Shown in pieces: positions 1-64,000 of a DNA stretch of 64,000 nucleotides. The stretch is taken from contig NZ_LWHJ01000031.1 of the NCBI RefSeq assembly GCF_001652725.1, positions 186,001 to 250,000 of the forward strand, given 5' to 3'. The position numbers and the translations under genes were made by a program. This DNA comes from Pedobacter psychrophilus (GTDB lineage: Bacteria; Bacteroidota; Bacteroidia; Sphingobacteriales; Sphingobacteriaceae). A model generated the notes under the pieces. It had not been told where the DNA came from and ran no database searches. It was given only the letters and a program-made list of their open reading frames with translations. The stretch's first letter is position 1; each line of letters starts with the position of its first letter.

Positions 1-23
1 TATCTTTCCCATCATATAAGTGT

Positions 24-39
24 CCCCCGCTGGCGGGGG
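24..39. repeat. GC-rich hairpin, probable dispersed intergenic repeat
   Basis: The arms CCCCCGC and GCGGGGG are separated by two bases, making a perfect 7-bp stem in otherwise AT-rich DNA. It is followed by a G-rich tract. It lies downstream of the stop of the msrC gene, but no T tract follows on that strand, so a classical terminator is not well supported. The sudden GC-richness is typical of dispersed palindromic repeats in this phylum. Confidence 0.5.
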
Positions 40-73
40 TTGGGGGTGGTTAACTAATCATATAAATTTGTCA

Positions 74-547
74 TTAAAATTTGATCAGGGCTAAAATAGC
101 CTGTAATCCTTTTTCATCTGCTTCATCAAAATGGTTCAGTTGCTCACTATCAACATCTAAAACTCCAATCACCTCATCATCTTTAAAAATAGGCAACACC
201 ATTTCAGATCTGGAAAGACTGCTGCAAGCAATATGCCCTGGGAATGCATCAACATCTGCAACAATAAGTGTTTTCGCCGCTTGCCATGCCGTTCCGCAAA
301 CTCCTTTTCCTTTGGCAATCCTTGTACAGGCCACCGGACCTTGAAAAGCCGAGAGCACCAATTCATCTTCTTTGATCAAATAAAAACCTACCCAAAACCA
401 ACCGAATTGCTCTTTCAACGCCGAACAAACATTTCCCAAATTAGCCATTAAATCAGTTTCATAACTAATAAGCGCTGCTATTTGAGGGATTAAAGATTGA
501 TATTGAGCGATCTTGTCTCCGTTAACAATGGTTAAATCTTCTGCCAT
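74..547 (-). CDS. msrC: Free methionine-R-sulfoxide reductase (GAF-domain fRMsr)
   Basis: This 157-aa cytosolic protein is a single GAF domain of the fRMsr family, which reduces free L-methionine-(R)-sulfoxide in oxidative damage repair. Family features visible are the WVGFYL core strand, the C74-TRIAKGKGVC84 segment, C108 in HIACSS and the SRSEMVLPI and GVLDVDSE motifs. The three cysteines match the catalytic and resolving set of the family. Length is normal for a stand-alone fRMsr. It is divergent from the metalloprotease gene downstream at 660. A TAnnTTTG-type promoter element lies immediately upstream of the start. The family call is secure; the symbol follows the E. coli enzyme. Confidence 0.93.
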   Translation of the reverse strand: MAEDLTIVNGDKIAQYQSLIPQIAALISYETDLMANLGNVCSALKEQFGWFWVGFYLIKEDELVLSAFQGPVACTRIAKGKGVCGTAWQAAKTLIVADVDAFPGHIACSSLSRSEMVLPIFKDDEVIGVLDVDSEQLNHFDEADEKGLQAILALIKF

Positions 548-551
548 TTCA

Positions 552-559
552 CAAAATTA
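552..559 (-). promoter_or_regulatory. Candidate -7 promoter element for msrC
   Basis: On the minus strand this reads TAATTTTG, a match to the Bacteroidota -7 consensus TAnnTTTG. It sits only a few bases upstream of the msrC ATG, so the transcript would have a very short leader. No clear -33 TTTG was found, so this is a motif-only call. Confidence 0.35.
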
Positions 560-659
560 AAATAATCGCCCTATAAATATGAGCCTTTCTTTCTCTCCAG
601 CAATTTTTTACAATTAATTAATAGCTTAAATATTTATCTTAGGAATCTAAATCATTAAA

Positions 660-3080
660 ATGCGTAAAATTATCTATTTACTATTTATCGGTTTGTTTAT
701 CCAAACTGTTCCTATTCAGGCTCAAAACATCGAAAACAAAACCAAAGAATTTACAAAATATCCTGGTTATTTTAATTTTTATTGGGATGATAGCTCGGGT
801 AAAATCTATTTAGAGATAGATAAATTTAATCAGGAATTTCTGTATGTGACCTCTTTACCTTTTGGTGTAGGTTCTAATGATTTAGGTTTAGACCGTGGCC
901 AGATTGGCGGGAATAAGATTTTAAAGTTTGTGAAGATTGGTCCCAAAGTACTTTTACAACAACCCAATTATGATTACAGGGCCATTACCAATAATATCGA
1001 CGAGAAAAACTCTGTTGAACAGGCTTTTGCAAGTTCTGTAATTTTTGGCTTTAAAGCCGAGGCTATGGATGGTGATAAAGTGTTGATAGATTTGACTCCT
1101 TTTTTAATGAGGGACGTCCACCAAATTGGAGATAAGCTGGCTGCCATGGGGCAAGGGAGTTATAAAACAGATGAATCTCGTTCTGCTATTTATTTAGAAA
1201 ACACCAAAAATTTCCCTAAAAACACCGAGTTTGAATCTATCATTACCTTAACAGGAACTGCAAAAGGGAGGGAAATACGTTCGGTAACGCCAGACCCTGA
1301 TAATGTAACCGTTCATACCCATCAATCTTTTATAGAATTACCAGATAGCAATTATCAGTTTAGAAAATTTGACCCAAGGGCTGGTTTTTATAACCTGGAT
1401 TTTATGGATTATGCCACACCTATTGATCAAAATATCGTTAAAAAGCTGATGGTTCGTCACCGTTTACAGAAAAAAGACCCATCTGCAGCCGTTAGTGAAG
1501 CCGTAAATTCTATTGTTTATTATATTGATAGAGGTGCGCCAGAACCCATTCGCTCTGCTTTGATGGATGGCGCCAAATGGTGGAATCAGGCTTTTGAAGC
1601 TGCGGGTTACAAAGATGCTTTTCAGGTAAAATTACTTCCAGAAGGTGTCGACCCAATGGATATTCGTTATAATCTGGTGCAATGGGTACATCGTTCTACC
1701 CGTGGTTGGTCTTATGGCGAATCCATTACCGACCCTAGAACTGGAGAAATTATTAAAGGCCAGGTTTCTTTAGGTTCGCTTAGGGTGAGGCAGGATTATT
1801 TAATTGCAACTGGTTTATTATTGCCTTACGGCGATGAAAAGCAGCAAGAAGACCAAATGATGAAAATGTCTTTAGCAAGAATCAGGCAGTTAGCAGCTCA
1901 TGAAATTGGACATACTTTAGGAATACAGCATAATTTTGCTGCCAGTACAAACAATCGGGCATCTGTAATGGATTACCCTTTTCCTCACATCAAAATGGAT
2001 GCAAAAGGAAATATTGACTTATCTGACACTTATGCAGTTGGTATTGGGAGTTGGGATAAACGGGCAGTTCTTTATGGTTATCAGGATTTCCCAAAACAAA
2101 CCAATGAAGAAGAAGCTTTAAATAACATCTTTAAAGAGACTTTAAAACAGGGTTTTAGCTTTATTTCTGATGCAGATTCCCGTCCAGAAAGTAGTGCTCA
2201 TCCGGCAGCACATTTATGGGACGATGGAAAAGATCCAATAGCAACTTTAGATACTCTGATGAATATTAGAAAAACCATTTTAAACAAGTTTTCTGATAAA
2301 GCCATTAAAACAGGAATGCCAATGGCAACCATTGAAGAAGCTTTGGTTCCTATTTATTTGTTGCATCGTTACCAAATAGAAGCGGTATCTAAAATTGTGG
2401 GAGGCTTAAATTATACTTTTGCCCTAAAAGGTGATGGACAACTGGTGACTTCATTTGTTAATCCACAGGTTCAGCAGCAAGCATTTGATAAATTATTATC
2501 GGTTATTTCTCCGGATAATTTAATATTACCAGAAAGTTTGATTGCAAATATACCTCCCAGACCAATTGGATATCCAAGGAGCAGGGAAACTTTTAAAACA
2601 AATACAGGCTTAACATTTGATGCCTTATCTCCTGCAGAATCTTTAACGGGAACTACTTTAAACTTTTTATTAAACCCAGAAAGGTTAGAAAGAATTATTG
2701 AGCACCATGCCAGAGACAATAAACAACCTTCACTAGAAGGCATGTTAGGTCAGTTAATTAATCAGACTTTTAAATCTTCATATATTAGCCAGGATAATTT
2801 AAAAGGGGAAATAGCGAGGATGGTTCAAGTGCTTACCGTTAACCAAATCTTAAACACATTAGGCGCTAACAGAACATCTGAGAATGTAAAAGCCAGATTG
2901 TTATCTGCTATTAATGATATTAAAGGCATTTGTAATATAAGATTAACAGGTATAAACGCTGGAACATCTCAACTCATTTTAAATAGAATAAAAAGATTTG
3001 AAGAACATCCAGAAGATTTTAAATTACCAGAACCTATTGCAATGCCTGACGGTTCTCCTATAGGCGATGATGAATTTTGA
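660..3080 (+). CDS. Secreted zinc-dependent metalloprotease (DUF5117/DUF4953 family)
   Basis: This 806-aa protein begins with a signal peptide ending near IQAQN. It has the long N-terminal beta-rich region typical of DUF5117 and a C-terminal DUF4953-type metzincin-like domain. The zinc site is HEIGHTLGIQH, with H414, E415, H418 and H424, followed by a Met-turn-like segment ASVMDYPFPH. Length is normal to slightly short for the family. It is predicted to act in the periplasm or on the cell surface; substrates are unknown. It is monocistronic here: the preceding gene is divergent and about 170 bp separate it from the next lipoprotein gene. Confidence 0.88.
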   Translation: MRKIIYLLFIGLFIQTVPIQAQNIENKTKEFTKYPGYFNFYWDDSSGKIYLEIDKFNQEFLYVTSLPFGVGSNDLGLDRGQIGGNKILKFVKIGPKVLLQQPNYDYRAITNNIDEKNSVEQAFASSVIFGFKAEAMDGDKVLIDLTPFLMRDVHQIGDKLAAMGQGSYKTDESRSAIYLENTKNFPKNTEFESIITLTGTAKGREIRSVTPDPDNVTVHTHQSFIELPDSNYQFRKFDPRAGFYNLDFMDYATPIDQNIVKKLMVRHRLQKKDPSAAVSEAVNSIVYYIDRGAPEPIRSALMDGAKWWNQAFEAAGYKDAFQVKLLPEGVDPMDIRYNLVQWVHRSTRGWSYGESITDPRTGEIIKGQVSLGSLRVRQDYLIATGLLLPYGDEKQQEDQMMKMSLARIRQLAAHEIGHTLGIQHNFAASTNNRASVMDYPFPHIKMDAKGNIDLSDTYAVGIGSWDKRAVLYGYQDFPKQTNEEEALNNIFKETLKQGFSFISDADSRPESSAHPAAHLWDDGKDPIATLDTLMNIRKTILNKFSDKAIKTGMPMATIEEALVPIYLLHRYQIEAVSKIVGGLNYTFALKGDGQLVTSFVNPQVQQQAFDKLLSVISPDNLILPESLIANIPPRPIGYPRSRETFKTNTGLTFDALSPAESLTGTTLNFLLNPERLERIIEHHARDNKQPSLEGMLGQLINQTFKSSYISQDNLKGEIARMVQVLTVNQILNTLGANRTSENVKARLLSAINDIKGICNIRLTGINAGTSQLILNRIKRFEEHPEDFKLPEPIAMPDGSPIGDDEF

Positions 3081-3249
3081 GAGTGTATTATTTTGCATCG
3101 TTTTTTATGATTTAAAACTAGTTTAGCTTCAACGAATGAACCGTCAAAAGATGGTGTTAATTTATTGTTAACTAACTATGAAATATTTAATCGATGTATC
3201 AACCCATGATACTTCATCGTAATTGTCATTAAATTATAGGATACTATAT

Positions 3250-3762
3250 ATGAAAAAATCAATCTTTTTTATCATTGCCGTTTTATTTATATCGGCTTGT
3301 ACCCCAATTGGTTCTAACACTCCCGTCTCTTACACAGATTATGTCCCAGTATTACTTTCAAGAAGTAGCCTTTCAACATCCGTAAGGTTAAAGCCAACAA
3401 CAAATATCGGTGATGCAGCCAAAATCTATTATAAAGATAATTTTATTTTTATTAGTGAGCGTTTTAAAGGCGTACATATCATTGATAATAGTAATCCAAA
3501 ATTACCTGTTAACAAAGGTTATATTGCTGTACCTGGTTGTGTGGATATGGCCATTAAAGAGAATATTTTATATGTTGATAATGCAATAGATTTAATAGCT
3601 ATTAATTTATTGGAAGATGAAAAAGGAAATTTAGCAATAGTAAAGAGGATTGAAAATGTATTTCCTGAAGTTGCACCGCCTGATGGTGGCGTGATTCCAT
3701 CTAAATTTAATTTAACAAACAGGCCACCAAATACTATTATCGTAAGCTGGACAAAAAAATAA
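3250..3762 (+). CDS. LVIVD-repeat-like lipoprotein
   Basis: The start is placed at the ATG at 3250, which opens a clean lipoprotein signal (MKKSIFFIIAVLFISAC). An in-frame start 27 bases earlier would bury the signal. The mature part of about 150 aa has beta-propeller-like units such as GVHIIDNSNPKLP followed by GYIAVPGCVDMAIKENILYVD, as in LVIVD-repeat surface proteins. It is followed after two bases by a second lipoprotein of the same style and then an outer-membrane protein, so the three probably form one transcript. At 170 aa it is short for a propeller and may pair with its neighbour. Function unknown. Confidence 0.7.
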   Translation: MKKSIFFIIAVLFISACTPIGSNTPVSYTDYVPVLLSRSSLSTSVRLKPTTNIGDAAKIYYKDNFIFISERFKGVHIIDNSNPKLPVNKGYIAVPGCVDMAIKENILYVDNAIDLIAINLLEDEKGNLAIVKRIENVFPEVAPPDGGVIPSKFNLTNRPPNTIIVSWTKK

Positions 3763-3764
3763 AT

Positions 3765-4514
3765 ATGAAAACGAGAAATATACTTTACATCATCCTGATT
3801 TTTTTGATTGCTTCTTGTAGTAAAGACGCAGGCAGTTCAACTTCTTCTTCAGATGGATTTAGTACTGGAACAGCTGGTTCTTTAGCTAGGTTTGCAATTG
3901 TTGGCGATAATCTTTACACGGTAACAAAAACAGATGTAAAAATATTTGATATATCTGAAGCTAGTAATCCAATATATAAAGTAGACAAGCCTTTTGGCTT
4001 TGGTATTGAAACCATTTTTCCATTAGGAAACACTTTGTTTTTAGGTAGTGAAACCGGTATGTATATCTATGATATTAGCAATCCGCTCGCTCCAAAACAG
4101 TTGAGCCAATACAGACATATTTTAAGTTGTGATCCTGTAGTAGCAAACGAAAATTACGCATACATCACTTTAAGTTCTGGTGCTACAAGATGTTCTAGAG
4201 GGCTTACGCAATTAGAAGTGATTGATATTAAGGATAAGAAATTACCAAAAGTAGCTAAAATCTATCCTATGAATAATCCTAAAGGGTTAGCTTTAAACGG
4301 TAACGATTTATTTGTTTGTGATGATAATGTGAAATGGTTTGATGCTACAGATAACGTAAATCTTATACCAAAAGGGATTATTGATGTGAAAGCAAATGAT
4401 GCCATTGCCATAGGTAAATTATTGATGCTGATTGGTGAAAATGGATTAACGCAATATGATTACAGTGGAAAAGAACCTGTTTTATTGAGTAGTATTAAAA
4501 TTGGGTTTAAATAA
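3765..4514 (+). CDS. LVIVD-repeat lipoprotein
   Basis: This 249-aa protein has a lipoprotein signal ending in IASC, a low-complexity Ser/Gly linker, then repeated propeller-type units: VKIFDISEASNPI, MYIYDISNPLAPKQL and LEVIDIKDKKLPKVAKI. These are the LVIVD-like pattern found in cell-surface beta-propellers of Bacteroidota. It starts two bases after the preceding lipoprotein stop and six bases before the next gene. It is probably exposed at the surface or in the periplasm. No enzymatic motif is visible. Confidence 0.75.
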   Translation: MKTRNILYIILIFLIASCSKDAGSSTSSSDGFSTGTAGSLARFAIVGDNLYTVTKTDVKIFDISEASNPIYKVDKPFGFGIETIFPLGNTLFLGSETGMYIYDISNPLAPKQLSQYRHILSCDPVVANENYAYITLSSGATRCSRGLTQLEVIDIKDKKLPKVAKIYPMNNPKGLALNGNDLFVCDDNVKWFDATDNVNLIPKGIIDVKANDAIAIGKLLMLIGENGLTQYDYSGKEPVLLSSIKIGFK

Positions 4515-4519
4515 TAAGA

Positions 4520-5206
4520 ATGAAAAAAATCATACTGCTAATTTTTTGCTTTCTAATCATTCAAGTTAAATTGTTTGCCCAATTAGGAAAGGTTAGTACA
4601 GATGCTGATGCAAAAAGTAAATTCCCATTAAGTATCAGTTTTCAGCCTATATTTTTGATGAATAACACCGTTAGATTTGATGCAGAGATTCAGCAAAAAG
4701 AAAAATCTTCGGCATTTGTTGTTGGCTTGGAAGTTATAAACGGAAAAACCGACCTTCTTTACAGAAACATAAATGACGATGAAGCCGAAAAAGATTATGT
4801 TTCTGGTGGCGGAATCAACTTGGCTTATAAATTAAAATTAAAGCCGACTGAAAAACTGACCAGCTTTTACTTCTCTCCAGGGATAACTTTAAGAACTTTA
4901 GAGTTTGCCGTAAAAGGCGATGCTTTTTATTCTTATATTGAAGATGGTATTGAGTATATCACTTTTGGAGAATCAGAAACTAAATACCCTATAAATTCGG
5001 GTTTTCTATTTGCTAATTTTGGCTATCATAAAGTATGGAACACCAATATTTTATTAGATACGTATTTTGGTTATGGTTATAAAATGAGTTCACGAAATGA
5101 ATTGTTAGAGAGAAATAGAAATTATGAGCAGCCTATTTATGGCTTTAATTATAATGGTTTTGTTTTACAAGCAGGTATAAGGTTTGGCTTTCAAATAAAA
5201 AATTAA
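4520..5206 (+). CDS. Predicted outer-membrane beta-barrel protein, function unknown
   Basis: This 228-aa protein begins with a signal peptide ending near LFAQ. The mature part is rich in alternating hydrophobic and aromatic strands (LNAYKL- and YFGYGYKM-like) and ends with the aromatic-containing strand VLQAGIRFGFQIKN, as expected of a small outer-membrane barrel. It is the last gene of the lipoprotein-lipoprotein-barrel trio. I do not recognise a specific family. Assignment rests on composition, the signal peptide and context. Confidence 0.6.
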   Translation: MKKIILLIFCFLIIQVKLFAQLGKVSTDADAKSKFPLSISFQPIFLMNNTVRFDAEIQQKEKSSAFVVGLEVINGKTDLLYRNINDDEAEKDYVSGGGINLAYKLKLKPTEKLTSFYFSPGITLRTLEFAVKGDAFYSYIEDGIEYITFGESETKYPINSGFLFANFGYHKVWNTNILLDTYFGYGYKMSSRNELLERNRNYEQPIYGFNYNGFVLQAGIRFGFQIKN

Positions 5207-5303
5207 AAACTAATTAACTAATCCCTAATGAACTAATCACTAAGAACAATTCCCTAACCAACTAACAAACTAAACCTAACCACCTAACAAACTAACAAAC
5301 CAC
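5207..5303. repeat. Degenerate CTAA-rich low-complexity tract
   Basis: The space between two convergent genes is filled with imperfect repetitions of AACTAAC/CCTAAC units. The strand asymmetry is strong, with almost no G on the plus strand. A similar tract occurs at 23.83-23.94 kb. No hairpin with a T tract is obvious. It probably belongs to a class of low-complexity intergenic sequence in this genome. Confidence 0.55.
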
Positions 5304-6551
5304 CTAAACCCTATTCTTCTCCTCAATCCATTTAGAAAGGTATTTGGTACTCATTTGGGTATGGTGTTGCATCATGGCTCCATAGAAATTATACTTTCTG
5401 TGCTCCTGAATATTTTGGTTGAGCCTTTTTAAAGTAGATATAAATTTCGCATTCCAGTTCTTTTCGTCAAACAGCTGATTGATAATGGTTGTTCCATTAG
5501 CTTGAAACTTGTTCCACATATCCTCATTCTCATACAACTTTACGGCATCATCAGCAAAATCTTTCGGGGTATTAGCCACAAAACCGCTCCAGGTTAAACC
5601 CTCACGCATCCCTTCTACTGCAATTGGAGTACTCACATTTGGCGTTCCGTTTTGCATGGCATCCACCAATTTTCCCTTTAAACCAGCACCAAACACCAAC
5701 GGACATAAACAAACCTTGGCTTTGCCCATCACCTCGTTCACATCCTTCGCCCGCCCCTTGATCAGGAAATCTTCTTTAACATTATTCAACTGGTTTACTT
5801 TATCGCTCGCATAAGCTCCGTAAACATGGACTTGGGCTGTTGGCATTTTTCTTCTAATGAGTGGCCAAATCTCGGTTTTAAGATACAAAACAGCTTGATA
5901 ATTGGGTTCATGTAAAAAATTCCCGATGCTGATAAAATGTTCTCGCTCTTCAAAAGGCAACCATTCCGCTTTTATTGCTGGAGTAATGCCGGGCAACATA
6001 AATGGCAGATAAAGCAACAGGGCTTCGTCAATCACAAATATTTCCTTTAAAACCCTCATCTCATAAGTAGAGATAATTAAGGAAAGATCACAACGTAAAA
6101 TACTGGCTATTTCCCGTTTAGCAACATCCTCTAAAAGCAGATCATCCAAATAAAATTCCTCATTCGCCTTATATGCCCTTTGCCTTCCTGCTCTTAAACA
6201 ATGCAAATCTTCGGTATCTAAAACCTTAATGGCATCGGGACAATGTTCCGTAACCCGCCAGCCAAATTGTTCCTCCGTCATAAAGCGATCAAACAAAACC
6301 AAGTCTGGGTTTAGTGTTTTCACATACTCATCAAAACTCTCGTCGTTCAATTTAATACTCACTTTTTCTACGCCCAATGAGGCTAGATCTACCATAAACT
6401 CACTATCTGCAGCAGCACTGGCAAAAGTAATTTGATAGTTTTGGGCGCTAAAAGCTTTTATCAGCTGCACCATCCTACTCCCTGCGGCAGATGAAGCAGG
6501 TTCTGGGAAAACAGTCCCAATTATTAAAACTTTATGTATGGGATTGCTCAT
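5304..6551 (-). CDS. Glycosyltransferase (GT4-like, GT-B fold)
   Basis: This 415-aa cytosolic protein has an N-terminal Rossmann-like half beginning KVLIIGTVFPEPASSAAGSR. Its C-terminal GT-B half contains FISIGNFLHEPN, VHVYGAYASDK and the late segment CLCPLVFGAGLKGKLVDAMQNG, typical of Glyco_trans_1_4 proteins. The acceptor is unknown. The gene overlaps the end of ispE by four bases (ATGA), implying translational coupling, although no functional link to isoprenoid synthesis is established. No membrane segment is visible. Confidence 0.75.
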   Translation of the reverse strand: MSNPIHKVLIIGTVFPEPASSAAGSRMVQLIKAFSAQNYQITFASAAADSEFMVDLASLGVEKVSIKLNDESFDEYVKTLNPDLVLFDRFMTEEQFGWRVTEHCPDAIKVLDTEDLHCLRAGRQRAYKANEEFYLDDLLLEDVAKREIASILRCDLSLIISTYEMRVLKEIFVIDEALLLYLPFMLPGITPAIKAEWLPFEEREHFISIGNFLHEPNYQAVLYLKTEIWPLIRRKMPTAQVHVYGAYASDKVNQLNNVKEDFLIKGRAKDVNEVMGKAKVCLCPLVFGAGLKGKLVDAMQNGTPNVSTPIAVEGMREGLTWSGFVANTPKDFADDAVKLYENEDMWNKFQANGTTIINQLFDEKNWNAKFISTLKRLNQNIQEHRKYNFYGAMMQHHTQMSTKYLSKWIEEKNRV

Positions 6552-7354
6552 TGTATATCGCTAAAAACCAAATTGTCTTTTTCTAAAAAACTTAAATCTA
6601 CTTTCTCTTTAAAAATGCCATAAACCGATGCTCCGCTCCCACTCATCATAGAAAATAATGCTCCAGCACTCAATAAATCTTGTTTTACTTTTTTTATTTG
6701 AGGGTGATTTAATAAGATGTGGTCTTCAAAATCGTTGGTAATTTTACTCTGCCATTCTTCAATGGGCATTTTAATCAACTCTTTTAAAGATCGTTTGGGT
6801 TGTTTTGGAGTTACTCCGCGATAAGCTTCTGCAGTAGAAACATGAACCGGTGGCATCACTAAAGCCAAATGATAATCCGAAAGATCTAAGGTTATGGGTT
6901 CAAATTCATCCCCTTTATTAAAAGCGTAAACAGGTTTATTTTGGATAAAAAAAGCACAATCGGCACCTAATTGTCTACAATAACTCTCCATCTTTTCATC
7001 AGAAAGTTGCATTTCAAATTTATCATTAATCAATTTGATAAAAAAGGCAGTATCGGCAGAACCACCTCCTAAACCTGCACCAATTGGTATGTTTTTATGG
7101 AGGTGTATTTTAATGTTGGGTAAATCATGGTCTTTTCTCATTAACTGATAAGCCTGCAAACACAGATTATCATTTGCAGGTCCAGGAATTTCAATCCCCG
7201 AAGTCTCGAAATCCATTTCAGCACTTTCAATAACCTCTAAAGCTTCTTTAATTTTAACAGGGTAAAAAATAGTCTCCAAATTATGATAACCGTCCGTTCT
7301 TTTATGGGTGATGTTTAAACCGATATTGATTTTGGCGTTTGGAAAAGTAATCAT
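6548..7354 (-). CDS. ispE: 4-(cytidine 5'-diphospho)-2-C-methyl-D-erythritol kinase
   Basis: IspE phosphorylates CDP-methylerythritol in the MEP route to isoprenoids. This GHMP kinase shows the substrate motif PNAKINIGLNI at the N terminus, the ATP loop PIGAGLGGGSADTAF and the C-terminal GHMP motif SMMSGSGASVYGIF. The start is placed at the ATG at 7354; a TTG four codons earlier is possible but adds nothing conserved. Length of about 268 aa is normal for the family. It is the first gene of a two-gene unit with the overlapping glycosyltransferase. Confidence 0.95.
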   Translation of the reverse strand: MITFPNAKINIGLNITHKRTDGYHNLETIFYPVKIKEALEVIESAEMDFETSGIEIPGPANDNLCLQAYQLMRKDHDLPNIKIHLHKNIPIGAGLGGGSADTAFFIKLINDKFEMQLSDEKMESYCRQLGADCAFFIQNKPVYAFNKGDEFEPITLDLSDYHLALVMPPVHVSTAEAYRGVTPKQPKRSLKELIKMPIEEWQSKITNDFEDHILLNHPQIKKVKQDLLSAGALFSMMSGSGASVYGIFKEKVDLSFLEKDNLVFSDIQ

Positions 7355-7500
7355 CAATATTAACAATTAAGAGGTTTTGCACATTAATAGGATGGCAAAT
7401 ATAGATTAATTTAATTTGTAGGAATATAAGCTTAGGTTGGAATTTAGAATGTATTTTTAAAAAATGATTTGGGCGTTTTAACACGCTATCCGTTATATCT

Positions 7501-7594
7501 TTTTTGCCATTTGCAGGGTGGCAATGAGCAAAAAAGGATGTCACTCCTATCGTTAACGCACTTATAGCATGTCACCCTGAGCGGAGTCTAAGGG
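7501..7594. repeat. Dispersed intergenic repeat upstream of thyA
   Basis: The stretch contains ATGTCACCCTGAGCGGAGTC followed by TAAGGG, a GC-richer motif I recognise as a widely dispersed intergenic repeat in Bacteroidota. A related inverted-looking copy (GCAGGGTGGCAATGAG and GGATGTCACTCC) lies just before it. The open frame that crosses it has no coding character. The repeat ends about 17 bases before the thyA start and may shape its leader. Confidence 0.5.
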
Positions 7595-7610
7595 TTTTTA
7601 ATAAAACAAA

Positions 7611-8432
7611 ATGAAACAATATTTAGATTTAATGCGCCATGTTTTAGATAATGGCACCCAAAAACACGATAGAACAGGAACAGGAACATTAAGTGTTTTT
7701 GGTTATCAAATGCGTTTCAACTTAGCCGAAGGTTTCCCGATGGTGACCACCAAAAAACTGCACCTTAAATCCATCATCCACGAGCTGATCTGGTTTTTAA
7801 GTGGCGATACCAACATCAAATATTTAAAGGAAAATGGTGTAAAGATTTGGGATGAATGGGCTGACGAAAACGGAAATTTAGGCCCGGTATATGGTTCTCA
7901 ATGGCGTTCTTGGCCTACGCCAGATGGTAAGCATATTGATCAGATTACCAATATTATTAACCAAATTAAAAACAACCCCGATTCTAGAAGAATTATTGTA
8001 TCTGCATGGAATGTGGCCGAAATAGAAAATATGGCTTTGCCTCCTTGCCATAGTTTTTTCCAGTTTTACGTTGCACCCCCAAATCCCGTAAAGGGAGAAA
8101 AAGTTGGTAAATTAAGCTGTCAGCTATACCAAAGAAGCGCAGATATTTTCTTGGGCGTTCCTTTCAACATTGCCTCTTATGCGCTATTAACCATGATGGT
8201 TGCCCAGGTTTGCAATTTACAGTCCGGAGATTTTGTGCATACTTTAGGCGATGCTCATTTATATAACAACCATTTAGAGCAAACCACCCTGCAATTGTCT
8301 CGCGAACCAAAAGCTTTACCTACCATGAAAATCAACCCTGAAGTAAAAGACATTTTCGGGTTTAAGTTTGAAGATTTTGAGTTGGTGGGCTATGAACCAT
8401 ATCCGCATATTAAGGGAACTGTGGCGGTTTAA
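7611..8432 (+). CDS. thyA: Thymidylate synthase
   Basis: ThyA methylates dUMP to dTMP using methylene-tetrahydrofolate and yields dihydrofolate, which FolA recycles. This 273-aa protein carries the phosphate-binding start [14 protein letters not shown], the catalytic Cys146 in [12 protein letters not shown], the [20 protein letters not shown] signature and the C-terminal [13 protein letters not shown]. Length is typical. The functional partner folA lies about 1.1 kb downstream, separated by a SEFIR-like gene and a small ORF, which is unusual because thyA and folA are commonly adjacent. Confidence 0.98.
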
Positions 8433-8440
8433 AACCCCTT

Positions 8441-8457
8441 AACCCCTAAAGGGGATT
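8441..8457. repeat. CCCC/GGGG mini-hairpin, probable dispersed repeat
   Basis: AACCCCTAAAGGGGATT sits just after the thyA stop. The motif resembles dispersed CCCCTAAAGGGG-type repeats of Bacteroidota. A related sequence (CTCCCTTGGGGGATTT) occurs at 9534-9550, at the other edge of the inserted SEFIR block. It could act as a weak terminator but no T tract follows. Confidence 0.4.
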
Positions 8458-8514
8458 ATTATCCATTATTAAAATTTCATCATTAGAAATACTCTAAGAA
8501 TATAATTGCAAATT

Positions 8515-9261
8515 ATGAATATAATACCAAAAGCATTCATCTCATATTCTCATGACACACAGGAGCATAAAAAATGGGCTTTGCAATTAGCAACTAGGCT
8601 TCGCAATAACGGAATTGATGCAATATTAGATCAATTTGAATTACAACCGGGTGCAGATTTACCACACTTTATGGAAACTCATTTAGCCTCTGCTAATAAA
8701 ATTTTAATGATTTGCACAGATAAATACGTCGCTAAAGCTAATAAAGGTCAAGGAGGAGTTGGTTATGAAAAAATGATTATTACTTCTAGTCTTATGAAAA
8801 ATATTGATGCAAATAAAATTATTCCAATTATTAAACAAAGCGGAACTTTAGAAGTCCCTACATTTTTAAGAAGTAAGCTTTACATCAATTTTTCAAAAGA
8901 AGATGACTTCGAATTCAGTTATGATGAATTAGTTAGGTCTATTCACAATTCTCCATTATTTGAAAAACCTGCAATAGGTAATAATCCTTTCAAACCTATT
9001 GTTCAAGAAAAATTGGAAGATGACTCAAAACTCCTTGATTCTATACTTTCTGTAATAATAGAAAAACAAGGGATAGAATTATATGTTCTATCTAAATTTA
9101 TAATTAATGAACTTAAAATATCTCCTATGCTTTTTAAAATATCGATTTTAAAACTAAATAAAATGGGATTTGTCAAGTGCTTTTTTACAAATGATTATAG
9201 TACAGTTGCGGTAACAGAAAAAGGGCTTATGTATGCCTTTGAAAATAAATTAGTTCAATAA
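8515..9261 (+). CDS. SEFIR/TIR-like domain protein with C-terminal winged-helix-like region
   Basis: This 248-aa protein starts with a SEFIR (TIR-related) fold: KAFISYSHDTQEHKKWA at the N terminus, then LRNNGIDAILDQFEL, a segment LMICTDKYVAKAN and GGVGYEKMI. Residues from about 165 on resemble a winged helix-turn-helix (LLDSILSVII, LKISPMLFKISILKLNKMG, then a wing ending AVTEKGLMYA). SEFIR/TIR proteins in bacteria often act as signalling or NAD-consuming effectors, including in anti-phage defence; activity here is inferred, not shown. The ATG at 8515 is preferred over a TTG nine bases earlier. It sits between thyA and folA with no partner nuclease or receptor visible, and its flanks carry dispersed repeat motifs. 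Confidence 0.78.
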   Translation: MNIIPKAFISYSHDTQEHKKWALQLATRLRNNGIDAILDQFELQPGADLPHFMETHLASANKILMICTDKYVAKANKGQGGVGYEKMIITSSLMKNIDANKIIPIIKQSGTLEVPTFLRSKLYINFSKEDDFEFSYDELVRSIHNSPLFEKPAIGNNPFKPIVQEKLEDDSKLLDSILSVIIEKQGIELYVLSKFIINELKISPMLFKISILKLNKMGFVKCFFTNDYSTVAVTEKGLMYAFENKLVQ

Positions 9262-9275
9262 AATAATAAAACAAT

Positions 9276-9425
9276 ATGACAACTATAAAAGAGCAAAATG
9301 AATTGAGAGATAAAATTATTAAAGGACTGGAGAAGTCTTACGTGAAAATGATTGAGTTTAAAAAGCAGAAGAATTCAGTTATTGTAGTGATGCGAGATGA
9401 TAAAATAGTTAAACTAAAGCCCTAA
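9276..9425 (+). CDS. Small conserved-looking ORF, 49 aa
   Basis: The frame starts with ATG 14 bases after the SEFIR gene stop and encodes 49 aa beginning MTTIKEQNELRDKIIKGLEK and ending DDKIVKLKP. It is lysine-rich, with a helical first half and a short strand-like IVVMRDDKIVKL end. The codon pattern has no rare features and the spacing suggests translation together with the SEFIR gene. I recall similar short Bacteroidota proteins but cannot name a family. It may be an antitoxin-like or accessory partner, or an unrelated small protein. Confidence 0.5.
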   Translation: MTTIKEQNELRDKIIKGLEKSYVKMIEFKKQKNSVIVVMRDDKIVKLKP

Positions 9426-9550
9426 TTTTTTTTATAACTCTTAAGTCTAAAAACTCCATAAATTTCCGTCACATTTTAAGTCAATTCGATTTAAAATCTA
9501 AAAAAACAATGAATATCAAAGAGGAAAAAGAAGTCTCCCTTGGGGGATTT

Positions 9551-10036
9551 ATGGGTTTATCCCTAATAGTTGCCACAGATTCAGAAAACGGAATCGGTAA
9601 AAACAACCAATTACTCTGGCATTTGCCAAACGATTTAAAGTTTTTTAAAAAAACCACCTCAGGCCATACCGTAATAATGGGTCGTAAAACTTATGATTCT
9701 ATTGGGAAACCTTTGCCAAACCGCAGAAATATCATCATCACCAGAAAAAAAGATTTAAAGATTGAAGGAGTAGAAGTTTTTAATAGTTTAGAAAAGGCTT
9801 TAAATGCTTGCGCCAATGAAGAACAGGCTTTCGTAATTGGAGGCGGTGAGATTTACAGAGAAGCTTTGCCTTTAATTCATCAAATTTATCTAACAAAGGT
9901 TCATCATCAGTTTAACGCAGATACCTTTTTCCCTTCCATAGATGCTTTAGATTGGGAGGTTATTTTTAAAGAAGACCATCAAAAAGACGAGAAACACGCT
10001 TTTGATTATTCTTTTCTAATCTTAAAGCGCCATTAA
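9551..10036 (+). CDS. folA: Dihydrofolate reductase
   Basis: FolA reduces dihydrofolate to tetrahydrofolate with NADPH, completing the thymidylate cycle with ThyA. The protein shows SLIVATDSENGIGKNNQLLW, HLPNDLKFFKKTT, the VIMGRKTYDSIG segment and the NADPH-binding FVIGGGEIY motif. An upstream ATG at 9509 would add 14 residues (MNIKEEKEVSLGGF). That extension falls on a GC-rich repeat-like stretch and is absent from usual DHFRs, so the ATG at 9551 is preferred. From there the length (161 aa) is typical. Confidence 0.95.
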   Translation: MGLSLIVATDSENGIGKNNQLLWHLPNDLKFFKKTTSGHTVIMGRKTYDSIGKPLPNRRNIIITRKKDLKIEGVEVFNSLEKALNACANEEQAFVIGGGEIYREALPLIHQIYLTKVHHQFNADTFFPSIDALDWEVIFKEDHQKDEKHAFDYSFLILKRH

Positions 10037-10087
10037 TCAAATGCTAATAATTTAATTTTTAAGAATTTTATAAATTAAAAATTTAAT

Positions 10088-10095
10088 TAGCTTTG
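10088..10095 (+). promoter_or_regulatory. Candidate -7 promoter element for secDF
   Basis: TAGCTTTG matches the Bacteroidota -7 consensus TAnnTTTG and lies about 50 bases upstream of the secDF start, in the gap after folA. The -33 region has no exact TTTG. Motif-only support. Confidence 0.4.
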
Positions 10096-10143
10096 CCCTC
10101 TTGAATTTTTAAATCAGAATTACACAAATCAATTAAACTAAAA

Positions 10144-13107
10144 ATGCAAAACAAAGGAATTATCAAGTTTGCAGCAATTGTATTAACACTTCTATGTTTA
10201 TATGCGCTTTCTTTTACTTTCGTTACCAACAAGGTCGAAAATGATGCCAAAGAATTCGCTAAAGGTGATCCAATTAAAGAGAAAAGATACTTAGATTCTA
10301 TCTCTAACCAACCGGTTTATCCATTGTTTAACCATACTTTTCAGTATTGTAAACAAAAAGAAATTCCTTTAGGACTAGATTTAAAAGGCGGTATGAACGT
10401 AACCATGGAGATTGAATTATCTCAATTGGTAAGAAGTTTGGCCAACAATCCTTCTGATGCTACTTTTAATCAAGCATTGCGTAATGCAGAAGCTAGATTA
10501 GCAACAAGCCAAGAAGGTTTAATCTCTCTTTTTGTTTCAGAATATGAAAAATTAAGTCCAAGTGGCAAACTTTCTATCTTCTTTGCAACTAAAGAAAACG
10601 CTACAGATCTTAAATTGAATGCTTCTAATAATGAAGTTAAGTCATTTTTAGATAAACAAGCAACTTCAGCAGTAGAAAGATCTTATAACATTTTAAGAAC
10701 TCGTATAGATAAGTTTGGGGTTACACAACCAAATATCCAATTACAAGATGGTTCTAACCGTATTTTAGTAGAACTTCCTGGTGTTACAGAAAAAGAACGT
10801 GTTCGTAAATTACTTTCTGGATCTGCTAAATTGGAGTTTTACGAAACTTTTGATAACCAGGAGATCTTCCCAATATTGCAAAATATCAATAATATATTAG
10901 CAGCAAAATTACCTAAAACAGCTACTAAGCCAACACTTAGCGCTACTGATTCAACTGCAAAAGCAGCTAATGACAAACCTGCTTTATTAAATGCTAAAAG
11001 AGATACAACTGGTAAAGATTCTTTAAAAAGCGATGCATTGGCAAAAACCAATCCTTTATTCGCTGTTTTATCTCCAGCTACTTTTCAAGGTCAAGACGGA
11101 CAACAAAGTTTACGCCCTGGTCCAACAGTAGGTTATGCTCAAGAATTAGATACTGCCAAAATCAACTCTATTTTTAACGAAGAAGATGTTAAGACACTTT
11201 TGCCTTCAAATTTAAAATTACTTTGGAGCGTAAAATCTATGTCTGCAGATTCTAAAGTATTTGAACTTTTCGGAATTAAAGCAACGGGTGCAAACGGAGA
11301 ACCAGCATTAGCAGGTGATGTAATTTCTAATGCTCGTGAAGATTTTGACCAACGTGGTAATCCAGAAGTGGTTATGGTAATGAAATCTGATGGTGCAAGA
11401 GAATGGAAAAGAATAACATTAGCAGCAGCAGGTAATCAGCAAAGTGAAGATGATAACAAATCAATCGCAATTGTTTTAGATAATTCTGTTTACACAGCTC
11501 CGAGAGTTTCAGGAGAGATTCCGAATGGTATATCTTCTATATCAGGTAACTTTACTGTAGATGAAACAAAAGATTTAGCCAATATATTAAAAGCAGGTAA
11601 ACTTCCAGCTCCAGCTAAAATTGTACAGGAAGCAATAGTAGGCCCATCATTAGGCGCTGCGGCAATCAGTTCTGGATTAACATCTGCCGTGGTAGGTTTA
11701 ATTGTAGTTTTGGTTTTCATGATGTTCTATTACAATAGAGCAGGTACGGTAGCTAATATTGCAGTATTTACCAACGTGTTTTTCTTAATGGGTGTATTGG
11801 CATCATTAGGTGCGGTTTTAACGCTTCCAGGTATCGCAGGTATCGTGTTAACATTAGGTATGGCTGTTGATGCTAACGTATTAATTTACGAACGTGTGCG
11901 AGAAGAATTAAATTTAGGTAAATCTTTAAGATTAGCTATTTCTGATGGTTACAAACATGCAATGCCATCCATTTTAGATAGTCAGGTAACTACATTAATT
12001 ACTGGTATTATCCTTTACGTATTTGGTTCTGGCCCGATACAAGGTTTTGCCACTACTTTAATTATAGGTATTGTTACTTCATTGTTCTCAGCCATCTTAA
12101 TTTCAAGATTGATCTTTGAATGGATGTTGAAAAAGGAAATGCCGATTAAATTTGGTAATCCTTGGAGCAATCATACTTTCAAAAATGCTAATTACAATTT
12201 TGTAGGAAAACGTAAAATTTTCTATGCCATTTCAGGCTTATTTATAACGTTAGGTATCATTTCAATCATCGTTAGAGGATTTAGTTTAGGGGTTGATTTT
12301 AAAGGTGGTAGAACTTATGTAGTTAAATTTGAAAAATCAGTAAATACGGAAGAAGTTAGGGATGCACTTAATACTGCATTTGGTGTAGCAACTGAAGTTA
12401 AAACTTTTGGAAGCGATGATCAAATAAGATTAACTACCCCTTACATGATTGATAACCAAGCAGATAATGCTGATCAATTGGTAGAAACTAAATTAAAAGA
12501 AGGCTTAGCTAAAATATCATCTAATAAATCAAATATTGAAAGCTCGCAAAAAGTTGGACCTACCATTGCAAATGATATTAAAATATCGGCAATTTATGCA
12601 GTTGGTCTTTCTATATTGGCAATTGCTTTATACATCTTCGTAAGATTTAGAAAATGGTCTTACAGTGCAGGTGCTCTAGTAGCCTTGGTACATGATGTTT
12701 TATTGGTACTTTCTTTCTTCTCATTATTTAACGGAATATTACCATTTTCTTTAGATATAGATCAAGCATTTATAGCAGCAATATTAACGGTAATTGGTTA
12801 TTCTATTAACGATACTGTAGTTGTTTTTGATAGGATTAGAGAATTCTTAGGACAACATCATGCTAAAACAGATAAAATGTCGGTTGTGATTAATGATGCG
12901 ATCAATAGTACTTTAAGTCGTACTGTAATTACTGCCTTAACGGTAATATTTGTATTGGCTGTCTTATTCTTATTTGGTGGTGAGGTAATTAGAGGTTTCT
13001 CTTTCGCATTATTAATTGGAGTAATATTTGGTACTTACTCTTCTATCTGCGTGGCCTCGCCTGTAGTTGTTGATTTTATTAAAGATGATAAAGAAGGTAA
13101 AAACTAA
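10144..13107 (+). CDS. secDF: Protein translocase subunit SecDF (fused)
   Basis: This 987-aa inner-membrane protein fuses SecD and SecF, which use the proton motive force to help complete SecYEG export. The SecD half has the N-terminal membrane segment, the substrate-facing start PLGLDLKGGMNVTMEIE and the six-segment RND-like membrane domain with GMAVDANVLIYERVREEL. The SecF half begins near residue 670 with SLGVDFKGGRTYVV and contains IGYSINDTVVVFDRIRE. The periplasmic head carries an Ala/Lys/Thr-rich insert around residues 255-300, as is common in Bacteroidota. It is followed by a strong terminator and appears monocistronic. Confidence 0.97.
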   Translation: MQNKGIIKFAAIVLTLLCLYALSFTFVTNKVENDAKEFAKGDPIKEKRYLDSISNQPVYPLFNHTFQYCKQKEIPLGLDLKGGMNVTMEIELSQLVRSLANNPSDATFNQALRNAEARLATSQEGLISLFVSEYEKLSPSGKLSIFFATKENATDLKLNASNNEVKSFLDKQATSAVERSYNILRTRIDKFGVTQPNIQLQDGSNRILVELPGVTEKERVRKLLSGSAKLEFYETFDNQEIFPILQNINNILAAKLPKTATKPTLSATDSTAKAANDKPALLNAKRDTTGKDSLKSDALAKTNPLFAVLSPATFQGQDGQQSLRPGPTVGYAQELDTAKINSIFNEEDVKTLLPSNLKLLWSVKSMSADSKVFELFGIKATGANGEPALAGDVISNAREDFDQRGNPEVVMVMKSDGAREWKRITLAAAGNQQSEDDNKSIAIVLDNSVYTAPRVSGEIPNGISSISGNFTVDETKDLANILKAGKLPAPAKIVQEAIVGPSLGAAAISSGLTSAVVGLIVVLVFMMFYYNRAGTVANIAVFTNVFFLMGVLASLGAVLTLPGIAGIVLTLGMAVDANVLIYERVREELNLGKSLRLAISDGYKHAMPSILDSQVTTLITGIILYVFGSGPIQGFATTLIIGIVTSLFSAILISRLIFEWMLKKEMPIKFGNPWSNHTFKNANYNFVGKRKIFYAISGLFITLGIISIIVRGFSLGVDFKGGRTYVVKFEKSVNTEEVRDALNTAFGVATEVKTFGSDDQIRLTTPYMIDNQADNADQLVETKLKEGLAKISSNKSNIESSQKVGPTIANDIKISAIYAVGLSILAIALYIFVRFRKWSYSAGALVALVHDVLLVLSFFSLFNGILPFSLDIDQAFIAAILTVIGYSINDTVVVFDRIREFLGQHHAKTDKMSVVINDAINSTLSRTVITALTVIFVLAVLFLFGGEVIRGFSFALLIGVIFGTYSSICVASPVVVDFIKDDKEGKN

Positions 13108-13125
13108 TAATTAACATAAAATTTA

Positions 13126-13167
13126 AAAGACCGTCTCGAACTAAAAGCGAGACGGTCTTTTTTTTAG
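13126..13167 (+). terminator. Rho-independent terminator after secDF
   Basis: AAAGACCGTCTCG and CGAGACGGTCTTT pair perfectly over 13 bp around a 9-base loop, and the second arm runs into a long T tract. This is a strong intrinsic terminator about 20 bases after the secDF stop. Confidence 0.92.
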
Positions 13168-13206
13168 CTTTCATTTTAATTTGACTTAATTTTTTAATTT
13201 TAGGAT

Positions 13207-13782
13207 ATGGAGAATAAATTTAATATAAAAGAGATCTTATCTGTAACCATGATCTTGTTTGCTATTATCGATATTTTGGGTTCCATCCCTATTATTATCG
13301 GTTTACGACAAAAAGCTGGTGGTCACATTCAATCTGAAAAAGCAACATTGGTTTCATTAGCACTAATGATCATATTTCTTTTTTTGGGAGAAGGTTTGTT
13401 GGCTATCATTGGTTTAGATATTTCATCATTTGCAATTGCAGGTTCAATAGTAATTTTTATCATTGCCATGGAAATGGTTTTAGGTATCAATTTTTTTAAA
13501 GAAGAAATCCCCGCGGCTGTCTCTATTGTACCTTTGGCTTTCCCTTTAATTGCTGGTGCAGGCACAATGACAACCTTATTATCCTTAAAGGCTGAATATA
13601 ACACAGTGAATATTTTATGTGGTATAATTATTAATTTATTGTTCGTTTATTTGGTATTAAAAAATTCATTAAGGATAGAAAAACTGTTTGGGCCGACAGG
13701 TCTACACATATTAAGAAAGGCATTTGGAATTATTCTTTTAGCTATTGCGATAAAAATGTTTAGAAACAATACCGGACTTTAA
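13207..13782 (+). CDS. MarC family integral membrane protein
   Basis: This 191-aa inner-membrane protein has about six hydrophobic segments. MarC-like features are the N-terminal FAIIDILGSIPI, the middle IPAAVSIVPLAFPLIAGAG and the C-terminal FGIILLAIAIKMF. The family is widespread, its function is not established, and the old multiple-antibiotic-resistance association is not supported for E. coli MarC. Length is typical. It follows the secDF terminator and appears to be independently transcribed. Confidence 0.88.
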   Translation: MENKFNIKEILSVTMILFAIIDILGSIPIIIGLRQKAGGHIQSEKATLVSLALMIIFLFLGEGLLAIIGLDISSFAIAGSIVIFIIAMEMVLGINFFKEEIPAAVSIVPLAFPLIAGAGTMTTLLSLKAEYNTVNILCGIIINLLFVYLVLKNSLRIEKLFGPTGLHILRKAFGIILLAIAIKMFRNNTGL

Positions 13783-13938
13783 TATAAAATCTATACTTTA
13801 GTCTCAATAAACCTTATCATTTGTTTATAAGCATGTTTTTGTGGATATTTTTTTTCTTAAATACCTAAAAATCGTTTGTTTATAAAAAAAAGTTAAATAT
13901 CTTCGTTTTGAATATTAACAAAAATTAAATCTTATAAC

Positions 13939-14112
13939 ATGGACAAATTTAAAGAATTAAAGGAATTGATCTCTTCAGCTGAAGCAGATGCAACAGCGTT
14001 TTTTGACAAAGGAAATAAAGCAGCTGGAACTAGATTGCGTAATGCTATGCAACAATCTAAAGTTTTAGCTCAAGATATTCGTAATGAGGTAACTGCTAAG
14101 AAAAACGGTTAA
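13939..14112 (+). CDS. Hc1-like histone H1 homologue, 57 aa
   Basis: A 57-aa protein starts at the ATG at 13939: MDKFKELKELISSAEADATA, then FFDKGNKAAGTRLRNAMQQS and a basic tail ending TAKKNG. This matches the short Hc1-type histone H1-like proteins of Bacteroidota, which resemble the N-terminal helix pair of chlamydial Hc1 and are thought to bind DNA. It lacks the long lysine/alanine tail of chlamydial Hc1. A strong terminator follows. The nearby Dps gene is another nucleoid-associated protein but is transcribed separately. Confidence 0.8.
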   Translation: MDKFKELKELISSAEADATAFFDKGNKAAGTRLRNAMQQSKVLAQDIRNEVTAKKNG

Positions 14113-14131
14113 TCATTTTTATCAAATTATG

Positions 14132-14165
14132 AAAGCCTAAATGGAAACCCCATTTAGGCTTTTTG
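14132..14165 (+). terminator. Intrinsic terminator after the Hc1-like gene
   Basis: AAAGCCTAAATGG and CCATTTAGGCTTT form a 13-bp stem with a short loop, followed by further T residues. It lies about 20 bases after the stop codon. Confidence 0.9.
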
Positions 14166-14466
14166 CATTAAAAGAAATTTCTCTAAAACAACTCAAGATT
14201 ATTGGTTATTTATTCTTCCATATTATTAAGAATAATCTCTAATACAATTATCAAATTAAATAGAAAGAGTGGATTTGATAATAGTAAGTCCAAATTTTGA
14301 TCAACCATATTAATAATTACATCCCTCCTATTAGTTATATCGTTAGCTAAAATCAATTTTACATTTGTGTTATAAAAATTAATCCTGTAGTTAAATTATG
14401 GTATGATTTTTCCTGTAAATAAACTGTGCTAATAAATTATTAATAGCAAGCATAAATTTTAAGATA
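14166..14466 (+). promoter_or_regulatory. Non-coding leader region of dps
   Basis: About 300 AT-rich bases without a convincing ORF separate the terminator from dps. TACATTTG at 14360-14367 matches the TAnnTTTG -7 consensus, which would give a leader of roughly 95 bases. No OxyR-like or other operator could be recognised by eye. Confidence 0.35.
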
Positions 14467-14943
14467 ATGAAAAAAGCAAACATTGGTATTACCGATAAAA
14501 ACAGGGAGCACATTGCCGAACAATTAAATAAAATTTTAGCAGATGAGTTTATCCTTTATTCAAAAACATTAAATGCTCATTGGAATATAACGGGACCTGA
14601 TTTTCATACCGTTCATGTTTATTTAGAAGAGTTATATAATGATCAACAAATTATTGTAGATAACGTTGCAGAAAAAATACGTTCTGTAGGTCATTATGCC
14701 ATAGGCGATTTAAGTCAATTTATTAAGTTCAGCCATCTATCAGAAAAGTTAAATGGAAAGTTTGATAGCCAAAATCTTTTTAAAGAACTTTTAGAAGATC
14801 ATGAAAGCATCATCATCTTTTTAAGAGAAAACATTAAACCGATTGCAGAAAAGTTTGGAGCAGAAGGTATCAGCGATTATTTAACAGGCTTAATGGAGCA
14901 ACATGAGAAAACTGCCTGGATGCTCAGGTCTCATTTAGGTTAA
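14467..14943 (+). CDS. dps: Dps-family DNA protection / ferritin-like protein
   Basis: Dps forms dodecamers that oxidise and store iron and protect DNA in starvation or peroxide stress. This 158-aa protein has the family four-helix pattern with the intersubunit ferroxidase ligands in LNAHWNITGPDFHTVHVYLEELYNDQ (split here as H..., D... and E... positions) and the region VAEKIRSVGHYAIGDL. The late helix QHEKTAWMLRSHL is also typical. Length is normal. It is monocistronic, with a long leader and a hairpin downstream. Confidence 0.93.
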   Translation: MKKANIGITDKNREHIAEQLNKILADEFILYSKTLNAHWNITGPDFHTVHVYLEELYNDQQIIVDNVAEKIRSVGHYAIGDLSQFIKFSHLSEKLNGKFDSQNLFKELLEDHESIIIFLRENIKPIAEKFGAEGISDYLTGLMEQHEKTAWMLRSHLG

Positions 14944-14959
14944 AAAAACATATAGCTAT

Positions 14960-14992
14960 GAAGAGCAAATTGAAAACATCAATTTGCTCTTC
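14960..14992 (+). terminator. Hairpin after dps, probable terminator
   Basis: GAAGAGCAAATTGA and TCAATTTGCTCTTC form a perfect 14-bp stem with a five-base loop. Only a weak T-rich run follows, so it may be a terminator or an mRNA-stabilising hairpin. Confidence 0.7.
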
Positions 14993-15085
14993 TCATTTAA
15001 TAATACTTATGATAAACTATGTAATTTTTATCATACATATTTTTAGAAACCCATTCAATTTATAACTTAGATTAAAATAATAACT

Positions 15086-16947
15086 ATGTCTAAATCATTG
15101 TATCTAATCATACTTCCATTCATATTTGGATTAAGTGTTAATGCACAAACATTAACCAAGCCTTCTAACATTCAAAATGCATTCTCAAAACAAACTAGAA
15201 GTGAAAATGGTAAACCCGGTAAAAATTATTGGCAAAACCGTGGGCGATATGATATTTCCATCAATGTTAATCCTCCAAATAAAACCGTTGCAGGTAAAGA
15301 AGAAATAACCTATTTTAATAATAGTCCAGATAAATTGGATAGCTTAAACATGAAGCTAATTGTTAATGTTCACCGTAGAGGAAGAAATGGAGTGGAAAAT
15401 CCAGATTTGGGAATTACTGTAGATCAAATAAAAGTAAATGGTAAAATAGCATCATGGAATAATGAAATGGCAACTACAACTAATTATATGTTTCCGTTAG
15501 CTAAAACCTTAATGCCCCATGATTCTGTAAAACTTTCCATTGATTGGCATTATCAACTTTCTTCTGGCAGAGGAAGAGATGGCGCTATAGATTCTACTAC
15601 ATTTTTCTTAGCCTATTTTTACCCTCGTGTCTCTGTTTACGATGATTATAAAGGTTGGGACAAACAACCTCATTTGGGTTCATTAGAGTTTTATAATGAT
15701 TTCAATGATTACTCTTTAAATGTGACTGTACCAAAAAACTTTATAGTTTGGGCGACTGGAGATTTAAAAAATCCAACAGATGTGCTTGAGCAAGAGTTTG
15801 CAAATAAATTAGAAACATCTTTAAGCAGTGATTCAGTTATAAATATAGTTACCCAAAAAGATTTAGATACAAAAACAATTACAAATCAAAATAATACCAA
15901 TACCTGGGTTTTCAAGGCAAATAATATCAGCGATGTTACTACGGCAATTAGCAATCATTATGTATGGGATGCAAGTAGCGTAATTGTTGATGAAGCAAAA
16001 AAACGTAGGGCAAGTGTACAAGCAGCATTCCCAGATAGTTCTGCCGACTTTCATTTATCAGTAAGAAACAGCCGATACGCTTTGGGATGGTATTCTAAAA
16101 ACTGGCCAGGAGTAGCGTATCCTTTTTCTAAGAGCACTGCCGTACAAGGATTTGCAGATATGGAATATCCAATGATGGTTAATGATAGCCATGAAACAGA
16201 TTTAACTTTGCTCAATTGGTTCAAGATCATGAACAAGCACATACCTATTTTCCTTTTTATATGGGCATTAATGAAAGTTATTATGCATTTATGGATGAAG
16301 GCTGGGCTACAACTTTAGAATATTTAATCGGCATTTCTGAAAATGGTAAAAAAGCTGCCGACGAATTTTACAAAAATTTTAGGGTGAAGCGATGGATCAA
16401 TGGACCTCACACCAATGAAAACCCAATTATAACTCCATCTCCAGACGTGAAATTTGGTGCTGGAAATAACTCTTATGGTAAACCTTCCTTAAGCTATTTA
16501 GCTTTAAAAGACATGTTAGGCGATGATTTGTTTAAAAAAGCATTACACACTTACATGAATAATTGGAACGGAAAACATCCAATTCCTTGGGATTATTTTA
16601 ATTCGATGAAAAGCGGTTCTGGTAAAAACCTTGATTGGTTTTTTTACAACTGGTTTTACACCCCTAACTATATCGATTTAGATTTAAACAAAGTGGTTCA
16701 AAAAACAAAAGATACCCAAGAGCTATATATCAATAATATTGGTGGTTTTGCAGTTCCTTTTGATGTATTAGTTACTCATATTGATGGAAGTGTAAACACC
16801 TACCATCAAACTCCTGCTATCTGGGAGAAAAACCAGAAGCAAATTGTTTTAACCATAAGAACTGGAACTGAAATTATGAGCATTGCAATTGATGGTGGTA
16901 TTTTTATGGATGCAGATTTGAAGAACAATAACTGGATTGCTAATTAG
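15086..16947 (+). pseudogene. M1 family metallopeptidase interrupted by a single-base frameshift
   Basis: Two overlapping frames together encode one secreted M1-type aminopeptidase of about 620 aa. The first frame (15086-16318) holds the signal peptide ending LSVNAQ, the N-terminal beta domain and the substrate-binding segment GFADMEYPMMVND. The second frame supplies HEQAHTYFPFYMG...MDEGWATTLE, the HExxH plus distant Glu zinc site. The frames join around 16207-16209. Adding one T to ACTTTG there would restore a continuous D-L-T-F-A-Q-L-V-Q-D-H-E reading. As given, translation stops at 16318 without a zinc site, so the protein would be inactive. A sequencing error in the T run is an equal alternative. 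The sequence shows no slippery heptamer that would support programmed frameshifting. Confidence 0.85.
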
Positions 16948-17019
16948 AATTAAATCATTTTAAACCATAATTATTTTTATCCAGTTTCGCTATTTAAACT
17001 GGTTGAATAAAATAAGACA

Positions 17020-17436
17020 ATGAAGAAAATTCTAATCATCATACTGCTTTTAGGTTTTACGTATAATGCCTTTTCTCAAAAGAGCGAGGATAATATTAAA
17101 GTCACTAAAATAGCAGAAAGCACTCAAAGTTGGAATGGAGATACGCTTCCCGCTTATCCAAATGGTCAACCAAAAATTACCATTTTAAAAATTGTGATAC
17201 CGCCACATCAAAAACTAGATTTGCATAAACATTTAGTGATTAATGCTGGCGTTTTAATCACGGGAGTTCTTACTGTAATTGATGATAAAAATAATGTGTT
17301 GGAATTGAAAGCTGGCGATAGCATTATAGAATTGGTAAACAAGTATCATTATGGAGAAAACAAAGGAGATATACCCGCCGAGATAATGGTGTTTTATGCT
17401 GGTGTTGTAGGAACTGAAATCACTGTAAAAAAATAG
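17020..17436 (+). CDS. Secreted cupin-domain protein
   Basis: This 138-aa protein has a signal peptide ending near NAFSQ and one small beta-barrel cupin domain. The first cupin motif is IPPHQKLDLHKHLVINAGVLITG and the second includes LKAGDSIIELVNKYHYGEN. Histidines in the HQKLDLHKH and YHYG segments could bind a metal. It belongs to the broad family of exported cupins whose substrates are unknown. A hairpin overlaps the stop codon. It follows the frameshifted peptidase by about 70 bases, with no strong evidence of a shared role. Confidence 0.78.
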   Translation: MKKILIIILLLGFTYNAFSQKSEDNIKVTKIAESTQSWNGDTLPAYPNGQPKITILKIVIPPHQKLDLHKHLVINAGVLITGVLTVIDDKNNVLELKAGDSIIELVNKYHYGENKGDIPAEIMVFYAGVVGTEITVKK

Positions 17437-17461
17437 CCATCAGTTTTTAATTTGATGGCTA
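17434..17461 (+). terminator. Hairpin overlapping the cupin stop codon
   Basis: TAGCCATCA, which begins with the stop codon, pairs with TGATGGCTA across an AT-rich loop. No long T tract follows on the plus strand, so terminator strength is uncertain. It separates two convergent genes. Confidence 0.55.
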
Positions 17462-17482
17462 AAATTATAATCGTAATGGGTA

Positions 17483-17851
17483 TTAGCTTTTTGCTGATAC
17501 CCATTTTTTTGCTTCCTCTATTTCCGACAATTTAAAACCCTTACTTTCACCCGGGCTCAAAACTGAAAACATATCGCTAAATTTTTCTACCATTTTTTCA
17601 TCAGTGGCAACTGCAATCTTATTCCATTTTGTTAAGTTTTGCACTCCAGCCTTTAAATCTTGTAGCCAAGCTCCACCACTCCAGTTTTTAACATCAGTTT
17701 TTAAAACCAGCAGATAGTTGATTTCATCGTAATTTTCTACTTGCAATTTTAAGGCAGGAATAATCACATCTGCAACTTGGTCTGCGTCAACTTCACCAGA
17801 AGCTTCAATACCAACAACATGAGCTGGTAAATTTTCTATAATCGTTAACAT
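17483..17851 (-). CDS. SpoIIAA-like (STAS-related) protein
   Basis: This 122-aa cytosolic protein matches the SpoIIAA-like family (PF11964 type). It begins MLTIIENLPAHVVGIEASGEV, has the middle segment YLLVLKTDVKNWSGGAWLQDL and ends KGFKLSEIEEAKKWV. Members resemble anti-sigma-antagonist STAS folds, but no partner kinase or phosphoserine system is present nearby, so the role is unknown. It is divergent from the ABC-F gene, with the two starts about 80 bases apart and a promoter-like element between. Confidence 0.8.
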   Translation of the reverse strand: MLTIIENLPAHVVGIEASGEVDADQVADVIIPALKLQVENYDEINYLLVLKTDVKNWSGGAWLQDLKAGVQNLTKWNKIAVATDEKMVEKFSDMFSVLSPGESKGFKLSEIEEAKKWVSAKS

Positions 17852-17914
17852 ATCCTAATTTTTTTTGTATTTAATTGATTGATAAAAGCATCAAGATTGT
17901 TTTATCAAATTTCA

Positions 17915-17922
17915 TACCTTTG
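17915..17922 (+). promoter_or_regulatory. Candidate -7 element of the ABC-F gene
   Basis: TACCTTTG followed by CGCCC is a close match to the Bacteroidota -7 box TAnnTTTG. It lies eight bases before the ATG at 17930, so transcription would begin at or almost at the start codon. A TTG-containing stretch sits roughly 15 bases upstream, closer than the usual -33 spacing. Confidence 0.5.
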
Positions 17923-17929
17923 CGCCCAA

Positions 17930-19846
17930 ATGATTTCAATAAACGACTTAACTTTTTTAATAGGCTCTAGGGCTTTATATGATGAGGCCAATTGGCACAT
18001 TAAACCAGGAGAAAAAATAGGATTAATCGGTGCAAATGGTACTGGTAAATCTACACTCCTAAAAATCATCGTTGGCGAATACCAACCTTCTATGGGTACG
18101 GTTTCTATGGCTAAAGATTTAAAAATTGGCTATTTAAATCAGGATTTACTTTCTTACGATTCTCATCATAGTATTCTTCACGTTGCCATGGAGGCTTTTG
18201 AACGTCAAAATCAGTTACATGATGAAATTGAGGTTTTACTAAAAAAAATTGAGACCGATTATTCTGAAGAAGTTTTAAATAAACTAAGTGATAAACAATT
18301 AGAGTTTGAAGCTTTAGATGGTTATAGCATAGAATATAGGGCAAATGAGATTTTAGCTGGTTTAGGATTTTCATCTGAAGACCAACATCGCCCCTTAAAT
18401 ACCTTTTCTGGAGGTTGGCGTATGCGAGTAATGTTGGCGAAAATCTTGTTACAAACTCCTGATATCTTATTGTTGGATGAGCCAACCAACCACATGGATT
18501 TACCGTCCATTAAATGGTTAGAAACCTATTTAAATGGTTTTGATGGTGCCATTGTTATCGTTTCTCACGATAGGTATTTTTTGGATAGGATTGTAAATAG
18601 GATTGTAGAATCACGTAAAGGAAATCTGACTATTTATTCTGGCAATTACACTTTCTATTTAGAAGAAAAAGCTTTAAGAGGAGAGATTCAAAAAGGAGAA
18701 TTTAAAAATCAACAAGCTAAAATTAAGCAGGAAGAGCGTTTGATTGAACGTTTTAGGGCAAAAGCATCTAAAGCAAAAATGGCGCAATCCAGGATGAAAG
18801 CCTTGGATAAAATGGAACGTGTGGAGGATGTTGATGATGAAAACCCAACGGTTAATTTTAGATTTAAATTTTCTAAACCTTCTGGTCGACATGTAATCAG
18901 GATTGAGAACGCATATAAAAGTTATCCAAACATCGATATTTTAAATAATGCTGATGGTGTTATTGAAAAAGGAGATAAAATTGCATTGATTGGGGCAAAT
19001 GGCAAAGGTAAATCTACCTTATTAAGGATGATTGCCAATACCGAAACCTATAAAGGAACTTGTGAAACTGGTCATAATGTGACTACCACCTTTTTTGCCC
19101 AGCATCAATTAGAAAGTTTGCATCTAGATAATTCGATTTTAGAAGAACTACAAGCTTTTGCACCAAAGCATAGTGATACAGAAATCCGTTCTATTTTAGG
19201 ATGTTTTTTATTTACTGGTGATGATGTTTTTAAGAAAATAAGGGTGCTTTCTGGTGGGGAAAAATCAAGGGTTGCCTTGGCAAAATCATTAACAACAGAT
19301 TCTAATTTCTTGATTTTAGATGAGCCAACCAATCACTTGGATATTCAATCTGTAAATATCTTAATTCAGGCTTTACAACAATATGAAGGTACATTAATTG
19401 CCGTTTCTCACGATAGATATTTCTTGGATAATGTGGCCAATAAAATATGGTTTATAGAAGGTCAAGACATTCAAGAATATCCTGGTACTTATCAGGAATA
19501 TGAAGAATGGCAATCAAAAAGAGAAAAAACTGGCGACCAAGGTGGGATAAAACCTGCAAAAGCTGAAAAACCTAAAAAAGTTGAACTTAAGCCTTCCGAT
19601 TTAGAAGAAAAGAAAAAACAACTGAAAAAATTGAATCAATCTTTGCAAACTTTAGAGGATGAGATTGCCGAAAAGGAAAAAACGGTAAAAGATTTAGAAA
19701 CTGAAATCGCCAAAGAAGAAGTTTACAGTAATCCCAAAAAACTTGCAGAAACCAACGAGCAATATGCTAAAGCAAAAGAAAGCTTAGGAGCTGCTCAATT
19801 ACATTGGGAACAATTAGCTGATGAGATAATGGTGCTTGAAAATTAG
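17930..19846 (+). CDS. ABC-F family ATP-binding protein (Uup/YheS-like)
   Basis: ABC-F proteins are cytosolic twin-ATPase factors that act on the ribosome. This protein of about 638 aa has two nucleotide-binding domains: Walker A GANGTGKSTLL, signature FSGGWRMR and Walker B LLLDEPTNHMDL in the first; GANGKGKSTLL, LSGGEKSR and LILDEPTNHLDI in the second. The linker between them is basic (KASKAKMAQSRMKALDKME). A C-terminal coiled coil follows from about residue 560, as in Uup-type members. The ATG at 17930 is chosen because the upstream in-frame extension covers the promoter-like TACCTTTG and has no conserved sequence. Confidence 0.93.
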   Translation: MISINDLTFLIGSRALYDEANWHIKPGEKIGLIGANGTGKSTLLKIIVGEYQPSMGTVSMAKDLKIGYLNQDLLSYDSHHSILHVAMEAFERQNQLHDEIEVLLKKIETDYSEEVLNKLSDKQLEFEALDGYSIEYRANEILAGLGFSSEDQHRPLNTFSGGWRMRVMLAKILLQTPDILLLDEPTNHMDLPSIKWLETYLNGFDGAIVIVSHDRYFLDRIVNRIVESRKGNLTIYSGNYTFYLEEKALRGEIQKGEFKNQQAKIKQEERLIERFRAKASKAKMAQSRMKALDKMERVEDVDDENPTVNFRFKFSKPSGRHVIRIENAYKSYPNIDILNNADGVIEKGDKIALIGANGKGKSTLLRMIANTETYKGTCETGHNVTTTFFAQHQLESLHLDNSILEELQAFAPKHSDTEIRSILGCFLFTGDDVFKKIRVLSGGEKSRVALAKSLTTDSNFLILDEPTNHLDIQSVNILIQALQQYEGTLIAVSHDRYFLDNVANKIWFIEGQDIQEYPGTYQEYEEWQSKREKTGDQGGIKPAKAEKPKKVELKPSDLEEKKKQLKKLNQSLQTLEDEIAEKEKTVKDLETEIAKEEVYSNPKKLAETNEQYAKAKESLGAAQLHWEQLADEIMVLEN

Positions 19847-20016
19847 TTCATTTGTCATTGGTTGAATTAGTTGATTAGGACTTTTAGGATTAATTTTTAT
19901 CTTGATACTAGTTACTCGTTACTAAAGGCTCAATACTCATTACTCAAATCTCAATACCAATAAGAAACAAAATCATCAGCTTGACGTTAATTTTCTTTAA
20001 CTAAAATTTAAGCATC

Positions 20017-21393
20017 TTGGTAAAAAATAAAAAGTGGTTCACTCAAAAAATATTGGGATTATCTATTGATTTTAAACTTAGTTTATTCTCGATCGCTCTA
20101 TTATTTATTTCAACTTCCTGTTTAGCTCAAAAAAAAACTAAAAAAGAACGGATTCAAAGAATACAAGTGGCATCGGTACAAGCCATTTTTGATGATATAA
20201 ATTATATTTCTGAAATTAAAAGTGTTCAGTTTTATAACGATAGAAAAGATCAATCTTTCCCGATTTTAAATTTAGGTACACCAGAAAGATTAAGGTTTAA
20301 GTTTGACGATTTACGTGGCGGAAGCAGAAATTTATACTATAGCGTAACACATTGCGACGCCAATTGGAAACCTTCTGCTATTTCTAGTTTAGATTATGTA
20401 GAAAGCTTTAGCGAAGATAGAGTAAATGATTATCGCTTTTCTTTTAACACTTTCCAAAAATATACCCATTACGAAATTACGCTTCCCAATCTAAATGTTA
20501 TCCCAAAATTATCTGGCAATTACCTTTTAAAGGTTTATGAAGATGGAGATCAAACTAGACTTTTAATTACCAGGCGTTTTTATATTTTGGCTCAAAAAGT
20601 TTCTTTACAAGCGGAAATTGCTCCTTCTAGTCAGGTTTCTTTAAGGGACAAAAATCAAAAAATCAATTTTAGTATTTTTCATCCAGGGTTAAATATCCAA
20701 AATCCCTATCAAGAAATTACGGCCGTAGTAATGCAAAACGGACGCTCAAATGTTGCTCAAAGTACCCAAAGACCTTTATTTATCAGAAACAATCAATTAG
20801 TTTTTACTGATAACAGTACATTTGATTTTGCGGGTGGTAATGAGTTTAGAAGATTTGACACCCGTAGTTTCAGGTTCAAATCTGAAGGCGTTTATGAAAA
20901 TATTAAAGATTCGATTTATACTGTAAATCTATTTGCAGATGTAAGCAAGAATATTCCAAATTATTCTTTTCAGTATGATGAAAATGGTAATTTCTTCATT
21001 TTAAATCAAGATGGAAATACCCCAGATTATGATGCTGATTATGGAAATATTAATTTTGCCTTAAAGGCACAAGCACCAGATGATAAAGGTTTTGCTTATG
21101 TGGTAGGGAAGTTTAATGCTTATCAAAAAAATTCTCTAAACCAAATGGTTTATGACCCAATTCAGAAAACCTTTAATCTAAGTATACCTCTAAAGCAAGG
21201 AGTAGTAGATTACCATTATATTTGGGCAGATGAAAATGGAAAAACTATTGATGAAAACGCATTTGATGGAACTTTTTATCAGACAGAAAACGATTATCAA
21301 ATTTTAATTTATTACCGCCCACCGGGTGGTAGGTTTGACGAACTAATTGCTTTTACAGAATTAAATACAGTAAAATACCCAAGAAACTTTTAA
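20017..21393 (+). CDS. Type IX secretion system plug protein (DUF5103 family)
   Basis: This 458-aa exported protein matches the DUF5103 family, now linked to the plug that seals the SprA translocon of the type IX secretion system. The N terminus is basic then hydrophobic, ending in FISTSCLAQ. Conserved segments include [19 protein letters not shown], a following [13 protein letters not shown] and the C-terminal [16 protein letters not shown]. The only available start in frame is TTG at 20017, because a stop lies 15 bases upstream and no ATG occurs near the signal. The genome presumably encodes the other T9SS parts elsewhere. Confidence 0.88.
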
Positions 21394-21442
21394 CAGTTAA
21401 TTTAGGATTGAATTTTGAATACTTGAATGAAATAAAATAAAT

Positions 21443-21964
21443 ATGAGAGAGAAACATCCACAGGGATCATATATTACCATGAATGAATTGGTTTTGCCCA
21501 ATGACACCAATACTTTACATAATTTAATGGGCGGTAGATTATTGCATTGGATGGATATTGCAGCAGCAATTTCTGCACAAAAACATTGTAATAACATTGT
21601 GGTAACTGCTTCTGTTGATAACGTTTCTTTTTCTCATCCTATAAAATTAGGAGATGTGGTAACCATTCATGCTAAAGTTTCAAGGGCTTTTAATACATCT
21701 GTTGAGGTTCGCCTTGATGTTTGGGCAGAGAATATTCCATCAGGACATAAAGTAAAATCCAATGAGGCTTACTACACTTTTGTTGCTGTTGATGATGATT
21801 CTAAAACCGTTCCTGTACCTGCAATCATTCCTCAAACAGAAGAAGAAAAAGAATTATTTAATGGTGCTTTACGTCGCAGGCAATTAAGATTAATTTTAGG
21901 AGGAAAAATGAAGCCTGACGATGCTACAGAATTGAAGGCTTTATTTACGGCAGTAAAACAGTAA
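21443..21964 (+). CDS. Acyl-CoA thioesterase, hotdog fold
   Basis: This 173-aa cytosolic enzyme resembles YciA-type thioesterases that hydrolyse acyl-CoA. Visible family features are NTLHNLMGGRLLHWMDIAAAI near the N terminus, with the Asp of the central helix, then VTASVDNVSFSHPIKLGD and a C-terminal strand SNEAYYTFVAVDD. Length is typical. It starts 50 bases after the T9SS plug gene and ends 11 bases before folC, so it is probably co-transcribed with folC and the acetyltransferase. Substrate chain length cannot be inferred. Confidence 0.9.
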   Translation: MREKHPQGSYITMNELVLPNDTNTLHNLMGGRLLHWMDIAAAISAQKHCNNIVVTASVDNVSFSHPIKLGDVVTIHAKVSRAFNTSVEVRLDVWAENIPSGHKVKSNEAYYTFVAVDDDSKTVPVPAIIPQTEEEKELFNGALRRRQLRLILGGKMKPDDATELKALFTAVKQ

Positions 21965-21975
21965 AATTTATTTTA

Positions 21976-23256
21976 ATGGATTACGCACAAACGCTTTCCT
22001 ATCTATATGCAAAACTACCAATGTTTACAAGAGTGGGTGCTGCAGCATTAAAAAACGATTTAAGTAATACCATTAAATTTTGTGAACATTTAGATCATCC
22101 TGAAAAAAAGTTCAAATCTGTACATATTGCAGGCACCAACGGAAAAGGTTCTACATCGCATATTTTAGCGGCAATTCTGCAAGAAGCTGGTTACAAAACT
22201 GGTTTATACACCTCTCCTCATTTAAAAGATTTTAGAGAAAGAATTAAAATAAATGGTGAAATGATTTCTGAACCGGAAGTCGTTGATTTTGTAGAAGCAA
22301 ACAAAACTTTTATCGAAGAGGTTTCACCTTCTTTTTTTGAGGCTACTGTTGGTCTCGCATTTCAACATTTTGCTAAACATAAAGTTGATATTGCCATTAT
22401 TGAGGTGGGTTTAGGGGGTCGATTAGATTCTACAAATGTGATCAGTCCAGAAGTTTCTGTCATCACAAATATCAGTATGGACCATATGGATATTTTAGGC
22501 GATACTTTACAAAAAATCGCATCCGAAAAAGCAGGAATCATTAAAATCAATACCCCAGTTATTATCGGTGAATATCAAGAAGAAATTAAACAGATTTTTA
22601 TCGATAAAGCAAAAGAACAAAACGCAGAACTCACTTTTGCAGCTAACGAATGGTGTTTTAACGATAGCAAAATTGTAAACGGTAAAAGAGAAATTGAAAT
22701 CCATGGTAAAGAAAAAAGCTATCAAATTGCTTTAGACCTTACCGGAACCTATCAAATCAAAAACATTAAAACGGTTTTAAGTACAATAAATCAGCTTAAG
22801 CAGAAAGGTTTTGAAATAGATGACGACGTTTTAATATCGGCTTTAAGCGAAGTGAAAAAACTGACAGGCTTAATGGGTCGTTGGCAAACATTATCAGAAA
22901 ATCCCCTGGTAATTTGCGATACCGGACACAATGAAGATGGTATTAAAGAGGTTCTTAACAACATTAACCAAACCAAATTTGACCATTTACATTTTGTAAT
23001 TGGAATGGTGAAGGATAAGGATATTTCTAAAATATTGAGTTTTTTACCTACCGATGCCACCTATTATTTTTGTGCGCCAAAATTAGAAAGGGCAAAACCT
23101 GCAGATCAATTAAAAGAAGAAGCTTCAGAATTTAATTTAAATGGTTTGGCTTACGCCGATGTTAATACCGCAATAAAAGCCGCAAAAATTAATGCAAAAC
23201 CTGATGATTTAATATTCATCGGCGGAAGCACTTTTGTGGTAGCTGAGGCTTTATAA
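21976..23256 (+). CDS. folC: Bifunctional folylpolyglutamate synthase / dihydrofolate synthase
   Basis: FolC adds glutamate to dihydropteroate and extends polyglutamate tails on folates. The 426-aa protein shows the Mur-ligase-type ATP loop HIAGTNGKGSTSHIL, YTSPHLKDFRERIKING, the metal-binding LGGRLDSTNVI and the second-domain GRWQTL...ICDTGHNEDG. Length is typical. The gene is preceded closely by a thioesterase and followed 11 bases later by an O-acetyltransferase. Its folate role complements thyA and folA at 7.6-10 kb. Confidence 0.96.
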   Translation: MDYAQTLSYLYAKLPMFTRVGAAALKNDLSNTIKFCEHLDHPEKKFKSVHIAGTNGKGSTSHILAAILQEAGYKTGLYTSPHLKDFRERIKINGEMISEPEVVDFVEANKTFIEEVSPSFFEATVGLAFQHFAKHKVDIAIIEVGLGGRLDSTNVISPEVSVITNISMDHMDILGDTLQKIASEKAGIIKINTPVIIGEYQEEIKQIFIDKAKEQNAELTFAANEWCFNDSKIVNGKREIEIHGKEKSYQIALDLTGTYQIKNIKTVLSTINQLKQKGFEIDDDVLISALSEVKKLTGLMGRWQTLSENPLVICDTGHNEDGIKEVLNNINQTKFDHLHFVIGMVKDKDISKILSFLPTDATYYFCAPKLERAKPADQLKEEASEFNLNGLAYADVNTAIKAAKINAKPDDLIFIGGSTFVVAEAL

Positions 23257-23267
23257 TTTCAATTATT

Positions 23268-23822
23268 ATGAAATCTGAAAAAGAAAAAATGTTGGCTGGC
23301 GAACTTTATTCGGCCATGGACCCTGAATTAGTTAAAGAAAGAAGAAATGCGAAACGTTTACTTCGACAATTGAATATTACCGAATATTTGGTAACCAAAC
23401 CTGCAAAAGATATTATCAAAGAGTTGATTCCTAATACTGGTAAAAACTTTTATATAGAACCTCCTTTTCATTGCGATTACGGCTATAATATCCACTGTGG
23501 CGATAATGTATATTTCAATGTGAACTGTGTGGTTTTAGATACCATGAAAATTAATATTGGTTCTAACGTATTTTTTGCTCCAGGCGTTCAAATTTATGCA
23601 GCTTCTCATCCAGAAGATAAAGAAACAAGAAAAACATTGGAGTTTTCAAAACCAGTTTCTATTGGTGATGATTGTTGGATTGGAGGAAATGCCATTATTT
23701 TACCCGGAGTAAGCATTGGAAAAAATTGCATTATTGGTGCCGGAAGTGTGGTAACAAAAGATATTTCTGATAACAGTATGGCTGTTGGAAACCCTGCGAA
23801 AGTGATTAAGAATTTGCTGTAG
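23268..23822 (+). CDS. Sugar O-acetyltransferase, maltose/galactoside type
   Basis: This 184-aa protein is a left-handed beta-helix acetyltransferase of the Maa/LacA group, transferring acetyl from acetyl-CoA to a sugar. It has the N-terminal Mac domain (EKEKMLAGELYSAMDPEL), the catalytic-His-containing segment VQIYAASHPEDKETR and the hexapeptide repeats IGDDCWIGGNAIILPG and IGKNCIIGAGSVVTKD. Length is typical. It directly follows folC. The acceptor is not known; laboratory names of this family reflect promiscuous activity. Confidence 0.9.
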   Translation: MKSEKEKMLAGELYSAMDPELVKERRNAKRLLRQLNITEYLVTKPAKDIIKELIPNTGKNFYIEPPFHCDYGYNIHCGDNVYFNVNCVVLDTMKINIGSNVFFAPGVQIYAASHPEDKETRKTLEFSKPVSIGDDCWIGGNAIILPGVSIGKNCIIGAGSVVTKDISDNSMAVGNPAKVIKNLL

Positions 23823-23829
23823 GTGTTTA

Positions 23830-23940
23830 GTGGGTAAATTGTTAGTTGTTAGGTTGTAAGTTGCTATTTTGGTTTTTGGTTTGGGAAAGTTAACTAATTC
23901 CTAACAAACTAAATCCTAGCCCACAAACAAACTAATATTA
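23830..23940. repeat. Low-complexity intergenic tract with opposed TTAGTTG and CTAACAAA halves
   Basis: The left half contains TTGTTAGTTGTTAGG-type units and the right half CTAACAAACTAAATCC-type units, so the two halves are partly complementary and could form a long imperfect hairpin. The tract resembles that at 5207-5303. It separates the acetyltransferase from the MscS gene. TAAATTTG at 23944-23951, just outside it, may be the -7 box of the downstream gene. Confidence 0.45.
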
Positions 23941-23962
23941 AATAAATTTGTAGTTTTATTCG

Positions 23963-25615
23963 ATGAGAATTATTTTATACTTCTTCTTAATTATTGGTGC
24001 TTTAAATTTAAAGGCTCAAAATAAAATAGTCGTTCCAGATTCTTTAGATAGGGATAGCATCAGTTATGCGGGTTTTCCTGTTACAGTTTATAACAAAAAC
24101 CTATTTTATATAAAAAACAGCCTTGGTCCTTTAACTGCGCAAGAAAGAGCAAGGCTTGCTACAGAAAAAATAGAAGAATTAGAAAAAGACTTAGCAACAA
24201 AAACCGATTCAATCTTACTTGACACTACCGGTGGAAATGCTAATATTATTTATAACAATATCATATTGGTTTCTATCACAGAAGCTGATGCAAAGGCTAA
24301 TCAGTCCACTGTAAATCAATTAGCTAATAATTATCAAAAAGCCATTGTTAACATCATTAGTAAATATAGAAATGAAAATAATATAGTTGAAATTGCTAAA
24401 CGTGTTGGTTTTGGATTGTTGATTATTCTTTTACTGGTCCTCATCATATTTTACTTAAATAGATATATCAATAGGTTTAAGGAATGGTTGAGCAATAATT
24501 TAACCAATAAAATAGACGGAATTAAAATCAGGAATTACGAACTGTTATCTCAAGAAAGTCAGTTGATTTTTTTAAGAAGAACTGTTAACGTGGTTAAATA
24601 TTTTGTCATTATCATCATAATTTATTTAACACTTCCCATAATTTTTCGTCTTTTTCCATGGACAAAAGCCTGGAGTGATGCGCTTATCAATTTTATACTA
24701 GACCCGCTAAAAAGTATACTTTCATCCATAATTAATTTCATACCCAACCTAATAAGTATCATCGTAATTGTGATGTTTTTTAGATATATAATCAAAGGTT
24801 TGGGTTATTTAGCAGGCGAAATTGCTATAGGAAAATTAAAACTAAATGGTTTTTATCCAGATTGGGCATCACCTACTTTTAAAATAGTAAAATTTGTACT
24901 CTATGCCTTTATGGTGGTAGTTATTTGGCCTAAAATACCAGGATCAGATTCTGATGTTTTCAAAGGAGTATCCGTTTTTTTAGGTTTATTAGTTTCTTTT
25001 GGTTCTTCATCTGCAATTGGTAATATGGTTGCAGGCTTAGTAATTACCTATATGCGTCCGTTTATATTACAAGACAGAGTTAAGATTGGTGATGTAACTG
25101 GCGATGTGGTAGAAAAATCTTTATTAGTAACTCGTTTAAGAACGATTAAAAATGAAATTGTTACCATTCCAAATTCGGCTATATTAAGCGGAAACACCAT
25201 CAATTACACCGTTATGGCTAAAAAAGAAGGCTGTATTTTACATACTACAGTAACCATTGGATATGATGAGCCTTGGCGTAAAATTCATGATTTATTGATT
25301 AATGCTGCATTAGCATGCGAAGGAATAGATATAAAAAGAAAGCCTTTTGTTTTACAAACGAGTTTAGAAGATTGGTATGTTGCCTATCAGATAAATGCGT
25401 ATACCAAACGACCAGAAAAATCTGCTGTAATCTACTCTAATCTTCACGCCAATATCCAAGATAAATTTAATGAGGCTGGTGTAGAAATTATGAGTTCTCA
25501 TTATCAAACACTTAGAGATGGAAATAAAACTACCATTCCTGCTGATTATCTTGCTGATGATTATGAAACCCCAGGCTTTGTTGTAGAAAAAGATAAGAAG
25601 GAAAATAAGAAATAG
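23963..25615 (+). CDS. MscS-family mechanosensitive channel
   Basis: This 550-aa inner-membrane protein releases osmolytes under hypo-osmotic shock. It starts with a signal peptide (ending LNLKAQ) and a periplasmic segment of about 120 aa, followed by several membrane helices. The MscS core includes the pore helix and adjoining region FGSSSAIGNMVAGLVITYMR, the beta domain DRVKIGDVTGDVVEKS and TIPNSAILSGNTINYT. The C-terminal cage domain ends around ADDYETPGF. The extended N terminus places it with the larger MscS relatives. It appears to be a single-gene unit. Confidence 0.9.
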   Translation: MRIILYFFLIIGALNLKAQNKIVVPDSLDRDSISYAGFPVTVYNKNLFYIKNSLGPLTAQERARLATEKIEELEKDLATKTDSILLDTTGGNANIIYNNIILVSITEADAKANQSTVNQLANNYQKAIVNIISKYRNENNIVEIAKRVGFGLLIILLLVLIIFYLNRYINRFKEWLSNNLTNKIDGIKIRNYELLSQESQLIFLRRTVNVVKYFVIIIIIYLTLPIIFRLFPWTKAWSDALINFILDPLKSILSSIINFIPNLISIIVIVMFFRYIIKGLGYLAGEIAIGKLKLNGFYPDWASPTFKIVKFVLYAFMVVVIWPKIPGSDSDVFKGVSVFLGLLVSFGSSSAIGNMVAGLVITYMRPFILQDRVKIGDVTGDVVEKSLLVTRLRTIKNEIVTIPNSAILSGNTINYTVMAKKEGCILHTTVTIGYDEPWRKIHDLLINAALACEGIDIKRKPFVLQTSLEDWYVAYQINAYTKRPEKSAVIYSNLHANIQDKFNEAGVEIMSSHYQTLRDGNKTTIPADYLADDYETPGFVVEKDKKENKK

Positions 25616-25674
25616 GTTTTAAATATTACGGTTTGTTCAAAAAATATATTGATGGTTATTTTTTTTAATGGTTA

Positions 25675-26199
25675 ATGATAAACCAAAGTGATTTTAAATC
25701 AATTTATGATGAATACAATAAATTGGTTTTTAACCTCGCCCTCTCCTATTGCCAAAATAAAGACGACGCTCAAGATATTACCCAGGAAGTATTTGTAAAA
25801 ATTTATCAAAAACATCGTCAATTCAATCCCGAATTATCTTCTCTTAAAACCTGGATTTACAGGTTAACTATCAACCAAAGCTTAGATTTCCTTAAATCAA
25901 AAAAAACAGCTAAAAGATTCGGTTTTATTATCAGCATTTTTAAAGACGAATCAGAAGATCAAGAAATTCAAGTCACAGACTTTAATCACCCTGGAATTTT
26001 ATTAGAACATAAGGAAGAGTTACAAATTCTATTTTCTAATATTAATCGTTTACCTCCAAATCAAAAAACTGCCCTCATTTTAAACAAGATAGAAAGTCGC
26101 TCACAAAAAGAAGTTGCCGAAATTATGCAACTATCAGTTAAGGCTGTAGAATCATTAATTACAAGAGCGAAAATAAATCTTCAAAAAAAAATTAATTAG
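25675..26199 (+). CDS. ECF-type RNA polymerase sigma factor
   Basis: This 174-aa protein has sigma region 2 (YNKLVFNLALSYCQNKDDAQ, then DITQEVFVKIYQ) and sigma region 4 (LPPNQKTALILNKIESRSQ with VAEIMQLSVKAVESLI). Region 3 is absent, as in ECF factors. It is the first gene of a compact run with a short membrane protein, a periplasmic sensor-like protein, YHYH and MORN lipoproteins and SCO1. Bacteroidota ECF factors normally control such adjacent genes. The neighbouring content suggests metal or respiratory stress as the signal, which is inference. Confidence 0.93.
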   Translation: MINQSDFKSIYDEYNKLVFNLALSYCQNKDDAQDITQEVFVKIYQKHRQFNPELSSLKTWIYRLTINQSLDFLKSKKTAKRFGFIISIFKDESEDQEIQVTDFNHPGILLEHKEELQILFSNINRLPPNQKTALILNKIESRSQKEVAEIMQLSVKAVESLITRAKINLQKKIN

Positions 26200-26234
26200 C
26201 GAAGGATTTAAAAATTAACATCGTATAAACTATC

Positions 26235-26507
26235 ATGAACATAGAAGAGAAATTAAATTTGTTGAGCAAAATAGAACAAGTAGATGCTCCTCCTTTCATG
26301 TTTACCAGAATTCAACAGAAAATTAATGAAGCTAAAACACAAGAAATTCCTGCTTATTTTAAATGGAGTTTTGGATTTGTAGCGATTATGATTATAACTT
26401 TAAATATTACAGCAATAAAAGTTCAAAAAACGGATAGTAAATCAGGTTTAGATAAAGTGGCAACAGAAATGCAATTGAAAAACAATAATAATTTTTATAA
26501 TGAGTAA
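26235..26507 (+). CDS. Short single-pass membrane protein, candidate anti-sigma factor
   Basis: This 90-aa protein has a cytoplasmic N-terminal helix (MNIEEKLNLLSKIEQVDAPP), one membrane segment around residues 46-62 (WSFGFVAIMIITLNITAI) and a short polar tail. It directly follows the ECF sigma gene and overlaps the next gene by eight bases. Position and topology fit an anti-sigma factor, but no canonical zinc (ZAS) motif is visible. It is shorter than most anti-sigma factors of the phylum. Confidence 0.6.
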   Translation: MNIEEKLNLLSKIEQVDAPPFMFTRIQQKINEAKTQEIPAYFKWSFGFVAIMIITLNITAIKVQKTDSKSGLDKVATEMQLKNNNNFYNE

Positions 26508-26961
26508 GTTAAAATTATTGACAATAGCCGTTATTGGACTTTTAATCCTTAATTTTTCTGTTTTGGGATTCTTATTTCTTCATCAACCACCACACCCAGA
26601 AAGAAGAGATGATGTTGGAAATGGTCCTAAAAATATCATCATCCAAAAATTAAACTTTGATGAAAAGCAAATAGCAGATTACCAAATATTAATTGATGAG
26701 CACCAAACTAAATTGAAAAGTTTGAGAGATCAGGTTAGAGATACAAAACAATTGCTTTACAAACAGCTCAACACCAATAACATAACATATAGCAATGAGC
26801 TAGAAAATAAACTTGGTATTTTACAAACGGAAATAGAGCAAACTCATTATCAACATTTTTTGCAGATTAAAAAACTTTGTAAACCAAATCAATTAAAAAA
26901 TTATCAAGAATTAACCCAAGAACTATCACAACTTTTTAATCAAAACCAACCACCTAAATAA
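26500..26961 (+). CDS. Periplasmic metal-sensor-like protein (CnrX/CpxP-type helical hairpin)
   Basis: This 153-aa protein has an N-terminal membrane anchor (LLTIAVIGLLILNFSVLGFLF) and a mostly helical periplasmic domain. The domain has LNFDEKQIADYQILIDEHQT, a long middle helix and KKLCKPNQLKNYQELTQEL at the end, resembling heavy-metal-sensor and Spy/CpxP-type domains. A His-rich start (HQPPHPERR) follows the anchor. In CnrX-type systems the sensor controls an ECF factor through an anti-sigma protein, and that arrangement is reproduced here. Metal specificity cannot be read from the sequence. Confidence 0.75.
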   Translation: MSKLKLLTIAVIGLLILNFSVLGFLFLHQPPHPERRDDVGNGPKNIIIQKLNFDEKQIADYQILIDEHQTKLKSLRDQVRDTKQLLYKQLNTNNITYSNELENKLGILQTEIEQTHYQHFLQIKKLCKPNQLKNYQELTQELSQLFNQNQPPK

Positions 26962-26964
26962 ATT

Positions 26965-27723
26965 ATGATGCGCAAATTATTCATTATTCCGATTTCACTT
27001 ATAGCTATATTCTTGATAGGATTTAGCTGTAAAAAAGAAGCTTCAGCAAGCTCAACCAATACAGCTACAGTGCCTTCCATTTATAGTAAGATTTATGGAG
27101 CAAGCAGCATAACATCTGATGGCACTTATGTTTATATCAAAACAAGCGGTTTGCCAGATCATAAGTCTCCTTATTATGCCACTTCAAATAGTTTGTATGA
27201 AAATTTTACCGGAACAACTTTCGGTGGAAATACTTTCAAAAAAAACCCAAATAGTATTTCTTCACAAAATTACACTTTCAAAATTCCAATAAATCCGCAA
27301 GTATCGAGTAATCATGCAGCTACTCCATTAGGTGCAATTGGTGTTTCTTTAAATGGTGTGCCATTTTTTAACCAATATGCAGGTCCAAATCAGCCCTTAA
27401 CTAATGAAATAGTAAGTTTTGATCAATATTACGGACACCCACAAATGTCTGGTCAATACCATTACCACGTTGAGCCAATTTATTTAACAACAATTAAAGC
27501 CACAAAATCTGCTTTATTAGGCTTTTTATTAGATGGTTTTCCAGTTTATGGACCAGAAGAAAATGGGGCAAAAGTTTCAAATTCATCTTTAGATGCCTAT
27601 CATGGGCATACTACTGTAACAGCTGATTATCCAAACGGAATATACCATTATCACATTACAGATGCAGATCCTTACATAAATGGAAGCGGTTTTTATGGTA
27701 CGGCAGGTACAGTTTCTAATTAA
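26965..27723 (+). CDS. YHYH-domain lipoprotein
   Basis: This 252-aa protein has a lipoprotein signal ending IGFSC and a YHYH domain. Diagnostic segments are GHPQMSGQYHYHVEPIYL, GFLLDGFPVYGPEENG and the second NGIYHYHITDADPY. The clustered Tyr/His repeats suggest metal binding, but biochemistry for the family is sparse and function here is inferred. It lies three bases after the sensor-like gene and overlaps the start of the MORN gene, so these are translationally linked members of the ECF operon. Confidence 0.88.
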   Translation: MMRKLFIIPISLIAIFLIGFSCKKEASASSTNTATVPSIYSKIYGASSITSDGTYVYIKTSGLPDHKSPYYATSNSLYENFTGTTFGGNTFKKNPNSISSQNYTFKIPINPQVSSNHAATPLGAIGVSLNGVPFFNQYAGPNQPLTNEIVSFDQYYGHPQMSGQYHYHVEPIYLTTIKATKSALLGFLLDGFPVYGPEENGAKVSNSSLDAYHGHTTVTADYPNGIYHYHITDADPYINGSGFYGTAGTVSN

Positions 27724-28279
27724 TTTTATTCCTCTCTTTCTGATTTTGGGTTGTGAAAGCCAGAATCAGAAGATAGTATTAAACGAGATAAAAAACAGCA
27801 GTGAAGCTGGTTTCCATAGCGTAAATGGTTTGATGTTTAAAAATAATCAACCTTACACAGGATATATTTTTTCCTTCTATGCTCAAACTAATGATACTCT
27901 AGAAGTTACAGGTTATTATTTAGGCAAAGAACATGGAAACTGGAGAAAATATAGTGTGAATGGAACTAAAACAGAAAGTCGTTTTTTTGTAAACGGATTC
28001 AAAGAAGGTGAACTAAAAGCTTGGTGGCCAGATGGAAGAAAAAAACTGCACTATCATTTCCAAAATAATGAGTATGAAGGGAATTATAAAGAATGGAACT
28101 ACCAGGGTCAGCTTACGTTGAATCTTAATTACCATAAAGGTTATGAAGAAGGTGTTGAACAAATGTTTTATGATGATGGTAAGGTAAGGGCAAATTACAT
28201 CATCAAAAACGGAAGAAGATTTGGTTTATTAGGGACAAAAAATTGCACCAATGTATCGGACAGTATTTTTAAAAATTAG
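27695..28279 (+). CDS. MORN-variant repeat lipoprotein (YwqK-like)
   Basis: The protein begins with a lipoprotein signal (VQFLINFIPLFLILGC) and then has MORN-variant repeats: GYYLGKEHGNWRKYSVNGTK, GFKEGELKAWWPDGRK, EYEGNYKEWNYQG and GYEEGVEQMFYDDGK. Such YwqK-type repeat proteins are often labelled antitoxin-like, but no toxin is present and an envelope role is more likely here. The ATG at 27695 is chosen for the clean signal; an ATG at 27680 is also in frame. Either start overlaps the end of the YHYH gene, and the C terminus overlaps the SCO1 start by 29 bases. Confidence 0.78.
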   Translation: MVRQVQFLINFIPLFLILGCESQNQKIVLNEIKNSSEAGFHSVNGLMFKNNQPYTGYIFSFYAQTNDTLEVTGYYLGKEHGNWRKYSVNGTKTESRFFVNGFKEGELKAWWPDGRKKLHYHFQNNEYEGNYKEWNYQGQLTLNLNYHKGYEEGVEQMFYDDGKVRANYIIKNGRRFGLLGTKNCTNVSDSIFKN

Positions 28280-28904
28280 CTTCATTTGTTTTCTTTTTTC
28301 TTTTTTGGCTTGTGCCGATATTGATAAAACGGAAAAGCTGCCTTACTATAACAAACCTGATTTTACGCCTCTATTTTTAAAAACCACTGAAGAAGTAAAT
28401 CTAAAAGTAACACATCAAATTGCCGATTTTTCTTGTGTTGATCAGTATGGAAAAACCATTACCCAACAAGACATCAATGGAAAAATACATATAGCCAGCT
28501 TCATTTTTACAAGTTGTGGTAGCATTTGCCCAACCATTACTAAAAACATGAAATTACTGCAAAACGAGTTTAAGAATGATCATAATTTAGTGATGTTATC
28601 TTACAGCGTAACACCTTGGATTGATGATGTAGAAAGATTAAAAATTTATGCCCAAGTCAATAAAATTGATGCTCCTAATTGGCATTTACTCACAGGTAAA
28701 AAAGCTGAAATTTATAAATTAGCCCGTCAATCTTATTTTGCAGAAGAAGATTTAGGTTTCACCAAAGACAGTACTCAATTTCTGCATACTGAGCATATTT
28801 TATTGGTTGATAAAAATAAAAGAATTCGAGGTATTTATAACGGAACTTTAGAATTAGAAGCTCAGCAGTTAGTTAAAGACATTAAAGCTTTAGAAAAAGA
28901 ATAA
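28251..28904 (+). CDS. SCO1/SenC family copper chaperone lipoprotein
   Basis: SCO proteins deliver copper to the CuA site of cytochrome c oxidase or act as thiol reductases in the envelope. This 217-aa protein has a lipoprotein signal ending FLAC21, the thioredoxin fold and the copper-binding CxxxC (C89-GSI-C93 in FTSCGSICPTI). The downstream His in FLHTEHILLVD completes the site. It ends the ECF sigma operon and is closed by a hairpin terminator. The last 91 bases are duplicated at 29990-30080 beyond the RAYT element. Confidence 0.93.
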   Translation: MYRTVFLKISFICFLFSFLACADIDKTEKLPYYNKPDFTPLFLKTTEEVNLKVTHQIADFSCVDQYGKTITQQDINGKIHIASFIFTSCGSICPTITKNMKLLQNEFKNDHNLVMLSYSVTPWIDDVERLKIYAQVNKIDAPNWHLLTGKKAEIYKLARQSYFAEEDLGFTKDSTQFLHTEHILLVDKNKRIRGIYNGTLELEAQQLVKDIKALEKE

Positions 28905-28906
28905 TA

Positions 28907-28937
28907 AAAGCTCAGAATTTAAAAAATTCTGAGCTTT
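28907..28937 (+). terminator. Terminator hairpin between SCO1 and the pruA fragment
   Basis: AAAGCTCAGAATTT and AAATTCTGAGCTTT pair perfectly over 14 bp around a three-base loop. The symmetric A and T flanks allow it to work in both directions for the convergent SCO1 and pruA ends. A near-identical copy lies at 30083-30114. Confidence 0.85.
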
Positions 28938-28952
28938 AAATCTTTAATTATA

Positions 28953-29087
28953 TTATTCTTTATCCAAAAATGGATAACGATAATCAATTGGAGGATTAAA
29001 AGTTTCTTTGATTGTATGTGGAGAAACCCAACGTAAAAGATTGATCATTGCTCCAGCTTTATCATTAGTTCCGGAACCTCTAGCGCC
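28953..29087 (-). pseudogene. 3' fragment of pruA (duplicated)
   Basis: On the minus strand this encodes the last ~45 residues of delta-1-pyrroline-5-carboxylate dehydrogenase, starting at GARGSGTNDKAGAMINLL and ending DYRYPFLDKE. It matches the intact gene at 30130-31764 except for one change (His for Arg in SPRTIKET) and several synonymous differences. Upstream it is cut by the RAYT element at GCGCC/TCTAGCT. The open frame that continues into the element is an accident of the junction and not a gene. Confidence 0.92.
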
Positions 29088-29094
29088 TCTAGCT

Positions 29095-29124
29095 GTTCGA
29101 CATGTTCCGCAGGGCATGTCGAAC
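29095..29124 (+). repeat. REP-like palindrome 1
   Basis: Arms GTTCGACATG and CATGTCGAAC flank a 10-base centre TTCCGCAGGG. The loop is GC-rich in contrast to the AT-rich surroundings. It is the exact inverse of copy 3. Confidence 0.9.
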
Positions 29125-29194
29125 TTTAAATAAAAAGGATTTGTAATCCTCAATTCCCACTTGTAATTCAATTTAAAAAAGCCAATATTTATCC

Positions 29195-29332
29195 ATGGCT
29201 TTCGCTTACAGAATATACGACCAGAAAGGAGTTTATTTCATCAACTGTACTGTAAACCAGTGGTTTATGTGTTTACAAGGAAGGATTTATGCTGTTCGAC
29301 ATGTTCCGAAAGGCATGTCGAACTTTAAATAA
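29195..29332 (+). pseudogene. Truncated RAYT 5' end from a tandem duplication
   Basis: From the ATG at 29195 the frame reads MAFAYRIYDQKGVYFINCTV, nearly identical to the start of the intact transposase at 29394. It then shifts frame after NQW through a one-base loss, runs into palindrome 2 and stops at 29332 after 45 residues. No HUH motif or catalytic Tyr is present, so it cannot be an active transposase. It is the product of a ~199-bp tandem duplication of the element's left end. Confidence 0.88.
29294..29323 (+). repeat. REP-like palindrome 2
   Basis: The same arms as palindrome 1 (GTTCGACATG, CATGTCGAAC), with a changed centre TTCCGAAAGG. It marks the start of the second unit of the internal ~199-bp tandem duplication. 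Confidence 0.9.
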
Positions 29333-29393
29333 AAAGGATTTGCAATCCTCAATTCCCATTTGTAATTCAACTTAAAAAAGCCAATATTTATCC

Positions 29394-29924
29394 ATGGCTT
29401 TCGCTTACAGAATATACGACCAGAAAGGAATTTATTTCATCACCTGTACTGTAAACCAGTGGGTTGATGTGTTTACACGAAAAGATTATATAGATATTTT
29501 ATTAGAAAGTTTGATTTACTGCCAAAAACACAAAGGGTTAAAAATATTCTCATGGGTGGTAATGACTAATCATATCCATCTGATCATAGGCACTAATAAA
29601 GATAATCTCAGTGACATCATTAGAGACTTTAAAAAATATACATCTACTAAAATCACTTTAGCCATTACAAATAATCAAAAGGAAAGTAGAAAAAATTGGA
29701 TGCTATGGCTCTTAAAAAAAGAAGATTATATTTTATTTTGGCAAGAAGGATATCATGGAGAAGAAATCACCAGTCTGGATTTTTTCAATACAAAGCAAGA
29801 TTATATTCATCTCAACCCTGTTAGAGCAGGTTTGGTTGAGAAAGAGGAAGAATATTTATATAGTAGTTGTGGTCAGCTATATGGAATAAGAAATAGTATG
29901 CTGGAACTTACCAGTTTTGTTTAG
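29394..29924 (+). CDS. REP-associated tyrosine transposase (Y1 transposase, RAYT)
   Basis: This 176-aa protein is a single-domain Y1 transposase of the IS200/RAYT superfamily, which nicks single-stranded DNA at REP hairpins. The HUH metal motif is VVMTNHIHLII (H60, H62). The catalytic Tyr region is KQDYIHLNPVRAGLV, with Y137 as the likely nucleophile. The N-terminal YRIYDQKGIYFITCTVN strand is typical of the family. It is flanked by inverted REP palindromes and lies in a duplication of the SCO1-pruA junction. Only one intact transposase gene is present, as usual for RAYTs, which are thought to be domesticated or single-copy movers of REPs. Confidence 0.92.
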   Translation: MAFAYRIYDQKGIYFITCTVNQWVDVFTRKDYIDILLESLIYCQKHKGLKIFSWVVMTNHIHLIIGTNKDNLSDIIRDFKKYTSTKITLAITNNQKESRKNWMLWLLKKEDYILFWQEGYHGEEITSLDFFNTKQDYIHLNPVRAGLVEKEEEYLYSSCGQLYGIRNSMLELTSFV

Positions 29925-29950
29925 CGGATTGCAAATCCACATTATTCAAA

Positions 29951-29980
29951 GTTCGACATGCCCTGCGGAACATGTCGAAC
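29951..29980 (-). repeat. REP-like palindrome 3, inverted relative to copies 1 and 2
   Basis: Arms GTTCGACATG and CATGTCGAAC flank the centre CCCTGCGGAA, the reverse complement of copy 1. It lies about 26 bases after the transposase stop, next to the second inner hairpin GGATTGCAAATCC. Confidence 0.9.
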
Positions 29981-29986
29981 AGCTTT

Positions 29987-30080
29987 TGGAAATAAAAGGA
30001 TTCGAGGTATATACAACGGAACTTTAGAATTAGAAGCTCAGCAATTAGTTAAAGACATTAAAACTTTAGAAAAAGAATAA
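29987..30080 (+). pseudogene. SCO1 3' fragment (duplicated)
   Basis: The frame encodes NKRIRGIYNGTLELEAQQLV and then KDIKTLEKE before a stop, matching the last residues of the intact SCO1 gene ending at 28904. There is one amino-acid change (Thr for Ala) and four synonymous differences. It has no start or signal of its own and is joined directly to the right end of the RAYT element. Confidence 0.9.
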
Positions 30081-30264
30081 TAAAAGCTCAGAATTTTAAA
30101 AAATTCTGAGCTTTAAATCTTTAATTATATTACTCTTTATCCAAAAATGGATAACGATAATCAATCGGAGGATTAAAAGTTTCTTTGATTGTACGTGGAG
30201 AAACCCAACGTAAAAGATTGATCATTGCTCCTGCTTTATCATTAGTTCCAGAACCTCTAGCGCC
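29990..30264. repeat. Right copy of the ~275-bp direct repeat flanking the RAYT element
   Basis: This copy has the SCO1 3' fragment, the terminator and the intact pruA 3' end. It is offset by 1176 bases from the left copy, and by 1177 after a one-base insertion in the terminator loop. The spacer between the two genes has no substitutions. Confidence 0.93.
30083..30114 (-). terminator. Terminator hairpin downstream of pruA
   Basis: AAAGCTCAGAATTT pairs with AAATTCTGAGCTTT around a four-base loop. This is the copy used by the intact pruA gene. It differs from the left copy by one extra T in the loop region. Confidence 0.85.
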
Positions 30265-31764
30265 ACCAAATGGTTGCTGACCAACAACTGCTCCTGTACA
30301 TTTATCGTTGATATAAAAATTACCCGCACAGTTTTTTAGTTTATCTGAAGCTAATTCTATCGCATAGCGATCCTGAGAAAAAATTGCTCCAGTTAAAGCA
30401 TAAGGCGAAGTTTCGTCAATCAGTGTTAAAGTTTTCTCAAAATCTTTATCCTCATAAACATAAATGGTTAAAACTGGTCCAAATAATTCTTCGCACATGG
30501 TGGTATATTTTGGATCATTGGCTACAATAATGGTTGGCTCTATAAAATAACCTACCGATTTATCATAATTACCACCGCAAATGATTTCTACATTTTTATC
30601 AGCTTTAGCTTGATCAATATATTTAGCTAGTTTATCAAATGATTTCTCATCGATAACGGCATTGATAAAATTCCCAAAATCTTCAGTTGGTCCCATTTTA
30701 AAAGAAGCAATATCTTTCAACATCATTTCTTTCATTTGTGGCCAAAGAGATTTAGCAATGTAGCTACGAGATGCAGCAGAGCATTTTTGTCCTTGATATT
30801 CAAAAGCACCTCTCACAATTCCGGTTGATGCGGCTTTCCAATCTGCAGATGGATGAACAAGGATAAAATCTTTACCACCAGTTTCACCAACTATTCTTGG
30901 GTAGCTTTTATATTTATGGATGTTGGTTCCAATTGTTTTCCAAATGTGCTGAAAAACAGCTGTAGAACCCGTAAAATGTATTCCCGCAAAATCAGGATGG
31001 TTAAAAATAACTTCCCCAACTTCTGGCCCATCGGCATAAATCAAGTTGATAACGCCATCAGGAACACCAGCTTCCTTAAAAATTTTCATGATTACATTAG
31101 CAGCATAAACTTGCGTATCGGCGGGTTTCCAAACCACCACATTGCCCATTAAGGCACAAGAAGCAGGTAAATTTCCAGCTATAGCTGTGAAATTAAAAGG
31201 AGTTAAAGCAAATATAAATCCTTCTAAAGGGCGTTGTTCTAATCTATTCCAAACTCCGCTTGGTGAAACTGGCGGTTGTTGCGCATAAATATCTGCTAAA
31301 TAGCTCACGTTAAACCGCAAGAAATCTATAAACTCGCAAGCTGCATCAATCTCTGCTTGAAAAGCATTTTTTGACTGACCTAACATGGTTGCTGCATTTA
31401 ATTCGTACCTATATTTTGTGGCAACTAAATCCGCAGCTTTTAAAAATATGGCTGCTCTGTGCTCCCATCCCAAATTTTCCCAATTTGCTTTTGCCGCTAA
31501 AGCAGCATCAATAGCTTGTTTAACATGACTTTTATCACCATAATTAAAACATCCTAAAACATGTTTATGATCATGTGGAGGACGCAATGCGACTTTATTT
31601 TTTGTAGTAATTTCCTCACTACCAATATACATTGGGATATCAATCTCTTTATTTCTTGCTTCCACTAAAGCGTCTTTTAATAAAGCTCTTTCTTTGGTAT
31701 TAGGGGCATAACTATAAATTGGTTCGTTGGTTGGTGTTGGAACCTTAAAAAATCCTTTAAGCAT
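30130..31764 (-). CDS. pruA: L-glutamate gamma-semialdehyde (delta-1-pyrroline-5-carboxylate) dehydrogenase
   Basis: PruA oxidises glutamate semialdehyde to glutamate with NAD in proline catabolism. The 544-aa protein has the family start KVPTPTNEPIYSYAPNTKE, the cofactor loop FTGSTAVFQHIW, the catalytic-region Glu in VGETGGKDF and the active Cys in YQGQKCSAASRSYI. The C terminus is GARGSGTNDKAGAMINLL through DKE. It corresponds to the stand-alone dehydrogenase of eukaryote/Bacteroidota type, not the bifunctional PutA. A proline dehydrogenase gene is not seen in the window. The 3' end is the intact member of the duplicated junction. Confidence 0.97.
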   Translation of the reverse strand: MLKGFFKVPTPTNEPIYSYAPNTKERALLKDALVEARNKEIDIPMYIGSEEITTKNKVALRPPHDHKHVLGCFNYGDKSHVKQAIDAALAAKANWENLGWEHRAAIFLKAADLVATKYRYELNAATMLGQSKNAFQAEIDAACEFIDFLRFNVSYLADIYAQQPPVSPSGVWNRLEQRPLEGFIFALTPFNFTAIAGNLPASCALMGNVVVWKPADTQVYAANVIMKIFKEAGVPDGVINLIYADGPEVGEVIFNHPDFAGIHFTGSTAVFQHIWKTIGTNIHKYKSYPRIVGETGGKDFILVHPSADWKAASTGIVRGAFEYQGQKCSAASRSYIAKSLWPQMKEMMLKDIASFKMGPTEDFGNFINAVIDEKSFDKLAKYIDQAKADKNVEIICGGNYDKSVGYFIEPTIIVANDPKYTTMCEELFGPVLTIYVYEDKDFEKTLTLIDETSPYALTGAIFSQDRYAIELASDKLKNCAGNFYINDKCTGAVVGQQPFGGARGSGTNDKAGAMINLLRWVSPRTIKETFNPPIDYRYPFLDKE

Positions 31765-31929
31765 AATCTTGAATTTTGGTAAAAGTTAAAGATAAGAATT
31801 TTGGTTTTAAACCTCCATTACCTTTCCTATTTTGACAAACATTAAATCATTGTAAATAGAATGTTATATAAGTGATTAACCCAAAATTTATAAACTCCTT
31901 GTTTTATATTTACACATAAAATTTATAAT

Positions 31930-32712
31930 ATGAAATTGAAATATATTTTTCCTGTTGCTACTATTATATTCGCTTTTACTTTGATTTCTTGGGGAGTTGT
32001 TGCTCATAGAAGCATTGGCAAAATTGCTGAAAACCATCTATCTATAAAAGCCAAGGCAACCGTTAAATTTTTGTTAGGAACAGAAGAAATGCCTTTAACA
32101 AGTACTTTTGCAGATGAAATTAGAAGTGATAACGCTTTTAGATATACTGCCCCATGGCATTACATTAATCTCCCTCAAGGATTAAACTATAAAGAATTTG
32201 TTTTAGCATTAAAAGCAGACACTTCAGAAAATGTATATAGTGCCTTATTAAAAATGCAAAAGGAAGTTAAAAATCCTAACAATACTAAAGACAAAAGAAC
32301 ATTTGCATTAAAAATGATAATCCATTTAGTTGGAGATTTACACCAACCAATGCATGTGAGCAGAGAAGAAGACCAAGGTGGAAATAAAATAAAAGTTAAA
32401 TTTCAGGGTAAAGAATCTAATTTACATTCTCTTTGGGACAGTGGTATTATAGATTACAACGGAAAAACTTATACCGAAATGGCGACCGCTTTAGATAACG
32501 TAAATGAAACAAAAATTAAGGAATGGCAGAACGATGATGTTTCAAAATGGTTATTTGAATCTTACCAAATTTCTTCTCAACTTTATAAAGAAGTAGAAGA
32601 AAACTCAAATTTAAACTATACCTATTATCCAAAACATTCTGAAATCTATAAAGAAAGAATTCAAAAAGCAGGGATTAGACTTGCAGGATTATTAAATACT
32701 TTGTTTAAATAA
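31930..32712 (+). CDS. S1/P1-type nuclease
   Basis: This 260-aa secreted nuclease belongs to the S1-P1 family, trinuclear zinc enzymes that cut single-stranded nucleic acids. After the signal peptide the mature N-terminal Trp of SWGVVAHRSIGKIA is a zinc ligand in the family. Other ligands are in PWHYINLPQ, HLVGDLHQPMHV and LHSLWDSGIID. All expected His/Asp positions are present, so the enzyme looks intact. It is predicted to be periplasmic or extracellular and to scavenge nucleotides. It stands alone, convergent with the methyltransferase-like gene. Confidence 0.93.
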   Translation: MKLKYIFPVATIIFAFTLISWGVVAHRSIGKIAENHLSIKAKATVKFLLGTEEMPLTSTFADEIRSDNAFRYTAPWHYINLPQGLNYKEFVLALKADTSENVYSALLKMQKEVKNPNNTKDKRTFALKMIIHLVGDLHQPMHVSREEDQGGNKIKVKFQGKESNLHSLWDSGIIDYNGKTYTEMATALDNVNETKIKEWQNDDVSKWLFESYQISSQLYKEVEENSNLNYTYYPKHSEIYKERIQKAGIRLAGLLNTLFK

Positions 32713-32741
32713 AAATATTTAAGCGATTGAATAATTGCTAG

Positions 32742-33473
32742 TTACCTAATCTTTTCATAAACTAAAAAGTGTTGTATTGGTAAAAATTCTTCTCTTTTAT
32801 AAAGCTTAAATCCATTGGCTTCCATTTCCTTATTAACTTGTTTCACACTCATTTTGTGCAACGGTTTGATGGCAATTTCTGGATCTTCTTCCCTATATTC
32901 TAACAATAAAATTTTTCCATTGGCTTTTAAAGCTTTGGCTAATGCCGATAACATTTCTTGTGGGTAAGCTAATTCATGATAAACATCAACCATTATAGCT
33001 AAATCAATTGAATTTGCCGGAAGATTAGGATTTTGTTCTGTTCCTTTTATCACCTCCACATTTTTAAAGACTTTTTCTTGTTGATTCTTTTTTAATAGCG
33101 TGATAAAATCATCCTGAATTTCAACGGCATAAACCTTCCCTTCCTTTACTTTTTGTGCAATTTTAAAACTATAATATCCACTGCCTGCACCAATATCTGC
33201 AACTACACTTTTATTATTTATGGGTAATTTATCCATAGCAAGAGTTGTATTTTCTTCCTCGTTTCTATTATTGCGTTCCAACCAACTTGCTCCAGAAGCA
33301 TCCATGACATAAGAAATCTCTCTTCCCTGGTAAATTTTACCTGTGCCATCTCTACTTGGAGTTCTATATTTGTAAATAGTATCAGTTTGATTTTTAGTTT
33401 TTTGTTTGTTGGTTTGCGTACAACCAATTTGGCTTATTAATAAGCTTAGAGCCAATAGTGTGTAATTTTTCAT
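32742..33473 (-). CDS. Exported SAM-dependent methyltransferase-like lipoprotein
   Basis: This 243-aa protein has a lipoprotein signal (LLALSLLISQIGC) followed by a class I methyltransferase domain. The SAM-binding motif I is VVADIGAGSGYYSFKIA, followed by VYAVEIQDDF and LAIMVDVYHELAYPQEML. The fold looks complete. SAM is not known to be available in the periplasm, so the activity, or the export, is puzzling. Either the signal is real and the protein has another role, or it remains cytoplasmic-facing. The neighbours give no hint of substrate. Confidence 0.82.
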   Translation of the reverse strand: MKNYTLLALSLLISQIGCTQTNKQKTKNQTDTIYKYRTPSRDGTGKIYQGREISYVMDASGASWLERNNRNEEENTTLAMDKLPINNKSVVADIGAGSGYYSFKIAQKVKEGKVYAVEIQDDFITLLKKNQQEKVFKNVEVIKGTEQNPNLPANSIDLAIMVDVYHELAYPQEMLSALAKALKANGKILLLEYREEDPEIAIKPLHKMSVKQVNKEMEANGFKLYKREEFLPIQHFLVYEKIR

Positions 33474-33588
33474 GGTTTTAGAATTCTTCTGTTAAATTAA
33501 TACTAAAAAAAGGAAAATGTTTTATTAGGCTTGTAGATAGTTATTGTAATACCTTTTATTTCTTAATTTTACCTGATAACCGTAGCTA

Positions 33589-34644
33589 GTGAAAATTTTT
33601 AGATTACTACTTTTTCCTTTTTCTCTCCTTTACGGAATCATTATTTTTTTTAGGAATAAACTTTACGATTGGAATATTTTTAAAAGTACCTCTTTTGATA
33701 TTCCTATAATTTCTGTCGGTAATTTAGAAGTTGGCGGTTCTGGGAAAACACCAATGGTAGAATATCTGATTTTACTTTTAAAAAACGATTTCAACTTATC
33801 TACTTTAAGTAGAGGTTACGGACGTAAAACAAAAGGTTTTAGATGGGTTAAACCTGATGATGATGCACTAGAAACTGGCGACGAACCTTTGCAAATAGCT
33901 AAAAAGTATAAAGATATCAATGTTGCCGTTTGCGAGGATAGGGTTTTTGGAATAAATAAAATCAAACAGACAAACGATTTGATTTTGATGGATGACGCAT
34001 TTCAACATAGAGCAGTTAAACCCGGTTTAAGTATTCTTCTGTTCGATTATCATCAAATTCAAAAACCTAAATTGCTATTACCAGCAGGTGATTATCGCGA
34101 AGATTTTTGTGAAAGAAAAAGAGCCAATATTATTGTCGTAACAAAGTGTCCACCAAACTTATCATCGGCCAAAAGGCAAAAAATTAAAGCGCATATTAAG
34201 CCTTTTGAACATCAAGAATTGTTTTTTTCTTTTATCAAATATGATGAACAATTACAAAAAATATCATCTTTTGATAAATTAAATATTGCCCAAATAACAG
34301 CCGAAACCACTGTTATATTATTGACAGGAATTGCCAAAACAGAACCCTTAATTACTGAAATAAAAAAATATACCCCTAAAATAATTCATCATGCTTATGC
34401 AGATCATCATGTTTTTACACAAAAAAATATGCTTAAACTTGCAACAGATTTTAATGAGTTAAAATCTGTTAAAAAAATAATCATCACAACAGAAAAAGAT
34501 GCGGTACGTTTAAACACCACACAGTTTGATAACATATTAAAAGATTTACCTATTTACAAATTGCCAATAACAGTTGGTTTTATAAATAACCAACAAGAAG
34601 AATTTAACAAATCGATAAAAAATTATGCTAAGCAATATATCTGA
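33589..34644 (+). CDS. lpxK: Tetraacyldisaccharide 4'-kinase
   Basis: LpxK phosphorylates the lipid A disaccharide at position 4', a late step of lipid A synthesis at the inner membrane. The 351-aa protein has an N-terminal membrane-associated helix (LLLFPFSLLYGIIIFF), the P-loop VGNLEVGGSGKTPMVEYL and LSRGYGRKTKGF. The catalytic-site stretch LILMDDAFQHRAVKPGLSI also matches. The start is GTG at 33589. It overlaps the purine nucleoside phosphorylase gene by 20 bases. Confidence 0.95.
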   Translation: MKIFRLLLFPFSLLYGIIIFFRNKLYDWNIFKSTSFDIPIISVGNLEVGGSGKTPMVEYLILLLKNDFNLSTLSRGYGRKTKGFRWVKPDDDALETGDEPLQIAKKYKDINVAVCEDRVFGINKIKQTNDLILMDDAFQHRAVKPGLSILLFDYHQIQKPKLLLPAGDYREDFCERKRANIIVVTKCPPNLSSAKRQKIKAHIKPFEHQELFFSFIKYDEQLQKISSFDKLNIAQITAETTVILLTGIAKTEPLITEIKKYTPKIIHHAYADHHVFTQKNMLKLATDFNELKSVKKIIITTEKDAVRLNTTQFDNILKDLPIYKLPITVGFINNQQEEFNKSIKNYAKQYI

Positions 34645-35440
34645 AACCATCTCTTACATTAAACAAAAGGTTGGTGATTTTAATCCAGAAGTAGGAATTA
34701 TTTTAGGAACAGGACTTGGTGGCTTGGTTTCAGAAATTGAAGTACAATACCAATTAATGTATTCCAATATCCCAAATTTCCCTATGTCAACCTTAGAATT
34801 TCATTCTGGTAAACTAATTTTTGGGACAATATCTGGTAAAAAAGTTATTGCTATGCAAGGCAGGTTACACTATTATGAAGGCTATAATATGAAGCAGATT
34901 ACTTTCCCGGTAAGGGTGATGAAGATGCTGGGTATCCAAAAGCTTTTTGTTTCTAATGCTAGTGGTTCTTTAAATCCTGATTTTAAAAAAGGAGATTTAA
35001 TGGTGATTGAAGATCATATTAACTTACAACCTGATAATCCATTAATTGGTAGAAATTTTGAAGAATTAGGACCTCGTTTTCCTGATATGAGCCAACCTTA
35101 TCATAAGGGTATGATGGAAAAAGCTTTAAAAATTGCTCAAGAAAAAAATATTAATTGCCATAAAGGAGTTTACGTATCTGTAACCGGTCCTAATTTAGAA
35201 ACCAAAGCTGAGTATAAATATTTAAGAATTATTGGCGGTGATGCTGTTGGTATGAGTACTGTTCCAGAAGTTATTGTGGCTAACCACATGGGTATACCTG
35301 TTTGTGCCATTTCTGTTTTAACGGATGAAGGTTTTTCTGAAGATTTACAACCAGTTTCTGTTGAGGAAATCATTAAAATTGCCAGCGAAGCAGAACCTCA
35401 ACTTACATCTATTATTAAAGAATTGATTTTACAGCTATAA
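34625..35440 (+). CDS. Purine-nucleoside phosphorylase (trimeric, PunA type)
   Basis: This enzyme cleaves purine nucleosides to base and ribose-1-phosphate in salvage. The 271-aa protein shows the phosphate-binding GTGLGGLVSEIE, then MQGRLHYYEGYNMKQ, FVSNASGSLNPDF and the substrate-binding VTGPNLETKAEYKYL. GGDAVGMSTVPEVI and LTDEG complete the site. Length and motifs fit the trimeric family. It overlaps lpxK and is followed two bases later by a porin-like gene, so the three may be co-transcribed. Confidence 0.95.
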   Translation: MLSNISETISYIKQKVGDFNPEVGIILGTGLGGLVSEIEVQYQLMYSNIPNFPMSTLEFHSGKLIFGTISGKKVIAMQGRLHYYEGYNMKQITFPVRVMKMLGIQKLFVSNASGSLNPDFKKGDLMVIEDHINLQPDNPLIGRNFEELGPRFPDMSQPYHKGMMEKALKIAQEKNINCHKGVYVSVTGPNLETKAEYKYLRIIGGDAVGMSTVPEVIVANHMGIPVCAISVLTDEGFSEDLQPVSVEEIIKIASEAEPQLTSIIKELILQL

Positions 35441-35442
35441 TC

Positions 35443-37500
35443 TTGAAGAAGCTTTTTTTACTTTTCTTTTTATTGATTTCTGCATCTTTTTGTTTTGCGC
35501 AGTTTATCCCTCAAAGGGGTAGGCCTTTACCTGTGCCAGGTAGCCCGCAAAATGAACCAACAGATCCAAGAAATCAGGTTCCTCCTCAAAATGAAGAAAA
35601 TACAGAAGAAAATATAGATTCTCTAAGAGAAAAACTAGATAAAAAAAAGGATTCAATCATCTACAATTCTACTTATATCAGATACACAAAAGAAGAATAT
35701 CTAAAAGACAGTACCAGATTATTTCCTATTGATACCACTGTTAAAAATTTCCATAGGTACAGAATATTAGACGACCCAGAACATCCTACTATGAATTTGG
35801 GATTGTTGGGTTTATCTTACAGAGATATGCTTTTTGAGCCAGCAAAAACAATTGGCTTTGATGTTGGCTATCATTATTATGATAGATATTTATTGAAGCC
35901 AGAAGATATTATCTATTATAAAGCCAGAAGTCCATATACAGATTTATATTATGTAACGCCTGCATTTGGTAGACTTTCTGAACAAATGTTTGCTGTAACC
36001 CATTCTCAAAATATTAAACCAAATTGGAATATTGGGGCAAGTTTTGCAAAAAAAGGATCTCGCTCCTATTATGGCGCACCAGCCCGGCAGGCTGATAGAG
36101 TAGTGGTTAACCATTTAAATGCTGCTTTATGGACATGGTATGAATCGCCAAACAAAAGATACACATTACTAGCCAATGCTATTTTTAATAACCTTAAAGG
36201 ATATGAAAACGGTTCTATCTTAAACGATTCTATTTTTACAGAACCAACTAATGTTGCTCCAGAATTTGAAGAATCAAGATTAAGTACTGCAAAACATAAC
36301 TGGCATAATAACTCTATCTATTTAAAGCAGTTTTATAATATTGGTAAACAAAAAACAATTGATAGCAACAGTAACGTATTACCCACCCAAAGAGTGAGTT
36401 ATAACTTACAATATCAAACTCAAAAATTTTATTTTACAAATGATGGTTTTGACGATACCGGCTTATTAAAAAATTATTTCATTTATCAAGATTCTTCTAA
36501 AACTGGCGACAGTACTAAATTAAATCACTTAAAAAATGAATTTAATTATAGCTTTTATTTAAGGGGAAAAAGTGTGTCCTTTTTAAGGAATGAGTTAAAA
36601 GTAGAAGTTGGCATTCAACATGATTTTTATAGTTATGAGCAGTTTACATTTAAAACCAATTTCCAGGATATTACTTTAAAAGGTAACGCAAATTATGGCT
36701 TTAATGATAAAGCAAATTTAAATGTTAAACTTTCTCAAATCATCCAAGGTCGTAATTTTGGAGATTTTCTTTATGAAGCCCAATCTGAAATTAAATTAGG
36801 TAATAAAATAGGAAGTGTAATTTTTGAAGGCTATTCCCAAAATCAAAGTCCAGCTTTAATCTATGAAAGGCAAGTCACTAATCATTATCAATGGAATTTA
36901 AGTTTTAAAAAAATCACTACTCAACATTTAGGCTTTTCTTATGTAATTCCTAAATATTTTTTAAAGGCTAAGGCCGAGTATTATTTAGTGAATAATCATT
37001 TATATTTTGAGCAGGGAACAGATAGCGATGCCTCACCAACTCAATATGGAAGTGCAATTAATTTATTAAAGCTAAGCTTAAGAAAAGATTTCAAATTTGG
37101 CAAATTCACTTTTGAGAATTATTTAGTTTATCAAAAAACAGATAATGAGAATATCTTAAGAACACCAGAAATCTACACTTTTCACAGCTTATATTTTTCT
37201 CAAAATTTCTTTAAAGTTTTAAAAACCGATATTGGGATAGATGTTAAATATTTTAGTAAATATACATCACCTAAATATGCCCCTGCAATCGGTGTTTTTT
37301 ATAATGGCGGGAATGTTCAGTTTGACACCTACCCTATCGCAGATGTTTGGATAAGAACCAATTGGAAAAGAGCAAATTTGTTTTTGCGTTATGATTATTT
37401 AAATCAAGGCTTATTTAGTAAAGGATATTACACTGTTAATCGTTATCCAATGCCATATTCTTTGGCAAAATTTGGAGTAAGCTGGAAGTTTTACGATTAA
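35443..37500 (+). CDS. Putative porin (Porin_10-like outer-membrane protein)
   Basis: This 685-aa protein has a signal peptide (LFLLFFLLISASFCFAQ), then a Pro/Asn/Glu-rich linker to about residue 60 and a long barrel-like region. Features matching Bacteroidota putative porins are the NLGLLGLSYRDMLFEP segment, repeated aromatic strands and the C-terminal PYSLAKFGVSWKFYD, which ends with an aromatic-containing strand as expected for Bam-dependent barrels. The only in-frame start before the signal is TTG at 35443. It follows purine nucleoside phosphorylase by two bases. Solute specificity is unknown. Confidence 0.78.
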   Translation: MKKLFLLFFLLISASFCFAQFIPQRGRPLPVPGSPQNEPTDPRNQVPPQNEENTEENIDSLREKLDKKKDSIIYNSTYIRYTKEEYLKDSTRLFPIDTTVKNFHRYRILDDPEHPTMNLGLLGLSYRDMLFEPAKTIGFDVGYHYYDRYLLKPEDIIYYKARSPYTDLYYVTPAFGRLSEQMFAVTHSQNIKPNWNIGASFAKKGSRSYYGAPARQADRVVVNHLNAALWTWYESPNKRYTLLANAIFNNLKGYENGSILNDSIFTEPTNVAPEFEESRLSTAKHNWHNNSIYLKQFYNIGKQKTIDSNSNVLPTQRVSYNLQYQTQKFYFTNDGFDDTGLLKNYFIYQDSSKTGDSTKLNHLKNEFNYSFYLRGKSVSFLRNELKVEVGIQHDFYSYEQFTFKTNFQDITLKGNANYGFNDKANLNVKLSQIIQGRNFGDFLYEAQSEIKLGNKIGSVIFEGYSQNQSPALIYERQVTNHYQWNLSFKKITTQHLGFSYVIPKYFLKAKAEYYLVNNHLYFEQGTDSDASPTQYGSAINLLKLSLRKDFKFGKFTFENYLVYQKTDNENILRTPEIYTFHSLYFSQNFFKVLKTDIGIDVKYFSKYTSPKYAPAIGVFYNGGNVQFDTYPIADVWIRTNWKRANLFLRYDYLNQGLFSKGYYTVNRYPMPYSLAKFGVSWKFYD

Positions 37501-37608
37501 ATTATCTGAATGTTGACTATTATGATTTTTATTGTCTAACTATAGATTATCAGTATTTTAAGATTATCAGGATTTCCCTATTAACTGAATAAAAGTTTTG
37601 ATTCCTAC

Positions 37609-37875
37609 ACTTAGATATTAGAGTTATTATTAAAGCTGATTAGCGAAATATTCTCTTTTAGAATTGGTGACAATTAGTGCTATTCGTGGCAAAAATTTTT
37701 TCCACCTTTTTAATCCGTGTTTCTCTAAATTTATTTACTAAACTTAGATTATTAAAGTTCTTGTTAAATCTAATTAGCGAAATATTCTCTTTTTAGAATT
37801 AGTGAACATTAGTGCAATTCGTGGCAAAAATTTTTTCCTCCCTTTACTTCGTGTTTCTCTAAGTAAACCAAGTGT
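37609..37875. repeat. Two tandem ~133-bp copies of a dispersed-type intergenic repeat
   Basis: Each unit contains ACTTAGAT, then ATTAGCGAAATATTCTC, AATTCGTGGCAAAAA-type sequence and CGTGTTTCTCTAA. The copies at 37609-37741 and 37742-37875 are offset by 133-134 bases with scattered differences. No ORF of coding character is present. The whole gap from 37501 to 37931 is otherwise AT-rich filler upstream of two lipoprotein genes. The CGTGGC and CGTGTTTCTCT motifs resemble widely dispersed intergenic repeats of Bacteroidota. Confidence 0.7.
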
Positions 37876-37931
37876 TTAAAATTTGGTAAGGTAATTGTAA
37901 AGTGTTGGCAGTCAAACAAATTTAAAAAATA

Positions 37932-38363
37932 ATGAAAAATTTAAAAAAAACAATCAATGTTGCTTTATTAATCACTCCAATTGTAGTTTTAGCTGCTTGT
38001 AATAACAACAAAGCTAAATATGAAGATTTAGCAACCGGAGAAAAAGTGTATATCATTAAAGACGCAGAAACAGGAATGGCCATAGATAGTGTGAGCCAAA
38101 AACCAGTGATGTTTTACGTGGATTTAGACACAAAAGATACTATAAATGGCACTACAGGTGCTGTTGTTAACAATCAGATTGTTAAAGATGCCGAAGGAAA
38201 ATACGAAATGGCAAAAAGCGATTTGGAACAACAAATTGATGAAATGAAATCTGAAGATGGTGTGAAAATTAAAGTTGAAAAAGATGGAGACTATAAAATA
38301 AAAACAGATGACAAAAAGATAAAAATTGAAGACGGAGAAGCTAAAATTAAAACTGATAATTAG
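37932..38363 (+). CDS. Small lipoprotein with acidic/lysine KIK-type tail
   Basis: This 143-aa protein has a lipoprotein signal ending VLAAC and a small domain with YEDLATGEKVYIIKDAETG followed by AIDSVSQKPVMFYVDLDTKDT. The C-terminal third is low-complexity KIK/D/E sequence (GVKIKVEKDGDYKIKTDDKK). The next gene is a paralogue with the same layout, starting six bases later. No known family is recognised. It is likely anchored in the envelope with an extended charged tail. Confidence 0.7.
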   Translation: MKNLKKTINVALLITPIVVLAACNNNKAKYEDLATGEKVYIIKDAETGMAIDSVSQKPVMFYVDLDTKDTINGTTGAVVNNQIVKDAEGKYEMAKSDLEQQIDEMKSEDGVKIKVEKDGDYKIKTDDKKIKIEDGEAKIKTDN

Positions 38364-38369
38364 TCTATC

Positions 38370-38921
38370 ATGAAAAAGATATTTTTAAGTATGATTGCTG
38401 CGGTTATTATTTTAACGGCTTGCAACAATGATTCAAAGGACGATTCAACAAGCAACGATAGCACTTCTGTTTCAATGGATGAAGATAATGCCATGACTGA
38501 TATGGATAAGCCTGTTGTAAAACCTGGTAAATATAAAAACCTTTCTACTGGGGAAGATATAGAGATTACAAGAGACGAAACGACTGGAATTGCTGTTGAT
38601 AGTAAAACACAACTTCCAGTTGAATTTTATTACGACCCAATTACCATGGATACTTTATATCAAAATGGTATGAAGGTAAATAATATGTTAGTTAGCTTGG
38701 GTGATGGAAAATATAAATTAGATGATATGAAAATCAAAATTGATGGCGATGAAATCAAAATCAAAACTGATACATCTAAAATCAAAATAGATAATGACAC
38801 CTATAAATCTAAAAGCGGTGATGAAAAAACAAAAGTGACCGATGATAAGATGAAGATAAAAGACGAGACAGGAAAAGTTAAAATCACCGAGGATGGTACT
38901 AAAATAAAGCCCAAAAGCTAA
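38370..38921 (+). CDS. Paralogous lipoprotein with longer KIK repeats
   Basis: This 183-aa protein repeats the layout of its upstream neighbour: a lipoprotein signal ending ILTAC, an Asp/Ser-rich linker, the core YKNLSTGEDIEITRDETTG and VDSKTQLPVEFYYDPITMDT. A longer tail carries KIK/KVT units (MKIKIDGDEIKIKTDTSK). Shared core positions are TGE, a D-x-TG motif, DS and PV-FY. The two genes arose by tandem duplication and form one unit that ends in a terminator. Function unknown. Confidence 0.7.
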   Translation: MKKIFLSMIAAVIILTACNNDSKDDSTSNDSTSVSMDEDNAMTDMDKPVVKPGKYKNLSTGEDIEITRDETTGIAVDSKTQLPVEFYYDPITMDTLYQNGMKVNNMLVSLGDGKYKLDDMKIKIDGDEIKIKTDTSKIKIDNDTYKSKSGDEKTKVTDDKMKIKDETGKVKITEDGTKIKPKS

Positions 38922-38937
38922 TAAATTTAAAAAAATG

Positions 38938-38968
38938 AGAACTCTTAGTAATAAGGGTTCTTTTTTTG
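38938..38968 (+). terminator. Terminator after the lipoprotein pair
   Basis: AGAACTCTTA pairs with TAAGGGTTCT (one G-T wobble) around a four-base loop, followed by a run of seven T residues. It lies just after the second lipoprotein stop. Confidence 0.85.
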
Positions 38969-39002
38969 CTTATAAATTTTTACAAACTTTAAATATTTAA
39001 GA

Positions 39003-40544
39003 ATGACAGTGATTGGTGAACTGATTAAAAAAGCAATAAGCGTATCAGGATTTATTACAGGCGACCCCAACCCTAACACAGCTCAAAAAGAAGTGTTAAT
39101 AAATCTTTTAGAAAAGGCAAAACATACTGCATTTGGTAAAAAATATCTTTTTACAGAAATTTTAAAATCAGAAAATCCCATTCAAAAGTTTCAAGAGATT
39201 GTTCCCATCCATGATTATGATAAAATGAATGATGATTGGTGGCATTATCTTTTAGAAGGACATCAAAATGTAACTTGGCCTGGCGGGCAAAATTATTTTG
39301 CACTTAGTAGCGGTACTACAAGCAACAGCAAACATATACCTGTTACGGATGATATGCTGGACTCTATTAGAAAATCTGGTATCCAACAAATTATGAGTTT
39401 AAAAAACTTTGATTTACCAGGAGATTTTTTTGAGAAGCAAATTTTGATGTTGGGAAGTAGTACCGATTTAATCAATAAAGAAGATCATTTAGAGGGCGAA
39501 ATTTCTGGTATATCGGCCAGTAATATTCCTGCCTGGTTTAAAGGATTTTACAAACCCGGCGAAGAAATAGCAGCCATAAAAAATTGGGATGAGAAAGTTA
39601 AGCGTATTGCAGAGGAAGCTCCAAACTGGGATATTGGTAGTCTTTCTGGAATTCCAAGTTGGGTTCAATTAATGTTGGAAGCAGTAATCAAATATCATAA
39701 ATTAGAAAACATTCATGAAATATGGCCTAATTTACAGGTTTATACTTCTGGAGGAGTTGCATTTGAACCTTATCGTAAAAGTTTTGAAAAGCTATTAGAT
39801 CATCCCATTATTTATATTGATACTTATTTGGCATCAGAAGGATTTTTGGCTATGCAACGCCGTCCTGATGTTTCCTCTATGGCATTAAGCATTAATAATG
39901 GAGTATTTTTTGAATTTGTACCTTTTGAAGATAAAAACATTGATGATAAAGGTGCAGTAAAACAAAATTCAGAGGTTTTGGCTTTCGCCGATACTGTAGA
40001 AAATGTAGAATATGTATTATTAATATCAACTGTTGCTGGTGCCTGGCGTTATATGATTGGTGATACAGTAACAATCACAAACAAAGAATTAGCAGAAATT
40101 AAAATTACTGGTCGTACTAAACATTATTTAAACGTTGTGGGTTCGCAATTATCTGTTCACCAAATGAATAGCGCTTTAGAACATCTAAGCAAGAACCATA
40201 CTGATTTATGTACTAAAGAATTTGTAGTTTCTGCAATTCATAATGAAAATGAAGAGTACATACATAAATGGTTATTAGGTGTAGAGGGCGATTTCAACCA
40301 AATAGATAGAGAAAATTTAGCTTCTGAATTAGACGGCTTCTTAAACATCAACAATAAAAATTATGCTGTTGCCCGCACAAAAGCGCTAAAAGGTGTAGAA
40401 GTTGAATTATTTGAAGTGGAAAAATTTTATAATTGGAGCCATGAAAAAAAGAATCTTGGAGGACAAGCTAAAATACCGAGGGTATTAAAAGAAGAGGAGT
40501 TTTTAGAATTTCAAGATTTTTTAAAGAATAATATAGTTAAGTAA
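39003..40544 (+). CDS. GH3-family acyl-adenylating enzyme
   Basis: This 513-aa cytosolic protein matches the GH3 auxin-responsive promoter family, whose plant members conjugate amino acids to acyl acids through an acyl-adenylate. The nucleotide-binding motif is FALSSGTTSNSKHIPVT. Later motifs are IYIDTYLASEGFLAMQ, the segment WRYMIGDTVTI and IKITGRTKHYLNVVG before the mobile C-terminal domain. The bacterial substrate is unknown. It is a single-gene unit after a terminator and converges on the zinc peptidase gene. Confidence 0.9.
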   Translation: MTVIGELIKKAISVSGFITGDPNPNTAQKEVLINLLEKAKHTAFGKKYLFTEILKSENPIQKFQEIVPIHDYDKMNDDWWHYLLEGHQNVTWPGGQNYFALSSGTTSNSKHIPVTDDMLDSIRKSGIQQIMSLKNFDLPGDFFEKQILMLGSSTDLINKEDHLEGEISGISASNIPAWFKGFYKPGEEIAAIKNWDEKVKRIAEEAPNWDIGSLSGIPSWVQLMLEAVIKYHKLENIHEIWPNLQVYTSGGVAFEPYRKSFEKLLDHPIIYIDTYLASEGFLAMQRRPDVSSMALSINNGVFFEFVPFEDKNIDDKGAVKQNSEVLAFADTVENVEYVLLISTVAGAWRYMIGDTVTITNKELAEIKITGRTKHYLNVVGSQLSVHQMNSALEHLSKNHTDLCTKEFVVSAIHNENEEYIHKWLLGVEGDFNQIDRENLASELDGFLNINNKNYAVARTKALKGVEVELFEVEKFYNWSHEKKNLGGQAKIPRVLKEEEFLEFQDFLKNNIVK

Positions 40545-40556
40545 GTATTAATGGAG

Positions 40557-41222
40557 CTATTTAATGGCTCCTTTAATCTTTGCTTCTTCTAATTTTTTTA
40601 TCTGCTCAACAATATCATCAGGAGAAAGATATAATCTTGCAATTCGTTTCTTATAAACTTCTGGTAAATCAGAATTATCTAAAATAAACCTTTTTGTGTC
40701 TAAAATGTAAGCGCCTAAGCCATGGTTTACAGCATAAGTATCCGCGGCAACCTCTGCTTTTTTTAAACTTTTTTCATAAAAAAAGTATCCTAAACCAAAA
40801 GCAATCATTCCAAAAGTACTTTTATGTTCATAATCCATTATATGCCCTAACTCGTGACCAATCCAACCAATCATAATACTATCCGGTAGTTGGTGAATTG
40901 GTGTTACAGAATGAGTAAGTTTAAACATGGATGAAATATTTATCCGGTAAGCTCTGCTATCTTTTCCTCCCAATAAACTACCAATTATAGGTTGAGCTTG
41001 CATTACGGACTTTTTAATATCCTTTTTAAATACAAATGAAATAGGCGTATTTTTTAGTTCAGGATAATGAGATAAAGCTATTAAAACATTATGTTCAATT
41101 ATTTTAGGTATTTTTTTGTTGTACCTAAATTCATCTAAGTTTTGATTGGATGGATTTTTAGAAAGATTTGATTGTGATAAAATCATTAAACTTATAAGAG
41201 ATGAAACAAATATTGAAGCCAT
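40557..41222 (-). CDS. Small zinc metallopeptidase (gluzincin-like, HELGH)
   Basis: This 221-aa protein has an N-terminal hydrophobic stretch (MASIFVSSLISLMILS) and a zinc site IGHELGHIMDYEH with H123, E124 and H127. The third ligand is probably Glu157 in KKAEVAADTYAV, 30 residues further, as in M48-like gluzincins. A hydrophobic stretch (FGMIAFGLGYFFY) lies between. It lacks the multiple membrane helices of HtpX. It is probably a secreted or membrane-tethered peptidase with unknown target. Confidence 0.72.
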   Translation of the reverse strand: MASIFVSSLISLMILSQSNLSKNPSNQNLDEFRYNKKIPKIIEHNVLIALSHYPELKNTPISFVFKKDIKKSVMQAQPIIGSLLGGKDSRAYRINISSMFKLTHSVTPIHQLPDSIMIGWIGHELGHIMDYEHKSTFGMIAFGLGYFFYEKSLKKAEVAADTYAVNHGLGAYILDTKRFILDNSDLPEVYKKRIARLYLSPDDIVEQIKKLEEAKIKGAIK

Positions 41223-41325
41223 AATTTATATGCTGATATCATACAATCATGATTCATGCCATTAAAAATATCATTAATGGAAAAATAAATAATTTCAAAT
41301 TTAAAGCTGGCAATAAAATTGTATT

Positions 41326-41544
41326 ATGGACATTATGGAAGAGCAAAATAAAGATTACATAGAAAAAAAATCTCCTGAAGGTGTAGAAGATGATTATAAT
41401 CATAACAAAGAGAATAATCCTGCACCTGCCGAAGAAGCAGTTACAGAAAAAAATGATAAACCTGCAGGTTTAAGTATTACCTGGATTCTAGTGATATGCG
41501 TGGTTTTACTTTTTATAGTATATTTCTTTGTGAGAAATTATTAA
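41326..41544 (+). CDS. Small tail-anchored membrane protein, 72 aa
   Basis: The protein has an acidic, low-complexity cytoplasmic part (EEQNKDYIEKKSPEGVEDDY, then Asn/Glu/Ala-rich) and one C-terminal membrane helix (ITWILVICVVLLFIVYFFV). An alternative ATG three codons later is equally plausible. It converges with the last gene of the polysaccharide locus, the stop codons being adjacent. No family is recognised. Confidence 0.6.
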   Translation: MDIMEEQNKDYIEKKSPEGVEDDYNHNKENNPAPAEEAVTEKNDKPAGLSITWILVICVVLLFIVYFFVRNY

Positions 41545-42858
41545 TTATTTAATTATTATTTCTCTGGGAAAAACTTTCCAGTTTGGTCCAATAATATCCT
41601 TTAACCAAAAAGGAACTCTTTCTTTTCCTTTAATTTGGAAGATACCAGATGATTTTACTAAATCGGGTTTTAAAATTTCAAATCCATTTTGTAATTGAGC
41701 ACCTTTAACTTTATTATTTTTTATTTCTCCATCTAACAATTCCTCATTAAAGACAATTAGTTTTTTGGAATCGATGATTATATTATCTTCTAAAATTAAT
41801 CCTGTAGGCGGCATAATTCTTAAATTACTTTTTCCAGACCCTATAACAACTGCCTCTTTACAATCTATAATTAAGTTATTACTGATATTTGGATTTTTTA
41901 CTTGCCAATAACCATTTAACGGTGATTTATCCAAAGCATTCATAATAGAAATCGCTGCTCTTAAATCTGTTCCTGTTAAACCTTGTAAATAATTATTATG
42001 CACATTTTGGTTTTCACCAATTATTCTGATACCGCCTGTATTTTTTACATGGTTTCCAATAAAATAATTATTAGAAACCTCAGAATTATTACCATGTCTA
42101 AAAGTTACTGTACCAACACACTCGTAGAATAGATTGTTAGAAATTAGATTATGACCAGATTTAATGGATATGATTTCGGTTTCTCCGTTACAATTATCAA
42201 AAATATTATTTTCTACTTTTGCAAAAGAGTCATACATAGACCATTCACTAGTTCCAATCCTGATTATTTCTCCACCATTTACGCCTAAGTCTGGCCTTGG
42301 TCCAAAATAATTATGATCAATTTCTGAATAATTTGGTTTATCAGAAAGCCAAACTACTAATAAAGTACCTTGATGTTTTTTTCCAGAAAAAGCGCAATGG
42401 TCAACTCTGTTATGCTCACCAAAAACAGATACCCATTTATAATCAAAAGTTTTATCGGGATGATTATAATTAATGATGCTGGTATTTGTAACTCTACAAT
42501 TATTTGAGTTTTTGCTAAAAGTAATCACTGCTTCTTTCTCAGAATAACCATCGGCGAAAGCCAAACCATCTATTATCAAATAACTTCCTTCTATTTTAAG
42601 CGTAGAATTACCAGATAATAAAACTTCTCCAGATTTTTCGGCAATTAAAACAATCGGCAGTTTTTCTGTTCCATTCCCTTTAAATAAAATATTCTGGTTT
42701 TTCCAATCACCACTTTTCATGATCACCTTATCGCCTGCAGCCAATTGTAACGCTGTAATTTCTTGCGCATTTTTAACAGTGTAATCTTTGGCTTCAGCCT
42801 GATTTAAAATCGCTAAAAAACAAAAAGTTAATAGGAACTTAACAGTTATTTTAGTCAT
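41545..42858 (-). CDS. PL6-family polysaccharide lyase (alginate/chondroitinase-B type)
   Basis: This 437-aa secreted protein (signal ending NQAEAK) is a right-handed beta-helix lyase. Family signatures include [48 protein letters not shown] and [19 protein letters not shown]. Lys233 and Arg254 are the likely catalytic pair, with the same spacing as K250/R271 of chondroitinase B. PL6 members cleave alginate or dermatan sulfate by beta-elimination. The alginate-type partners nearby favour alginate or a mixed uronate polymer. It is the last gene of the locus, one base after GH88. Confidence 0.9.
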
Positions 42859-42859
42859 C

Positions 42860-44056
42860 TTAATTAAATAAAGATTTGTTATTTTTTAATTTATTTGCCC
42901 GTATTAACGACTCTAAATAATAATAATCTGCATAACTTAATGGTACGTTTACTTCAGAATTAGAAGGTTTAGAACCTGTACTATAGTTTAAGATAAAACC
43001 TTTGCCCTCACCATTTTTAAAATTATAATTAGTAGAAAGATTCTTAAGAATTTTGGAAGCTTTAGGAAGATAATCATTTGTTTTGGTGTAAGTGCTTAAT
43101 TCAAATAAAGCGGAAGCAATAACTGCAGCTGCTGAGGCATCTCGAGGCTCGTTTTGAATATTCGGTACATCAAAATCCCAGTAAGGAATCAAATCTGCGG
43201 GCATGTTTTTATTATTGAAGATAAAACTTGCTACATTTTTTGCCTGAGCCAAATATTTTGGGTCTTTTGTTTCACGATAACACATGGTATAACCATAAAG
43301 TGCCCAAGCTTGTCCCCTCGCCCAAGCAGAAGCATCACTATATCCCTGATGGGTTTGTTTATGTTCTACTAATCCAGTTTCTGGATTGTAATCAATTACA
43401 TGATAAGTACTATAATCAGATCGAAAATGATTTTTCATCGTAGTATTAGCATGAGATACTGCAATTTTATAAAAACTTGAATCACCTGTTAGTTTTGTAG
43501 CCTCAAAAAGAAGTTCGAGGTTAAGCATATTATCAATAATAACAGGATAATCCCATTTATCATCATTATGATCCCAACTGCGGATTGCTCCAACTTTAGG
43601 ACTAAAACGGGTAGATAGTGTTTTTGCCGCTAGGATAATTACATTTTTATCATTTTCATTTTTTGTAAGACGATAAGCGTTTCCAAAACTGCAATATACT
43701 TTAAAGCCCATATCGTGGGTCTTATCATTAAATTTTTCTTGCTCAATAAATGCACTATATTTAATTGCTTCTTGCTTCCATTTGTCGTTTTTGGTGAGTT
43801 CGTACAAATACCAAAGTTCCCCAGGAAAGAAACCACTTGTCCAATCTTTTGAAGCTACCAGTTTTAAATTCCCGCCTTCTAAAGTCCTTGGAGTAACCAA
43901 TGTGCCGTTTTTGTTATCAGCCTTTGGAATTTCTTGAATCATTAAGTCTGTTTGCGCTTCAGCATGGCTTACTTCTTTTTTAAAATAAAGTTTTTGTGCG
44001 CAACTGCTGAGCGTTGTTATAGTAATGGCGATTGTTAATATTTGTTTAATATTCAT
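42860..44056 (-). CDS. GH88 unsaturated glucuronyl hydrolase, lipoprotein
   Basis: GH88 enzymes hydrolyse the 4,5-unsaturated uronate left at the non-reducing end by lyases. This 398-aa protein has a lipoprotein signal ending LSSC and an (alpha/alpha)6 barrel. Signatures include [32 protein letters not shown] with the catalytic-region Asp, [19 protein letters not shown] and [20 protein letters not shown]. All core residues appear intact. Its presence implies that glucuronyl-containing, and not only alginate-type, oligosaccharides are processed. It forms the tail of the locus with PL6, after a repeat-filled 223-bp gap. Confidence 0.94.
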
Positions 44057-44161
44057 AGTGCTTTATAATTTACCACAAATGGAACAGAGTTTTTCACAGA
44101 GTTCACTAAGTAGGATTTATTTTTAACCACCGAGGGCGCAGTGATCACAGAGATAGATTGA
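44057..44161. repeat. Dispersed intergenic repeat (CACAGAG / CACCGAGGGCGCAGTG type)
   Basis: The stretch has CACAGAGTTCACTAAGTAGG and CCACCGAGGGCGCAGTGATC followed by ACAGAGATAG, a motif set I recognise as widely dispersed between genes in Bacteroidota. It directly abuts the heptamer array. No ORF is present. Confidence 0.55.
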
Positions 44162-44280
44162 ACTTTTTACTTTTTACTTTTTACTTTTTACTTTTTACTT
44201 TTTACTTTTTACTTTTTACTTTTTACTTTTTACTTTTTAATTTTTAATTTTTAATTTTTAATTTTTAATTTTTAATTTTT
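44162..44280. repeat. Heptanucleotide tandem array, (ACTTTTT)x11 then (AATTTTT)x6
   Basis: Seventeen perfect 7-base units run without interruption: eleven ACTTTTT and then six AATTTTT, differing only at the second base. The array touches the stop codon of the upstream lyase gene at 44280. On the transcribed minus strand the RNA would be purine-rich A5-GU/A5-UU. The array is prone to slippage and lies between two genes of one probable operon. Confidence 0.95.
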
Positions 44281-45449
44281 TACATAAACAACAATGGATA
44301 CTTAATCGGTAAATTTCTAATCACTTCGTTTACTTTTGGCTGATGTTCTAAACCTTTCCAAGTATTAAACCATTTTTGGTTTTGATATGCGTTTGATCCA
44401 AAAATTAAAAATGGTTGAGCAACTGGCCAATCATTCCAAAACATCACATCTGGCGTTAATGTCCATGAACTTTTATTGTCAATAAAAGGATACATAAATT
44501 CAACTCCTCTTTTAATCGATTTTCCATCTGGAGTTTCAAAGCCAAACAAATTATCACCAGAAGTAGATAGAATCTGGCAAAGTATTGTCATTGCATCTAA
44601 ATTAAAAATAGAATAACCATAAGGTTTTGTTCGAGCCATTTCTAAAGGAAAACTACCATCTGCTACCATTTGGCTAGGTAATAAAAGGGCTTTATATCTG
44701 TTGATACATAAATCTAACAATTCCTGATTGCCTGTTAATTTAGCAAAACCTGCAATTTGTAAAGTAAAACAAGTGCCATGGTTATTTTTAGCATTCATTT
44801 CATCGTTGCCGTTTTTGCTGGTCATTAACCATTTTAAATAATCGTCAAACCAATTTTTTATGGTTATTAAATCTGCTGGATTAATTTGAGAACTCATTAT
44901 TAAAGTCCCTTGAGCAACATCTAATAAATGAATGGTATCTATAATTCCAATTCCACGCCCTTTAAATAATCCTTTAATGGCTTGTGCATATTCCAGATTG
45001 GGGTTCATTAAGCTTTCAGGATTAACAAACCAAGCTTTTAAATGTAAAACTGCCTGTTTTACATATTTTTCATCAGCAGTAATTTTATATGCTGATGCTA
45101 AAGCACCAATAATTTTACTGAAACGAATCATCGCAGAACGGTGCGCTGTAAAATTATCAGGATTAGTTAAACCGTCTTTTTGAATATATGGTCCGTTTGG
45201 GTCTTTTGGATTTGGCCACCAATAATCTCCTTCCGAGTAAAAATCATGAATACCTCCATCACTTCGGGGCGATAGTGTATTAGTTAACGTTTCTGGTTTT
45301 TGCAACATTGCCCAATCGGCTTCGGCTAAGGTTTGCTTTTTTAAAACGTCTTCTGCTTGTTTTGCAATCGAAGATTTCTCAGTTTTGATTCTAGGAGAAC
45401 AGCTCTGAAAAACTAAAAAGATGAAGATTATACCAAACGTCCTGAACAT
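44280..45449 (-). CDS. Alginate_lyase-domain lipoprotein, PL38-like (glucuronan lyase type)
   Basis: This 389-aa protein has a lipoprotein signal ending FQSC and an (alpha/alpha)-barrel domain of the Alginate_lyase Pfam type, which includes PL5 and PL38. Diagnostic segments are DFYSEGDYWWPNPKDPNGPY, FTAHRSAMIRFSKIIGALA, NAKNNHGTCFTLQIAGFAKL and the tail VMFWNDWPVAQPFLIFG. The Asn-His pair in NNHGT and a Tyr near YGYSIFNLDAM are likely catalytic. The style is closest to PL38 members characterised as beta-1,4-glucuronan lyases, so glucuronate polymers are a plausible substrate. The family number is inferred by eye. It follows the GH2 stop by two bases. Confidence 0.8.
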   Translation of the reverse strand: MFRTFGIIFIFLVFQSCSPRIKTEKSSIAKQAEDVLKKQTLAEADWAMLQKPETLTNTLSPRSDGGIHDFYSEGDYWWPNPKDPNGPYIQKDGLTNPDNFTAHRSAMIRFSKIIGALASAYKITADEKYVKQAVLHLKAWFVNPESLMNPNLEYAQAIKGLFKGRGIGIIDTIHLLDVAQGTLIMSSQINPADLITIKNWFDDYLKWLMTSKNGNDEMNAKNNHGTCFTLQIAGFAKLTGNQELLDLCINRYKALLLPSQMVADGSFPLEMARTKPYGYSIFNLDAMTILCQILSTSGDNLFGFETPDGKSIKRGVEFMYPFIDNKSSWTLTPDVMFWNDWPVAQPFLIFGSNAYQNQKWFNTWKGLEHQPKVNEVIRNLPIKYPLLFM

Positions 45450-45451
45450 AT

Positions 45452-47911
45452 TTATAGACTTAAAAATGCCGTAGCTATTCCATCCGTTTTAACAGAAGTA
45501 ATACTTTTTCCTCCATTGGTATATAAACTGATCACTGCTCTTCCATTATACAACTCCACTCTTCTTGATCCAACAGAAGTTCCCTGATTATCAATTAATT
45601 TCCCATCTCCGGTTAAACCGAACTCAATTACGTTCTTTGCATTAAGACATAATATGTTATTGGCATCTAATAACTTAGCCTGAATGGTGATTTTTCCGTT
45701 ATCATCAGCTATTTTTTCCAAAATCAGTTTTGTTGGTTTACCCCATTTAGCGGTCTGATAATCTTGGATAATTTCATCAATTACTGATTCTTTTCCTTTT
45801 CTAGCCACAACTTTTAAAGTATTGTGTCCTTCTTTATAATTCACCATCCAACGTAAACCAGCAGCAGGGAAATCCTGACTGTTACGCTTTTTAATTCCTT
45901 GGCTTATTCCGTTTACAAATAGTTCTGCTTCATCTGCATTAGCATAAACTTTCACCATTCTATCTTCATCCTTATCTCCCCAACGTACTGGCCAACTGTG
46001 TCCGTATATGTGCGCCATTAGTTTATTTGTCCAATAAGATTGAAAAACATAATAAGACTCTTTTTTAGTGAAGTCTCGTTCTATAACCCCTTTTTGATTT
46101 ACATAAGGGACAGGATTATCTGGCCTAACAGGAGTCGAAAAATCTTTAAATGGCCAATAGGCACTTCCGCTTAACCATGGCATTGTTTCCTGTTCTTTTA
46201 AATGCCAGTCAATTAAACTACAAACGTAAGATTCACTCCAGTCGCCATCTTTAGAAACCCTTGCGCTTCCACCAAAAAGCGAGGCATCTCCATCTCTTTC
46301 ATCTCCCTTGTTTGATCTGTTTACTTTACTTACTGCATCATCAGGATTTTCTGAATGTCTGCCAGCGTGGCTATCACCACCCCATTCTACGTGTAAAAAC
46401 TTATCAACGCTATCAAATTCTTTTTCCGTAATTTCTTTGTAATCAGTATATATTCCACGATACCAACCCGCCCAAATAGATGGAGAATAAACATCTACAA
46501 TATCCTTACAAAAATCGCAGCGGCGAATAGCGGTCATCCTTGTATTATCTATTTTATGACTCAAATCATTAAGTTCGCTCATGAAAGCTCTAATTTTGCT
46601 TTCATCAAAAGTGGTAAAATCGTTAGGCCAATCGTTCTCGTTACCTAAACCCCAAATAATTATTGCGGGATGATTGTAGTGCTGTTCTATCATATTGGTG
46701 AGCATTCTTTTGGCTTGCGCCTGATATACTTGTCCACCTAAACCACCACGGCACCAGGGAATTTCTTCCCATACCATTATACCCAAACTATCGCAAAGGT
46801 TCAAAACGATACGCGATTGTTGATAATGACCCAATCGGATAAAGTTTACGCCCATATTCTTCATCATTTGTATTTCAGTACGGATCATACCCTCTGTCAT
46901 TGCTGCTGCAACGTCAGCATGATCTTCGTGACGATGTGTTCCTCTTAATAATAAACGTTTCCCGTTTAACATAAAAGGACCCTTTTTTATGAATTCAAAA
47001 TTTCGGAAACCTACTTTTTCTGTATGAGAAGCTTCTTCTCCGTGTTGCTCAACTGTAATCTCTACTTTATATAAATTTGGAGCATCTGGAGACCATAACA
47101 TTGGTTTCTTAACTTGGATTTGAGCTAGTTCTTCTGTTAATTTTAAAGCTGTAAACTGTTTTTCGCTTTCGCTGATAATTTTATTGTTAGGATCGGTTAT
47201 TTTGATTTTTAGACTAGCATTTTGAATATTTTTAGGATTATAAAATCGAGAAGAAATTTTTAAAGTCCCTAATTTACCAGCCGCATCAACTTCGGCTAAA
47301 GCGAAAATTTTATCAAAACTTAATTGGGGCGTATATACTAAATTAAGATAACGATATATGCCACCATAAATATTAAAATCAGAAAGATCTGAAGGAATCA
47401 TTTCCAAATCTCTCGAATTATCACAACGGATTGAAATCGGAATTTTTCCTTTAAATCGACCATTAAAAACAGTATCTTTTTTAAAGGCCTCTACTGCATC
47501 AGTAATATCAACTGTCCATTCATCATAACCGCCAACGTGTTCTCCTACTTTGGTATTGTAAACGTAAACTTGTGTTTTTTGTCCGGCTCCTTCAAAATTT
47601 AAAATTGTTCTGCCATTTTGATAAGGATTTTCAATTCTTAGGTTGGAGCGATACCATCCAGGACCTTGATAATAATTCACATCTGGGTCAACTGCATCTA
47701 GCGCATTGAAACAATGTGGAAGTGTAACTTTTGTCCAAAGAGGAACACTTTCAGAACTGCCTACTTTAGCTGGACGATTTGCTTCCCAAATACCCCCCAA
47801 ATCACTTTTTAAATATTCCCAATCGTTGTTTAGTCTTTGAGCTTGTTGACTATAAAGATTGTTACAGACAATAAAAATAATAGTTATAAAAAGTAATAAA
47901 ATTCGCTTCAT
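45452..47911 (-). CDS. GH2 family glycoside hydrolase (beta-galactosidase/beta-glucuronidase type)
   Basis: This 819-aa secreted enzyme (signal ending NNLYSQQ) has the full GH2 layout: sugar-binding domain (SVPLWTKVTLPHCFNALD), immunoglobulin-like domain, TIM barrel and C-terminal Ig-like domains. The barrel carries GTHRHEDHADVAAAMT, the acid/base Glu in IIWGLGNENDW and the probable nucleophile in FLHVEWGGDSHAG. Specificity could be galactosidase, glucuronidase or other; the setting in a uronate locus makes a side-chain or terminal-sugar role likely. It is the first gene after the susCD terminator. Confidence 0.92.
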   Translation of the reverse strand: MKRILLLFITIIFIVCNNLYSQQAQRLNNDWEYLKSDLGGIWEANRPAKVGSSESVPLWTKVTLPHCFNALDAVDPDVNYYQGPGWYRSNLRIENPYQNGRTILNFEGAGQKTQVYVYNTKVGEHVGGYDEWTVDITDAVEAFKKDTVFNGRFKGKIPISIRCDNSRDLEMIPSDLSDFNIYGGIYRYLNLVYTPQLSFDKIFALAEVDAAGKLGTLKISSRFYNPKNIQNASLKIKITDPNNKIISESEKQFTALKLTEELAQIQVKKPMLWSPDAPNLYKVEITVEQHGEEASHTEKVGFRNFEFIKKGPFMLNGKRLLLRGTHRHEDHADVAAAMTEGMIRTEIQMMKNMGVNFIRLGHYQQSRIVLNLCDSLGIMVWEEIPWCRGGLGGQVYQAQAKRMLTNMIEQHYNHPAIIIWGLGNENDWPNDFTTFDESKIRAFMSELNDLSHKIDNTRMTAIRRCDFCKDIVDVYSPSIWAGWYRGIYTDYKEITEKEFDSVDKFLHVEWGGDSHAGRHSENPDDAVSKVNRSNKGDERDGDASLFGGSARVSKDGDWSESYVCSLIDWHLKEQETMPWLSGSAYWPFKDFSTPVRPDNPVPYVNQKGVIERDFTKKESYYVFQSYWTNKLMAHIYGHSWPVRWGDKDEDRMVKVYANADEAELFVNGISQGIKKRNSQDFPAAGLRWMVNYKEGHNTLKVVARKGKESVIDEIIQDYQTAKWGKPTKLILEKIADDNGKITIQAKLLDANNILCLNAKNVIEFGLTGDGKLIDNQGTSVGSRRVELYNGRAVISLYTNGGKSITSVKTDGIATAFLSL

Positions 47912-48190
47912 TATGAAATGATATTAAATAATTGGTAAAGCTAATGTAGAAGTCTAACAACTTAATTAAGGGGATATTATTAAAGAATAAAGGGGATTAT
48001 CTTAAAAGAAATAGTATTTACAATTAATTGGATGTTGTTATAGAATTTGAAGACACTTTATTATTTGTTGTTAAAATATCAATTTTAAAGTTTGTAGATT
48101 AACAAAATTTGAGTGTTATTTTAAATGTTATAAAAAACATTTTAAGATAAAAACCTCTAGAAAATAATTCTAGAGGTCTTTATTATTTAT
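47912..48190 (-). other. Intergenic gap between susD and GH2
   Basis: About 280 AT-rich bases without a gene. The susD-proximal end holds a clear terminator (48152-48178). The remainder includes an imperfect direct repeat AAGGGGATATTATTAAAG / AAAGGGGATTAT at about 47969-48002. It could hold a promoter for the GH2-PL38-GH88-PL6 block, but no exact TAnnTTTG was found. Confidence 0.4.
48152..48178 (-). terminator. Terminator downstream of susD
   Basis: ACCTCTAGAA and TTCTAGAGGT pair around a five-base loop. On the minus strand the second arm is followed by TTTTTATC, a proper T tract. It lies about 13 bases after the susD stop and would attenuate read-through to the GH2 block. Confidence 0.88.
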
Positions 48191-50008
48191 TTATTCCCAT
48201 CCTGGATTTTGTTTACCCGCCATTGCCGGATTAAGAGACATCTCTTGGATAGGAATTGGAAACGCAACATCTCTTGCGGAAACATTGGTATAGGCAGCTA
48301 GTACAGTACTGAAATTAGTAGTTATAATAGGTATCATTGCTTGCATAGTTGTCAAAAATGTTCCCCATCTATATAAATCTAATTTATGATGCCCCTCTCC
48401 TGTCAACTCTCTGCTACGTTCTTTCACAATAAATGTATTGAAAACGGGTAAAGAAGAATAATCTGCAGGAAGTAGTTCAGGATCAGAAATATTACTAATT
48501 GTTGGTGTAATTACAGCACCAGTGCCACCAGTTATAGTAATAGTAGGGTTGGTAGTGTAATTTGCACCTCCATCTACTATGGTGATGGCTGTAATTCTTC
48601 CGCTACTAACTGCTGATATCACAGCTTTTGCATCTTTAGTAGCCCCTCCTCCAGAAAATGTTACGATAGAATTTAATGTATAACCTGTACCAGCAGTTGT
48701 AACTCTCAAAGTTTTGATATTTCTACCCACTAAAGTTACCCCATAAGCTCTTCTTCTAACTTGGTTTACGTATTCTATGTTTTCTGCAGTTGGCCCATTT
48801 ATTAAATTATCAGCTTCGGCTAAGGTTAATAAAACATCAGAATATCTTAGCAAAGGAAAATTTGTTGGTCCAAAGTTTTTAATTGCGGCAGCTGCGGGAC
48901 TTTGGTATTCTCTCCGCCATTTAGCTAAAGGGCGTCTCCAAGCAGTTGCGGGGTTGGTATAAACTTTGCCTTGTGCTGCATCTGTATTAACATATAAATA
49001 ATTAGAAATAGTCCAATCTCTACGTAAATCTCCATCAGCATAAGAGCTATATAATGTGCCTGTTGCATAATAAACACCCTGCATAAAACCACCTACTTTT
49101 TCATTATTATTTTGAGGGCCATAAGTAGATCCAAATCTTTCATACTCAGAATAAATACCTGTTGCATCTCTTAAAAATTCTACTTCCCACAAACACTCTT
49201 TATTATCATTAACATCTTGACTTTGATTAATAAAGATCTGTTTATAATCTGGATTTAAACGATGCTCATTACTAGCTATTACTTTTTTACCCCAAGATAC
49301 CGCTGCAGGTAAATAACTATTATCTTTTAATCTACCAGCAGCATGCAAATTAACTCTAGATAAAATTCCTTCTACAGCTGTCTTAGAAACTCTACCTGTT
49401 ATAGTTACCCCCCATGCAGTAGCTGTTTTTACTAAAGCTTCTGCCTCTGTCATGTCTTTAATAATTTGATCATAAACTTCTTTTGCCGGAGTCCTAGGTC
49501 TGTTTACATCAGAAGCTTGTTTGGTAGTGGTTAACCTAAGCGGAACATCTCCCCAATAACTCACTAATAGAAAATGATAATATCCTCTTAAGAATAAAGC
49601 CTCTCCTTTAACTTGGTTTTTATCAGCTAAAGGTGCGGTAGATGTTTCTAACTTTTCTAATAAAAAGTTAGCTCTTTCTATGCCTAAATAAAGGTTATTC
49701 CAGCATCGAGTAAAGTTAATATAAGACGCACTTGCGTTGTAGGTATTTGCAGCTATACCGCCAGCACTTCTTAAACTAAATTCGTCAGTGGCAGCATCTG
49801 CTTCTAAAGACAGAAATCTAGAATAAGTTGATTCATCTGTACTTCCCAATGGGGAGTAAACAGACATTAATGCTGATGTTAATTGATCTCCTGTTTGAAA
49901 AAATGTTTCTGGAGATGCAGTATCTTGAGGTAATTCTGTTAAAAATTTCTCGCAACCGCTTAGGCTAATACTTAATAATATCGATAATGTTATAACTTGT
50001 TTTTTCAT
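48191..50008 (-). CDS. SusD/RagB-family glycan-binding lipoprotein with an inserted repeat domain
   Basis: SusD lipoproteins bind oligosaccharides at the cell surface and lid the SusC transporter. This 605-aa protein has a signal ending LSGCEKFLTELPQD and the TPR helices (NLYLGIERANFLLEKL, GEALFLRGYYHFLLV). The C-terminal FIVKERSRELTGEGHHKLDLY and RWG motif are also present. Residues about 434-503 are unusual: two units of a Gly/Thr-rich beta repeat (GTGYTLNSIVTFSGGGA and GANYTTNPTITITGGTGA) interrupt the usual variable loop before that motif. The rest is typical. It is encoded directly after susC and ends in a terminator. Confidence 0.93.
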   Translation of the reverse strand: MKKQVITLSILLSISLSGCEKFLTELPQDTASPETFFQTGDQLTSALMSVYSPLGSTDESTYSRFLSLEADAATDEFSLRSAGGIAANTYNASASYINFTRCWNNLYLGIERANFLLEKLETSTAPLADKNQVKGEALFLRGYYHFLLVSYWGDVPLRLTTTKQASDVNRPRTPAKEVYDQIIKDMTEAEALVKTATAWGVTITGRVSKTAVEGILSRVNLHAAGRLKDNSYLPAAVSWGKKVIASNEHRLNPDYKQIFINQSQDVNDNKECLWEVEFLRDATGIYSEYERFGSTYGPQNNNEKVGGFMQGVYYATGTLYSSYADGDLRRDWTISNYLYVNTDAAQGKVYTNPATAWRRPLAKWRREYQSPAAAAIKNFGPTNFPLLRYSDVLLTLAEADNLINGPTAENIEYVNQVRRRAYGVTLVGRNIKTLRVTTAGTGYTLNSIVTFSGGGATKDAKAVISAVSSGRITAITIVDGGANYTTNPTITITGGTGAVITPTISNISDPELLPADYSSLPVFNTFIVKERSRELTGEGHHKLDLYRWGTFLTTMQAMIPIITTNFSTVLAAYTNVSARDVAFPIPIQEMSLNPAMAGKQNPGWE

Positions 50009-50073
50009 CTCTATATTTTTTATTAAAACTCCACTTCTTTTTATAGAAGGTTAATTGTTTAAATAGCTTTTAT

Positions 50074-53000
50074 TTATAATGTGATATCAAATCCAAAAGT
50101 GATAGTTCGGGCTCTAGGATATGCGGAAAAATCTAAACCTGGCGTAAGTGCGGATGCAAAAGTATTAACCTCTGGATCTAAACCTTGATAACCCGTAATA
50201 GTTAGTAAGTTTTGTGCAGATGCATAAAATCTTAATCCATTCAATTTTATTTTTTTGGTGATTGTCGAATTAAAATTGTAACCAAAATTTACAGTTTTAA
50301 GTCTTAAAAAAGATCCATCTTCTACAATTCTAGATGGATAAAAAGAAGGAGCTCTTCCACCCGCTCCTGCAGCAGCGTATTCATTATTTTGATTTGTAGG
50401 AGTCCATCGGTCTGAATATGATGCAAACTGATTAGCAGCCTTTGTAGAAGCTACCCCACCTCCACCTTCCATCAAAATGCGATTAACATTCATAATCTCA
50501 TTACCATAGCTGAACTGTAAGAAAACATTTAAATCAAAACCTTTATATCTAAAATTATTAGATAAACCGCCAATAAAATCAGGATTTGGGTTTCCGATAA
50601 TCGTTAAATCATTTACATTAATAAACTTATCGTTATTTATATCTCTAAACTTCCAAAAGCCTGGTTGTATTAATGCCCTGTTAGGATTAGCAGAAGCAAC
50701 ATCAGGTTTTAATAGATAGGTGGTAACCCTGGTTGTAGTGTTTACAGTAGCATCAAAATCACTGTATTGATAAACACCATCAGATAATAAACCATAAAAC
50801 ATACCAATTGGACGACCTATTTCAGCAAGATATCCTGGACTTAATCCAATGGTATTACTTGATGACCATCTTGCGATTGTTTCTAATTTTTGTTGACCTG
50901 AAGTAAGAGCTAAAATTTTATTTCTATTGAATGAAATGTTGAAGTTAGAACTCCAGTTAAACTTTTTATTAGCAACGTTAACAGTTGTTAATGAAAATTC
51001 AAATCCTCGATTTTGTACTGATCCTATATTTTGAAAGGCAGTTGTATAACCACTACTCCCTGGCAAATCAGAACTCAACAATAAGTCAGAGGTATTTTTA
51101 TTGTAATAGTCTGCCACTAATATAATGCGTTGATTAAAAAATCCTAAATCAACACCTAAATCTACTTCTTTTGTAGTTTCCCATTTTAATAAAGGATTTG
51201 CTAAGGTTAATGGATAAGAACCTGTAGAAAAGCTATTATTATTTGAATAAGAATTAGAACCACCCGTACCTAAGACTGCGTATGATGCGTAATCAGAAAC
51301 ACGATTATTTCCAATTACACCATAACTTGTTCTTAATTTAGCATCGGTAATAATCTTATTATTTTTTAAAAATTTCTCCTCGCTTAAGCGCCAAGCAGCA
51401 GAAGCCGATGGAAAGTAACCCCAAATATTATCGCCTACAAATTTGGATGAACCATCGGCTCTAAAACTTGCAGTAATTAAATATTTAGATTGGTAACCAT
51501 AATTTACTCTACCTAAAAAAGATGCTAAAGTATTTTGTCTGCTTTGGGTCGCTACAGATTGTGGAATTCCTTGTCCTAATCCGTTAATACCTAAATTTTC
51601 ATTAGGCACTAGTGTTGCACCAAAACCAGAAAGATTAACTTTATTGAGTGAGGTTGAAGTACCCACCAATAAATTTAATAGGTGTTTTTGTTTAAAAATC
51701 TTATTGAAAGTTAAAGCATTTTCATTTATAAAATTATCAGTGCCAGTAATAGCAATTGAACCGTTTGGTCCACCATTACCTAAAGTGCTTAGTGTGCTCC
51801 CTAATCTTGATTGAGAGGTATTAAAAGATTCGTTTTTAAATGATTTAGAATTTATACCGCCAGTTACCTTTAATTTTAAATTCTTATTGAACGCATAATC
51901 TAAATTAGCGTTTGCTGTAATTAAAGCTGTTTTGCGATTTCTAATCTCATTATTTCTGGTCAAAATAGGATTCCATTGATAATTTGTAGCTGTAAAATCT
52001 GCTAATGATGGATCCTGAGCATCGTCTAATAAATCGTCTAAATCATCTAATTTAGTGGTAATTGGTCGGTACCTCCAAGCACTAATTAAAAAAGCATCAG
52101 ACGTAGTAGACTGTCCACTTATTTGCCCTCCTGTAGCAACAATATTGCTATAATTCACATTTATACCAAGTTTTAATTTTTTATTTAGTGCTTGATCTAA
52201 TGTTAATCTAGATTGAAATCGTTTAAAGTCAGATGCTATTAATGTACCATCTTGATTAAAATAAGAAGTAGTTATACCATACTTTGTATCTTTATTACCG
52301 CCTCTAATAGCAACTTCATGGTTTTGCATTGGTGCCGTTCTAAAAATTTGATCCTGCCAATCAATTCCATCTACTCTATAATCATTTAAAGATTTTGTAC
52401 CCGTTGGATTAATAACAGGATTAAAAATATCATAAATTATATAGCTACTACTCCCTACTGCAGGAATAGAATCAACATCAATTTGGTATCTCACAAATTC
52501 ATATGGATCCATTAAATTTATTTTATTGGTATTGGTTTGAAGACCAAAGTAATTTTTATAAGTTACTTTAGGCACACCAATATTGCCCCTTTTTGTAGTT
52601 ATAATAATGACGCCATTTGCTCCCCTAGAACCATATATAGCTGCCGAAGAAGCATCCTTTAATACATCAATCGATTCTATATCTGATGGGTTTAAAGAAC
52701 TATTATCAAAATTTTCAATCGGAAAACCATCTATCACATACAGTGGGGAATTATCTTGTGTTACAGAATTACCTCCTCTAATTATAATACTTGGTGCGGC
52801 ACCTGGTTGGCCATCTGGAGAAGTTACTTGAACACCCGCAATCCTACCCGCCAAGGCATCATCAAAGGAAGCTACAGGCGCTTTAGTTAAATCAGCAATA
52901 TTAACAGATGAAACAGAACCAGTTAAATCTTTTCTGTTAACCTCACCATAACCTATCACAACAATTTCACTCAACAATTTAGAATCATCTTCTAAAGTAA

Positions 53001-53328
53001 CATTGATAATTTTTTTAGCTCCTACAATTTCTTCTTTAGTTGAGAAGCCAACGCTTGAAAAAATTAATGTAGATTTTACATTTGGCACTGTAATACTGTA
53101 ATTTCCGTTAGCATCTGCTGTAGCAGCAGTAGTTGTTGAGCCTTTTAATTTAATGCTGGCACCAATAATACCTTCTCCCTGAGGATCGATAATTTTACCA
53201 GTAATTTTAATCTTAGTGTTTTGAGCGTAAGTTAAGTTACCTAAGTTTAAAATTAGAGCGATTAAAAGTAAAGTTTGACAAATTTTGTTTTTACTCTTTA
53301 CTGTTTTTTTAGTAAATAATTTTAGCAT
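50074..53328 (-). CDS. SusC-like TonB-dependent outer-membrane transporter
   Basis: This 1084-aa protein imports oligosaccharides across the outer membrane. After the signal (LGNLTYAQ) there is a carboxypeptidase D-like regulatory domain (GKIIDPQGEGIIGASIKLKG). The plug starts with VVIGYGEVNRKDLTGSVSSV and PVASFDDALAGRIAGVQV, then DVLKDASSAAIYGSRGANGV. The long barrel ends with FDFSAYPRARTITFGFDITL-like sequence. No N-terminal STN domain is present, so FecI/FecR-type signalling is not expected; regulation by the neighbouring hybrid sensor is more likely. It pairs with susD downstream. Confidence 0.96.
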   Translation of the reverse strand: MLKLFTKKTVKSKNKICQTLLLIALILNLGNLTYAQNTKIKITGKIIDPQGEGIIGASIKLKGSTTTAATADANGNYSITVPNVKSTLIFSSVGFSTKEEIVGAKKIINVTLEDDSKLLSEIVVIGYGEVNRKDLTGSVSSVNIADLTKAPVASFDDALAGRIAGVQVTSPDGQPGAAPSIIIRGGNSVTQDNSPLYVIDGFPIENFDNSSLNPSDIESIDVLKDASSAAIYGSRGANGVIIITTKRGNIGVPKVTYKNYFGLQTNTNKINLMDPYEFVRYQIDVDSIPAVGSSSYIIYDIFNPVINPTGTKSLNDYRVDGIDWQDQIFRTAPMQNHEVAIRGGNKDTKYGITTSYFNQDGTLIASDFKRFQSRLTLDQALNKKLKLGINVNYSNIVATGGQISGQSTTSDAFLISAWRYRPITTKLDDLDDLLDDAQDPSLADFTATNYQWNPILTRNNEIRNRKTALITANANLDYAFNKNLKLKVTGGINSKSFKNESFNTSQSRLGSTLSTLGNGGPNGSIAITGTDNFINENALTFNKIFKQKHLLNLLVGTSTSLNKVNLSGFGATLVPNENLGINGLGQGIPQSVATQSRQNTLASFLGRVNYGYQSKYLITASFRADGSSKFVGDNIWGYFPSASAAWRLSEEKFLKNNKIITDAKLRTSYGVIGNNRVSDYASYAVLGTGGSNSYSNNNSFSTGSYPLTLANPLLKWETTKEVDLGVDLGFFNQRIILVADYYNKNTSDLLLSSDLPGSSGYTTAFQNIGSVQNRGFEFSLTTVNVANKKFNWSSNFNISFNRNKILALTSGQQKLETIARWSSSNTIGLSPGYLAEIGRPIGMFYGLLSDGVYQYSDFDATVNTTTRVTTYLLKPDVASANPNRALIQPGFWKFRDINNDKFINVNDLTIIGNPNPDFIGGLSNNFRYKGFDLNVFLQFSYGNEIMNVNRILMEGGGGVASTKAANQFASYSDRWTPTNQNNEYAAAGAGGRAPSFYPSRIVEDGSFLRLKTVNFGYNFNSTITKKIKLNGLRFYASAQNLLTITGYQGLDPEVNTFASALTPGLDFSAYPRARTITFGFDITL

Positions 53329-53652
53329 AATAGTTGGTTATAATTTGGTTTTTTAAAGGCTCAAAAAAAATCAACAAATAATTACAAATAGCAATTATTA
53401 AAACTGCATAGTTATTGACTTTAAGACCTTATAATTGGTACAACTAAACTAATATTAAATAAATTTATTGATGGATAAAATCTTAAACTAAAAGTGTTTT
53501 TTCTTAAGTTTTTGATTTACATGTATTTAACCTTATTTAGCATTAAAATGACTTACTAAAAAAGTTATTAAGAAGATTTGATTAGACTTTAGTATCTATC
53601 AATAAACAAGTGATTATATTTATTTACGAGAGATTAATACTTATTAGGAATA
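53329..53652 (-). promoter_or_regulatory. Probable susC promoter/operator region
   Basis: These 324 bases lie between the end of the hybrid regulator gene and the start of susC and contain no gene. By location they should carry the operator recognised by the AraC domain of the hybrid regulator. No perfect TAnnTTTG box or obvious direct-repeat operator was recognised by eye. Confidence 0.4.
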
Positions 53653-56600
53653 TTAATTATAAGAGGAAGGTAATTTGCCATATTGTTTTTTAAATTCTTT
53701 ACTAAAATACTTTGCATCATTAAAACCTACCATATAAGCAATTTCGGATATGTTACCAGCTTTTTGCTGTAGCAATTGTAAAGCCCTTTTTAATCTGATT
53801 GACTTTATAAAATTGTTTACAGTTAATCCCGTCAAGGCAAAAATCTTTTTGTAGAAAACTGGGGTACTCATCCCTATTTCCGAAGCAAATAGATTTACAT
53901 TAAAATCAATATTGTCAATGTTTGCTTCTAAAAGTTTTAATACCTTATTTAAAAATTCACCATCAGATGAAACTATTTGAAAATCTGTAGGTTGTAATGT
54001 AAACTGTTGAGAAAACTTTTCTCTCATGTTTTGATGTAGAGAAATTAAATTTTCTACTATCAGTTTTAATTTGGTAGTACTAAACGGTTTTGTTAAATAA
54101 ACATCTGCCCCAGTTTTTAAGCCTTCCAATTCGTTCAATTCGCTAGATTTAGCTGTTAGTAGTACAATAGGAATATGCCTTGTTCTGATATCTTGTTTTA
54201 GTTCTGTACAAAGTTCAAATCCGTCCATTTCTGGCATCATTACATCGCTAATTATTACATCTGGTATTTTTTCGAATGCCAATTCTAATGCTTCCTTACC
54301 ATTGGACGCAGCCACAATCTGATAAAAAGGGATTAATGTACTTATAATGAATTCTTTAATTTCTAAATTATCATCAACCACAAGAATTAAAGGTAAAATA
54401 CTTCTTCCTGCATTTTTGATTTTGAGCTCATCAAGAAAAAAATCATTATCAATTGTATCTAATTGAAAATCATAATCATTGTTTTCAATTATATTAATTT
54501 CATGAGGTTTATATTGTGAATTACCAATCATTAACGATAAGCAAAAAGTAGTGTTAACATCGCTTTGCTCTAAAACTAAATTACCATGATGAAGTTTTGC
54601 TATATTTTTTGATAATGCCAACCCAATTCCAGTACCTACATTACGTTGTTGATGATTTGGTACCTGATAAAAATTAGTGAACAAATTTTTCTTATTTTCT
54701 TCCGGGATTCCCATCCCATTATCAGTGATTCTAAGATAAACATATTGGTCTGTCTGTTTTAAATCTAAATGTACTCTTGAATTTATTTTAGCAGTAAACT
54801 TAAATGCATTTGATAATAAGTTGAAAATCACTTTTTCTAACTGCTCTTTATCATAATACACCTTAATGATATCTTGATGAGCCTTAAATGTGTAATCTAT
54901 ATTTTTCTGTTTAGCTAATTCTTCAAATGATAAGAATATTTCATTAACAAAACTTACGATATTATTTTCAGATAGATTTAGTTTCATATTACCACTTTCT
55001 ATCTTTCTAAAATCCATCAGTTCATTAACTAACTTCATCAGTCTTTTTGCATTTTTATTGATAATGAGAAGCTGTTCGTTAAATATCAAATTATCTTCTG
55101 TATCATGTAACATTTTTTCTAAAGGACCTAATATCAAGGTAAGAGGTGTACGTATTTCATGAGATACATTGGTGAAAAAATCTAGTTTCATTTGGTTAAC
55201 ATCATGTTCCCTTTTTAATAATGCTCTGATAAATATAAATCTTAAAACAAAATATAAACCACCTGCTAGTATTGCAAAATAAATCAAATAAGCCCACCAT
55301 GTTCTCCAAAAAGGTGGTCTTATTACAATTTTTAGAGAGGCATCATTTTCACTCCAAACCCCATCATTATTAGAAGCTTTCACTAATAAATTATAGCTCC
55401 CACTTGGTACATTGTTAAAAACTGCGGTTGGGTTATCTACATAATTCCATTCCTCTTCATATCCTTTTAATTTATAAGCATATTTATTCTTTTTTGATTT
55501 TACAAAATTTAAAGCCGAGAAACTTATACTAAACAAATCTTGTTGATAAGAAAAAATAAGTTCATCCGATTCATCAATTGACTTTTTTAAAATTTTCGAA
55601 TCATCATTGATGTTAACCTCTTTATTAAAAACTCGCAGATGTGTAAACACAATTTGAGGAGCAATTTTATTTTCTATAATATCTTCGGGATGAAAACTAA
55701 CTAAACCATTATAACCTCCAAAAAACAACTCTCCTTTACTATCTAATAAAAAAGAATGATAGTTGAAAATATTTCCTGGCAAACCATCATTAATGTTATA
55801 AACATTAAACTTATCATCATTCATGCGGGCTAGTCCTTTGTCAGTACTGATCCATAAGTTCTGATTATTATCTTCTACTATTGATGCAATATTATCGGAA
55901 GGCAACCCATTATTAACAGTATAAAATTTAAGAGCATTATTTTTAAAAGTAAAACTTGCAATACCTTCATCATAACTTCCAATCCATACTTTACCATCTT
56001 CTGTTTGATTGATACAATTGATGTGTTTCAGAAATGATGTGTTTGAGGATACTAAACTTTTAAAACTTACCGAGCCATCTTTTAAATAGTAAAGCCCATT
56101 ATCAGTAGCTACCCACAAGGTTTTAGATTTATCTTGAAACAGGTAGGAAATATTGCCCTCACTAAATTTAAATTGAGATTTACTATTCTGTAATGCTATA
56201 AATCGATTAGATGCAGAAGAATAAAGAAATAAACCGTTGCCTCTTGTGCCCACCCAAACTCTATTTTTATCATCTATAGTGAGATAAATAATTCTATTGG
56301 CTTCTTGATACGAATCCTTATTTAAAATATAGTTTTTAAAAACTTTGGTTTTTAAATCATAAAAATCAATCCCGCCGTTATAGGTTGCAATCCAAAGATT
56401 TTGATTTTGATCAATTGCCATTGACTTTATCAAATTAGAACTGATAGAATTTTTACTGCTTTTGATATTTGTAAACTGACCTGTTTGCCTGTTATAAAAA
56501 TTTAGCCCTTCGGCTTCAGTACCTATCCATAAATTATGGTTTTTATCCTCAACAATAGCGCTAATAATGTTACTACTTAAAGAGTTTTTATAAGAGTTAT

Positions 56601-57726
56601 GTTTATAGGTTGTAAATGGAATTGCATTTGGATGGTAAACATTTATTCCGCCAAAATAAGTACCTACCCAAATAGAACCTGCTTTATCTTGATATAAATT
56701 ATAAATTGAGTTTTGATTTAAACTACCTGGATTTTCTGGATCATGAATATTATTATCAAATCTATTTTTAACAGGATCATATATTCTTATTCCATTTAAG
56801 GTAGCAATCCATAAAAGTCCATCTTTGGCTACCAATATTTTTCTTATATTATTACTTCCAAATTTGTTATCTAACTCATTACCATTAATGTGCTTAAAAT
56901 TATTATTTACTCTATCAAAAAAATCTAAACCACTAAAATGATGACCTAACCAAATGTTATGGTTAAAATCTTCTACAATTGAAGTAATATCATTTGAAAT
57001 TGGTGTTTGAGAATTATTAGGGTCATGAAAGTATGTCGAGAATTTAGCACCTTGTTTTTTAAAATTAATATTAACTAAACCATTTTTTGTACCTACCCAT
57101 AATGTATACTTACTATCCTGATAAATTGAGTTAATAGCTGCATTTACTACACCCGCTCCCAGAGAATTGTTACAAAAGTATCTTTCAAAACTTCCGTCAT
57201 TATTTAACTTGTTAAGTCCATCTTCTGTTCCTATCCAAATATTACCTTGTCTATCTTCATAAATAGATCTGATGGTATTATTACTTAAACTTTTTTTATT
57301 TTTTGGGTTATTTATATATCGAACAAATGATTTAGTTTCTGGTTGATATTTATTTAATCCATCTTGTGTGCCTACCCATAGATTACCTTTTCTATCTGTT
57401 AAAAGTGCACCAATACTCTGACTGCTACTTAATGAGTTAGGATCATTTTCATGATGTCTGAAAACTTCGAATTGCTGAGAATCATAACGGTTTAAACCGT
57501 CTTTAGTCCCAAACCACATAAAACCCTTTTTATCTTGAGTGATTGATAATACACTACTTTGAGATAAACCGGCTTCTACAGTTAATTTATCAAAAGCTAT
57601 TTTAATTTCTTGAGCCTTTAAACAAGATAAAAAGCATATAAGTATGGCGCTAACACACACAATCTTAATGAGGTATCTAATTATCCTGAAGGTCAATTTA
57701 TTTAAGAATTTATAATTGGTAAGCAA
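53653..57726 (-). CDS. Hybrid two-component system regulator (HTCS)
   Basis: This 1357-aa inner-membrane protein senses an oligosaccharide in the periplasm and activates the locus. After an N-terminal signal come about 14 Reg_prop propeller repeats (KGFMWFGTKDGLNRYDSQ; GNLWVGTQDGLNKYQPETK), the Y_Y_Y domain (YAYKLKGYEEEWNYV) and one membrane helix near residue 820. Next are the kinase domain with phospho-accepting His856 in FFTNVSHEIRTPL, an ATPase domain with DNGMGIPEENK, a receiver with Asp1161 in VIISDVMMPEMDGFE and a C-terminal AraC helix-turn-helix (ISEIAYMVGFNDAKYFSKEF). All modules look intact. The start is TTG at 57726, two bases after the SDR stop, so it is expressed with the catabolic genes upstream. 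Confidence 0.96.
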   Translation of the reverse strand: MLTNYKFLNKLTFRIIRYLIKIVCVSAILICFLSCLKAQEIKIAFDKLTVEAGLSQSSVLSITQDKKGFMWFGTKDGLNRYDSQQFEVFRHHENDPNSLSSSQSIGALLTDRKGNLWVGTQDGLNKYQPETKSFVRYINNPKNKKSLSNNTIRSIYEDRQGNIWIGTEDGLNKLNNDGSFERYFCNNSLGAGVVNAAINSIYQDSKYTLWVGTKNGLVNINFKKQGAKFSTYFHDPNNSQTPISNDITSIVEDFNHNIWLGHHFSGLDFFDRVNNNFKHINGNELDNKFGSNNIRKILVAKDGLLWIATLNGIRIYDPVKNRFDNNIHDPENPGSLNQNSIYNLYQDKAGSIWVGTYFGGINVYHPNAIPFTTYKHNSYKNSLSSNIISAIVEDKNHNLWIGTEAEGLNFYNRQTGQFTNIKSSKNSISSNLIKSMAIDQNQNLWIATYNGGIDFYDLKTKVFKNYILNKDSYQEANRIIYLTIDDKNRVWVGTRGNGLFLYSSASNRFIALQNSKSQFKFSEGNISYLFQDKSKTLWVATDNGLYYLKDGSVSFKSLVSSNTSFLKHINCINQTEDGKVWIGSYDEGIASFTFKNNALKFYTVNNGLPSDNIASIVEDNNQNLWISTDKGLARMNDDKFNVYNINDGLPGNIFNYHSFLLDSKGELFFGGYNGLVSFHPEDIIENKIAPQIVFTHLRVFNKEVNINDDSKILKKSIDESDELIFSYQQDLFSISFSALNFVKSKKNKYAYKLKGYEEEWNYVDNPTAVFNNVPSGSYNLLVKASNNDGVWSENDASLKIVIRPPFWRTWWAYLIYFAILAGGLYFVLRFIFIRALLKREHDVNQMKLDFFTNVSHEIRTPLTLILGPLEKMLHDTEDNLIFNEQLLIINKNAKRLMKLVNELMDFRKIESGNMKLNLSENNIVSFVNEIFLSFEELAKQKNIDYTFKAHQDIIKVYYDKEQLEKVIFNLLSNAFKFTAKINSRVHLDLKQTDQYVYLRITDNGMGIPEENKKNLFTNFYQVPNHQQRNVGTGIGLALSKNIAKLHHGNLVLEQSDVNTTFCLSLMIGNSQYKPHEINIIENNDYDFQLDTIDNDFFLDELKIKNAGRSILPLILVVDDNLEIKEFIISTLIPFYQIVAASNGKEALELAFEKIPDVIISDVMMPEMDGFELCTELKQDIRTRHIPIVLLTAKSSELNELEGLKTGADVYLTKPFSTTKLKLIVENLISLHQNMREKFSQQFTLQPTDFQIVSSDGEFLNKVLKLLEANIDNIDFNVNLFASEIGMSTPVFYKKIFALTGLTVNNFIKSIRLKRALQLLQQKAGNISEIAYMVGFNDAKYFSKEFKKQYGKLPSSYN

Positions 57727-57728
57727 AA

Positions 57729-58481
57729 TTAAGAAAAACTTAATCCACCGTTGATATCAATGTTTGCTCCCGTAATAAAGGAAGCTTCATCTGAACATAA
57801 ATATACTACTAATTGCGCAACTTCATTTGCTTCACCTTCTCTTTTTAAAGCAGTGCTATTGGCAACGTTTATTCTTACTTCTGGTTTTGTAAATGTATCA
57901 TGGAAAGCAGTAGCTATCATACCTGGAGCAACTGCGTTTACTCTAATACCTTTAACACCAAATTCTTTAGCTAAAGCCCTTGTATAAGTCATCACTGCAC
58001 CTTTTGAAGTAGCATAAGCACTGGCTCCGGGACCGCCACCATCTCTACCAGCTAATGATGAAAAATTTATAATGGCAGAACCTGAAGGCATAAATGGGCT
58101 TACAGCTTTAACAGCAAAAAAAACAGATTTTAGATTAATACCCATTACTAAATCCCAAAATTCTTCATCCATTTCAGATGTTGGTTTTCTAGCTATCAAT
58201 CCTCCTGCAACATTAGCCAATATGTGAATGTCATCACCAAAAGCGGTTCTGGCTTCCTTAACTAAATTCTCAACTTCAACATAATTTGTCATGTCAGCTT
58301 TAACTGTGATTGCATTTCCTCCAAAATCTTTAATTAAAGCAAGCGTATCATCAGCATTTTGCTTATTGCCAAAATAATTGATTACTACATTTGCACCTTC
58401 CTTTGCAAGTTGAATTGAAATTGCCCTTCCTATATCTCTTGATCCACCTGTAACTATCGCTACCTTATTTTTTAAACGCAT
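57729..58481 (-). CDS. SDR-family oxidoreductase, probable uronate (DEH-type) reductase
   Basis: This 250-aa protein is a classical short-chain dehydrogenase. It has the cofactor motif VAIVTGGSRDIGRAISIQ (an unusual Asp in the glycine-rich turn), NVAGG, the catalytic Ser in INFSSLAGRDGG and YATSKGA. The C-terminal GANIDINGGLSFS is also typical. In alginate loci a similar SDR reduces 4-deoxy-L-erythro-5-hexoseulose uronate to KDG, and KduD-type enzymes act in pectin routes. The KdgF, MFS and lyase neighbours support a uronate role, though the exact substrate is inferred. Confidence 0.85.
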   Translation of the reverse strand: MRLKNKVAIVTGGSRDIGRAISIQLAKEGANVVINYFGNKQNADDTLALIKDFGGNAITVKADMTNYVEVENLVKEARTAFGDDIHILANVAGGLIARKPTSEMDEEFWDLVMGINLKSVFFAVKAVSPFMPSGSAIINFSSLAGRDGGGPGASAYATSKGAVMTYTRALAKEFGVKGIRVNAVAPGMIATAFHDTFTKPEVRINVANSTALKREGEANEVAQLVVYLCSDEASFITGANIDINGGLSFS

Positions 58482-58482
58482 A

Positions 58483-59778
58483 TTATATTTTATTAGATAT
58501 TACTTTTTTTGTAGTGATGTATTTGATACTTATCCAAGTTAAAGGAACTAATACGGCTGCTAGTACAAAGAAGGACACGTAACTTGTTTTAGTAATAATG
58601 GGTACTGCCCATGTTGTTAATAAAGTGCCGAGTACAGCTGCGGTGCCGGCCATACCAGCAACAGTTCCAACATTTTTTCCGTTAAAATAATCAGAGGGTA
58701 ATGTTTGAAGATTACCTATTAAAAATTGAAATCCAAAAAGTGTAGTTCCTATTAGTAACATGGCAAAAATTGGTGTTTCTTTTAAGTTTGATAAATAATA
58801 TAGAATAGCCAATAAAGAAATTATCATAATTGTACAACCTATTGCTATTGCATTTTTCCTAGCCTTTTCCGCGTCAATACCATTTTTCACCAGCCTTGAA
58901 GAAAAATATCCTCCCGCTAAACTGCCTATTGCAGCAAATAAATAAGGTACCCAAGTAAATGATCCAATTTGTTTAATATCAAATGCAAAAGATTCTTTTA
59001 AAAATGTGGGTAACCACGTTACAAATAACCACCAAACTGGGTCAATAAAAAATCTACCCATAATTATACCCCAGGTGTTTCTAAATTTTAATAGCTCTTT
59101 CCATGTTAAAATTGGTGCTTCTGCTATTGTTAAATGGGTACTTTCTTTTGGTTTATCTAGAATAAAATTTCTTTCTTTATCTGTTAACCAAGGGTGTTTA
59201 TCTGGTGTAGCCTTATTAATTACTAACCAAGGAATAATCCAAACTAAACCTAAACCAGCTATTAAGACAAAAGTAATTTTCCAACCAAATGCAACATAAA
59301 GTAAAACTATAATTGGTGCTGAAATTACAGACCCAAGAGAAGCGCCTGCACCAAAAATACCTTGTGCTAATGCTCTTTCTTTAGGTGGAAACCATTCTGC
59401 ATTGCTTTTAGTTGCTCCTGGCCAATTTCCTGCTTCGCTAAAGCCTAGCATAAATCTAAAAATGCTAAACGAAAATAAAGATCTGGCAAATGCATGTAAA
59501 GAAATTGAAATACTCCACCCTATAATTGATAAAGTCATTCCAATTCTCGTACCTACACTATCCATCAATTTACCGGTAAAAGTTTGCCCCAATGCATAAG
59601 CAATCATAAAAAAAGTGGTTATAACCGCCAAGGCACTTTTATTGTCAGCATCTGCAATGCCAAATTCAGTATAAATGTATGGCCATAAAATATTGATAGC
59701 ACTTCTATCCACATAATTAATAATGGTAGCTAAACCAATTAAAGATATAATCCACCATCTTAAGCCTTTTATTTTCAT
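58483..59778 (-). CDS. MFS transporter, hexuronate (ExuT-like) family
   Basis: This 431-aa inner-membrane protein has 12 predicted helices and the anion:cation symporter signature near the N terminus: LRWWIISLIGLATIINYVDR, then FMLGFSEAGNWPGATK and NAEWFPPKERALAQGIF. The second half includes FNGKNVGTVAGMAGTAAVLG. ExuT-type members import hexuronates and their derivatives, fitting unsaturated monouronates made by the lyases. It lies four bases after the beta-helix gene and one base before the SDR gene, so all are co-transcribed with the regulator. Confidence 0.9.
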   Translation of the reverse strand: MKIKGLRWWIISLIGLATIINYVDRSAINILWPYIYTEFGIADADNKSALAVITTFFMIAYALGQTFTGKLMDSVGTRIGMTLSIIGWSISISLHAFARSLFSFSIFRFMLGFSEAGNWPGATKSNAEWFPPKERALAQGIFGAGASLGSVISAPIIVLLYVAFGWKITFVLIAGLGLVWIIPWLVINKATPDKHPWLTDKERNFILDKPKESTHLTIAEAPILTWKELLKFRNTWGIIMGRFFIDPVWWLFVTWLPTFLKESFAFDIKQIGSFTWVPYLFAAIGSLAGGYFSSRLVKNGIDAEKARKNAIAIGCTIMIISLLAILYYLSNLKETPIFAMLLIGTTLFGFQFLIGNLQTLPSDYFNGKNVGTVAGMAGTAAVLGTLLTTWAVPIITKTSYVSFFVLAAVLVPLTWISIKYITTKKVISNKI

Positions 59779-59782
59779 AAAT

Positions 59783-60802
59783 CTATTTGCTTATTGTTGG
59801 AATGTTTGCTAAGCCACTCATTGCATTTTTTACCGTATTGCTGTTATAAATTAAGTTACCAGTAGCTTCTCCTTTACTACTTTTTAACCTTACATTAAAG
59901 CCAAAACCTGCCGCTGAAACATCACTTATATTACTCTTAAAAATATTACCACAACCCCATCCTGCTACCGCACAATTAATTTGGTAACCATCTAATAAAA
60001 CAGAAGGCTGCACATTATAACCTATATTGTTTTCTATTAAATAAGCGTTTCCTTTTACATCAATCCAACTATCAGCACTATTTGCACCAGTTATTCCTTG
60101 GCTGTTAAATGTATTTCCACTAATTAAACCTCCGGTGGTACCTTCTTTAATATCAATACACTCTGCCGCTATATAAGGTCCAATTTTATTTTTTATCACT
60201 TTGTTAGAATCGCACCTGTCTGGTAGGCCATTAGATATTTTTGCCCAATTACTAACCGCAGTACCGATATAAATACCCTCTCCATAGTCGGGAGTTTTTA
60301 AACCGGTATAGGTTATTTCTGAATTTTGAATAATATTGTGTTTGCTAAAATTTCTAAAATGCACTGCCTCTTCCCCTATTTGAGTAACAAAAATCCCATC
60401 TATTAAATTATAATTAGCCCCATCGGTTATTAAACCTTTTAAACCATTTTTTAAAGTAATTCCTTTAATTTGCCAATAGTTTGCTTTTAGAGATAGAACG
60501 TAACCAGTTTCAATAGTACCAGCATCTAAAACAGCATTTTTAGACCCGATTAACACAATGGGCTTATTTTTATTTCCACTATTAGTAGCTTCGATCACAA
60601 ATTTTCCTTCATAAATTCCGTCTTTTAAAAATATAGAATCACCAGCTTTTGCATATTTTAAAGCCATTTTTAATTGATTAGAATCAGAAACTATTATTTT
60701 ATTCTTCTTATTTTGGATAAAACCAAAAAATAGCGAGCAAATTAAAACTAGAATGCTAAAAATAGTTAAGTTGTTAATTTTGGATATTGAAAATTTAATC
60801 AT
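59783..60802 (-). CDS. Exported right-handed beta-helix protein, candidate lyase of unassigned family
   Basis: This 339-aa protein has an N-terminal hydrophobic export segment (NLTIFSILVLICSLFFGFI) and a beta-helix body: GDSIFLKDGIYEGKFVIEA, YWQIKGITLKNGLKGLITDG and VHFRNFSKHNIIQNSEITYT. A distinctive later segment is ECIDIKEGTTGGLISGNTF with NSADSWIDVKGNAYLIENN and AVAGWGCGNIF. The fold is shared by PL1, PL6, PL9 and PL31 lyases and by non-catalytic proteins; I cannot assign a family. It heads the block with transporter, reductase and regulator, so a lyase or glycan-binding role is plausible. Confidence 0.68.
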   Translation of the reverse strand: MIKFSISKINNLTIFSILVLICSLFFGFIQNKKNKIIVSDSNQLKMALKYAKAGDSIFLKDGIYEGKFVIEATNSGNKNKPIVLIGSKNAVLDAGTIETGYVLSLKANYWQIKGITLKNGLKGLITDGANYNLIDGIFVTQIGEEAVHFRNFSKHNIIQNSEITYTGLKTPDYGEGIYIGTAVSNWAKISNGLPDRCDSNKVIKNKIGPYIAAECIDIKEGTTGGLISGNTFNSQGITGANSADSWIDVKGNAYLIENNIGYNVQPSVLLDGYQINCAVAGWGCGNIFKSNISDVSAAGFGFNVRLKSSKGEATGNLIYNSNTVKNAMSGLANIPTISK

Positions 60803-61084
60803 AATTAAATGGCTTGTAACTGTTACTACCTTTTTTGCTACTAATAAATAAGTGATTTAGTCAATAGCATTTTTAGTTTTTAATCTTTCCTATAACTGTT
60901 CTTTAAATAAACTAGGAATATTTTTGATCCTATTATTGTAAGATTATTGAAATCCGTAAGGTTCAGTTGTCAACCCAATTTTTCTGTTATTATTCATCCA
61001 ATATTAGGAATAGAATTCATAATCAATAGACAACCTAAAAGTGATTTTTGAAATATCTACGAGTCTCAAAAGATTTTAAAAAGT
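60803..61084 (-). other. Intergenic gap upstream of the beta-helix gene
   Basis: About 280 AT-rich bases separate the KdgF-like gene from the beta-helix gene. There is no ORF. The region may hold the promoter of the beta-helix-MFS-SDR-HTCS block. No perfect TAnnTTTG box was found. An imperfect AT-rich inverted repeat spans the cupin stop (61071-61100) and might reduce read-through. Confidence 0.35.
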
Positions 61085-61423
61085 TTAACTTTTTAAAAAA
61101 TCTTCTCTATGAGGAGTAAAAGCATCTATTAAAACACCCGGTTCTTTACATACGCAACCATGTATAGAATGTGGCGGCACATAATAACCATCTCCTTTTT
61201 TTATAATTCTTACTTCTGCACCAATGGTCATTTCAAAAACCCCACTCTCTACATAAGTTACCTGCGAATGATGGTGTTGATGTAAAACACCAACCGCTAA
61301 CTCTTCAAATTTCGCCTTAACTAACATAATTTTATCATCATACCCATAAATCTGTCTTTTAATGCCATTTCCTAAATCTTCCCAAGGGGTTTCTTCTTCT
61401 ATTTGAAATAAATTGCTTTGCAT
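61085..61423 (-). CDS. kdgF: KdgF-like cupin (unsaturated uronate ring-opening)
   Basis: KdgF speeds linearisation of 4,5-unsaturated monouronates released from alginate or pectin, making the ketone for the downstream reductase. The 112-aa protein is one cupin domain with metal ligands in VLHQHHHSQVTYVESG (H48, H50, Q54) and PPHSIHGCV (H88). FEMTIGAEVRIIKKGDGYYV lies between. Length and motifs match KdgF. It starts six bases before the PL17 stop region and is clearly co-transcribed with the lyase. Catalysis is inferred from family and context. Confidence 0.9.
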   Translation of the reverse strand: MQSNLFQIEEETPWEDLGNGIKRQIYGYDDKIMLVKAKFEELAVGVLHQHHHSQVTYVESGVFEMTIGAEVRIIKKGDGYYVPPHSIHGCVCKEPGVLIDAFTPHREDFLKS

Positions 61424-61429
61424 AGTGTT

Positions 61430-63565
61430 TTATCTAATATTTATATAATTATTTTTATTTTGATAATTGATTTGATAAATGTAAAGTTTATCCTTTGCTT
61501 TAAAGCTGATAGTTGTTTGGGTGATACTATCCTCAACTAGTTTTAAGTCAGTAATGATACTTGATGCATCAGTTACTGTTTCTTTAACTGGATTTGTATT
61601 GCCATGCGTATCAGTAACGCTAATAAAGGTTTGATTTTTGAAGTCTGATTGAGATAAAATAAAAGCCTTACCTTCTGCTAAATTTAAATCAGGATCATTA
61701 GCTCCAATGGAAACTAACTTTATTTTTAAAGGCTGATTAGAAGTAAAATGAGTAGTATAGAATCTGTTTTTGTTTAAAACACTTATAAATCCACTTGCTG
61801 ATGATAATTTTTTATCTGCATTTAGCCATAAATGTTGATATCCAAAATCCGTTCCTAAAGCGGTTAAGTTGTTTCTTTGAGCAATGATTTTCTCAGACGT
61901 GTTTACAATTTTACCTTGGTACCAAAAAGGTAAATCATATTGATGTGGCTTATCTGCAATAACTTTAAAAACGTCAATCAATAAAGGTTTTTCTGTTTCA
62001 TCAATTTTAAGCAAAGCCGATGTTCTAATTAATGATATATTTTCATAAGCATGATCCTCTTTTGCACTAACTACTTTTAATTTTGGGGTATTATTAAAGT
62101 AAAGTAATGTTGGGTGGTTACTTTCTGCTAAGGATAATTGCGCTTGATATTGTGAGGTTTGATCTACAACTAAGGTATTATGAGCAACAGTTTGCTTAGC
62201 CCATGTCTGGTTTTCTGGCAGATAATTACCACCACCTTTGGTATCAATATTTAAAAATCTAGCTGAGCCATAATCATAAAAATGCTCAGTTCCGTTATCA
62301 TAAAAAAGCAAATTCAACCTATCAAAATGACCATGACCCATACCTTGAGAGCTTGCTTTTAAAACTAAACATTGTTGATCTATATTTTGTCCGAAGCGTA
62401 AAACGCCTATTCCTCCTTCATCTCCTTTAGCACCATCCTTAATCCATAATGTTTGATAATTAAATGGTACAGCTTTGTTTTGAGCTATTGCTAAGGCAAC
62501 TTTTAAACCAGCATCAGAAATGATAACCTTATTTTGTTGCTGTACAATATCTAACAAATCTGCATCGGGTTTTATATCTGCGTAAGCCAAATTACTACCG
62601 TAAACCAACTCTATTGATTCAAATGTTTTATCCCTTATAGCATCATTAATAGGAAAAAACACTTTATTGGTATAAGTGGTTTGTAAAGAAGTATGTATGG
62701 CCTTTGCCAATAATTCATCTCGGTACTTAAATATATTTAGCTCGGGCTGATAGTTTTGTATCGCTTTGGCGAAAAGGATAAAAGGCAGCAGTGCATATCT
62801 TTGATAATATGGACCTTCCATATAATATCCATCAGGAGAGAATAACTTATTAATTTGAGCTAGATAACCCGTTTTACCGTCTAAATTAGACCCGTAAATT
62901 GCTTTTTTAACATATACAGGTTTGTTTAATACATAACCAGTAATACCAACTGCGGCTAAATTCCATGTACCATGGTTGTGAATTTTATCAAAAACAACTT
63001 TTCTATCCTCTGTAAAAAATTTTAAAATAGGAATAAACAATTCATTTTCGATTTTATCTCTCTCTGTCTTATTTAATGTATCATAGACTAAATCATAAGC
63101 TTGTATTGCATAAATTTGCCATACATAATCATTTAAACTTTGCCAAAATATTTTGCCAGCATCATCCAATGATTTTGACTTAGGGTGGTTTGGCCAATTT
63201 TGGTATTTACCAGCATAATCCAAAAGCATTGTTTTAACATAATCTGCATACTTTTTTTCGCTTGTAATTTGATAAACTGTGGCGCAATTTAAAAGTGAGG
63301 TATAGTTTCTTTTATGTTGCTCATGAGTATATCCTCCGCCTCCATCTACTGGTTTTGGAACATTTATAGTAGTTGATAATGCTTCATCAGCATCAGCTTT
63401 TAAAGCTAAATAAGAAGTTTTTAAAATAGGCAAACTGTCACAACCTTTTCTAATTGCTACAATATTTACTTTAGTTAACATTAAACTTGGGTGTTGTTGC
63501 GCAACCACATTGGCACCAAAAAATAGAAAGAAAATTATAAAATTAATTTTAATGATGTTTTGCAT
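61430..63565 (-). CDS. PL17-family oligo-uronate (alginate) lyase
   Basis: This secreted protein of about 711 aa has an alpha-toroid N-terminal half and a heparinase II/III-like beta-sheet C-terminal half. The signal ends GANVVAQQ. PL17 features are NVPKPVDGGGGYTHEQHKRN, KIHNHGTWNLAAVGI with the Asn-His pair, GPYYQRYALLPFILFA and SSQGMGHGHFDRLNLLFYD. PL17 enzymes cut oligo-alginates exolytically into monouronates. The ATG at 63565 is chosen because it opens a clean signal peptide; a frame extending to 63637 would overlap the upstream esterase. Confidence 0.92.
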   Translation of the reverse strand: MQNIIKINFIIFFLFFGANVVAQQHPSLMLTKVNIVAIRKGCDSLPILKTSYLALKADADEALSTTINVPKPVDGGGGYTHEQHKRNYTSLLNCATVYQITSEKKYADYVKTMLLDYAGKYQNWPNHPKSKSLDDAGKIFWQSLNDYVWQIYAIQAYDLVYDTLNKTERDKIENELFIPILKFFTEDRKVVFDKIHNHGTWNLAAVGITGYVLNKPVYVKKAIYGSNLDGKTGYLAQINKLFSPDGYYMEGPYYQRYALLPFILFAKAIQNYQPELNIFKYRDELLAKAIHTSLQTTYTNKVFFPINDAIRDKTFESIELVYGSNLAYADIKPDADLLDIVQQQNKVIISDAGLKVALAIAQNKAVPFNYQTLWIKDGAKGDEGGIGVLRFGQNIDQQCLVLKASSQGMGHGHFDRLNLLFYDNGTEHFYDYGSARFLNIDTKGGGNYLPENQTWAKQTVAHNTLVVDQTSQYQAQLSLAESNHPTLLYFNNTPKLKVVSAKEDHAYENISLIRTSALLKIDETEKPLLIDVFKVIADKPHQYDLPFWYQGKIVNTSEKIIAQRNNLTALGTDFGYQHLWLNADKKLSSASGFISVLNKNRFYTTHFTSNQPLKIKLVSIGANDPDLNLAEGKAFILSQSDFKNQTFISVTDTHGNTNPVKETVTDASSIITDLKLVEDSITQTTISFKAKDKLYIYQINYQNKNNYINIR

Positions 63566-63587
63566 CCTAATAAAAATCAGCGTAAAA

Positions 63588-64000
63588 TCATTTCTTAAAA
63601 GCATCCAAACTGTAAATAAATTCCAAAATAGCTTCATTTACTTCTGCATTTTGCTCACTTGTGAATTTGCCATGCAAACCACCTGGAATAATCATCATCT
63701 CGTTCTTAACACTAACCTCATCTAATCTTTTTTTCAAATCATACGATTGTTGAATGGGTACTGTTGGATCGGCATCGCCATGCACTATAAATATAGGCGG
63801 ACTATCCTTTTTAACTATATAAATTGGAGAAACAGATTCTATGAAAGATTGATCAGCTACTTTATTTCCAAGCCATTTTTTCTCAGACCCTGATCTAAAG
63901 CTTCCATATCTTTTATCGCCTACATCAACAATTCCGTATTTATCTATTATGGCTGCTACTTTTACACTTTTTTCACCTGCACAATTGGTATCAAACCTAT
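63588..64000 (-). CDS. Alpha/beta-hydrolase esterase, C-terminal part (cut by window edge)
   Basis: The frame is open from the window edge to the stop at 63588 and encodes the last ~137 residues of an alpha/beta-hydrolase of the acetyl-esterase/lipase type. Visible features are FDTNCAGEKSVKVAAIIDKY, SPPIFIVHGDADPTVPIQQS with the acid Asp of the triad and the His in IPGGLHGKF. The nucleophile Ser lies outside the window. It is 22 bases upstream of the PL17 start and is probably the preceding gene of the same unit, perhaps removing acetyl groups from the polysaccharide. Confidence 0.85.
   Translation of the reverse strand, partial: RFDTNCAGEKSVKVAAIIDKYGIVDVGDKRYGSFRSGSEKKWLGNKVADQSFIESVSPIYIVKKDSPPIFIVHGDADPTVPIQQSYDLKKRLDEVSVKNEMMIIPGGLHGKFTSEQNAEVNEAILEFIYSLDAFKK

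Follow-up and report, generated by a model that had tools for sequence, protein, structure and literature searches.

RAYTs, REPs, homology-facilitated illegitimate recombination (HFIR) and insertion-duplication are all already known, and each has described examples against which the locus presented here can be set. In tnpA-REP units and REPtrons, a Y1/HUH protein is encoded within inverted REP hairpins (PMC8266576, PMC6006769). These papers report no evidence that tnpA-REP units are mobile or, likewise, that REPtrons transpose as a unit (PMC8266576, PMC6006769), and an E. coli RAYT relative both cleaves single-stranded REPs and recombines them in vitro (PMC8266576). IS200/IS605 elements insert without a larger target duplication (PMC2817692). 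In E. coli, incoming linear DNA that had been trimmed and closed to a circle by ligation could integrate through one crossover, by which the homologous segment becomes duplicated; such circle integration was ten times more frequent than HFIR, the products of which generally carry a deletion (PMC3240628). HFIR has itself been put forward to explain displaced T6SS effector ends and Rhs ends (PMC5361080). Among the matches listed for RAYT together with target site duplication, or with horizontal transfer and homologous recombination, no title or start of an abstract mentions diverged flanking alleles at RAYTs.

A RAYT unit between repeated ends of SCO1 and pruA

In the window (the whole stretch of 64,000 nucleotides that was analysed), two complete genes converge, SCO1 on the plus strand (28251–28904; an ORF of 217 aa matching Pfam SCO1-SenC with E 1.9e-24) and pruA on the minus strand (30130–31764; an ORF of 544 aa scoring 806.8 bits against TIGR01236, cut-off 613.6), and a RAYT lies between them in a REP-to-REP unit. 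On either side of this unit we found one copy of a direct repeat, at a spacing of 1176–1177 bp. The left copy (28814–29087, 274 bp) is made of the live SCO1 3′ end, the terminator and a dead pruA 3′ fragment, and the right copy (29990–30264, 275 bp) of a dead SCO1 3′ fragment, the terminator and the live pruA 3′ end. Their 96% identity far exceeds a chance match for a 275-bp repeat (E 4e-127). The initial annotation had described direct copies of about 275 bp around the RAYT, with SCO1 intact on the left, pruA intact on the right and fragments opposite; the measured lengths, the ORFs and their Pfam and TIGR01236 matches bear this out. A paralogue as the source of the second copy was considered and rejected, since a search for copies turned up no more than two in G000, and likewise in G242.

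The unit spans 29091–29984 (plus strand) and its outer arms (29091–29149 and 29926–29984) are inverted repeats of 59 nt that are 92% complementary. Its REP hairpins, all matching the REP pattern, fold as single-stranded DNA: the left outer one at 29095–29124 (plus strand, z −5.4), an inner one at 29294–29323 (plus strand, one mismatch, z −4.9) and the right outer one, inverted, at 29951–29980 (minus strand, z −3.5). The gene (29394–29924, plus strand, 176 aa, open) matches Pfam Y1_Tnp and scores 121.1 bits against NF047646, above the cut-off of 80, which together with its place between inverted REP hairpins identifies it as a RAYT. By contrast, it reaches only 26.7 bits with the IS200/IS605 transposase model NF033573 (cut-off 55), and the 275-bp flank duplication, the origin of which need not be transposition, is at odds with an IS200/IS605 insertion. 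Homology to six other RAYT loci (L198, L199, L200, L218, L220 and L221) ends at 29088–29092 and 29983–29985, at the REPs, thus the shared unit runs from REP to REP. Elsewhere in the genome, the strict REP pattern occurs at one further place and a DNA search returned a few more weak matches.

Between the pruA fragment and the unit stand the bases TCT (29088–29090), and between the unit and the SCO1 fragment the bases TTTGG (29985–29989). At both joints the RAYT ends thus lie at most 5 bp from the REP limits. Both insert-flank junctions are without homology to the empty site, with a possible short match, seen by eye, at 29990–30002. The unit also contains an internal duplication that was absent from the initial annotation: a truncated tandem copy of the left REP and RAYT 5′ end (29092–29290, plus strand; about 94 nt coding, with a frameshift) is about 95% identical to 29291–29487, and its RAYT part is about 5% diverged, with three synonymous and three nonsynonymous differences.

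Two genomes of other species, G009 (82–84% identity) and G015 (88%), carry a single SCO1-pruA junction from which the RAYT is absent, as had been predicted for RAYT-free strains. G009 has about 100 bp extra between SCO1 and pruA and is collinear on both sides. Compared to it, no resident DNA has been lost in the window, where direct repeats of one homologous segment surround an insert as in single-crossover insertion-duplication. The two copies are equally distant from G015 (234 and 232 of 274 positions identical) and, at the species level, each is the nearest relative of the other (96%). A genome of the same species was sought among 18 genomes of the genus and none was found.

The locus can be compared with several known products. 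Like single-crossover integration in E. coli, it shows a direct duplication of a homologous gene segment around an insert; that system, however, used a laboratory plasmid fragment after conjugation (PMC3240628), whereas the event in the window would be a natural one, REP ends stand at its junctions and circularisation is hypothetical. Like the HFIR cases, it would combine one homologous anchor, one non-homologous joint and a displaced resident sequence behind the insert, but the insert is a RAYT instead of an effector-immunity pair (PMC5361080). HFIR joints often have 3–10 bp of microhomology, and a deletion of insert-like size is usual in HFIR (PMC3240628), whereas the window shows a duplication and no deletion relative to G009. 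In contrast to REPtrons, the unit sits between two flank copies, at a site that is otherwise empty in relatives. Finally, in the tandem duplications produced by S. pneumoniae transformation, incoming DNA likewise connects two copies of a region, and a repeat lies between these copies, but the duplications measure about 100–900 kb and need repeats in both donor and host (PMC3784515), compared to 275 bp in the window.

Differences between the two flank copies

The flank copies differ by ten substitutions and one 1-base indel. Eight of the substitutions are synonymous, four in the SCO1 part, next to one nonsynonymous change (Ala/Thr), and four in the pruA part, again next to one nonsynonymous change (His/Arg), exactly the ten coding differences listed in the initial annotation. 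Eight of the ten fall in codon position 3, so that 8 of the 74 third positions of the repeat have changed vs 2 of the 196 positions elsewhere in it. If the dead parts had decayed neutrally, 3.8–4.6 of the ten would be expected to be synonymous, taking the substitutions as independent and assuming kappa 2–8 and omega 0.05–0.1. Under the same assumptions, the probability of at least eight synonymous changes is 0.008–0.033 and the likelihood ratio of two constrained copies over decay is 7–41.

By using G015 and G009 as outgroups, we set the polarity of eight of the changes, two of the ten differences being unplaceable. First, the dead SCO1 copy has four polarised changes, all in third positions, and the functional SCO1 a single one, which is nonsynonymous. 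Second, the dead pruA has two, one of them nonsynonymous, and the functional pruA has one, placed by G015 alone. Third, taking the dead copies together, five of six polarised changes are synonymous (P 0.008–0.013). The AGA/AGG difference at 29999 falls inside the right junction, at a distance of 10 bp from it. There, AAATAAAAGGATT resembles, by eye, AAATAAAAAGGATT of the RAYT leader near 29132; because of this position and likeness, the difference could be owed to the joint rather than to an allele. On these sequence comparisons, the differences in the window favour diverged functional alleles over decay in a suggestive but not conclusive manner, and modestly when taken alone.

Displaced gene ends at other RAYT loci

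We then looked at 248 RAYT loci, 80 from named contigs, the window and seven others of its own genome, and 160 regions of related genomes. Seven are repeats by sequence and five are same-DNA pairs (L057/L199, L093/L201, L062/L219, L052/L218 and L059/L377), so that at most 236 are distinct. Displaced, truncated ends of host genes were sought at the protein level within 3–4 kb of the RAYT, and were called clean when they had at least 40 aa and 75% identity, stood outside an array (a class assigned by our own judgement) and were not RAYT. Besides the window, six loci carry a clean displaced end (L252, L263, L270, L348, L351 and L395); others, for example L071, L106, L118, L123 and L201, were left uncounted as shorter, weaker or array-like. 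The distance to the RAYT is at most 600 bp for each of the six, and this zone makes up 17% of the scanned flank (P 2.5e-5). Including L106, which is array-like and 935 bp away, 6 of 7 are that close (P 1.5e-4), and with L201 as well (30 aa, 628 bp away) 6 of 8 (P 5e-4). Eighteen random 20-kb regions contained no displaced gene end; as only about 1.4 would be expected there at the rate of RAYT loci, this zero alone proves no enrichment. By our count, a clean duplication of a host gene straddles the RAYT at three of the 247 other loci (L252, L270 and L351). Direct repeats of at least 50 bp across the RAYT occur at 39 of 80 family loci, but we rejected them as support since most of them appear to be REPs in tandem array or pieces of RAYT and not parts of host genes. 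A single pattern searched for in viral contigs gave no match.

At L351, a RAYT-only insert at convergent genes lies between 352-bp copies, 98.9% identical, that comprise a terminator together with the 3′ end of a gene for phosphoribosylformylglycinamidine synthase; because they have just one synonymous difference, they are uninformative between the models. At L270, the final 167 bp of an OmpA-like ORF of 633 aa (scoring below the cut-off of its model) are repeated just after the right REP of the RAYT, the joint being, by eye, a few bases after a REP-like hairpin. The copies at this locus enclose the RAYT and a 204-aa ORF without Pfam match, and differ by 21 synonymous and 2 nonsynonymous changes (P against decay about 1e-6). 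At L252, which was left unscored for synonymous and nonsynonymous changes, a small ORF has about 40 codons from its beginning repeated beyond the RAYT and followed, by eye, by a piece that resembles a RAYT start. At L348, L263 and L395, the insert is not the RAYT, and what adjoins the truncated end is other cargo instead of a REP. The copies of a sensor histidine kinase-like ORF at L395 differ by 22 synonymous changes and 1 nonsynonymous change (P 3e-8), and those at L263 show zero differences in 17 codons. For L270 and L395, the nearest relatives are only 71% and 79% identical.

The gene concerned at L348 is prfC (NF001964, 745 bits, cut-off 473), the displaced 3′ end of which is present in three sister species, G019, G043 and G059. 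For G043 and G059, the functional gene of the same species is the sequence most similar to the displaced end (88% and 96%), whereas in G019 displaced and functional prfC differ as much as species do (84.5%). Synonymous and nonsynonymous differences amount to 19/2 in G019 (P against decay 1e-6), 13/3 in G043 (6e-4) and 9/5 in G059, where the rejection is borderline (0.053). L348 gives 22/6 when counted whole and entered the total trimmed, with 19/2. The simplest reading of these sequences is that the displaced prfC ends of the three species arose by separate events, on a tree with low node support (58 and 61) and two of its four outgroup sequences (L451 and L454) badly aligned.

As a control, truncated RAYT copies beside intact RAYTs, presumed to be dead, were scored identically. 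They show 29 synonymous and 32 nonsynonymous differences (48%) in 17 of 24 rows, the seven dropped rows being five whole or nearly whole copies and two mirror rows. By comparison, 93/15 (86%; Fisher 2e-7) was counted over the seven gene-end loci that were scored, or 85/13 minus the window, and the contrast holds against a control with all 24 rows (101/62, Fisher 1.6e-5). Thus, decay can be recognised by the method, and the ends of displaced genes, taken as a group, have diverged mostly like working genes. The window alone (8/2 vs 29/32) does not differ significantly from the control (p = 0.087). For the proposal of the initial annotation that two diverged alleles meet at this RAYT, the synonymous excess and the single junction of RAYT-free relatives speak in favour, and this last comparison does not; at other RAYT loci the synonymous excess is much stronger.

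Origin of the flank copies

A copy that diverged under selection must earlier have belonged to a functional gene of another lineage, and the simplest event that would bring it here is recombination of incoming DNA. We therefore consider it probable that the flank copies are diverged alleles of the SCO1-pruA gene-end region, joined when RAYT-bearing DNA of a close relative recombined into a RAYT-free chromosome. The incoming DNA would have carried the REP-to-REP RAYT unit and would have been joined on one side through homology within the SCO1/pruA ends and on the other, non-homologously, at a REP end. The resident gene end would thereby be displaced beside the incoming one, and both SCO1 and pruA would remain intact. 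Such a product could form either by entry of a trimmed, circularised incoming fragment through a single crossover or by HFIR. We infer the donor, which of the copies is the incoming one and how the non-homologous joint formed. Against this origin count the lack of a significant difference between the window alone and the control, the difference at 29999 that may be a joint effect, and the borderline result for G059. Two further findings do so as well: the joints lie closer to the REP limits than a random fragment end would be expected to, and L351, at 98.9% identity, fits a recent duplication equally well.

The main rival takes these last two findings as its support. It supposes that the RAYT inserted in one step with a long target duplication, and that conspecific exchange later replaced one copy by a diverged functional allele. 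Both junctions being so close to the REP limits would fit, as would L351, where again the RAYT alone stands between copies, of 352 bp and nearly identical, and exchange into a 275-bp repeat would also yield a synonymous excess. But this scenario requires two events, the copies at L270 enclose the 204-aa ORF as well, and the inserts at L348, L263 and L395 are something other than the RAYT. Moreover, it is unlikely that RAYT insertion normally yields a long target duplication, a reading that was rejected since clean straddling duplications occur at only the three loci mentioned above, none is listed for L198–L200, the closest RAYT relatives, and the informative copies differ mostly synonymously. 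We regard duplication followed by exchange as a tentative alternative of rather low probability.

The RAYT itself may also have catalysed the joining, as the RAYT ends within 5 bp of the REP limits, together with the REP-adjacent joint at L270, leave room for REP cutting by RAYT; at L348, L263 and L395, no REP stands at the truncated end. In an unlikely but more specific version, the HUH enzyme would cut at a REP on incoming single-stranded DNA and ligate the resulting end to the strand displaced from the homologous gene of the resident. The RAYT, with or without cargo, would enter beside a gene end and the end of the resident allele would be left as a scar, which would give RAYT/REP units their own homology-guided route of spread.

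Neutral decay of the dead parts after RAYT insertion had duplicated a target of about 275 bp would need a single event and nothing beyond ordinary decay, and the truncated RAYT copy inside the element is similarly diverged with as many nonsynonymous as synonymous differences. However, the window itself argues against it, both by its probability under decay and by its excess of third-position changes, and decay is strongly rejected at L270, at L395 and for prfC of G019 and G043, which makes this explanation improbable. An assembly artefact or a mixture of strains is very improbable: although the assembly is a draft of 33 contigs, the locus lies within a contig of 309 kb in a genome 99.9% complete and 0.1% contaminated, two RAYT-free strains mixed together cannot yield RAYT junctions, and the same architecture was found in other assemblies.

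A known type of recombination product may thus recur at RAYT borders and may explain how RAYTs enter genomes. If recombination of incoming DNA is the true origin, the arrival of one copy in the DNA of a close relative would be one way for seemingly immobile RAYT genes to spread. Synonymously diverged, displaced gene ends would then be the scar of the entry of RAYT units, with REP ends at some of the joints, and would provide a countable signature that is open to bench tests. RAYT/REP borders would also be sites at which Sphingobacteriaceae-like Bacteroidota acquire small gene cassettes behind conserved genes. The insert beside the RAYT at L348 is a DUF4160/DUF2442 pair, and those at L263 and L395 contain ORFs of 218 and about 264 aa, respectively, without Pfam match.

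Partial copies and REP number

Truncated copies consisting of a REP (the hairpin repeat that bounds the RAYT unit) and one end of the RAYT gene were common to many RAYT loci, where they lay in tandem or close by. We found them in the window (29092-29290), at three loci of its own genome (L129, L133 and L134) and, among others, at L203, L216, L107 and L109; 17 rows of this truncated kind were scored. REP copies themselves were few in the window's genome, whereas at least five adjoined the RAYT of a Pedobacter arcticus contig (L199, near 4661-5278), and these matched the window REP at 90-92%.

Repeats flanking other RAYTs

In Pedobacter cryotolerans, a single locus collected twice (L219 and L062) carries a 253-bp tandem duplication with 99.6% identity in the RAYT start region, the duplicated segment being the RAYT 5' end together with its upstream region. 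At locus L201, a segment of 104-134 bp was found upstream of the RAYT in three near-identical copies (604-737, 3483-3616 and 3618-3721). RAYTs of Cyclobacteriaceae and relatives were embedded in tandem repeat arrays on both flanks (L056, L064, L073, L075, L079, L081 and L087).

Cassettes downstream of prfC

The cassettes downstream of prfC differ among the sister species G019 (L348), G059 (L478) and G043 (L479), and all three loci carry a displaced prfC 3' end, that is, a truncated second copy. A DUF4160/DUF2442-like pair lies behind prfC in G019 and also, as judged by eye, in G043.
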